Shown here piece after piece: positions 1 through 36,121 of a stretch of DNA of 36,121 nucleotides (its first letter is position 1; every line of letters begins with the position of its first letter). Origin of the DNA: Desulfosporosinus sp. Its GTDB lineage: Bacteria > Campylobacterota > Campylobacteria > Campylobacterales > Arcobacteraceae. Both the position numbers and the translations under genes were made by a program. The notes under the pieces are model-generated. The model had not been told where the DNA came from. It did not search any database and worked only from the letters and a program-made list of their open reading frames with translations. Location of the stretch: NCBI GenBank assembly GCA_020719775.1, contig DYPS01000021.1, positions 1-36,121 of the forward strand. The letters run 5' to 3'.

Positions 1-7
1 ATAAATA

Positions 8-553
8 TTGCAATTTATACAAAAAGAGTTTAGTTCCACAATTGAAGTAAAAAAGTCAAAATTTATAGCCCATCTTTGCCCCTACGATGATTTTGATGCG
101 ATGATGGAGAGGCTTAAAAATGAGCATCCAAAAGCGAGGCACTATGTCTATGCATACAGATATCTGAACATTTGGGAGCAGATTGTAGAAAATAGTAGCG
201 ATGATGGGGAGCCAAAAGGGACAAGTGGAAGACCTTGTTTAAAGGTACTTAGTGGTGGAGAAATCATCAATAGTGCTGTTGTCGTTGTACGATATTTTGG
301 TGGAACGATGCTCGGCACTGGTGGACTTGTCAAAGCCTATAGTGATGCTGTTAATGCGGTGATCGAGCTAGGTGAATTTACACTCTATGAAAAACTTGAA
401 GAAGAAGTTATCACTATTTCCTACACAGATTTGGCGAAAATTGAGCATACTTTAAAAGCTCTTGATATTGCTATTAAAACAAAAGAGTTTGGAAATGATG
501 TGACACTTACTCTCCAAGCAACAAAAGAAAAGTTAGAACAATTCCAATATTAA
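8..553 (+). CDS. yigZ: YigZ/IMPACT family protein
   Basis: Small cytosolic protein of the YigZ/IMPACT family (UPF0029 domain). Bacterial members have no firmly settled reaction; eukaryotic IMPACT regulates the Gcn2 kinase. The N-terminal part carries the family hallmarks: KKSKFIA near residues 15-21, DDGEPKGTSGRP around 65-76 and VVVRYFGGTMLGTGGLVKAY around 91-110. The last ~55 residues fit the C-terminal ferredoxin-like domain. The 181 residues are slightly short of the roughly 200 usual for the family. An in-frame TAA at 2-4 leaves the TTG at 8 as the only plausible start, and it gives the expected opening MQFIQKEF. The ribosome site would lie outside the window. A DUF423 gene follows after 20 bases, probably in the same operon. 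Family assignment is firm; cellular role is not. Confidence 0.9.
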   Translation: MQFIQKEFSSTIEVKKSKFIAHLCPYDDFDAMMERLKNEHPKARHYVYAYRYLNIWEQIVENSSDDGEPKGTSGRPCLKVLSGGEIINSAVVVVRYFGGTMLGTGGLVKAYSDAVNAVIELGEFTLYEKLEEEVITISYTDLAKIEHTLKALDIAIKTKEFGNDVTLTLQATKEKLEQFQY

Positions 554-573
554 AAAATAAAAAAGGAAACAAA

Positions 574-987
574 ATGATAACAAAAGATCTAAAAATATTT
601 CTCCTCATCGCCTCAACTATGATGGTACTCAATATCGCAATCGGAGCTTTTGGAGCTCATGGACTTCGCCCATATCTAGATGAGTATGGGACGAGTATCT
701 ATAACAAAGGGGTTGACTACTCTTTTTATAACACCTTAGGATTGTTTGCTATTGGATTTATGAGTTATATCTTGCCAAATTCAAGTAAACTTAAAATTGG
801 ATATTATTTTATTCTAGCTGGAATTTTAATATTTTCATTTTCTTTGTATATTTTATCACTCACAAAAATACTCTGGTTAGGAGCCATTACCCCTCTTGGA
901 GGAACAGCTATGATTATTGGATGGATTCTTGTTTGTATATCTTTATATAAAGATTTGAAAATAAGTAAAACCCACCCAAAAGATTGA
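574..987 (+). CDS. DUF423 (YgdD-like) inner-membrane protein
   Basis: Small integral membrane protein of the DUF423/UPF0382 family (E. coli YgdD type), function unknown. The family signature GAFGAHGLRPYL lies near residues 25-36 and is followed by a tyrosine-rich stretch. About four hydrophobic segments can be seen (roughly 8-28, 48-66, 72-92 and 99-124). The length of 137 residues is a little above the usual 120-130. AAGGAAAC stands just before the ATG at 574, a good ribosome site. It follows yigZ closely and is convergent with purH; its TGA stop lies inside the palindromic terminator at 980-1003. Confidence 0.85.
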   Translation: MITKDLKIFLLIASTMMVLNIAIGAFGAHGLRPYLDEYGTSIYNKGVDYSFYNTLGLFAIGFMSYILPNSSKLKIGYYFILAGILIFSFSLYILSLTKILWLGAITPLGGTAMIIGWILVCISLYKDLKISKTHPKD

Positions 988-1003
988 TTTTAAAATCAAT
1001 CTT
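980..1003. terminator. Bidirectional terminator between DUF423 gene and purH
   Basis: Perfect 24-base palindrome: AAGATTGATTTT followed by its reverse complement. It folds into a stem with an A/T-rich tip on either strand. It lies between two converging genes and contains the TGA stop (985-987) of the upstream gene. It most likely ends transcription from both sides, though the stem has few G/C pairs. Confidence 0.65.
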
Positions 1004-1004
1004 C

Positions 1005-2537
1005 TTAGTGTAAGAAATGTCTCACACCACTAAAATATAGTGCCATCCCATACTCATTTGCAGCAGCAATAACCTCATCATCTCTTACACTTCCGCCTGG
1101 TTCTATAACACATTTTACACCAGCTTCAGCAGCCGCATCAATAGAGTCTCTAAAAGGGAAAAATGCTTCACTAGCAAGAGCCGAACCAGTTGTATCAATT
1201 CCCATATCCGCAGCTTTTCTAAGAGCTGCTTTTGCTGCATCTACTCTACTTGTCATCCCCATTCCAACAGCTACCATAGCACTATTTTTGACATACACAA
1301 CACAGTTTGATTTTGTCAAAGATGCTATTTTATAAGCTATCTCCATATCTTTTAACTCTTGTTCTATTGCACATCTTGAAGTTTTAAGTTCAGCATTTTT
1401 AACTTCATTTGCTCCAACTGCATCACTATCTTGAAAAACAAATCCACCATCTACGATTTTAAAATTGATTGGATCATTTGCCATTTCAAGCTTTTGTGTC
1501 CCTTGAGAGAATAGTTTGATTCTTTGTTTTCTTGAAAGCTCGCTAATAGCCTCTTCTGTAAAATCAGCCGCAAAAATAACTTCTAAAAATATCTCATTCA
1601 TTTTTTTAGCAAGATCTAATTCAACTATTCCATTAACAGCAACCACTCCACCAAATGCACTTACAGGGTCACATTTAAGCGCTTCTGTATAGCTTTCCAA
1701 AAGGGTGTCTTTTATCGCAAATCCACAAGGATTTCCATGTTTTACGATTGCAATCGCATTATCAGCCCCAAAAGCACTCGCAATTTTTGCAGCTCCTGAG
1801 ATATCTCCCATATTATTGAAACTTGCTTCCCCTTTTAGAGTTTTGAATTTTGTAGAAAAGTGGTTGTCGAATTCGTACAATGCACCTTTTTGGTGTGGAT
1901 TTTCTCCATATCTTGTATCAAATACTTTATTTCCAACGATAAATTGTTTTTCACCAAAACCATTGTTAAATCGTTTGTTCATATAGTTTGCTATCATTGA
2001 ATCATACGAAGCTGTATGTTCATACGCTTTTATCATCATATCTCTTCTAAACTCAACCGTATTTGTGTTATTTTTAAGATTAGAAAGAACCAAATCATAA
2101 TCAGCCACATCAGTTATAATAATAACAGAGTCAAAATTCTTTGCAGCTGATCTCACCATCGCAGGTCCACCGATATCGATATTTTCAATAATTTCTTCAA
2201 AATCATCAGTTTTTTCAATCGTTGCTTTAAATGGATACAAATTTACACAAACCAAATCAATCCCTTCAACTCCAAGCTCTTTGGCTTGGTCAAGGTGAGA
2301 TTGTTTATCTCTTCTATGGAGGATTCCACCGTGAATGTAAGGATTAAGAGTTTTCACTCTCCCCTCAAAACATTCTGGAAATTTTGTCACTTCATTTGCT
2401 TCAATCACAGCGATTCCGGCTTCTTGTAAAGCTTTATATGTTCCACCTGTTGAGATGATTTCATACCCCAAGTTTACCAATTCTTTTGAAAAATTTACAA
2501 CACCACTTTTATCACTTACACTAATTAATGCTCTCAA
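1005..2537 (-). CDS. purH: PurH: AICAR formyltransferase / IMP cyclohydrolase
   Basis: Bifunctional cytosolic enzyme for the last two steps of de novo purine synthesis: formylation of AICAR with 10-formyl-THF, then ring closure to IMP. The N-terminal MGS-like cyclohydrolase domain (about 1-190) shows SVSDKSG, STGGT and [15 protein letters not shown]. The C-terminal transformylase has [17 protein letters not shown] and the final [10 protein letters not shown]...[13 protein letters not shown] length of 510 residues is typical. A TTG at 2543 would extend the gene by two codons, but AAGGGA sits directly against it. The TTG at 2537 has six bases of spacing and gives the family's usual opening [10 protein letters not shown], so I chose that. 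The gene is monocistronic and convergent with the DUF423 gene. Confidence 0.96.
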
Positions 2538-2628
2538 ATTCAATCCCTTTTCTTTACTTTTTTAATTTACTTTATAGATTAAGATTGTACAAAAAGAGTG
2601 GTTACAATCTGCTAAATTTATAATACTT

Positions 2629-4248
2629 TTACTTTATTAACTCTTTTTTATTTACTAATATCCCATCATTCTTTAGATTGAAATCAATATTTAAAAGTGC
2701 CGTATCGCCATCATACCTGACAACCTTATCAAGATTTTTATACTCATTCGCAGAGCTTTTAAGATAGTTTTCAAAAGATTCCTTATCAACTTGTACATTC
2801 ACATTAAATTTAATATGATCCAAAAGCTCTTTTGGTTGATTTAAAATATTATATTTATTTGGCTTCAGTGTAAAAATTGAATCTATTTTTACACTCTTTA
2901 TAGGAAATTTTACTTTAGAAAAAGTTAATTCACTAAATTTCATCCCATACTTCATCTCACCACCATGATTTGCTATTTCAATTACATATTTTAAAAGTGG
3001 AGAATATCCATCTATCTCCAATGAAGAAAATTGATCTGTATTGTCCATAATATACTTTATTGGTGCTAATTTTAGATGATTTAAGCCACCAGTAATCTCT
3101 GTTTCTTTTGCTTTAATATTCATCTTTGATGTTTTTAATGAGAAATTTGATGCTTTAGTATTTGTAATCACCGACATATCTATTCCATTTGATTTAACTT
3201 CAATATTTGAAGTATTTTTCAATGTTTTAAATTCAACATTTGGAACTTCAAAATCATCTTTTGTATATGCAATTCTATACTCTAAATTTCTCGTTCCATC
3301 TTGATGTCGTATTTCATAAGTTTTATTTCCAGATTTTTTATATCGTATTCCATCAATGATTCTTGAATCAAGATAAATTTCAAAACTATCTATATGGTTT
3401 TCTTCTTTTAAAATATTATCTGCAATCGCTTTAATACATCTTATATTTTTACATTCTATGGCTTCTTCACTTATCTTTTTGGCAAGAAATATAGTGTACT
3501 CATCTGGGTTATTAAGATGATATTTTGTATTGTATAAGAAATCATCCGCTGTACTTTCAAATTTAAAATTATAATCATTTGTATATTGATAATTATATTC
3601 TGGATTATTCGAGCTTATCTTGATTTTTTTATCCTCTTCATTTGTTTGGATAAGATACTTTTCCAAAGTAAATCTATTTTTATCACCTAATTTCAATACT
3701 GGTTCTGAAAAATTTAAAAGCATATTTGTTCCACTCTGTTGGCTATTAATATCGATGTTATTCGCATCAATCTCTTTGAGTTTACCTTGTAGATTAAAAA
3801 TAAATTCTGCTCCAAATTTTTTTAAAAGCTCTTTATATTCAACTAATTTTATTTGATTTTTTGGAAATTCAGAAGGTTGGATATAAACACTTACACTAAA
3901 AGGATGCCAAACTTTTACAATTATTTTCCCGCTAAATTGTAACCCTACCACATCATCATTTTCAGACAAAATACTTTCTAATAAAACTTTATCTATTTTA
4001 ATAAGACTACTTAAAAAAATTAAAAATTTATCCCTATCTTGGACTGTTAAAGTATATTTTTGTTGTGAATTAAAATATCCTTCTCCTTGTTTAACTTCCA
4101 ATTTCATTCCCAAGCTAGCCAATTCACTTCCGTAAGTTTTTATTTTTGGAGAAATTATAAAAGTTGAAATAATCAACGGCCATATCAATGCAATAGCAAT
4201 AAGAATTCCAAAACCAATAGAAACTTTTTTCTTATCTATTTTATGCAT
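2629..4248 (-). CDS. DUF945 (YdgA)-like membrane-anchored protein
   Basis: Protein of 539 residues, probably tethered to the inner membrane with a large periplasmic part. Lysines at the N-terminus precede one hydrophobic helix (about 10-33), with no cleavage site evident. The rest is hydrophilic and looks rich in beta strand. The region after the anchor (GEGYFNSQQKYTLTV, about 55-69) resembles the conserved start of DUF945/YdgA proteins, whose role is poorly known. Assignment rests on architecture and this short similarity, so it is tentative. Its ATG lies inside the end of the helicase gene (8-base overlap), and AGGAAA sits upstream, so translation is probably coupled to the helicase. I see no catalytic motif. 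Confidence 0.55.
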   Translation of the reverse strand: MHKIDKKKVSIGFGILIAIALIWPLIISTFIISPKIKTYGSELASLGMKLEVKQGEGYFNSQQKYTLTVQDRDKFLIFLSSLIKIDKVLLESILSENDDVVGLQFSGKIIVKVWHPFSVSVYIQPSEFPKNQIKLVEYKELLKKFGAEFIFNLQGKLKEIDANNIDINSQQSGTNMLLNFSEPVLKLGDKNRFTLEKYLIQTNEEDKKIKISSNNPEYNYQYTNDYNFKFESTADDFLYNTKYHLNNPDEYTIFLAKKISEEAIECKNIRCIKAIADNILKEENHIDSFEIYLDSRIIDGIRYKKSGNKTYEIRHQDGTRNLEYRIAYTKDDFEVPNVEFKTLKNTSNIEVKSNGIDMSVITNTKASNFSLKTSKMNIKAKETEITGGLNHLKLAPIKYIMDNTDQFSSLEIDGYSPLLKYVIEIANHGGEMKYGMKFSELTFSKVKFPIKSVKIDSIFTLKPNKYNILNQPKELLDHIKFNVNVQVDKESFENYLKSSANEYKNLDKVVRYDGDTALLNIDFNLKNDGILVNKKELIK

Positions 4249-5926
4249 CGTAATTTTCCTTTTTTTTAATGTAATGTTTTTTTATATTATTTGAATTTTG
4301 TTCTTGTTTTTTATCTTGAGTAAATCTTCTATTTTTTCTAAGCGATTTCTTATCATCTCCTCCATCACTCTTTCTAAAGTTTTTAGTTTCTTTATTTGAT
4401 GATTTATCAGAATAGTTTCTATTTGAATTTTTTTTAAAATCACCAACTCTTTCATGTTGATTTTTAAGATTTAATTTCAAAGAATTTTCGCAATATTGAT
4501 TAACCAATATTCTATATTTATAAGCATTGTCGATATCATAGAATATTTCTGGCAATTTATACGAAAGCCAAAGATAAAGTGATATTTTTTTCACTTCATC
4601 TTCTGCCTTGAGTAAATCCAACTCACTTTTTGCCAAAGTTTTAATATTGATAGACAACCTATAATCACATCGTTTTTTATTAATGATTGCATTCATATAA
4701 ACAAAATAAGCATCTTTTAAAAGTGGTGATTTAGTGTTTGTTGGAGCTTGTGCTAAAAGATATTTATCTTCGAGTTTTAAACTTATTTGTTTATCTAAAA
4801 TATGTGCAAGTTCTATCATATTATAGATATTCGTAGCGACAAATGGACCAGTAAACTTCATATTTTTTGAGAAAAAATACAAAATTTTTGTCAAATCTTT
4901 TGTATTCAAATGAGAAGCAAAAGCAAGGATTTGTTCTAAAGTAGCTTTCACTTTAAAAGGGGGCTTGATAGTTCGAAGTGGTGAATGAAACATCGCATCA
5001 ATATGCTTCAAAACTCCACTATTTGTTGCACCAACATATCCGATCTCATGATGCCCATATCTTCCAGCTCGTCCACTTATCTGAATCACCTCGTTTGGTG
5101 TCAGCAGTCTTTGACTCACCCCGTCAAACTTTATATCGGTTGTAAAAAGGATAATCTTTATAGGGAGATTGAGTCCCATCGCAATAGCATCAGTTGCTAT
5201 CAAAATATCTGTTTTTCCCTCTCTAAATCTTTTCGCTTCCTCTTTTCTCACTTCGGGACTTAGATTTCCGTACAAAACAGAAACTTTAAAAAATTTAGAA
5301 AGTTTAGCTTTCATATTTAAAACATCTTTTCTACTAAAAGCTATCAAAGCCGTCCCTTTAGTTATCTCTCTAAAAGGGATTGGTTTCTCTAAAACTTGTA
5401 GCGGATTTTTTCTTTTAAACTTCACAATCTCAAGCTCTTCACCTAAATATTCAGCTATTTTTTTGATAGCTTCAAGCGCATTGACACTTCCAGTCATAAT
5501 AACTTTTGAAGCAGGTGCTCCTAAAATAGCATTAACCCAAGCCCAACCACGATCTTCATCTTCAAGCATTTGAATCTCATCGATAATACAAACATCTGTT
5601 TGCATTTCAAAGTTTACCATCTCAATAGTGCTACAAATATGTGTTGAATCTTCGTTAAAAATCTCCTCTTCACCCGTAATCAAACTAGAATTAATTTTAT
5701 TTTCTTTTAAAAATTCATAGTTTTCTAGTGCTAAAAGTCGTAAAGGGGCTAAATATATACCACAGTCAGCCTTCATCAGCTCTTGCATGGCGGAATATGT
5801 TTTTCCACTATTCGTTGGACCCACATAAAAATAGAGTTTTCTATTCATACTTCTAGCTATTGGAAAAGTAGTTTTTAAATCACAATTAAGTATTTGATTG
5901 AGTTGTTCTTTGAAGCTTAAATTCAT
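4241..5926 (-). CDS. SUV3-like superfamily 2 RNA helicase
   Basis: ATP-dependent helicase most like the SUV3 group, known mainly as mitochondrial RNA helicases of the degradosome and found in some bacteria. Motif I is GPTNSGKT (36-43), Ia is PLRLLALE (61-68) and II is DEIQ (116-119); GPTNSGKT with DEIQ is typical of SUV3. TGS (145-147) fits motif III, ATDAIAMGLNLP (244-255) motif V and QISGRAGRYG (282-291) motif VI. After a helical C-terminal region comes a tail (about 480-561) rich in Lys, Asn, Ser and Arg, probably disordered and RNA-binding. Likely role is RNA unwinding in turnover, inferred from family. It overlaps the DUF945-like gene by 8 bases and is divergent from ffh. Confidence 0.85.
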   Translation of the reverse strand: MNLSFKEQLNQILNCDLKTTFPIARSMNRKLYFYVGPTNSGKTYSAMQELMKADCGIYLAPLRLLALENYEFLKENKINSSLITGEEEIFNEDSTHICSTIEMVNFEMQTDVCIIDEIQMLEDEDRGWAWVNAILGAPASKVIMTGSVNALEAIKKIAEYLGEELEIVKFKRKNPLQVLEKPIPFREITKGTALIAFSRKDVLNMKAKLSKFFKVSVLYGNLSPEVRKEEAKRFREGKTDILIATDAIAMGLNLPIKIILFTTDIKFDGVSQRLLTPNEVIQISGRAGRYGHHEIGYVGATNSGVLKHIDAMFHSPLRTIKPPFKVKATLEQILAFASHLNTKDLTKILYFFSKNMKFTGPFVATNIYNMIELAHILDKQISLKLEDKYLLAQAPTNTKSPLLKDAYFVYMNAIINKKRCDYRLSINIKTLAKSELDLLKAEDEVKKISLYLWLSYKLPEIFYDIDNAYKYRILVNQYCENSLKLNLKNQHERVGDFKKNSNRNYSDKSSNKETKNFRKSDGGDDKKSLRKNRRFTQDKKQEQNSNNIKKHYIKKKENYDA

Positions 5927-5989
5927 AATGGAATATTATCCAAAAAATATGACTTTTTATACAATTCTTTTATAAAATTTTGCATTTTT

Positions 5990-6022
5990 ATTTGCTTAAT
6001 ATTTGCTTAATATTTATCTAAT
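5990..6022. repeat. Three 11-bp tandem repeats upstream of ffh
   Basis: ATTTGCTTAAT occurs at 5990-6000 and again at 6001-6011. A diverged third copy, ATTTATCTAAT, occupies 6012-6022. The period is one helical turn. The array lies between the divergent helicase and ffh genes. It may be an operator or a curved promoter element; no binding protein can be named. Confidence 0.7.
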
Positions 6023-6095
6023 ATAAGAGTGATAAATACCTGAAATATGGGATTCTTGTGATAAATGTTTAAGTATTTATTAAGTATCTTTTAAC

Positions 6096-6101
6096 TATAA
6101 T
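6096..6101 (+). promoter_or_regulatory. Probable ffh promoter -10 box
   Basis: Exact TATAAT about 43 bases upstream of the ffh GTG, inside AT-rich divergent DNA. No -35 box is evident, as expected for Campylobacterota sigma-70 promoters, which use periodic AT-rich stretches instead. TTAAGTAT at 6069 and 6080, 11 bases apart, fits that pattern. Confidence 0.5.
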
Positions 6102-6143
6102 ACAAAATATTATTATAAATCACATAAAAAGTAGGACAAAATA

Positions 6144-7499
6144 GTGTTTGATTCATTAACTAGCTCGTTAAAATCTGTTATTGGTAAAATAAGGTATCAA
6201 GACGATAATAAAGCATTGGTAAATGCTATTAGTGAACTCAAAAAATCACTTTTAAGATATGATGTTCATCATAAAACTACTAAAGAATTATGTGACAAAA
6301 TTGAATTGAAAACGAAACAATATGGAATTGGTCAAGAAAATTTTTTAAAGGCTTTAAAAGAAAGCTTATCAGAGATACTTGTTGTAAAAGGGAATCAAGG
6401 TTTTGCTTATAATGCTTCCTCACCACTTACTATTGTTTTAATGACAGGACTCCAAGGAAGCGGAAAAACTACAACAACAGGTAAAATAGCTAACTACTTA
6501 AAATTAAGAAACAAAAAAGTTTTAATCGCAGCGGCTGACTTACAAAGATTGGCAGCTGTTGAACAGCTCAAACAAATTGGTGCTCAAATTGAAGTTGAAG
6601 TATTTTTTGATGACACTGAAACAAATCCTATAAATATTGTAAAAAAAGCAAAACAAAAAGCAATTGATGGATTATACGATGTTCTTTTAGTCGATACTGC
6701 TGGACGACTAGCTATTGATGAAGAACTAATGAAACAATTAAAAGAGATCAAAGATACTATTGTTCCAAATGAAATATTTTATGTTGCAGATTCAATGACA
6801 GGTCATGATGCAACCAAAACTGCTTTAACTTTTCAAGAGAAGATAGGGATAGATGGGGTCATCCTTACAAAGTTTGATGGAGATACAAAAGGTGGAGTAG
6901 CATTATCTTTATCACACCAAACAAAAGTACCACTTAGATTTGTTGGGGTTGGGGAAAAAATGGATAACCTTGAAGTTTTCATCCCTGATAGAATTATTTC
7001 TCGTCTTATGGGTGCTGGAGATATTGAAGGGCTTGCCGAAAAAACATCCCTTTTAATCGATGATAAAAAAGCAAAAGAAGTTACTAAAAAAATCAAAAAA
7101 GGGGAATTCAACTTTAATGACTTTTTGGAACAACTAGAGATGATAAAAAAACTAGGAAGCATGAAGTCGATTATTGGGATGATTCCTGGGATGAGCGGAA
7201 TGGCAAATCAAATAAAAGATATGGATTTTGACAACTCTGTAGAACTCAAAAGAATTAAAGCACTTATTGGTTCGATGACTCCAAAAGAGAGAGAAAATCC
7301 AGATCTTATTAATATTAGTAGAAAGAAAAGAATTGTAAAAGGTTCAGGTTTGAGTGAAGTGCAAGTAAATAAAATCCTCAAACAATTTCATAATGCATCT
7401 AAAATGGCAAAAAAAATGTCAGGAAAAGGTGGGATGAAAGATATGCAACGAATGATGTCACAAATGAATGCGCAAGGGATGCCACAAATCCCAAGATAA
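6144..7499 (+). CDS. ffh: Signal recognition particle protein Ffh (SRP54)
   Basis: GTPase of the bacterial signal recognition particle. It binds 4.5S RNA and signal sequences of nascent membrane proteins and docks them to FtsY. The N domain spans about 1-90. The G domain has the P-loop GLQGSGKTT (102-110), then DTAGR and TKFDGDTKGG. The C-terminal M domain (about 300-451) is methionine-rich, with SGLS in the RNA-binding region and many Met in the last 50 residues. A length of 451 is normal. The start is GTG at 6144, with AGGAC ten bases upstream. It begins the ffh-rpsP-KH-rimM block, an order shared with other Campylobacterota. Confidence 0.97.
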   Translation: MFDSLTSSLKSVIGKIRYQDDNKALVNAISELKKSLLRYDVHHKTTKELCDKIELKTKQYGIGQENFLKALKESLSEILVVKGNQGFAYNASSPLTIVLMTGLQGSGKTTTTGKIANYLKLRNKKVLIAAADLQRLAAVEQLKQIGAQIEVEVFFDDTETNPINIVKKAKQKAIDGLYDVLLVDTAGRLAIDEELMKQLKEIKDTIVPNEIFYVADSMTGHDATKTALTFQEKIGIDGVILTKFDGDTKGGVALSLSHQTKVPLRFVGVGEKMDNLEVFIPDRIISRLMGAGDIEGLAEKTSLLIDDKKAKEVTKKIKKGEFNFNDFLEQLEMIKKLGSMKSIIGMIPGMSGMANQIKDMDFDNSVELKRIKALIGSMTPKERENPDLINISRKKRIVKGSGLSEVQVNKILKQFHNASKMAKKMSGKGGMKDMQRMMSQMNAQGMPQIPR

Positions 7500-7510
7500 A
7501 CCCTCTTTCG

Positions 7511-7551
7511 TGTTAAGTGCTAAGGTGAAAATTTCTCTTTAGCACTTAACA
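7511..7551 (+). promoter_or_regulatory. Hairpin between ffh and rpsP, no U-tract
   Basis: TGTTAAGTGCTAA (7511-7523) pairs perfectly with TTAGCACTTAACA (7539-7551) across a 15-base loop. No run of T follows, so it is unlikely to be a simple intrinsic terminator. It may be an RNA processing or stability element separating ffh from the ribosomal genes, or an rpsP leader structure. Confidence 0.5.
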
Positions 7552-7589
7552 TAAAAGTTAATACAAAATAAACAAAAAAAGGACAAACA

Positions 7590-7820
7590 ATGACAGTTAT
7601 TAGACTTACAAGAATGGGAAGAAACAAAAAACCATTTTATAGAATCGTAGTTACAGATAGTAGAAAAAGAAGAGATTCAGGATGGATTGAATCAATCGGT
7701 TATTTCAACCCAATCGTTGAGCCAAAAGTATTAAAATTTGATCAAGAAAGATTAGATTATTGGTTAAGTGTTGGTGCACAAATGAGCGAAAAAGTTGCAA
7801 AACTTACAACTGCAAAATAA
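7590..7820 (+). CDS. rpsP: 30S ribosomal protein S16
   Basis: Component of the small ribosomal subunit that helps 16S rRNA fold. The sequence opens [21 protein letters not shown], the universal S16 start, followed by DSRKRRDSG and IESIGYFNP. The 76 residues match the short form common in this phylum. AAAAAGGACA precedes the ATG. It lies in the classic position between ffh and the KH protein gene. Confidence 0.97.
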
Positions 7821-7829
7821 TAACTTTTT

Positions 7830-8069
7830 ATGATTGTTGATTTTATTGAGTCATATGTGAAACTAATCGTTTCTCACCCAGAATCTATTCAAGTTACTAT
7901 TGATGAGATAGATCTAAATTTTTATGAGATCACTATCTCTTGCAGTGAAGAAGATTTAGGAAAAATTATAGGTAAAAATGGAAATATGATTAACTCTTTA
8001 AAAACAATCATCAATGGTTGTAAAGCCAAAGATGGTAAATCATACAAACTTCAAGCGATCAAAGCTTAG
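7830..8069 (+). CDS. khpA: KH-domain RNA-binding protein (KhpA/YlqC family)
   Basis: Single KH-domain protein of 79 residues, the KhpA/YlqC type that nearly always follows rpsP. It binds RNA and in other bacteria partners with KhpB. The GxxG loop is seen as IIGKNGNMINSLK near residues 49-61. The first 20 residues (MIVDFIESYVKLIVSHPESI) match the family opening. The gene starts nine bases after the rpsP stop with only a weak ribosome site, so coupling with rpsP is likely. A terminator-like hairpin follows it before rimM. Confidence 0.88.
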   Translation: MIVDFIESYVKLIVSHPESIQVTIDEIDLNFYEITISCSEEDLGKIIGKNGNMINSLKTIINGCKAKDGKSYKLQAIKA

Positions 8070-8087
8070 GCTTTAAAGTATTCAATC

Positions 8088-8120
8088 AAACCGTCTCATA
8101 AAATTATGAGACGGTTTTTT
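8088..8120 (+). terminator. Intrinsic terminator/attenuator between khpA and rimM
   Basis: AAACCGTCTCATA (8088-8100) pairs perfectly with TATGAGACGGTTT (8105-8117) over a four-base loop. The right arm runs into T6 (8115-8120). This is a textbook rho-independent terminator placed inside an operon that usually runs through to rimM, so it may reduce rimM expression relative to rpsP and khpA. Confidence 0.85.
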
Positions 8121-8142
8121 ATTTAGTTAAGAAGGCTTTAGA

Positions 8143-8673
8143 ATGGAAAAGATTTATGTTGCAAAGCTTGGAAAAAGCATAGGCTTAAAAGGTCAAATGA
8201 AAATCTATATAGAATCAGATTTTCCTGAGCAATTTAAAAAAGGCGCAAGTTTTATAACAAGTAAAAACAAAACACTTACTGTTGAATTTATCAATAATAC
8301 ATATGATACTGTTAAGTTTTTAGGTATAGATACAATTGATGATGCAAAAGTTTTTATTAATTCATTACTTTATACAACCAAAGAAGAGAGTAAGAAAAAT
8401 TGTAAACTTGAAAAAAAACAATTCTTTTGGTTTGAAATCGAAGGATGCAGTATATTTGAAAATGGTGTTTTATTAGGAAAGGTTATAGAAATAAATAGAT
8501 ATCCAACTGATGATTATATGACAGTCGAAACAGAAAAATCAATTATTTCTCAAGATCCAAAGACTGCTAAAAACTTTTTATTGCCTTATAATGATAATTA
8601 TATAATCGATACAGATATAGAAAACAAAACTATCCATATTAAACATGGATTTGATATTTTAGCTGCTAGTTAA
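8143..8673 (+). CDS. rimM: Ribosome maturation factor RimM
   Basis: Factor for 30S subunit maturation that binds ribosomal protein S19 and helps assemble the 16S 3' domain. The N-terminal RimM barrel opens VAKLGKSIGLKGQMKI. The PRC barrel follows from about residue 95 (QFFWFEIEGCSIF, GKVIEI). The C-terminus has the usual LLPYNDNYI...IHIKHGFDIL. AAGAAGG precedes the ATG at 8143. In most relatives trmD and rplS follow directly. Here they do not: the next gene, gmk, is convergent only 15 bases away. A terminator upstream suggests rimM is partly uncoupled from rpsP. Confidence 0.93.
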   Translation: MEKIYVAKLGKSIGLKGQMKIYIESDFPEQFKKGASFITSKNKTLTVEFINNTYDTVKFLGIDTIDDAKVFINSLLYTTKEESKKNCKLEKKQFFWFEIEGCSIFENGVLLGKVIEINRYPTDDYMTVETEKSIISQDPKTAKNFLLPYNDNYIIDTDIENKTIHIKHGFDILAAS

Positions 8674-8688
8674 AATATCAACTAGTTA

Positions 8689-9324
8689 TTATTCTTCATT
8701 TCCATTCCAAATACTGATAATCTTATCTTTATCAAACAAAGAAGCTTTAATCATAGCAACCGTTCCAATTGCAATTAAATTTCTACTCGCTACTTCCAAA
8801 TCATCATTAAGTATTAAATAATCATATTTATCGAGACTAAAAATCTCTATTTTTGCGTTTTTTAATCTATTTTGAATAATCTCTGGATGATCCGTATCTC
8901 TTTTATACAATCTATTCTCTAACTCTTTTAAAGAAGGCGTAGTGATAAATACAGATGTAGTGATACTATCAAGCTTTTGACGAACTAAATCGTGCCCTTG
9001 AACATCTATATCAAAAATAACTAATTTCCCATCATCTAATGCTTTTTTAATCGGCCTAAGTGATGTTCCATAATAATTATCATGCACTTTTGCGTATTCA
9101 AGAAAGTTACCATTTTCAATATCTTTTTCGAATTCTTCCTTTGTAGTAAAGAAATAATCAACTCCGTCAATCTCACCTATTCTTGGTAATCTTGTAGTTG
9201 TAGAAATAGAAAAATAATAATTTAAAAAGTTCTCATAAAAAATCTTTAAAAGGGAACTTTTTCCGCATCCGCTTGGCCCGGAAATTATAAGTATAGCTCC
9301 CTTTCCTAACTCTTTTTCAATCAT
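8689..9324 (-). CDS. gmk: Guanylate kinase
   Basis: Cytosolic enzyme that phosphorylates GMP to GDP with ATP. The P-loop is GPSGCGKSS (16-24). STTTRLPRIGEIDGVDYFF (about 41-59) is the GMP-binding region with the STTTR and GE.DG.DY pattern, and IFDIDVQG (about 103-110) follows. A length of 211 is typical. Its ATG overlaps the stop of the acidic protein gene by four bases (ATGA), so translation is coupled. It ends the rpsB-tsf-ABC-acidic-gmk run. In Campylobacter I recall tatA and argS after gmk; they are missing here. Confidence 0.95.
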   Translation of the reverse strand: MIEKELGKGAILIISGPSGCGKSSLLKIFYENFLNYYFSISTTTRLPRIGEIDGVDYFFTTKEEFEKDIENGNFLEYAKVHDNYYGTSLRPIKKALDDGKLVIFDIDVQGHDLVRQKLDSITTSVFITTPSLKELENRLYKRDTDHPEIIQNRLKNAKIEIFSLDKYDYLILNDDLEVASRNLIAIGTVAMIKASLFDKDKIISIWNGNEE

Positions 9325-10091
9325 ATCTTCAACCTTAATTGCAATAGAATCTCTTTCCCTTCCGTCAAATCATCTATAATATTTTGATTTAATTGTTTAA
9401 AAAGTGGTGTTAATTCTTCGGCAGAATATTGATTTAAAATAAGTTCTATTGGTGGCTTATTCTCTTTTGATATTGTACTATCATCATTGAGTTTATCAAT
9501 AATATTAATCAACTCAATCCAATTATCATCTTTTTGGAAATCATCTGAATACTCATCACCTTTTTCATCGCTGATCATCTCGTAAAGTTTTGAAAGCTCA
9601 TCTTTATCCAATATTCCACCATGGCCCAAATGCTCTTTCTTTACAATTAAATCATCATTTGTTGAAGGTTTTTCATCCATTTCCAAAAGTAAACTATCAA
9701 TAAATTTAGCCAAATCATCATTAAGCTCTTCAATTGTAGGTTCTTCACTTTCGTAAATCTTTTCTTCATGAAATCTTATCTCTTCAATATTTTTGAGTAT
9801 TTCTTCTAAAGTAATACTTAAACTTGATGGTAAAAATGGTTTTTCTATAATAAAATCAAATCTATCTTCCACAACCTTATCATTTTTTAACAAAATTAAT
9901 CCATTGCTTAACAATCTTAATTTACTAATATCTTCAGTAATAAAGTGATCATCAATAATAATAAGATCAGCACCTTGCTCTATCTTATCTATCGTATGAT
10001 AAATTTTAAGATGGAGCATTAATTTATTTGAAATAAGTGTAAATATTTTATTAATTATTTCTGTCTGCGATAGCAATACGATAGTTTTCAT
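9321..10091 (-). CDS. Acidic protein with degenerate receiver-like N-terminus
   Basis: 256-residue acidic protein without a known function. The first ~100 residues alternate strand and helix like a CheY receiver: MKTIVLLSQ strand, LIIIDD (43-48) with an aspartate where phosphorylation would occur, and IIEKPF (81-86) matching the conserved Lys-Pro. The acidic pair after strand 1 and the Thr/Ser switch after strand 4 (LILLKN) are missing, so it is probably not a working phospho-receiver. The remainder is rich in Asp and Glu, helical or disordered, ending LLQLRLKI. It overlaps gmk by four bases and the ABC gene by one (TAATG). C. jejuni carries a gene annotated 'highly acidic protein' next to gmk, as I recall; this is probably its counterpart. 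Confidence 0.6.
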   Translation of the reverse strand: MKTIVLLSQTEIINKIFTLISNKLMLHLKIYHTIDKIEQGADLIIIDDHFITEDISKLRLLSNGLILLKNDKVVEDRFDFIIEKPFLPSSLSITLEEILKNIEEIRFHEEKIYESEEPTIEELNDDLAKFIDSLLLEMDEKPSTNDDLIVKKEHLGHGGILDKDELSKLYEMISDEKGDEYSDDFQKDDNWIELINIIDKLNDDSTISKENKPPIELILNQYSAEELTPLFKQLNQNIIDDLTEGKEILLQLRLKI

Positions 10092-10786
10092 TATTTTACT
10101 CTTTCTAAATGTAAATCATTTATTTGATAAACTTTATCACACATAAATGCCAAATCATCCTCATGTGTAACTAGAATCATACCAGCTTTTTGATAAGCAA
10201 CATATTCAAATAATACATTCATAACCTCTTTTGCAGTTATTTTATCAAGGTTACCAGTTGGTTCATCGGCAAAAATTATTTTTGGTTTTTTTGTAAGAAT
10301 CCTTGCAATTGAGAGTCTTTGCTGTTGTCCACCACTAAGTTCCCCTATCCCTTGATCAAGTACATGGTCAATTTTAAGTCTTTTAAGTAAATTTTTGTCA
10401 ATGGCATTACCACTTAAAAATTCTGCAATTTGAAGATTCTCAATTGCTGAAAAACCACGAAAAAGATAATGGGATTGAAATATAATACCAAAAATATTCC
10501 GTCTTAACTCTAAAAGTTTTTTTTGTGATAAATCAAAGATATTATAATTTTCATAAAAAACATTCCCATGCTTTGGGGCTAAAAGTGAAGAAAGAATATT
10601 TAATAGCGTTGATTTGCCACAACCGCTTGAACCTATAATAGCTATTGTTTCATTTGAATGAAGCTCTAACTCTATGTTCTCAAAAAGTGGATAATCAAAG
10701 TTGTGAGTAATCTGTTTTGCATAAAGCAAAACAGACCTATTTGAAAGTATTTGGGTTGCTGAACTGTTATTTTCTATGCCATTCAT
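10091..10786 (-). CDS. LolD-like ABC transporter ATP-binding protein
   Basis: ABC ATPase of the MacB/LolD/FtsE class. Walker A is GSSGCGKST (52-60), the Q-loop falls at IIFQSHYLF (101-109), the signature is LSGGQQQR (150-157) and Walker B is IFADEPTGNLD (171-181). The H-loop is THED near residue 208. Family members power lipoprotein sorting (LolCDE) or other mechanotransmission transporters. No permease gene lies nearby, so the partner is unknown and I give no symbol. The N-terminus has about 20 residues more than usual, so the true start could be internal. It sits 30 bases after tsf and overlaps the acidic gene by one base. Confidence 0.85.
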   Translation of the reverse strand: MNGIENNSSATQILSNRSVLLYAKQITHNFDYPLFENIELELHSNETIAIIGSSGCGKSTLLNILSSLLAPKHGNVFYENYNIFDLSQKKLLELRRNIFGIIFQSHYLFRGFSAIENLQIAEFLSGNAIDKNLLKRLKIDHVLDQGIGELSGGQQQRLSIARILTKKPKIIFADEPTGNLDKITAKEVMNVLFEYVAYQKAGMILVTHEDDLAFMCDKVYQINDLHLERVK

Positions 10787-10816
10787 AACTTATAACAATC
10801 ACAACAGAAACAAAAA

Positions 10817-11866
10817 TTATTTAGCCATTTGCGCTGCTACTTCAGCTGCAAAATCTTCCTCTTTTTTCTCAATACCATCACCAAGTTCAAATCTGATATA
10901 TTCAACAACTTCGATTGAAGCATCAACAGCCTTGATAGCTTCTTCAACTGTAAGTTTGTCATCCATAACATATGTTTGTGAAAGTAATGCATGCGTTTTG
11001 TCTAATTGTGTATTATCTTCAATCCATCTAGCAATTTTACCAACTAAAATATTATCAATAATTTTTTCAGGTTTCCCTTCAGCAATAAGTTCAGCCTTCA
11101 TTTTTTCTTTTGCAGCATCAATTGCAGCATCAGTTAATTGTACTCTTGAAACATACTCAGGGATGTTTTTAAGAGGTTTTTTCAATCTATAAAGTTCTTC
11201 GTTTTCTTTTTCAATATCAGCAATAATTGCTTTGTTTTCAGACTCGATAAAATCAGCAGATAACTCTTCGTAAGAGATAACCGTTGGTTTCATTGAAGCT
11301 GCATGCATTGCAACTTTTTTTAAGATATCGATAGTTTTTTCTTTAGCTTCAGGAGCACAAGTTGCAGCTAATAAAACACCAACTTTTCCTAAATGTACAT
11401 AACCATTTACTACACCATTATCAGAAGCAATAGTTACCATTTTTCTAGCAACGATATTTTCACCGATAATAGCAATTTTACCATTTAAGTACTCACTAAA
11501 GTTTGTACCATTGATAGTAGTTTCTAATAATTGTGCTGTTTCAGTTACACCTTCAGTTTGAACGTGAGCAGTTATCTCTTGCGTTAATCCAATAAATTGA
11601 TCATTTTTAGCAACAAAATCTGTTTGAGAATTAATTTCAGTCATTGTTGCTTTTGTATTATTCTCATTTACTAAAATAGTGATAAGCCCTTCAGCTGCAA
11701 CATTACCGCTTTTTTTAGCAGCTTTAGATAAACCAGATTCTCTTAAGAATTTTATAGCATTATCAATATTTCCATCACATTCATTAAGCGCATTTTTGCA
11801 ATCAAGCATTCCAGCACCACTTAATTCTCTTAATTCTTTAATAAGTTGTGGAGTTGCACCAGCCAT
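10817..11866 (-). CDS. tsf: Elongation factor Ts
   Basis: Guanine nucleotide exchange factor for EF-Tu. The N-terminal UBA-like domain reads LIKELRELSGAGMLDCKNAL (9-28), and the core signature TDFVAKND is at 82-89. Repeated core subdomains follow. At 349 residues it is longer than the E. coli protein (about 283), as in other Campylobacterota, because of an enlarged second core subdomain. It starts two bases after the rpsB stop, the universal rpsB-tsf arrangement, and is probably read from the rpsB promoter. Confidence 0.96.
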   Translation of the reverse strand: MAGATPQLIKELRELSGAGMLDCKNALNECDGNIDNAIKFLRESGLSKAAKKSGNVAAEGLITILVNENNTKATMTEINSQTDFVAKNDQFIGLTQEITAHVQTEGVTETAQLLETTINGTNFSEYLNGKIAIIGENIVARKMVTIASDNGVVNGYVHLGKVGVLLAATCAPEAKEKTIDILKKVAMHAASMKPTVISYEELSADFIESENKAIIADIEKENEELYRLKKPLKNIPEYVSRVQLTDAAIDAAKEKMKAELIAEGKPEKIIDNILVGKIARWIEDNTQLDKTHALLSQTYVMDDKLTVEEAIKAVDASIEVVEYIRFELGDGIEKKEEDFAAEVAAQMAK

Positions 11867-11868
11867 AA

Positions 11869-12651
11869 TTATTCCTTGTCCTCAAATTCTGAAGCTTCCA
11901 TTTGAATTTCAGTTGTAACATCAGCTATCTCTTCAGTTGAAACTTCCGTTTCAGTTTCGCTTGCATTTTCTAAATAAGCATTTCTACCCTCATTCATAGC
12001 AGCAGCCATCTCTTTACAGAAAAGTTGAACTGATCTAATCGCATCATCATTTCCTGGAATTGGGAAATCTACAAGATCAGGATCACAGTTTGTATCAAGA
12101 GGTGCAATTACTTTAATTCCAAGTCTTCTAGCTTCTAAGATAGCAATTTTTTCTTTAACAGCATCAATAACAAACATCATATCTGGAAGTTGTTTCATAT
12201 CTTTAATACCACCAAGGTATGCCTCTAATTTTTCTTCTTTTCTTGAAAGCATTAAAACTTCTTTTTTAGTTAGAAGATCTAATTGTCCTTCTTCTCTCAT
12301 TTTTTTGATAATCTCAAGTTTTCTAATTGATTTTTTGATTGTAGGGTAGTTTGTAAGCATTCCACCTAGCCATCTGTGGTTAACATATGGCATATTACAA
12401 GCAATCGCTGCTTCTTTAACTGCCTCATCAGCTTGTTTTTTAGTTCCAACAAAAATCATTGTTTCACCTTTAGCAGCTGCATCTCTTACTACATTATATG
12501 TATATCTAAAGTATCTTAATGTTTTTTGTAAATCTATAATATAGATATTTTTTCTAACACCAAAAATAAATTTTTTCATTTTTGGATTCCATCTTCTTGT
12601 TTGGTGACCGAAATGCACACCACACTCTAATAAATCTTTCATTGTAACCAT
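11869..12651 (-). CDS. rpsB: 30S ribosomal protein S2
   Basis: Small-subunit ribosomal protein. Signatures are [19 protein letters not shown] (near 7-25), [19 protein letters not shown] and PGNDDAIRS. The last 30 residues form a Glu/Thr-rich acidic tail not present in E. coli S2. GAAGGA sits seven bases before the ATG at 12651, which favours this start over the second Met at codon 4. The 5' leader can fold into alternative hairpins (12692-12736), suggesting autoregulation, which is known for rpsB in other bacteria. Confidence 0.97.
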
Positions 12652-12691
12652 GTTTTTTCCTTCTTTTGAGCTTTTTACTCAGATTATTTTA

Positions 12692-12736
12692 GGGGCTTAT
12701 ACCTCTATAGCCATTCGTAAGTTTCCTTACAGCCCT
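12692..12736 (-). promoter_or_regulatory. Structured rpsB leader RNA candidate
   Basis: Read on the minus strand, the leader holds GTAAG-GAAA-CTTAC, a short stem capped by a GNRA tetraloop (12717-12730). It also holds GGCTATA pairing with TAT-A-AGCC around GAGG (12694-12712). GGGCT (12731-12735) can instead pair with AGCCC (12693-12697), enclosing the tetraloop hairpin. The last two pairings share bases and exclude each other. The element ends about 40 bases before the rpsB start. It could be a binding site for S2 or an attenuator; no comparison across genomes was possible. Confidence 0.45.
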
Positions 12737-12888
12737 TTATAAGAATTGCTATATGTGAGTTCTAAATAGAAAAATTTCTAAAAAGTTTTGGATTTTATCT
12801 ATTTTATGTTTAATTCTTTCTTAGATTATTTATTGTGTTATTATAGGAAAATATTCAATTTTTTAAGTTATTTAAAAGTTTATTTATA

Positions 12889-12894
12889 TATAAT
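12889..12894 (+). promoter_or_regulatory. Probable tRNA-Asn promoter -10 box
   Basis: Exact TATAAT 33 bases before the mature tRNA 5' end. The 190 bases between the rpsB leader and the tRNA hold nothing else I can recognise and should contain promoters for both directions. Confidence 0.5.
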
Positions 12895-12926
12895 TCCATC
12901 CACAAAAGCAAATAGGCTTTAAAAAT

Positions 12927-13001
12927 TCCGGATTAGCTCAGCGGTAGAGTAGATGACTGTTAATCATTTGGTCGCTGGTTCGAACCCAGCATCCGGAGCC
13001 A
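12927..13001 (+). tRNA. tRNA-Asn (GTT anticodon)
   Basis: Complete cloverleaf. The acceptor stem TCCGGAT (12927-12933) pairs with ATCCGGA (12991-12997), followed by discriminator G and an encoded CCA. The D arm has GCTC...GAGT. The anticodon stem GATGA/TCATT frames the loop CTGTTAA with anticodon GTT at 12959-12961. The T arm carries GGTTCGAACCC. It stands alone between rpsB and rimO. Confidence 0.97.
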
Positions 13002-13131
13002 CTTCAACCTTAAATATCCGAACAATCTATCTTAAATATAAATACACTTTTTTAAATACTTACTTATTCATAACTATTTTTTGTTAAAATATTAGATACT
13101 ATTAGTAATAATGATTATGTTAGGAAAAAAT

Positions 13132-14448
13132 ATGAATAAAAAACTCCATCTCGTAAGTCTTGGCTGTACAAAAAATTTAATCGATAGCGAAGTGATGCTT
13201 GGAAGGCTCAAAGAGTATACTATGACTGATGAGCCTAGTATTGCTGATCTTATTATTGTCAATACTTGTGGCTTTATCGAAAGTGCAAAAGAGGAATCTT
13301 TAAATACAATTTTTACCCTCCACGACCAAAGAAAAGAGAGTTCTGTTTTGGTTATGGCAGGATGTTTATCACAAAGATACAAAGATGAGCTTCAAGAGGG
13401 GCTTAGTGAAGTTGATATTTTTACAGGCGTTGGAGATTACGATGTGATTGATAAGCTTGTAGAAGAAAAAAGAAGTCAATTTTCTCCTAAAGTCTTTTTA
13501 GCTGATGAAACACTAGATCGTGTAATAACTGGATCTAATTTTCATGGTTATATCAAACTAAGTGAAGGGTGTAACCAATCGTGTGCTTTTTGTGCGATCC
13601 CAAATTTCAAAGGAAAACTCCAAAGTCGAACACTAGAATCAATAGAAAAAGAACTTCAAAATATGGTAAGCAATGGTTACTACGATTTTTCATTTGTAAG
13701 TCAAGATAGCAGCTCTTATTTACGAGATTTTGATATCAATGATGGATTAGAGCAACTTATAGAAAAAGTTGAAAAAATAGATGGTGTCAAAAGTGCAAGA
13801 ATTTTGTATCTCTATCCATCTACTACAACTATAAATCTTATTAATAAAATAGCCAGTAGTTCTATTTTTCATACATATTACGATATGCCACTACAACATA
13901 TCTCAAGTAATATGCTCAAAATTATGAAAAGAGGAAAGGGTACTGAAAAACTTAAAGAGCTAATGGATGCGATGAGAAAAGTTCCAAATTCTTTTGTAAG
14001 AAGCACTTTTATAGTGGGACATCCTGGGGAAAGTGAAGCCGATTTTAAAGAGCTTTGTGATTATGTAAAAGAGTATAAGTTTGATAGAGCAAATGTATTT
14101 AGTTATAGTGATGAGGAAGATACAAGTGCTTATGATATGAGTGAAAAAATACCACAAGAAATTATTGATGAAAGAGCTGAAATTTTAGGAACAATTATCA
14201 AAAAAACTACCTTAGAAAGTATGAAACAAGATGTTGGGAAAATTTTTGCTGTTGTAGTTGAAGGAATAAGCGAAGAACATGATTTACTTTTGAGTGCTAG
14301 AAAAATTTCTTGGGAAAAAGAGATTGATGGAGAGATTTATATCAACGATAATGAATTGGGTGATACTATTGAATTTGGTAAAGTATATAATGTAAAAATA
14401 ACTGAACTTGTGGGGGATAAACTTTTAGGAACTATCATTGAAGCATAA
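13132..14448 (+). CDS. rimO: RimO: ribosomal protein S12 methylthiotransferase
   Basis: Radical-SAM enzyme that adds a methylthio group to the conserved aspartate of ribosomal protein S12. The N-terminal UPF0004 domain carries the three cluster cysteines C12 (SLGCTKN), C46 (NTCGF) and C78 (AGCLSQ). The radical SAM motif is EGCNQSCAFCAIP, with C147, C151 and C154. The C-terminal TRAM region covers roughly the last 70 residues. An ATG at 13111 exists, but TTAGGAA followed by seven bases leads to the ATG at 13132, giving the usual opening MNKKLHLVSLGC. Distinguished from MiaB by the opening SLGCTKNLIDSEVM. The stop overlaps a DUF309 gene by 11 bases. Confidence 0.95.
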   Translation: MNKKLHLVSLGCTKNLIDSEVMLGRLKEYTMTDEPSIADLIIVNTCGFIESAKEESLNTIFTLHDQRKESSVLVMAGCLSQRYKDELQEGLSEVDIFTGVGDYDVIDKLVEEKRSQFSPKVFLADETLDRVITGSNFHGYIKLSEGCNQSCAFCAIPNFKGKLQSRTLESIEKELQNMVSNGYYDFSFVSQDSSSYLRDFDINDGLEQLIEKVEKIDGVKSARILYLYPSTTTINLINKIASSSIFHTYYDMPLQHISSNMLKIMKRGKGTEKLKELMDAMRKVPNSFVRSTFIVGHPGESEADFKELCDYVKEYKFDRANVFSYSDEEDTSAYDMSEKIPQEIIDERAEILGTIIKKTTLESMKQDVGKIFAVVVEGISEEHDLLLSARKISWEKEIDGEIYINDNELGDTIEFGKVYNVKITELVGDKLLGTIIEA

Positions 14449-14767
14449 TATTGAAGAATTCATCCAAATGGTTTCCAATAATCATTTCGTAGAAGCTCAT
14501 GAAGTTTTGGAAGAGGACTGGAAGAAACTTAAAAAAGAGGGAAAAAAAGATGAAGCAAAATTTCTTCAAGCCCTTATAAATGGAGCAACTTCAATTGCTC
14601 TCTGGATCAAAAAACGACCTGAACCATGTTATAAAGTTTGGAGTTTTTTCCAACGAAATAAGCATCTAATCTCCACAATTGATCAATCTCAGCAAAAACC
14701 GTATCTTTTTGCTATTAAACTTCTTGAAGATAAATTTATTAATTACACAGAAAAAGATAATCTTTAG
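14438..14767 (+). CDS. DUF309 family protein
   Basis: Small helical cytosolic protein of 109 residues. HFVEAHEVLEEDWKKL and, further on, FLQALINGATSIAL match the DUF309 pattern (HEVLE..W, then LQ.LI). Function is unknown in all bacteria I know of. Reading begins at a TTG inside the last codons of rimO, which implies translational coupling. An alternative internal start would be the Met in FIQMVSNN, but that would remove the first helix. Confidence 0.75.
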   Translation: MKHNIEEFIQMVSNNHFVEAHEVLEEDWKKLKKEGKKDEAKFLQALINGATSIALWIKKRPEPCYKVWSFFQRNKHLISTIDQSQQKPYLFAIKLLEDKFINYTEKDNL

Positions 14768-14778
14768 AAAACGCTTGT

Positions 14779-14784
14779 TATAAT
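14779..14784 (+). promoter_or_regulatory. Probable -10 box of the TDT transporter gene
   Basis: Exact TATAAT 30 bases ahead of the start at 14815, followed by a clear TAAGGAT ribosome site. This suggests the transporter is expressed separately from rimO. Confidence 0.45.
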
Positions 14785-14814
14785 CTAATCATATTTTTAT
14801 TATAAGGATTTGAT

Positions 14815-15789
14815 ATGAAAGAAAATGTTGAAATTAGGGAAGATTATAGCAGGTTACAATTCTTTCCAATTATGATGTATGCTATTGTTATGGGGCTTGG
14901 AGGACTTACTATCACTTATCAAAAAGCTCATTTATGGCTTGGTTTTCCATCTATTTTTGGCACTGTATTAATGTATATTACTACTATTACTTTTGGGGTT
15001 ATTTCAATTTTGTATATGATGAAATATTTCAAGTATAAACAAGACGTTATTTCTGAGTTCAATCATCCAATTCGTATTAATTTTTTTGCTGCCATCTCTA
15101 TTTCAATGTTGATGTTAGCGATTATTTACAAAGAAGAAGCTATCTCTATAAGTGCTTTCTTTTGGTATGTGGGGACAGTGCTTCATTTTGCACTTACGAT
15201 GCATACGATACGTTTTTGGATTAATAAAAATCAATTGTTAGATCACTCAAATCCAGCATGGTTTATTCCAATTGTTGGAAATGTTCTTGTTCCTGTAGGT
15301 GGTGTTGGATTTGCCAATGCTGGGATTTTAAACTACTTTTTTAGTGTTGGGATATTTTTTTGGATTATCCTTTTTGCTCTTATTTTAAATCGTATTATTT
15401 TTCACCATCAACTTGCTACTAAGTTTATGCCAACACTTTTTATCCTTATAGCTCCTCCTGCGGTTGCTTTTATCGCTTATGTAAAACTCTATGGTCATAT
15501 TGATACTTTTGCTTTAATGCTTTTTAATATGGGATTATTTTTTACACTTTTGGTTGCTTTTATGTACAAAAATTTTCTCAAGATTAAATTTTTCATTTCA
15601 TGGTGGGCTTTTGTCTTTCCAATTGCAGCAATGGCAATCGCTTCAATGTTAATGTTTCATCATACAGGAGATACTACCTTATCTATTCTCTCATATGCTT
15701 TAGTTACTATTGCTACTTTAATAGTATTAACAGTTGTGTATCATACAATCATAAATATTAATAAAAAAGAGATTTGTATCCAAGAGTGA
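14815..15789 (+). CDS. TDT/SLAC1-TehA family transporter
   Basis: Polytopic inner-membrane protein of 324 residues with about ten hydrophobic helices. Family features are the opening LQFFPIMMYAIVMGLGGLTI, the PAWFIPIVGNVLVPVGG stretch (around 143-159) and FFISWWAFVFPIAAMAIAS near residues 260-278. The fold is that of the TehA/SLAC1 anion channel and tellurite-resistance/dicarboxylate transporter family. Substrate cannot be read from sequence; small anions such as sulfite, malate, nitrate or chloride are possible. It has its own promoter-like element and lies tail-to-tail with a cytochrome c gene. Confidence 0.85.
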   Translation: MKENVEIREDYSRLQFFPIMMYAIVMGLGGLTITYQKAHLWLGFPSIFGTVLMYITTITFGVISILYMMKYFKYKQDVISEFNHPIRINFFAAISISMLMLAIIYKEEAISISAFFWYVGTVLHFALTMHTIRFWINKNQLLDHSNPAWFIPIVGNVLVPVGGVGFANAGILNYFFSVGIFFWIILFALILNRIIFHHQLATKFMPTLFILIAPPAVAFIAYVKLYGHIDTFALMLFNMGLFFTLLVAFMYKNFLKIKFFISWWAFVFPIAAMAIASMLMFHHTGDTTLSILSYALVTIATLIVLTVVYHTIININKKEICIQE

Positions 15790-15814
15790 GTTTTTCACTT
15801 TTGGTTAAATTTTC

Positions 15815-16252
15815 TTACTTTTTTTCAATCCATTTATCATTAACTTTTGTTGGTTTAAAACGATCATATACCCATGGAAGCATTACATCAAGCTCATCCT
15901 CAGTAATAAATCCTTTAAGCGAAGGCATCATACCAAATCTATCAAATGAAATATCCTCACAATTTGTTTTCTTTCTGTCTGGATTGTAAAGATAATCTTT
16001 CATAAAAGGGATTGCAATCTTACGAATTTCACTCTCAGGCATACCTACATCAAGCTCAGCATCAATTCCCATAACTGTATTTTTCATCACCACTGCAATT
16101 GGTGGTGATACCATTTTATTTTGTTCTTCTGGTGTTTTTGGTAGTGTTGAAGCATGACACATTTGACATTTTTTTTCAAAAAGGATTAAAGCACTTCTCG
16201 GTTCTTTCGCTTGAAGCGTCTGCACAAACAACCCAATAATCCCCACAGTCAA
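15815..16252 (-). CDS. Periplasmic monoheme cytochrome c
   Basis: Secreted class I-like cytochrome c. One heme site, CQMCH, lies at residues 29-33. The segment FGMMPSLKGFITEDELDVMLPWVY near the C-terminus provides Met candidates for the sixth ligand and the usual final helix. Residues 1-15 (to LQA) are hydrophobic and read like the core of a signal peptide, but no Lys precedes them from the TTG at 16252. The open frame continues upstream (CKKIV) to a TAG at 16283-16285, without ATG, GTG or TTG, so TTG is the best available start. AGGGGGAGA sits about 14 bases upstream. Probably an electron carrier; partner unknown. Confidence 0.82.
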   Translation of the reverse strand: MTVGIIGLFVQTLQAKEPRSALILFEKKCQMCHASTLPKTPEEQNKMVSPPIAVVMKNTVMGIDAELDVGMPESEIRKIAIPFMKDYLYNPDRKKTNCEDISFDRFGMMPSLKGFITEDELDVMLPWVYDRFKPTKVNDKWIEKK

Positions 16253-16359
16253 AACTATTTTTTTACATCTCCCCCTAAAATCCTATTTTATCAGTTAATC
16301 TTAACAGATTAAAATTTATCTTTACTTATATTTCAAGATAAATTTTTATCGTTTATTGG

Positions 16360-16365
16360 TATAAT
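16360..16365 (+). promoter_or_regulatory. Extended -10 promoter of the ubiD gene
   Basis: TGGTATAAT is an exact -10 box with the TGn extension, about 35 bases before the TTG start at 16401. It lies in the 148-base divergent spacer between the cytochrome and the decarboxylase gene. Confidence 0.55.
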
Positions 16366-16400
16366 ATTTTTTATCAAAAATAGAAAAAAAGGATTATCCC

Positions 16401-18227
16401 TTGTCATATACAATAAATGAAACGATAAAACGACTTCAAGAGAACAACCTACTCAAAATCATAGATGAACCACTTGATATCTATCTTGAGATTCCTCATA
16501 TTGCTTATATTGAAGTAAAAACACCAAATAGCAAAGCAATACTTTTTACAAATCCAATCGATAAAAAAACAGGGAAAAGATTCATGACTCCTGTTTTAAT
16601 GAATATTTTTTGTAACAACAAAGCAGTTGAACTTTTTATAGGGAGTGGCGACAAAATAGCAAATGAAATAGAAAGTTTACTCAAAATTAAACCACCCCAA
16701 GGGTGGAGTGATAAATTAGCTCTTTTTGGAAAACTCTTTAATCTCAAAAATGTTCCACCAAAAAAACTTTCCGGTAGAGGAATTTCTCAAGAGATTATAA
16801 GACTTGGGAAAGATGCGAAACTTAGTGATTTACCAATTCTTACCACATGGGAGCAAGATGGAGGTCCTTTTATCACAATGGGACAAGTATATACCACCTC
16901 ACTTGATGGGAAAATGAACAATGTAGGAATGTATCGACTTCAAGTTTATAATGATGGGCAATTAGGGATGCATTGGCAAATCCACAAAGATAGCAATCAC
17001 TTCTTTCATGAATACAAAAAAGCTGGTAAAAAAATGCCGGTTAGTATTGGAATTGGTGGAGATCCAATGTATATTTGGTGTGGGCAAGCACCACTTCCTA
17101 TTGGTGTTTTTGAGCTTATGCTTTATGGATTTGTAAAAAAAGAAAATGCTCGTCTTGTCAAATCTATCACAAATGATATTTATATTCCTCATGATGTTGA
17201 CTTTGTGATTGAGGGATTTGTTGATCCTGAGAAGTTAAAAATAGAGGGACCATTTGGAGATCATACAGGTTATTACACATTAGAAGAAGAATATCCAGTC
17301 CTAGATGTCACTTGTATCACAAGTAAAACCCATCCTATTTTTGCTGCAACTGTTGTTGGAAAACCTCCTCTGGAAGATAAATATATGGGATATGCTACAG
17401 AGAGAATTTTCCTCCCACTTTTAAAAACAACAGCTCCTGATTTAATAGACTACTATATGCCTGAAAATGGTGTATTTCACAATCTCATCCTTGCTAAAAT
17501 CAACGTAAGTTACCCAGGACATGCTACTCAAATGATGCATGCATTTTGGGGTGTTGGGCAAATGAGTTTTGTCAAACATGCTATTTTTGTTAGTAGTGAA
17601 GCCCCTGAACTTCATAATGATGAAGCTATTACAAAATGGATACTCAACCGAATTAATCCAGAAGAGATGCTAGTGACAAGGGGTGTTGTCGATGCCCTTG
17701 ACCACTCTAGCCCAAAATTTGCAGTTGGTGGAAAACTTGGAATTGATTGCACAGGAGAAGAGATAAAAAATAGTGAAATTATCCAAATCAGTAACGAGGA
17801 ACTTCTTCATAAAATCCAAAATATCACAAATGAGGTTAGTGAACTTAGACAGTATCATACTGATACAAAAAATCCCATCACTATCCTAGCGGTTGAAAAA
17901 AATAGAAATCAAAGGGAGCTGTTTGATGAACTTAAAATTCTCTTCTTACATATTAAAATCTTAGTGATAGTTGATAAACAAAATAATAATCTTAACAATC
18001 CCTACATGCTTTTATGGCGAGTTGTCAATAATATAGATAGTAATCGTGATATTTTTATTGAAGATACAATGATAGGAGTTGATGCTACAAATAAAAATAG
18101 CTTAGATGGATTTACAAGAAGATGGCCTGATGATGTTACATGTACAAAAAGTGTTTTAGATGACTTACGAAATAGAAATCTTATCGATATCGAGGATGCA
18201 TTTATAGAAAAATGGGGATTAATTTAA
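16401..18227 (+). CDS. UbiD-family menaquinone biosynthesis decarboxylase
   Basis: UbiD-type decarboxylase using prenylated FMN, of the long (about 600 residues) form tied to the futalosine route to menaquinone, where it acts on naphthoate intermediates (MqnL type). UbiD signatures are DLPILTTWEQDGGPFITMG (about 139-157), SIGIGGDP, ARLVKSITNDIYIPHDVDFVIEGFVDPEK, EGPFGDHTGYY and HPIFAATVVGKPP. The C-terminal extension contains GGKLGIDCTGEE. The TTG start has AAAGGAT about six bases upstream. C. jejuni also has a ubiD-like gene near hemA-proS, as I recall. The prenyltransferase partner UbiX is not in this window. Confidence 0.9.
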   Translation: MSYTINETIKRLQENNLLKIIDEPLDIYLEIPHIAYIEVKTPNSKAILFTNPIDKKTGKRFMTPVLMNIFCNNKAVELFIGSGDKIANEIESLLKIKPPQGWSDKLALFGKLFNLKNVPPKKLSGRGISQEIIRLGKDAKLSDLPILTTWEQDGGPFITMGQVYTTSLDGKMNNVGMYRLQVYNDGQLGMHWQIHKDSNHFFHEYKKAGKKMPVSIGIGGDPMYIWCGQAPLPIGVFELMLYGFVKKENARLVKSITNDIYIPHDVDFVIEGFVDPEKLKIEGPFGDHTGYYTLEEEYPVLDVTCITSKTHPIFAATVVGKPPLEDKYMGYATERIFLPLLKTTAPDLIDYYMPENGVFHNLILAKINVSYPGHATQMMHAFWGVGQMSFVKHAIFVSSEAPELHNDEAITKWILNRINPEEMLVTRGVVDALDHSSPKFAVGGKLGIDCTGEEIKNSEIIQISNEELLHKIQNITNEVSELRQYHTDTKNPITILAVEKNRNQRELFDELKILFLHIKILVIVDKQNNNLNNPYMLLWRVVNNIDSNRDIFIEDTMIGVDATNKNSLDGFTRRWPDDVTCTKSVLDDLRNRNLIDIEDAFIEKWGLI

Positions 18228-18249
18228 TCCCCATAAATAATTGAATTGA

Positions 18250-19539
18250 TTATTGTTTACTTAGCTCTAATAGATGATTTTTATATACTTCAAGATTAAA
18301 GTCTTTTATACCAGCTACCCCGTCATTAACTGCTGCTTCAGCAACTGCTGATGAAACCCATACCAAAAGTCTTTTGTCAAATGGTGATGGTATAATATAC
18401 TCTTTTCCATAAACCATATCGTCTCTATTATGTGCTTTTGCAACATAATCAGGTACTGGCTCTTTAGCAAGTGCTGCAAGCGCTCTAGAAGCTGCCATTT
18501 TCATGTTTTCAGTAATTTTTGTAGCTCTTACATCAAGTGCTCCACGGAAAATAAATGGGAAACCAAGAACATTGTTTACTTGATTTGCAAAGTCACTTCT
18601 ACCAGTTCCAATAATTAGGTCATCCCTAACCTCTTTTGCAATTGAAGGCATAATTTCTGGAGTTGGATTTGCGCAAGCAAAAATGATAGGATTACTTGCC
18701 ATTGAAGCAACCATCTCTTTAGAAATTTGCTCTGGACCAGAAAGACCAAGAATCATATCTGCATTTCGCGCAGCATCTGCTGGAGTTCTATCTTCAGTAT
18801 CTATAGCATAAGCTCTTTTTTGCTCATTTAAATCTGTTCTACCAGTATGAATAACACCTTTCGAGTCAAGCATAGTTATGTTTTGAACACCAAGCGCTTT
18901 ATACATATTTGCGCAAGCAATACCACTAGCACCTGCTCCAATAACTACAACTTTCAACTCTTCAGCTTTTTTACCATTCATGTCAAGTGCATTTATAAGT
19001 CCAGCCGTTGTGATAACTGCTGTTCCATGTTGATCATCATGAAATACAGGAACATTACAAATTTCTTTCAATCTTCTTTCGATTTCAAAACACTGTGGTG
19101 CTGCAATATCTTCTAAATTTATACCACCAAAAGTATCTGCAATAGCTGCTACAGTCGCAATTATAGATTCTGTATCATGAACATTTAGTTCTATGTCAAC
19201 TGCATCAACATGAGCAAATGCTTTAAATAATACACATTTTCCTTCCATAACAGGTTTACCTGCAAGATGACCAATGTCTCCAAGACCAAGAACGGCTGTT
19301 CCATCAGAAATAACAGCAACTAGATTACCTTTATTTGTGTAATCATATGCAGTTTGAATATCTTCTTGAATTGCTAAACAAGGATAAGCAACACCTGGAC
19401 TATATGCCATAGCTAACTCTTGCACCGTATCGCAAGGTTTTGTAATTAATGTTCCTATTTTCCCATTATTATCTAATATATTTCTCGCTTTATGATAGTC
19501 TAGAGAATCTTTTTTAAATTCTTCTTCTTTTAAAGTCAT
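18250..19539 (-). CDS. NAD(P)-dependent malic enzyme (short form)
   Basis: Oxidative decarboxylation of malate to pyruvate, yielding NAD(P)H for anaplerosis or reductant supply. Landmarks are AYSPGVAYPCLAI (malic N-terminal domain, about 45-57), LVAVISDGTAVLGLGDIGHLAGKPVMEGK with the catalytic lysine, VFHDDQHGTAVI, the dinucleotide fold VVIGAGASGIACANMY, and FACANPTPEI near the C-terminal third. At 429 residues it lacks the phosphotransacetylase-like domain of MaeB (about 760). The cofactor cannot be fixed from sequence. A promoter-like TATAAT lies upstream on the minus strand and a 142-base gap separates it from ovoB, so it is probably an independent transcript. Confidence 0.93.
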   Translation of the reverse strand: MTLKEEEFKKDSLDYHKARNILDNNGKIGTLITKPCDTVQELAMAYSPGVAYPCLAIQEDIQTAYDYTNKGNLVAVISDGTAVLGLGDIGHLAGKPVMEGKCVLFKAFAHVDAVDIELNVHDTESIIATVAAIADTFGGINLEDIAAPQCFEIERRLKEICNVPVFHDDQHGTAVITTAGLINALDMNGKKAEELKVVVIGAGASGIACANMYKALGVQNITMLDSKGVIHTGRTDLNEQKRAYAIDTEDRTPADAARNADMILGLSGPEQISKEMVASMASNPIIFACANPTPEIMPSIAKEVRDDLIIGTGRSDFANQVNNVLGFPFIFRGALDVRATKITENMKMAASRALAALAKEPVPDYVAKAHNRDDMVYGKEYIIPSPFDKRLLVWVSSAVAEAAVNDGVAGIKDFNLEVYKNHLLELSKQ

Positions 19540-19593
19540 TTGATTTCCTTATTTAATTTTAATCAATTCACTATTTTAGTATATTGTTATTTC

Positions 19594-19599
19594 ATTATA
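19594..19599 (-). promoter_or_regulatory. Probable malic enzyme promoter -10 box
   Basis: TATAAT on the minus strand about 55 bases upstream of the malic enzyme ATG. The spacer between this gene and ovoB (19540-19681) is very AT-rich and otherwise featureless apart from GTTAC-AATAA-GTAAC at 19681-19695 over the ovoB stop. Confidence 0.4.
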
Positions 19600-19681
19600 A
19601 TAAATTGATACTGAGATAATACATTAGTATACAAAAAATAATAAATAATAATCCATTTTTTACCATTCAAAATATAATATG

Positions 19682-20866
19682 TTACAATAAGTAACTAGCT
19701 CTAGTATTTATAAAATTGGATATTAAAAATCTTTTTAAACTTTTTTTTAATTCTTTTTTAGGTAATGCAATATTGAGTCTAAAAAAGTATTTTCCACTTT
19801 TTCCAAAGCTTATTCCATCATTTAAAACAACTTTTATACCATATAAAAGTTCCTCTTTTATTTTGTTATGTTTCATTCCAGTTTCTCGGAAATCAAGCCA
19901 CAAAAGATAAGTTGCTTCACTTTTGATAATTTTTATAGAAGGAAGATTTTTGGCAAAAAATTCCTCTGTAAAATATATATTCTTTTGTAAATAGACTAAT
20001 AGTTCCTCAAGCCAAATTATCCCCTCTTGACTATAACAACTCTCAATAATTGTATTTGAAAAGGAATTCAAAGAAATAATATGATGTTTGATAGCATTTA
20101 TTTTGAATTGCTCCATTATCTCTTTATCAAGTGAAAAAGCATATGATGTATTAAATCCTGCCACATTAAAAGTTTTACTTGGGGCACTTAAAATAAGCGA
20201 AGATGGATTGATAGTGGCAAATGAAGTAAACTTTGAAAAGACCAAATCACTATGAATCTCATCAGATACTACTAAAATATTATGTTTTCTACAAATCTCA
20301 TTTAATTTTCTAAGCTCCTCTTCACTCCAAATTCTTCCGACTGGATTGTGCGGGGAACAAAGAAGTAAGATTTTTGTTTTGGGTGTAATTTTGGAATTAA
20401 AACCATCAAAATCTATCTCATATTTTCCCTTTTTTAAAACAAGATTACTTTCGACTAAGATTCTATTGCTCTCTTTAATCACATTCGAAAATGGGAAATA
20501 AACAGGTGGAAAAACTACCACCTCATCACCAATCTCACTAAACGACTCAATCGCTACTCCAAGTGATGGAACAACCCCAGAACAAATGAGAATATCCTCT
20601 TTTTTGAGTTTTAAATCGTGTCTTTTTTGCCAATTAATGATAGCTTCAAAAGCTTTTTCTGAGGGATTCTCATAACCAAATATTTGTTGTTTTAATTTTT
20701 TTTCAATAGCTCTTTGAACAAAATTTGGAGTTGCGAAATCCATATCGGCAACCCATAAAGGTTTCGCATCTGTAACCCCAAAATAGCTTTGAAGTCCATC
20801 ATACTTAACAGAATTTGTTCCTAACCTATTGATATGTTTATCAAAATTGATAGATTTTTGTTTCAT
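19682..20866 (-). CDS. ovoB: OvoB: PLP-dependent 5-histidylcysteine sulfoxide lyase
   Basis: Fold type I PLP enzyme of the PatB/MalY beta C-S lyase group. Seen: RLGTNSVKYD (14-23), PLWVADMDF (36-44), CSPHNPVGRIW (170-180), SDEIHSDL (201-208) and the PLP lysine K231 in SAPSKTFN. MalY-type enzymes cleave cystathionine; OvoB cleaves the sulfoxide made by OvoA to 5-thiohistidine. The OvoB call rests on context: the ATG at 20866 shares its A with the stop of ovoA (TAATG), so the two are made together. GGGAAA upstream supports this ATG over an in-frame TTG at 20878. The alternative is a plain cystathionine beta-lyase. The 394 residues are normal for the family. Confidence 0.82.
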   Translation of the reverse strand: MKQKSINFDKHINRLGTNSVKYDGLQSYFGVTDAKPLWVADMDFATPNFVQRAIEKKLKQQIFGYENPSEKAFEAIINWQKRHDLKLKKEDILICSGVVPSLGVAIESFSEIGDEVVVFPPVYFPFSNVIKESNRILVESNLVLKKGKYEIDFDGFNSKITPKTKILLLCSPHNPVGRIWSEEELRKLNEICRKHNILVVSDEIHSDLVFSKFTSFATINPSSLILSAPSKTFNVAGFNTSYAFSLDKEIMEQFKINAIKHHIISLNSFSNTIIESCYSQEGIIWLEELLVYLQKNIYFTEEFFAKNLPSIKIIKSEATYLLWLDFRETGMKHNKIKEELLYGIKVVLNDGISFGKSGKYFFRLNIALPKKELKKSLKRFLISNFINTRASYLL

Positions 20867-22737
20867 TATTTTTCCCAAATAGTAAAAAACTCTGTTTCAT
20901 CGATAAGCTTTAAAGAAAATACTAAACTCTCTTTAAATTGCTCTTTTTGGACAAAGTTTTTAAAAGCAACTACAACTCTTCCACCGCTATTTAATCTCTT
21001 TGGTAAATCTTCTAGTAGATGTTTTATATTGTAAATCTCTTCAAAATTATTTGTTAGTAGTATAAAATCATATCCACTAAAATGTGACTTTAAATTACAA
21101 CTATCCCCTTGCCAAAATGCGATATTTTTATGATGCTGTAACTCCAAATTTTTTTGTGCTATCAAAATATTTCTTGCTGTAAAATCTATTCCAATGATAT
21201 TCTCAAAATAACTTGCAAGTTCAAATAGACTTTTTCCATAATCACATCCAAGATTGAGTGCACTTTTGAAATCATCTTTGATATATTTTTTAGCGATATG
21301 TGCGACTCTATCAAAAAACTCCACTTCCCTAAAATTTATCTCCTCTTTGACAACTTCAATATCCTCTTTGTGGTCACTTGAAACTTCCACATATCTAAAT
21401 CCAGCATGTTGAAAAAAGTGTCTTCTAAAAGCATATCGTGAGCTTAAAAGTGCTTCATTTCCTGTACTTATAAATGAACAACCCTTGATAATATTATGCC
21501 TTCTATTGAAAGTTGGAACTGAAAAATCATCATACACAGGATGAATCTCAAATCCAGTAAACCCATCAATCGTTGTGATTGTCCATTGCCAAACATTCCC
21601 AATCACATCATAAAAATCCCCATGTTTAAATTCATTTACAGGGCAAGGGGAACAGTAATGTTCCAAATTGATATTTGCAGGAGCAAGTTCTCCCCACTGT
21701 GGTTCATCCAAAAGTCCACTCACTTCATGAAGTCTGTACCACATTGCTTCACTTGGCAGGGTTATCTTTTTTCCTATTTTGGATGATTTCCATTTGCAAA
21801 ATGCCAAAGCTTCAAGATAGTTCACCTCAACTGGCCAATTAAGTGGAAGTGGGATAATAGTTTGCAGTGTTCTGAAATAGTAACTATCTTTTTTTAAAAT
21901 CCAAAAAGTGGGATGAAGCACTTTTATATAATTTCTCCATCTAAGCCCCTCATTATCCCAAAAAGAATCATTTTGGTATCCACCATCCTCTATAAATTCT
22001 AAAAATTCCCCATTGGATGTGAGATATTTTGAAGCATTGAAATCATCAACTACAAAAGTAGCCTCTCCATATTCATTATCCCAGCCATAAAAATCATCAT
22101 CCTTACTTTTTCCAAGTGTTATTTTTCCGCCAGAGACCTTTAAAAGTTCGTTTTCTAAAGTTTTGCCATAATTTTGTGATTCATTAAAAAATAGATTTTG
22201 TTTGATAAACTTTATCTCAAGTTGTCTATGAAGTACCGAAGATGTTTCAAGATGGATTCTTTCGTGTTCTATCCCCATCATCACTATCCACATAGGACTT
22301 TCCCAAGTTATCGGAAGTGAAAATGAAACTTTCTCTATAAAATCTAAAACAACCTCTTTTACCATTAACCGATAGCTTCTCACATCCTCCACTTTTGGCC
22401 AAAAGTAGTTTGATTGATTGAGGTCATCCCAACTCATCTCATCCACCCCAATAGCAAAAACAGACTCAAAATGGGGATTGATTCTCTCTTGTAAAAATCC
22501 ACCAAGAATCAATTTATTAATATAAAAAGTGGCCGTATGTCCAAAATAAAAAATAAGTGGGTGTCGTAATTTTTCAGGTTGTTCGTAAAAAACTTTATCA
22601 TCTGTAAAAATAGTAAAAAGCTCTTCAAAAAGAGTATAAGTTTTTAAAAAATACCCTTTGATTTCAGCTCTTTTAGCTTTCACATCATCTCCTCTAAGAG
22701 AGATATTTCTAGTGATAAACTCTTTTTTGTCTAACAT
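20866..22737 (-). CDS. ovoA: OvoA: 5-histidylcysteine sulfoxide synthase/methyltransferase
   Basis: Iron enzyme joining cysteine to C5 of histidine with O2, plus a SAM domain that N-methylates 5-thiohistidine, giving ovothiol A. The DinB-like N-terminal domain (about 15-175) supplies the iron ligands H67 (FGH) and HERIHLE with H158 and H162. The formylglycine-generating-enzyme fold (about 200-455) has GNVWQWT (380-386) and FRRHFFQHAGFRYV (437-450). The methyltransferase (about 465-623) has ALNLGCDYGKS (493-503), GID (516-518) and QGDSCNLK (543-550). The fusion and opening RNISLRGDD separate it from EgtB of ergothioneine synthesis. At 623 residues it is shorter than the roughly 700 usual, because the methyltransferase is compact. 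It begins four bases after proS. Confidence 0.93.
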   Translation of the reverse strand: MLDKKEFITRNISLRGDDVKAKRAEIKGYFLKTYTLFEELFTIFTDDKVFYEQPEKLRHPLIFYFGHTATFYINKLILGGFLQERINPHFESVFAIGVDEMSWDDLNQSNYFWPKVEDVRSYRLMVKEVVLDFIEKVSFSLPITWESPMWIVMMGIEHERIHLETSSVLHRQLEIKFIKQNLFFNESQNYGKTLENELLKVSGGKITLGKSKDDDFYGWDNEYGEATFVVDDFNASKYLTSNGEFLEFIEDGGYQNDSFWDNEGLRWRNYIKVLHPTFWILKKDSYYFRTLQTIIPLPLNWPVEVNYLEALAFCKWKSSKIGKKITLPSEAMWYRLHEVSGLLDEPQWGELAPANINLEHYCSPCPVNEFKHGDFYDVIGNVWQWTITTIDGFTGFEIHPVYDDFSVPTFNRRHNIIKGCSFISTGNEALLSSRYAFRRHFFQHAGFRYVEVSSDHKEDIEVVKEEINFREVEFFDRVAHIAKKYIKDDFKSALNLGCDYGKSLFELASYFENIIGIDFTARNILIAQKNLELQHHKNIAFWQGDSCNLKSHFSGYDFILLTNNFEEIYNIKHLLEDLPKRLNSGGRVVVAFKNFVQKEQFKESLVFSLKLIDETEFFTIWEK

Positions 22738-22741
22738 TTTG

Positions 22742-24442
22742 TTATTTGTTTTTTAAAACTTCCACAATATTTTCTAATGGAATATCCTCTTTCTCACCAG
22801 TTCTTCTACAGACAAGTTCCACTAAACCTTCACTCAATTTTTTCCCAATAACAACCGCATAAGGGAATCCAATAAGTTCAAAATCACTCATTTTAAATCC
22901 AAATCGCTCTTTTACCCTATCGTCCATAATCACTTCAACCCCAGCTGATCTCAAATCTTCATAGATTCTAGTTCCAGCTGCCATCTCATCTTCATTTTTC
23001 CCATTTGAGATAATGATATCTACAAAAAATGGTGTTGTTTCTTTTGTCCATACACACCCTCTGTCATCGTGACTTTGCTCAATTACAGCTGCTACGAGTC
23101 TACTTACTCCGATTCCATAAGTTCCCATCTCAAATGATTTACTTTTTCCATTATTATCTAAAAAGTTTGCCCCTAGTGCTTTTGAATACTTATCTCCAAG
23201 TTGGAAAATATGCCCAACCTCTATCCCTTTTGTGTAGCTTAGTTTTCCACCACAACACTCACAAATATCACCCTCCGAGACGGCCACTAAATCAAAATAA
23301 ACATCTTCACTCAAACAACAAACATCAACACCAGCTAGATGATAATGTTCCTCATTTGCTCCGCAAACCATATCATTTTCATCTCTCAGTTCGCTATCTA
23401 TTTTGAAAATCACATTTGCAGGTAAATCTTTAATTCCAACATAACCAGCCACAAGTCCAGCTGAGTTTATCTCCTCTTCGCTAATATCCGCTAATTCCAA
23501 AGCATTTATACTATTGCAAGCTTTTGTCTCCTCAAGCTCATCGTCCCCTCGTACAAAAAATACAGCTACTTTTTCACACTCTTCATAGACTGCTTTTTTG
23601 ATAACTGCTTTGATTGTTTGAGATCTATTTATCTCCAAAAAGTTTGAAACTTCCTCTATCGTTTTTGTATTTGGTGTGTGGATTTTTCCACTTGTGAGGC
23701 TTTTTTTCTCTTCTATTTGTCGTGGCACTCTTTTTGCCGCTTCAATATTTGCTCCATAGTTACAGCTATCGCATACAACAATCGTATCCTCTCCACTATT
23801 TGCTAGTACATGAAACTCTTTACTTCCTGTCCCACCAATCGCTCCACTATCAGCATCTACGATTCTAAAATCAAGCCCAAGTCTTGCAAAGATTTTTTTG
23901 TAAGTCTCTTCCATAAGATGAAATTCTCTTTTCATATCTTCACTATTAGCATGAAAAGAGTAACCATCTTTCATCAAAAACTCTCTCCCCCTCATAAGAC
24001 CGAATCGTGGTCGTGCTTCATCTCTAAATTTTGTATTTATTTGGTATAAGTTAATTGGTAAATCTTTGTAGCTTGTCACTCTATTTTTGACCAATTCTAC
24101 CATCGCCTCTTCATTTGTAGGGCTTAAGACAAAACCATTGTTTTTTCTATCTTTGATTCTAAGCATTTCAAGTCCCATTTTAGAAGCTCGTCCACTATTT
24201 TCCCAAAATTCAATTGGAGTTACAAATGAAAGTTGCACCTCCTGAGCTCCACTATTATCAAGCTCCTCCTTTACTACATTTCGTATCTTATCAAGGACAA
24301 TTTTCCCTAACGGCAAATAATTATAAAGTCCACTTCCACTTGTATTAATAAAACCTGCTCGAAGTAAAAATTGATGCGATGGTAAAGTCGCATCGTTTGG
24401 AGTTTCTTTTGTTGTTGGTATAAAAAGTTTTGAGAATTTCAT
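22742..24442 (-). CDS. proS: Prolyl-tRNA synthetase, bacterial type with editing domain
   Basis: Charges tRNA-Pro with proline. Class II motif 1 includes [16 protein letters not shown] (about 32-47), motif 2 [25 protein letters not shown] (about 138-162) and motif 3 [19 protein letters not shown]. The YbaK-like editing insertion runs roughly from 255 to 385 ([12 protein letters not shown] to [10 protein letters not shown]), with KAVIKK and GD retained. The length of 566 is standard. It starts one base after hemA ends and precedes ovoA by four bases, so hemA-proS-ovoA-ovoB looks like one transcript. Confidence 0.96.
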
Positions 24443-24443
24443 T

Positions 24444-25757
24444 TTAATTTATTTCCTTATAATTATTTGTTGTTTCATCATCTACCGCTATCCCGAAAAG
24501 ATTTTTTGTAGTAGTTAAAATTTCATCGCCCTCTAGCGAAGAAGAAACAAGTTTAAGTTGTATTGTTGGTGTATGCAGAAACTCTGCCATTATCGACTTG
24601 CAAAGCTTTTCAATATTTGTAGTATCTTCACTACTGATAAATCTTTTTTTAACTGCATTTTGTATTTTCTTCTCTATTATCTCATCGCTTTTAAGTCTAA
24701 TATTTTTGATAAGTGGTTCCACAGAAAGTGTTTTAAGCCAAACATAAAATTCTTCTGTCATCGCTCCCACGATGCTAAAAGCTTCTTTTGCTTGACTTGC
24801 TCGAAGTTCTAAAGTTTCATCAACAATACACTGCAAATCATCGACGCTATAAATATTCACACCAGCTATCTGCATCTCTTCAATATCTCTAGGAAGTGCA
24901 ATATCAAACCAATTTCGCTCTTTCTCAAATGGTTTTACTATCTCTTTTTTAATGATTGGATAGGGCGCTGACGTAGCTGTAACCAAAAGCTCCATAGAAT
25001 TTAAAAGATCTTCTAATGCTTCATAAGGTTGAACATCTATTTGTGATGGTTTATAGTTTGCACCATTGCCATCCATAATTATATTATGTGCTAAAACTCT
25101 TGCTTTTTTGATGTTTCTGCTACAAATCACAACATCAAATCCATTTTTTAAAAGATGCCTACAAGAAAGTTCACTCATCTCACCAGCACCAATCACAAGA
25201 GCTTTAATGCCAGAGGAGTTTTTATATAATTGTTTTGCTTTTGCTACTGCTGTTGAAGCAACTGAAACTGAACCCGTTCCAAGGTGGGTAATATTTCGTA
25301 CACGAGCCGCACATTTGAAAGCAAAATTCATAACTCGTGAGAGTTTTTGTGAAGCAAAATTTTTATCAAGTGCAAATTTAAAAGCATCCTTAAGTTGCCC
25401 TGCTATTTGTGTTTCTCCAACGACAAGACTATCAAGGGAAGAAGCTACCGTAAAAAGATGATAGATAGCAGCTTTATTTTCATAAATATCCACTCTCTCT
25501 TTTAAATCCCCATACTCCAACTCACTTCGATTTGAAAAAAGTTTTAAGATTTCACCTGATGCATTTGTGCAGCATTGAACACTTGCAATAAGTTCAATTC
25601 GATTACAAGTTGAGATAAGCATCGCCTCATTAATATACTTATTCGCCAAAACTTGTTTTAAAAAAGCCTCTTTTTCTAATTCATTTCCAAAAGATAGTTT
25701 CTCTCTTGTATTAATATCTGTATTTTTATGAGTAAAACTAACTATTAAATATTCCAT
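24444..25757 (-). CDS. hemA: Glutamyl-tRNA reductase
   Basis: First committed step of C5-pathway tetrapyrrole synthesis: NADPH reduction of glutamyl-tRNA to glutamate-1-semialdehyde. The catalytic cysteine is C51 in [26 protein letters not shown], the NADPH fold [15 protein letters not shown] and the DIALPRDIE motif are all visible. An in-frame TTG at 25766 exists, but the ATG at 25757 has GGAT nine bases before it and gives the normal opening [13 protein letters not shown] minus-strand TATAAT lies about 35 bases upstream. It heads the hemA-proS-ovoA-ovoB group; hemC, which I recall nearby in Campylobacter, is absent. Confidence 0.96.
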
Positions 25758-25789
25758 AAATCTCAATCCAATGTTTTAATAAGAGAATT

Positions 25790-25795
25790 ATTATA
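25790..25795 (-). promoter_or_regulatory. Probable promoter -10 box for hemA-proS-ovoAB
   Basis: TATAAT on the minus strand, about 33 bases upstream of the hemA ATG at 25757. It is the only promoter-like element I see ahead of the four tightly packed genes. Confidence 0.5.
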
Positions 25796-25879
25796 CAACT
25801 TTCTTACTTTTGATATTATTTGGAGACAAGTGCTAACAATAGAATAAAAAATATTATAAAAATAAATTTGTATTTTATA

Positions 25880-26890
25880 TCAGATAATCTTTCTAAAAAC
25901 TGCAACTTTAAATCTATCTCCCATTCCAACTGGCTCAAGGAGAGTTTTTACTTTATTTGCTTCTCGAAGATAAGTTTTTTCATCTGCATTTTTATAAAAT
26001 ATCTCTAGTAAATCAATGATTCCAAATCGCACAAGCCCTTTTAGTTGTGTCTCATAGATAATATTTTCTACCCCAGCATCTTTAAAACATTCAATCAAAA
26101 ATGAAAAATTGACATCAAAAGTGATATCCGATTTTTTATAGAGCTCGTTTAAATCAAGATTTTCTTCAAAAAGGGGGAAAACCTTATGTTTACTATAAAT
26201 TCTACAAGAAAAATCATTTCGTGGGAAATGATCACCGTAATCAAAAGTAATAAATTCAAACTTCTTAATTTGTTGTGCTAAGGTTTGAGCAAATGGTATG
26301 AACGAAAGAGGAAGCTCCCCTTTAGTAATTGTGTGTTTTTGACAAAGTTTTTGTATCTCTTCATCTTCGCATTTTTGAAAAGTTATCGTATGGTTTTCAA
26401 CAAATCCTTGTTCTAAAACACATTCATTAGTAAAAATCAGCTCACAAGGGAAAGCATCAAAAATTTCATTAGCTACAATAATTGCACTTTCTAAGTTAAC
26501 CTCATCGAGAGATTTATAATGTTGAAATTTGATATGGTTTCCAAAAGATTGTTCAAGATACTCTTTTTGTTTCCCCCTTAAATTTTCATACCGCTCAACT
26601 ATTACAAAAGTCAGTGTTTGAAGCAGCTCTGGTTTTAGAGTATAGATAAACTGTATAATATCCGCCATCAAATAACCATGGTGTGCCCCAATCTCTACAA
26701 TAGTAGTGTTTGTTGGGACAAATCCACTTTCAATTGTTTCAATTATCCTTTTTGCGATGCTTCCACCAAAAAGCTGGCTAGCACTTACTGCTGTAAAAAA
26801 ATCACCCTCTTTCCCTATCGTTTTGTAGCTAGAATAATATCCATCATCTCCATACAACCACTCATCAAAATACTCACTAAATGGTTGCAT
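25880..26890 (-). CDS. MidA/NDUFAF7-like SAM-dependent methyltransferase
   Basis: 336-residue protein of the DUF185/COG1565 family. The eukaryotic relative NDUFAF7 methylates an arginine of a complex I subunit; bacterial targets are unproven. Typical features are SEYFDEWLYGDDGYYSS at the start (family: LY....GYY), GDFFTAVSASQLFGGSIA, the SAM loop VEIGAHHGYLMADI (about 64-77), NEIFDAFPCELI and FDYGDHF. The length is a little under the usual 350-390. The ATG overlaps the end of the TolC-like gene by 14 bases, so it is read with argD and tolC. No complex I genes lie in this window. Confidence 0.85.
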   Translation of the reverse strand: MQPFSEYFDEWLYGDDGYYSSYKTIGKEGDFFTAVSASQLFGGSIAKRIIETIESGFVPTNTTIVEIGAHHGYLMADIIQFIYTLKPELLQTLTFVIVERYENLRGKQKEYLEQSFGNHIKFQHYKSLDEVNLESAIIVANEIFDAFPCELIFTNECVLEQGFVENHTITFQKCEDEEIQKLCQKHTITKGELPLSFIPFAQTLAQQIKKFEFITFDYGDHFPRNDFSCRIYSKHKVFPLFEENLDLNELYKKSDITFDVNFSFLIECFKDAGVENIIYETQLKGLVRFGIIDLLEIFYKNADEKTYLREANKVKTLLEPVGMGDRFKVAVFRKII

Positions 26891-28061
26891 TCTCTATTTT
26901 TCCATAAATTTCTAGGAGTTCTAATTGCTTATCTATCTCAAAAATTTTCATATTCAAAAGTTCACTATCTCTTGAATTTTGTATCACTTGAACATCATCT
27001 CTAGTTTTAATCCCAACACTTGCCAACTCTATATTTTGGGCTAGAAGATCATTATAGACAACAATATTTTCTTTTGTAAGGGTAAGCTTAGAGTCAAGCA
27101 TAGTAATTTTTAACTCTTGTGTTTTAAAGAAATTAGCCTCTTTCGTTTTTAAAATTTCTAAATCTTGTTTTGATTTAAGATAATCAACTTTAGCTGAACC
27201 TGTTTTTGCATAATAGTTATAATCAAGTGGAATAACAACTTTTACACCATAAACAGAACCAGTCGTATCTTTTGGGTGTGCACTAGATATACTTGTATGG
27301 TCATAAGTATAAGAACCATTTGCTACGATTGATGGACGATAATTTGATATCGTTGTTTCTTCAAGATTTTTTTTGCTTTCTATATCAATTTGTGTTTTTA
27401 AAATTTCAAGATGTTTTTCTTTAAAATCTTTACTATTAACTTTTGTTAAAACTGGCAACTCCACTTTGTACGGATCAAAAGTTGAAATATTTTTAAAACT
27501 ATTAATAAGATTTATCTTAGTAAAGTCGAGCTCAAGAAGAGTAGCATCAATACTATTTTTTGTTAAAATAGCATTATTTAAAAAAGATATATCAAGCAAT
27601 CCATTTGTCACACTCTCTTTTTTGATTCGTAAATCTATCTTTGCATTTTCTAAAGCCAGTTTTGTTTTTGCCATTTGCAGATCTGTTTTTTTGATAGTGT
27701 AAGCAAGATTATATGCAGATTTTATAAGAACTTTTTTTTGCATCTCAATAGATATAGTGCTTGAAGATTTGATATTTTCAGCATATTTCATCGTACTTTC
27801 TATCCCACCACTTTTAAAAATTGGTTGGCTTATAGATATTGTTGAAGTTAAACTATCCCCCGGCTCAGAACCATTTTGATAAGAACCTGTATATGTTATA
27901 GGATTTAACCATTGGTATTTTGTAGCTTCACTATCTTGGACAGCTTTTTCTTTTTGAAGCTCCAAAGAGCTTCTTTGAGCATCTGATAAAATCTCAGACG
28001 CAAACAATGTTGTCCCTAGTAATAAAAAGGCACTTGCATATTTAGATATTTTTAATTGCAT
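26877..28061 (-). CDS. TolC-like outer-membrane efflux protein
   Basis: Outer-membrane factor of the TolC/OEP family. A signal peptide with K at 4 and 7 and a hydrophobic core ends near LFASE (residue 21-23). Long amphipathic coiled-coil stretches follow, and TITYTGSYQNGS-like strands alternate with helices in two repeats, as in TolC barrels. At 394 residues it is shorter than E. coli TolC mature protein (about 470). No membrane fusion or RND/ABC pump gene is adjacent, so its partner is unknown. It overlaps argD by 20 bases and the MidA-like gene by 14. Confidence 0.78.
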   Translation of the reverse strand: MQLKISKYASAFLLLGTTLFASEILSDAQRSSLELQKEKAVQDSEATKYQWLNPITYTGSYQNGSEPGDSLTSTISISQPIFKSGGIESTMKYAENIKSSSTISIEMQKKVLIKSAYNLAYTIKKTDLQMAKTKLALENAKIDLRIKKESVTNGLLDISFLNNAILTKNSIDATLLELDFTKINLINSFKNISTFDPYKVELPVLTKVNSKDFKEKHLEILKTQIDIESKKNLEETTISNYRPSIVANGSYTYDHTSISSAHPKDTTGSVYGVKVVIPLDYNYYAKTGSAKVDYLKSKQDLEILKTKEANFFKTQELKITMLDSKLTLTKENIVVYNDLLAQNIELASVGIKTRDDVQVIQNSRDSELLNMKIFEIDKQLELLEIYGKIENATI

Positions 28062-29226
28062 TTTCTAACCTTTCAAATCCTAGATTTATCTCTTTTTTTG
28101 TAATAGTAAGTGGTGGTAAAAATCGCAAAGTGCTTCTTCCACTTTTAAGCACCAACACACCCTCTTTGAATCCATTAGCGACGATTTTTCCTAAAGTCTC
28201 ATCATCAACGATTTTAATCCCTCTCATTAGCCCGATGCCTGTTGTAAATTCCATTTTATCTTTGTATTTTTTAGCAAGAGATTTTAGTTTTTTATCAAAA
28301 TAAACTATCGTTTTATCTAAATTTCCGTCTTTTTTAGTTTTTTCTAAAATATCCAAAACGGTAAGTGCTGCCCTTGTTACAAGATAATTTCCGCCAAAAG
28401 TACTCCCATGATCTCCAGCTGTTAAAAGTTCTTTATGTTTTGTAAGAATTGCCCCTATTGGAACTCCACCACCTAAGCCTTTTGCTAAAGTAACAATATC
28501 TGGCTCGATGTTGTACAGTTTTGAAGTTAAGAACTCCCCGCTTCTAAATACACCTGTTTGCACCTCATCAACAATAAGTAAAATGTCTTTTTCTTGAAGA
28601 TATTTAGCTAATTCTTCTATCTCCTCTTTTTTAAATGGACTCACTCCACCCTCACCTTGGATAAGTTCAAGCATAACAGCAACAGTTTCATTATCGATAG
28701 TTTCATAGATATCTTTGATAGTTGGGACAAAAATAAATCCATCAGGATATGGTGCAAAAAAATCACTATGAAATTTTGCTTGTCCAGTTGCTTTTACTGT
28801 TGATATTGTTCTTCCATGAAAAGAGTGTTCGAGGGTGATAATTTTGTATCTTTTTGTTTCACCTTTGCTTCTTCCATATTTTCTAGCTATCTTAATAGCC
28901 CCCTCATTTGCTTCAGCTCCACTATTTGAAAAAAATACCCCAACATCATATCCAGTAAGCTCGTTTATTTTTTGAGCCAAAAGTGCTTGAGGTTCTATCA
29001 CAAAAAGGTTAGAGATATGGGTAATATTTTTTACTTGCTTATAGATTGCATCTGCAACTTTTTTATTTCCATGACCCACAGCAACGACACCAATACCACT
29101 TGTGAAATCTATATAATCTTTTTTATTCTCATCGAAGAGAGTTCCATTTTTCCCTTTTGTAAAGTTAACATAATTTCTAGCATAAGTTTGTAGCACATAA
29201 TTTTTATCAATATTTTCTAAATTCAT
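28042..29226 (-). CDS. argD: Acetylornithine aminotransferase
   Basis: PLP aminotransferase of arginine synthesis converting N-acetylglutamate semialdehyde to N-acetylornithine; often also serves succinyl-diaminopimelate in lysine synthesis. Seen: FTSGIGVVAVGHG (41-53), FFSNSGAEANEGAIKIAR (98-115), HSFHGRT (134-140), DEVQTG (220-225) and the PLP lysine K249 in TLAKGLGGGVPIGA. An in-frame GTG at 29244 exists, but AAGGAT precedes the ATG at 29226 by nine bases, and MNLENIDKNYVLQTYAR is the family opening. It is divergent from recJ. Confidence 0.93.
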   Translation of the reverse strand: MNLENIDKNYVLQTYARNYVNFTKGKNGTLFDENKKDYIDFTSGIGVVAVGHGNKKVADAIYKQVKNITHISNLFVIEPQALLAQKINELTGYDVGVFFSNSGAEANEGAIKIARKYGRSKGETKRYKIITLEHSFHGRTISTVKATGQAKFHSDFFAPYPDGFIFVPTIKDIYETIDNETVAVMLELIQGEGGVSPFKKEEIEELAKYLQEKDILLIVDEVQTGVFRSGEFLTSKLYNIEPDIVTLAKGLGGGVPIGAILTKHKELLTAGDHGSTFGGNYLVTRAALTVLDILEKTKKDGNLDKTIVYFDKKLKSLAKKYKDKMEFTTGIGLMRGIKIVDDETLGKIVANGFKEGVLVLKSGRSTLRFLPPLTITKKEINLGFERLENAIKNI

Positions 29227-29296
29227 AGGAGTTTTATCCTTCACGGTAGTTTTTTAAAATAGGTTGGATTATATCCATATTTTTATAAGAATTGAG

Positions 29297-29302
29297 TATA
29301 AT
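29297..29302 (+). promoter_or_regulatory. -10 box adjoining recJ start
   Basis: Exact TATAAT ending six bases before the recJ ATG at 29308. Transcription would begin at or next to the start codon, giving a leaderless message. No ribosome site is visible upstream. Confidence 0.45.
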
Positions 29303-29307
29303 TTTTT

Positions 29308-30882
29308 ATGAAAAAAGTTACATTAAATGATATAAAAGAGTTATTAGAAAGTCGTATTTCAAAAGATGAAATAACATCTTTAAAAAATTTACCATCACCT
29401 ATTCACTTTAAAGATATAGAAAAAGCGACAAAAAGAATTTGCCAAGCAATCAAGGAAGACGAGACTATCAATATTGTTGGAGATTATGATGCAGATGGTG
29501 TGATTTCAACTGCTATTATGGTTGAATTTTTTACAAAAGCTATTGGTATAGAGGTAAACTACATTATCCCAAATCGATTTACTCACGGATATGGTATAAG
29601 TGCGAAAATATTAGATGAGATCTATGAAGGGATTATCATCACGGTTGACAACGGAATCAGTGCTGTTGAGGCTGCGGAAATTTGCAAACAAAGAGAACTT
29701 GATCTTATTATCACAGATCATCACACCGTAGGAGACACTATCCCAGATGCTTATGCGATAGTCAATCCAAAACAAAATGATTGTGAATTTCCATTTAGTG
29801 ATATTTGTGGTGCAAATGTAGCTTGGTATCTATGTGCAAGTATCAAAAAAGAGCTGAATTTACAATTCAATCTTATGGAGTTTTTTGATCTGCTTACAAT
29901 TGCTATTGTTGCTGATGTGATGCCTATGAAATCACTCAATAAAACTATAGTAAAAAGGGGTTTGCAAGAGTTATCAAATTCTAAAAGACCAGCATTTATT
30001 GCAATAAAAGAAAAATTTGGACTTAAAAATATTAATGAAGAGGATATTGGATTTAAGATAGCTCCGCTTATAAATTGTGCGGGACGGATGGAAGATGCAA
30101 CTATTGCTTTAGAATTTTTACTTTCTTTTGATGAATATGAGGCAAATGAGCAGTTAGCGTATCTTATAGAACTCAATGAAAATAGAAAAAAAGAGCAACT
30201 TGCTATTTTTGAAGAAGCAAAAACCAAAGTGGATGCTAGTGCTAATGTAGTTGTTGTCTGCGGAGATGATTGGAATGAAGGCATTATAGGTATCGTTGCA
30301 GCTAAATTATGCGAAAAATACAAAAAACCTAGTTTTGTTTTTAGACGAAATGGACTTTCTATAAAAGGAAGTGGAAGAGGCAATGGCGAAATAAATCTTT
30401 ATTCCCTTTTAAATAAAGTTTCACATCTACTTACTGGTTTTGGTGGACATAAAGGAGCTGCTGGACTTTCACTTAAAATGGCAAACTTTGAAAAGTTTCA
30501 AGAAGCAATAAATCAAGCCTATCATAGTATTCCAAAAGAGTATAATTTTATAGAGAATAATTTTTTATGTGATATAGACTTTAGCCTGATTGGTCATGAA
30601 CTTTTTGAGCTCATCAATAGTTTTAGACCTTTTGGGCTTGAAAATACTTTGCCAATTTTTAAATTTTCAAATCTAAAAGTACAAGAAATTAAAATTATCG
30701 GTAAAAATAAAGAGTACAAGAAACTCATTTTATCTGATCAAAACAGCACCATTGAAGTACTTGTTTTTGTAGATATTAATGAGATTTACGAAGGTGATAC
30801 AATCAATATTTTAGCAACTATTGATAAAAATGAATTCCGTAGCGAAATCACCTATAATTTACTTTTAAAAGAGATTGTATAA
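29308..30882 (+). CDS. recJ: Single-strand DNA exonuclease RecJ
   Basis: 5'-3' exonuclease on single-stranded DNA for recombination and mismatch repair. DHH motifs: VGDYDADGV (57-65) with the metal aspartates, VDNG near 113-116, TDHHTV (136-141) and DVMPM near 209-213. The DHHA1 part shows SGRGNGEINLY and GFGGHKGAAGLSL, and an OB-like C-terminal region follows. A length of 524 is slightly under E. coli RecJ (577). Only TATAAT and no ribosome site precede the ATG. It converges on rpsU with a shared terminator. Confidence 0.93.
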   Translation: MKKVTLNDIKELLESRISKDEITSLKNLPSPIHFKDIEKATKRICQAIKEDETINIVGDYDADGVISTAIMVEFFTKAIGIEVNYIIPNRFTHGYGISAKILDEIYEGIIITVDNGISAVEAAEICKQRELDLIITDHHTVGDTIPDAYAIVNPKQNDCEFPFSDICGANVAWYLCASIKKELNLQFNLMEFFDLLTIAIVADVMPMKSLNKTIVKRGLQELSNSKRPAFIAIKEKFGLKNINEEDIGFKIAPLINCAGRMEDATIALEFLLSFDEYEANEQLAYLIELNENRKKEQLAIFEEAKTKVDASANVVVVCGDDWNEGIIGIVAAKLCEKYKKPSFVFRRNGLSIKGSGRGNGEINLYSLLNKVSHLLTGFGGHKGAAGLSLKMANFEKFQEAINQAYHSIPKEYNFIENNFLCDIDFSLIGHELFELINSFRPFGLENTLPIFKFSNLKVQEIKIIGKNKEYKKLILSDQNSTIEVLVFVDINEIYEGDTINILATIDKNEFRSEITYNLLLKEIV

Positions 30883-30896
30883 TTTCGCAAATAAAA

Positions 30897-30924
30897 AAAG
30901 CCCGTCGTTAAAACGACGGGCTTT
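30897..30924. terminator. Bidirectional terminator between recJ and rpsU
   Basis: AAAGCCCGTCGT (30897-30908) pairs perfectly with ACGACGGGCTTT (30913-30924) over a four-base loop. On the minus strand the stem is followed by a run of seven T, so it is a strong terminator for rpsU. In the plus direction it ends with GCTTTATAT, weaker, for recJ. Confidence 0.9.
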
Positions 30925-30948
30925 ATATAAATTATATTTATTAATTGA

Positions 30949-31161
30949 CTACAGTTTTGATTCGTATCTTCTCAACATATAAAGTTTTTTCATTTGTTTT
31001 TTTCTAGCATTGATTTTTTCTTTCTTTTTCTTTTCAGGATTAGATTCGAAATATCTTCTTGCTCTTGTTTCTGTAACGATTAAACTTCTATCACATTGTT
31101 TTTTAAATCTTCTATATGCTTCTTCAAAAGATTCTGTTTCTTTTACTTTAACACCAGGCAC
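30949..31161 (-). CDS. rpsU: 30S ribosomal protein S21
   Basis: Small basic ribosomal protein of 70 residues. It opens [21 protein letters not shown] and ends in the Lys/Arg-rich helix typical of S21. The start is GTG at 31161; an in-frame TGA at 31168-31170 rules out a longer form. GGGTGAT upstream is a plausible ribosome site. It is a lone gene with its own strong terminator, unlike the rpsU-dnaG-rpoD order of Gammaproteobacteria. Confidence 0.96.
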
Positions 31162-31231
31162 TGTACATCACCCACTTTCTTTTTAAATTAAGGTGGAATT
31201 TTAGTTAATTTAGCCTTAATATTCTCTTTTG

Positions 31232-31237
31232 TACAAT
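31232..31237 (+). promoter_or_regulatory. Probable -10 box of the moaC operon
   Basis: TACAAT preceded by TTG, 28 bases before the moaC start, in the 103-base divergent spacer with rpsU. Transcription would start inside the upstream in-frame codons, which supports the internal ATG at 31265 as the moaC start. Confidence 0.4.
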
Positions 31238-31264
31238 CAAAAAAAAATTTACAAGGAAAATACT

Positions 31265-31735
31265 ATGGATTTAACACACTTAGACGAACACGATCATCCT
31301 AAGATGGTAGATGTTTCAGTAAAAGAAAACACTACAAGAATAGCTATTGCAAGTGGTATCATTACTATGTCACAAGAGGCTTTTAGTAATGTAGCCAATA
31401 ACCAAAATAAAAAAGGTCCTGTACTTCAAACTGCCATTATTGCAGCTATTATGGGGACAAAAAAAACACCTGAACTTATCCCTATGTGTCATCCTCTACT
31501 TCTTAGTGGAATAAATTGTGATGTTGAACAACTTGATGCAACTTGTAGTTTTAAACTTACCGTTACCACAAAATTAAGTGGACAAACTGGTGTTGAGATG
31601 GAAGCACTTACGGGGGTTAGTATTGGACTATTGACAATTTATGACATGGTAAAGGCTATCGACAAAGGGATGATAATTAGTGATATACAACTTATCCACA
31701 AAAGTGGTGGAAAAAGTGGGGAATATAATAGATGA
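31265..31735 (+). CDS. moaC: Cyclic pyranopterin monophosphate synthase MoaC
   Basis: Second enzyme of molybdenum cofactor synthesis, which with MoaA makes cyclic pyranopterin monophosphate from GTP. Seen: [17 protein letters not shown] (about 11-27), [30 protein letters not shown], and [23 protein letters not shown]; the C-terminal KSGGKSGEY holds the catalytic lysine. The frame is open from 31229, but AAGGAAAA spaced before the ATG at 31265 and the family opening favour 156 residues. It overlaps the DUF493 gene by ATGA. Confidence 0.94.
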
Positions 31736-31995
31736 TAGATTTAAATAATCATAAATTAGAATTAATTTATCCATGTGAGTGGTGTTATAAAATAGTGATT
31801 CATGATGAGCATGATGGTCATCATATAGCAAAAGAAATTTTTCAAGAAAGACCACATAAAGTTATTCATTCAAAAGTAAGTAGTAAAGGAAAATACAAAA
31901 GCTTTAATATTGAGCTTTTAGTTCATAACGATGATGATAGAACACATTATCATAAAATTTTACATGAGCATAAAGATGTGAAGATGGTACTCTAA
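31732..31995 (+). CDS. DUF493 (YbeD-like) protein
   Basis: 87-residue ACT-like protein of the DUF493/YbeD family, implicated as a small regulatory protein. [12 protein letters not shown] near the start (family: P..Y.IKVI) and the spaced strand [18 protein letters not shown] fit the fold. The sequence is rich in His and Asp (HDEHDGHH). It overlaps moaC by four bases and the HIT gene by one (TAATG), so the three are translated together. Confidence 0.75.
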
Positions 31996-32372
31996 TGGAA
32001 AAGATTCTTTATCAAAATAAATTGTTAAGGGTTGAGATTGAACCATTCGAGATCCCTTGGTTGAAAATTTTCACAATTGAACCATATAAAGAATTTAGTC
32101 AATGTGATTATCCATTAAAATTAGAAATTTTAAAATTATTGGATTTTATTGAAAAAGAGATGATTGCTTATTTTAATCCAGATAAAATAAATATTGCTTC
32201 GTTTGGTAATTATCTCCCTCAAGTTCATTTTCATATCCAAGCACGATTTAAAAACGATAGTTTTTTTCCAGAACCAACTTGGGGAAAAATTATGAGGCAA
32301 AGTGACCTAAAACTCAATCTTGAAGAGTTCTATACTCAATTAAAATTCAAACTTGAAAGAGAAATATTTTAG
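31995..32372 (+). CDS. HIT-family hydrolase-like protein
   Basis: 125-residue histidine-triad family protein that likely binds or hydrolyses nucleotides. The motif is VHFHIQARF (77-85): two His of the triad are present and the last is Gln (HxHxQ), as in some HIT and GalT-like members. FFPEPTWG (90-97) is the strong family pattern following the triad. The final His-to-Gln change may alter activity. It is the last gene of the moaC operon. Ninety-two bases separate it from the PhoX-like gene. Confidence 0.75.
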   Translation: MEKILYQNKLLRVEIEPFEIPWLKIFTIEPYKEFSQCDYPLKLEILKLLDFIEKEMIAYFNPDKINIASFGNYLPQVHFHIQARFKNDSFFPEPTWGKIMRQSDLKLNLEEFYTQLKFKLEREIF

Positions 32373-32464
32373 CTCAATTAAAAAATATCAAAATCTATTT
32401 AGTAATCAGAATGCAACAAAATACCCATATACTACGGCACAAAATTTACTATTAGGGGATGAAA

Positions 32465-34309
32465 ATGAAGTATATTAGTTTAGTTACTGCTGGGTTATTA
32501 ACTATTGGTGCAACTTATTTAAGTGCAAACAAAATTGAATTTATAGGGATGGATGCTCCAAAAACTATAGATGAGATGACACAAGCATATTCGAATGCAA
32601 AAGTTAGAGTTCATTCTAGTGATAAAAAATTCAAAGAATATCCACTTTCGTACAATAAACTTTTTGGTGTAAAAGACCAAGTAGGAACAAATAAATTTCC
32701 AGCTGGAACATCATATGATTACAAAGGTAATCCAATTTTAGATCCATATGGAAAAGTTGTGATAGCTGAAACTCCAGATGCAAACTCTCTCCTTAAAGTT
32801 GATAATAAACTTTTCTTAGTTACTCATTATGAATATGATTGGATTTTAAGTAATGGAGCAGATATTGAAAAAGTAGATAATTGGTACAGTAGAATGCCTA
32901 TGTCTATGACTTTGACTTCAATTAATCAAAAAAAAGATGGAAAACTTGTAGCAAAAGATCAAAAACCAATCAATTTTTCAAATGTTGATGGTCTATGGAT
33001 CCCATGTTTTGGTTCACAAACTCCGTGGAATACACACTTAGGTGGAGAGGAAGATTATGATTTGTATTTTACAGCAGCTAGTGGTGATAAAAACTTCAAA
33101 AAAGCACAAAAAGGGCTAAAAGCACTTGATGAGAAATATTTTTTGAATGAAAAAAAATCAAATCCTTATCATTATGGTTTTATGGTCGAAGTGAAAGTAA
33201 AAGGTGATAGCAGTTATGATGTTGCTAAACACTATGCTATGGGTAGAGGAACTTGGGAAATGGCAAAAATTATGCCAGATAAAAGAACTGCATACTTTGG
33301 TGATGATGGGGCAAATGTAGGACTTTTTATGTTTGTAGCTGACAAAGAGAAGAATTTGGATAGTGGAACATTGTATGCTGCTAAATGGAACCAAACTTCA
33401 CCTAATGGAGACAAAAATGGAGGTACAGCAAATTTAACTTGGTATAAACTTGGTAATAGCGATAGCAAAACAATCAAAAAATATGCTGATACTTTAAAAT
33501 TTAGTGATATTTTTGACTCAGTTAGCAAAAAAGAGTATAACCCAGAACTACACAAAGATTATAAGCCAGTTATCGCTGGTCACTCTGAAATTGAATACCT
33601 AAAACTTAAAAGTGGTATGGAAACAGCAGCTGCATTTTTAGAAACTAGAAGATATGCAGCTTATGTTGGCGCTACAACAGAATGGAATAAAATGGAAGGT
33701 GTTGCTTCTAATACAAAAGACAAAAAGCTTTATATCGCAATGTCATATATAGATAAAGGGATGAGAGAAAATAGTGAGTTTAAAACTGACGATATCAAAA
33801 TAGCAAAAAATAACTGTGGTGGTACATACGAGCTTAATATGAAATCAAATCAAATGACAGTAGGTGGGGAAAAAATCAATAGTGATTTTGTAGCAGTTGA
33901 TATGTCAATACCATCTATCCTTTTAGGTGAAGAGATAGCACCAGATGCTGTTGGTAATACTTGCCATGTAGATAAAATTGCAAATACAGATAATGTATTT
34001 TTCTCAGACAAAATGAGAACACTATTCATAGGTGAAGATAGTGGAACACATGTAAATAACTTTGTATGGGCATACAATGTTGATACAAAAAAACTCTCAA
34101 GAATTTTATCTATGCCAGCTGGAGCTGAATCTACAGGGCTTCAAGTGGTAGATGATATAAATGGGCATGCATACATCATGAGCAATGCTCAACATGTTGG
34201 TGATTATACAAAAAATACAAAAGATGAATTAAAAAAAGAATTTGATAAAAAACTAGATAAATTCGACGCACCAATTGGATATATCCATGGTATTCCAGCT
34301 ATTAAATAA
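32465..34309 (+). CDS. Secreted PhoX-like (DUF839) protein
   Basis: 614-residue exported protein of the DUF839 family, beta-propeller proteins that include the Ca/Fe alkaline phosphatase PhoX. Seen: a Sec-type signal (1-21, cleavage after YLSA), TPWNTHLGGEED (186-197; PhoX has TPWGTWLTCEE), MPDKRTAYFGDDG, LYIAMS, NCGGTYEL, TDNVFFSDKMRTLFIGED and HVNNFVWAY. Two differences from PhoX: no twin-arginine signal, and Gly where the iron-ligand Cys is expected. Phosphatase activity is therefore unsure. AGGGG lies six bases before the ATG at 32465 but touches the ATG at 32459, so the later one is chosen. It overlaps the cytochrome gene by 23 bases. Confidence 0.78.
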   Translation: MKYISLVTAGLLTIGATYLSANKIEFIGMDAPKTIDEMTQAYSNAKVRVHSSDKKFKEYPLSYNKLFGVKDQVGTNKFPAGTSYDYKGNPILDPYGKVVIAETPDANSLLKVDNKLFLVTHYEYDWILSNGADIEKVDNWYSRMPMSMTLTSINQKKDGKLVAKDQKPINFSNVDGLWIPCFGSQTPWNTHLGGEEDYDLYFTAASGDKNFKKAQKGLKALDEKYFLNEKKSNPYHYGFMVEVKVKGDSSYDVAKHYAMGRGTWEMAKIMPDKRTAYFGDDGANVGLFMFVADKEKNLDSGTLYAAKWNQTSPNGDKNGGTANLTWYKLGNSDSKTIKKYADTLKFSDIFDSVSKKEYNPELHKDYKPVIAGHSEIEYLKLKSGMETAAAFLETRRYAAYVGATTEWNKMEGVASNTKDKKLYIAMSYIDKGMRENSEFKTDDIKIAKNNCGGTYELNMKSNQMTVGGEKINSDFVAVDMSIPSILLGEEIAPDAVGNTCHVDKIANTDNVFFSDKMRTLFIGEDSGTHVNNFVWAYNVDTKKLSRILSMPAGAESTGLQVVDDINGHAYIMSNAQHVGDYTKNTKDELKKEFDKKLDKFDAPIGYIHGIPAIK

Positions 34310-36121
34310 CGACAAGGCGACTCCTCGCCTTTTGTTGTCCATTTTTATTTTATCAACATCACTTTTGGGTAGCCAAAAATTTGATGATGGAACATATATG
34401 AGCAGGACTATGTTCAAAAATCCATATGCAAATATTCCAGCACAATGCTATATTGAAACATCATTTGGAACTCAAAATGCTTGTTTGTTTTGTCATAGCA
34501 ATGGTTTGGCAAACATAACTCTTGGAAATAACAATCCACAAGCAGGAGCCTCTTTGGTGACTGGTAATCTACAACTTGACTATGCTTTTGGTCCAGTAAA
34601 TGATTTTACTGTTTCTCCAAATATCAACCCTTGGGAAAATACACTTTATCCACATAAATTAAACGAAAAATTGAAAAAATTGAAAATTGATAGTTCAAAA
34701 TGGGATATGGATAAGTATGTCAAAGAAAATAATTGGCAAGTTGCTTTTGATAAAATAGGAACAAAAGGATTTAAATTTTTTCCAGACTTAAATCCATCGT
34801 TTTTACCAGCAAGAAGTGATGGTTTTGTGTATGATAAATCAGGCAATAATACACTTTGGAGAAGTATAAATTTCTTTCCATATGGTATATTTATCCCATT
34901 AACTGGCTCTGTTTCTGGAATTTATATAAGATTGCCAAAAATATTTGCTCAAAACAATAGCGGACAAATAGATATTGAAGTCTATAAACAAAATCTGCAA
35001 CTTTTAGAAGATGCTATAAAAGATAATTTAACTCAAAATTCACCAAAACATTATTTTGGAAAGGCTTCAAATATTGATGTTAAAAGAGGAAGCTATCCTA
35101 TAAATACTCAGTTTGCCCATCCACTACATTATGTTGATATGGACAAAAACGGGACAAGAGCAACTAGAGTAAAAGAGATACGATACTCATATAAATACCG
35201 AGACTTTACAAGCGGTGAACTTGCCATGAAAGAAGAAGATGGCAAAATTTATCTCAATCAATCTGAAGGATGGATCGATAATGGAGCTGGATGGTATTTA
35301 GCTGGATTTATTGAAGATAAAAAAGGAGATTTAAGAGCTCAAAATGGTGAAGAATTGATGCAGTGTGTTGGTTGTCATAGCGATAGATATGGATTTGAGC
35401 CATCATTTTTTACATCTGGCACATCAAACACAATAGACAACACTTGGGCATTTCCTAGAAAATTAACTGGTCAAATTGGCTGGGGAGAGATGGATTATTT
35501 AAGACATCAAGTTGATAAAGATGGCAAATCACACTCAAAAGTTAATGAAAAAATAAACAAACATGCAAAAATTGGTGAGTTTAGATTGTTTTTGGACTAT
35601 GTAGTTGGTGCTAATTTATACGGTTTGATGGATAAACACATTGAGACTTTTTTGACAAATGAAATCAAAAAAGAGAATGGATACAGCAATAGTTGGGTTC
35701 AAGTTGATCTGACTTCACCAAAAACTCTTAAATTATCCCAACAAAAAAGACAAAAATTACTTAGGGAATTTACAGCCAAAGGTAGATATCTAAACGATGA
35801 TGGGACAATAAAATCTGTATTTTTATATCCAACCAAGCAAAGTGCCCTAAACGGTGCCAAAAATTATCGAAAAGTTGTAGCGACACAAAGCTATACTCTC
35901 GGCAAAGATGTTTTTGACAAGACCCCTTTTACATACTTATATTATAGAGATAAAGCGACAAGCTTCAAAGCTGCCAATGGCAAAAAATATAAGGTAGGTG
36001 ATGTAATAAAAAGCAGACAATATATCAAAGATGAGACAATTTTAAAAGGTGTAGGCGATACAAAAACGCTGATTGATGAAAAATTAGAGTTTAAGGATGG
36101 CGGTACTTATTTTGAAAATTA
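34287..36121 (+). CDS. Diheme cytochrome c, reaches window edge
   Basis: Secreted multidomain protein with two heme sites, CLFCH (66-70) and CVGCH (360-364). The frame is open from the ATG at 34287, inside the last 23 bases of the PhoX-like gene. It gives a signal peptide with Lys and Arg, then LLLSIFILSTSLLGS. A TTG at 34332 would remove the charged part, so I prefer 34287 although its ribosome site is weak. After 611 codons the window ends with TA, so the gene either stops exactly there (TAA or TAG) or continues with Tyr. The 290 residues between hemes show no domain I recognise. Overlap suggests joint function with the PhoX-like protein in the periplasm. Confidence 0.8.
   Translation, partial: MVFQLLNNDKATPRLLLSIFILSTSLLGSQKFDDGTYMSRTMFKNPYANIPAQCYIETSFGTQNACLFCHSNGLANITLGNNNPQAGASLVTGNLQLDYAFGPVNDFTVSPNINPWENTLYPHKLNEKLKKLKIDSSKWDMDKYVKENNWQVAFDKIGTKGFKFFPDLNPSFLPARSDGFVYDKSGNNTLWRSINFFPYGIFIPLTGSVSGIYIRLPKIFAQNNSGQIDIEVYKQNLQLLEDAIKDNLTQNSPKHYFGKASNIDVKRGSYPINTQFAHPLHYVDMDKNGTRATRVKEIRYSYKYRDFTSGELAMKEEDGKIYLNQSEGWIDNGAGWYLAGFIEDKKGDLRAQNGEELMQCVGCHSDRYGFEPSFFTSGTSNTIDNTWAFPRKLTGQIGWGEMDYLRHQVDKDGKSHSKVNEKINKHAKIGEFRLFLDYVVGANLYGLMDKHIETFLTNEIKKENGYSNSWVQVDLTSPKTLKLSQQKRQKLLREFTAKGRYLNDDGTIKSVFLYPTKQSALNGAKNYRKVVATQSYTLGKDVFDKTPFTYLYYRDKATSFKAANGKKYKVGDVIKSRQYIKDETILKGVGDTKTLIDEKLEFKDGGTYFEN
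34308..34339 (+). promoter_or_regulatory. Terminator-like hairpin at the PhoX-like/cytochrome junction
   Basis: GGCGA-CTCC-TCGCC (34316-34329) forms a GC-rich stem followed by TTTTG. Imperfect outer pairing extends it to about 34309-34338, and T-rich DNA follows. It sits just after the PhoX-like stop and inside the cytochrome's signal-peptide codons, so it may attenuate the second gene. Confidence 0.5.

Follow-up and report, generated by a model that had tools for sequence, protein, structure and literature searches.

The locus described here raises the question whether a genome that carries an ovoA-ovoB gene pair also makes ovothiol A. The pair lies in the window, that is, the whole stretch of 36,121 nucleotides that we analysed, which comes from contig C56 of a 2.85 Mb Arcobacteraceae assembly comprised of 228 contigs. 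A first-pass annotation had placed the genome in Campylobacterota, which is supported by the assignment to Arcobacteraceae from its named relatives, and had described two coupled open reading frames between positions 19682 and 22737, where we find them as well. The features are the following.

22742..24442, minus strand: proS (NCBIfam PRK09194, 734.9 bits), 4 bases upstream of ovoA
20866..22737, minus strand: ovoA, short form, 623 amino acids (open reading frame; TIGR04344, 657.7 bits; best solved match OvoA_Th2, 8khq)
21388..22707, minus strand: DinB and FGE sulfoxide synthase domain of OvoA, residues 11-450 (positions 2-444 of 444 of the TIGR04344 profile)
20869..21387, minus strand: remodelled, shortened methyltransferase domain of OvoA, residues 451-623 (TIGR04345, 99.8 bits in two pieces; alignment; AF2 model)
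19682..20866, minus strand: ovoB-like gene for a PatB-family C-S lyase, 394 amino acids, PLP lysine K231 (TIGR04350, 429.6 bits, cut-off 340)

The junction between ovoA and the lyase gene reads ...GGGAAAAATAATGAAAC. As annotated, the ovoA stop codon TAA and the lyase ATG both fall within TAATG, the A being common to both. The pair comes after hemA and proS on the same strand, at spacings of 1 and 4 bases; therefore, it probably rides on a housekeeping operon. It is likely that proS and ovoA are co-transcribed, with proS standing outside the pathway. In relatives, the pair occupies differing neighbourhoods, and ovoA-ovoB alone is shared throughout. Comparison of the neighbourhoods of the relatives' loci yielded no conserved third pathway gene, and no gene recognisable as an acetyltransferase lay next to the ovoA-lyase pair. 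The OvoA-OvoB pair is ordinary in the phylum, as OvoA exceeds the cut-off in 79 of the 104 genomes from Arcobacteraceae and, across the class, in 119 of 397.

Both proteins match their families far above chance (E of 8.5e-198 for OvoA and 9.7e-129 for the lyase), with DinB_2, FGE-sulfatase, and methyltransferase domains in OvoA and an Aminotran_1_2 domain in the lyase. Residues 1-450 of OvoA score 657.7 bits against TIGR04344 (cut-off 400) over the full model length, compared with 158.2 bits against the EgtB model (cut-off 360) and 142.1 bits against the SenA model (cut-off 420); confusion with EgtB, which the first-pass annotation had singled out for checking, is thus settled in favour of OvoA. 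The putative iron ligands H67, H158, and H162 had been numbered correctly and are invariant among 25 aligned OvoAs. Family membership identifies the N-terminal domain as a true 5-histidylcysteine sulfoxide synthase. The best solved match (47% identity, structural alignment) is the bifunctional OvoA_Th2, whose source organism we take to be Hydrogenimonas thermophila. Like the window OvoA, it has a collinear DinB/FGE domain, the same three histidines, and the methyltransferase in the same place. By contrast, the window methyltransferase is ∼80 residues shorter than that of OvoA_Th2 and lacks three conserved segments.

The lyase carries its PLP lysine, K231, within SAPSK, in agreement with the annotated motif, and is of the PatB type and coupled to ovoA. 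The OvoB of Erwinia tasmaniensis, to which we liken it by description, is likewise a PLP-dependent protein of the PatB/MalY type (PMC9103826). As the closest solved relative is the PatB cystathionine beta-lyase 6qp3, it is the coupling to ovoA alone that points to 5-histidylcysteine sulfoxide as the substrate. The PatB family is broad in substrate, and with such a match the protein could be a housekeeping cystathionine beta-lyase that neighbours ovoA by chance. We consider this very unlikely, given that the overlap with ovoA recurs at each of the 11 loci of the group with short or absent methyltransferases, in differing neighbourhoods, and also in several further families of the class, and that no other PatB-family member exceeds the cut-off in the genome. 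The annotation had itself named grouping with housekeeping cystathionine lyases as a possible objection; the lyase being the sole PatB protein over the cut-off speaks against it, although sequence alone cannot separate a sulfoxide lyase from a cystathionine lyase.

The methyltransferase part of OvoA has a feature absent from the first-pass annotation: it is ∼80 residues shorter than in standard OvoAs. The DinB/FGE and fused methyltransferase domains listed there are all present, but the methyltransferase reaches only 99.8 bits, in two pieces, against TIGR04345 (cut-off 170). In the alignment with standard OvoAs, three stretches are missing, namely the lid that precedes motif I, ∼30 residues that follow motif II, and, at the C-terminus, the segments SPYTWxEE...WLGG and FVIRETxRKxQHT. 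Among 61 positions conserved across the sequences of the three solved thiohistidine/selenohistidine methyltransferases (OvoM, OvsM, and OvoA_Th2) and eight standard rows, the window domain keeps 20, mostly in the SAM core, changes 23, and deletes 18. The conserved segments outside the SAM site (lid, SPYTWxEExT..WLGG, FVIRETxRKxQHT) are thus not retained, with 41 of the 61 positions changed or deleted, and we infer that the lost positions would take part in binding the 5-thiohistidine acceptor. The predicted SAM-binding positions G497, C498, G501, D518, and D545 are conserved, and a Rossmann core is recognised by motifs, AF2 model, and fold.

Four substitutions are fixed: D495N, S520T, F523N, and R567E are N/T/N/E in all ten short domains and D/S/F/R in all eight standard ones. 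D495N affects the motif I aspartate, and R567E lies in the NLIDRLY motif. The AF2 model of the short domain is a compact minimal Rossmann methyltransferase (pLDDT 89.5, pTM 0.84). Its best structural matches include OvoA_Th2, OvoM, and OvsM, but many class I methyltransferases follow at near-equal Z (VIA-align), so that the acceptor cannot be read from the fold alone. That an unrelated methyltransferase took the place of the original one is ruled out, as the FWQGDxCNLKPxFxGYD region and the fold indicate descent from OvoA.

The short domain was remodelled once in this lineage, from an ovothiol N-pi-methyltransferase, and is under purifying selection. In the tree, the short domains of ten Arcobacteraceae OvoAs form one clade with support of 100/100 and a long stem. 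Within the window's own genus, pairwise dN/dS is 0.07-0.24 in the short domain versus 0.10-0.22 in the synthase; together with the fixed substitutions, this rules out decay of the domain. A sequencing error or frameshift is ruled out as well, since the short form is found in nine other OvoAs from related genomes. A common origin with the truncations in G273, G408, G310, G428, and G443 is unsupported, as these lack T520/N523/E567 and fall outside the clade.

A fused methyltransferase over the TIGR04345 cut-off is present in 68 Arcobacteraceae genomes (including G096, where it is split between two contigs), none of which has a second copy. Eleven genomes of the family have a short or absent fused domain, and three of these (G043, G076, and G084) encode a full standalone OvoM. 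The difference, 3/11 versus 0/68, gives a Fisher p of 0.002, which overstates independence because the genomes counted are related. The OvoMs of the short-OvoA genomes G084 and G076 cluster in the tree with standard Arcobacteraceae methyltransferases and not with the short domains. In the wider class, G453 and G272, whose OvoAs lack the methyltransferase, each also have a full OvoM. This pattern is as expected if the short domain does not perform the job of OvoM. We found no replacement standalone OvoM in the window's genome or in its five short-OvoA congeners; with 228 contigs one could have been overlooked, but the five OvoM-less congeners make this unlikely. Nor does the window's genome contain a classical glutathione synthetase over the cut-off (best 71 bits, cut-off 299).

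The annotation had concluded that the two genes together encode all known steps to ovothiol A. This is unsupported, as the fused domain falls below the TIGR04345 cut-off, most conserved non-SAM positions are lost, and the genome search turned up no standalone OvoM. On balance, we favour the reading that the pair leads to 5-thiohistidine and that the fused SAM-binding domain has an altered job, with most likely no ovothiol A being formed. We infer every catalytic step from the sequences: the DinB/FGE domain of OvoA, with its three-histidine iron site, would use O2 to join cysteine to C5 of histidine as a sulfoxide, which the PLP lyase coupled to it (OvoB) would then split into 5-thiohistidine, pyruvate, and ammonia. 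The product of ovoA and the lyase gene is most likely 5-thiohistidine, and the pathway probably does not end in ovothiol A made in the usual way. The short domain keeps the predicted SAM core, and ovothiol A is most likely no longer made because three parts are lost: the lid at its N-terminal side, the insert that follows motif II, and the C-terminal FVIRETxRKxQHT segment. As the domain is under selection with fixed residues of its own, it probably acts on a different acceptor or at a different position, or has a SAM-sensing role. More tentatively, it might be a novel enzyme that depends on SAM and modifies a different position of 5-thiohistidine, or of a partner; if so, the product of these bacteria would be a so far undescribed 5-thiohistidine derivative.

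Since the predicted SAM core is intact, a reduced yet working enzyme has to be considered, in which the acceptor pocket of the short domain would be smaller or open, the domain would still be the ovothiol N-pi-methyltransferase, and the pair would make ovothiol A. The fusion is retained in ten OvoAs, the five SAM-binding positions are conserved, the domain is under purifying selection, and the methyltransferases of OvoA and OvoM are the nearest by sequence and fold. Still, we regard this as unlikely: most family-wide non-SAM positions are gone, the entire FVIRETxRKxQHT segment among them, the NLIDRLY motif is altered by R567E, and a full OvoM accompanies the short form in two genera but is absent from every Arcobacteraceae genome whose fused domain is full. 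Another alternative is that the domain is a catalytically inert remnant, retained because it helps the synthase to fold or keeps its dimer stable. It has been wholly lost in G043, of the same genus, and in most of genus g54, with a good synthase score, and the motif I aspartate is now N495. This explanation seems improbable, however, as conservation within the domain is highest at the SAM-pocket positions, the new residues are fixed across four genera, and a scaffold would not be expected to retain a SAM site.

The preferred reading, 5-thiohistidine with an altered fused domain, can be compared with known systems. A structure search recovered the standalone 5-thiohistidine N-methyltransferase OvoM of Sulfuricurvum sp. 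STB_99 (9bxl/9bxm/9bxn), solved with SAM and with 5-thiohistidine, which comes from the same phylum as the window and has a related SAM core. It possesses lid, insert, and FVIRETxRKxQHT, all three of which the window domain lacks. The remark of the first-pass annotation that it knew of no experimental proof of ovothiol in this phylum has to be qualified by these structures and by that of OvoA_Th2, likewise an enzyme of the phylum; on ovothiol in cells of Campylobacterota, our literature search found no paper. OvoA-like proteins without a methyltransferase domain have been recorded in a review (PMC9103826), and the gene of the 5-thiohistidine N-acetyltransferase 5THNAT sometimes adjoins such OvoAs (PMC12631010). 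For these proteins, as for the window OvoA, 5-thiohistidine without N-pi-methylation by OvoA is expected; unlike them, the window OvoA retains a remodelled fused methyltransferase. We found no description of this form in the literature searched, which is thin on the subject, and claim novelty only as a variant.

An ovoA hit is commonly taken as enough to label a genome an ovothiol producer. With an intact synthase joined to an altered methylating part, as in the window, that label can be mistaken across an entire lineage. There is precedent for 5-thiohistidines other than ovothiol in the N-acetyltransferase 5THNAT (PMC12631010). The phylum offers a natural series, with the methyltransferase full, remodelled, truncated, absent, or standalone, which is suited to testing the purpose of N-pi-methylation of 5-thiohistidine and to asking if the pathway can end in 5-thiohistidines that are unmethylated or carry other modifications.

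Several other variants were observed. In genus g54 (L153-L160), OvoA has no methyltransferase domain and is coupled to OvoB, and six of the eight genomes have no detected OvoM. C-terminal truncations of the OvoA methyltransferase at L161, L162, L163, L164, and L166, in other families of the class, are apparently independent of that in the window, and in L076 and L082 (G013 and G003) the C-terminal end of OvoA is degenerate beyond position 184 of the TIGR04345 profile. The OvoAs of genus g41, family f10 (L089, L091-L096, L098-L103, and L105), are ∼697 residues long with a full-length methyltransferase, and have a HESARK...VKSLHVSVWKKK-like sequence in place of the C-terminal FVIRETxRKxQHT, perhaps another change of acceptor. 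An ovothiol methyltransferase fragment with an internal TAG, resembling a remnant, lies at G158:C1:1074543-1074917, in a genome not listed with OvoA. L002 bears the title Helicobacter pylori PMSS1 and is likely mislabelled, being evidently a metagenome assembly from Arcobacteraceae; its OvoA is 86% identical to that of the window. Finally, in G272 (L124:391-2229) OvoM is fused behind an ADP-ribosylglycohydrolase domain (PF03747), and in G453 (L125) a protein similar to this ADP-ribosylglycohydrolase is encoded directly upstream of a separate OvoM gene.
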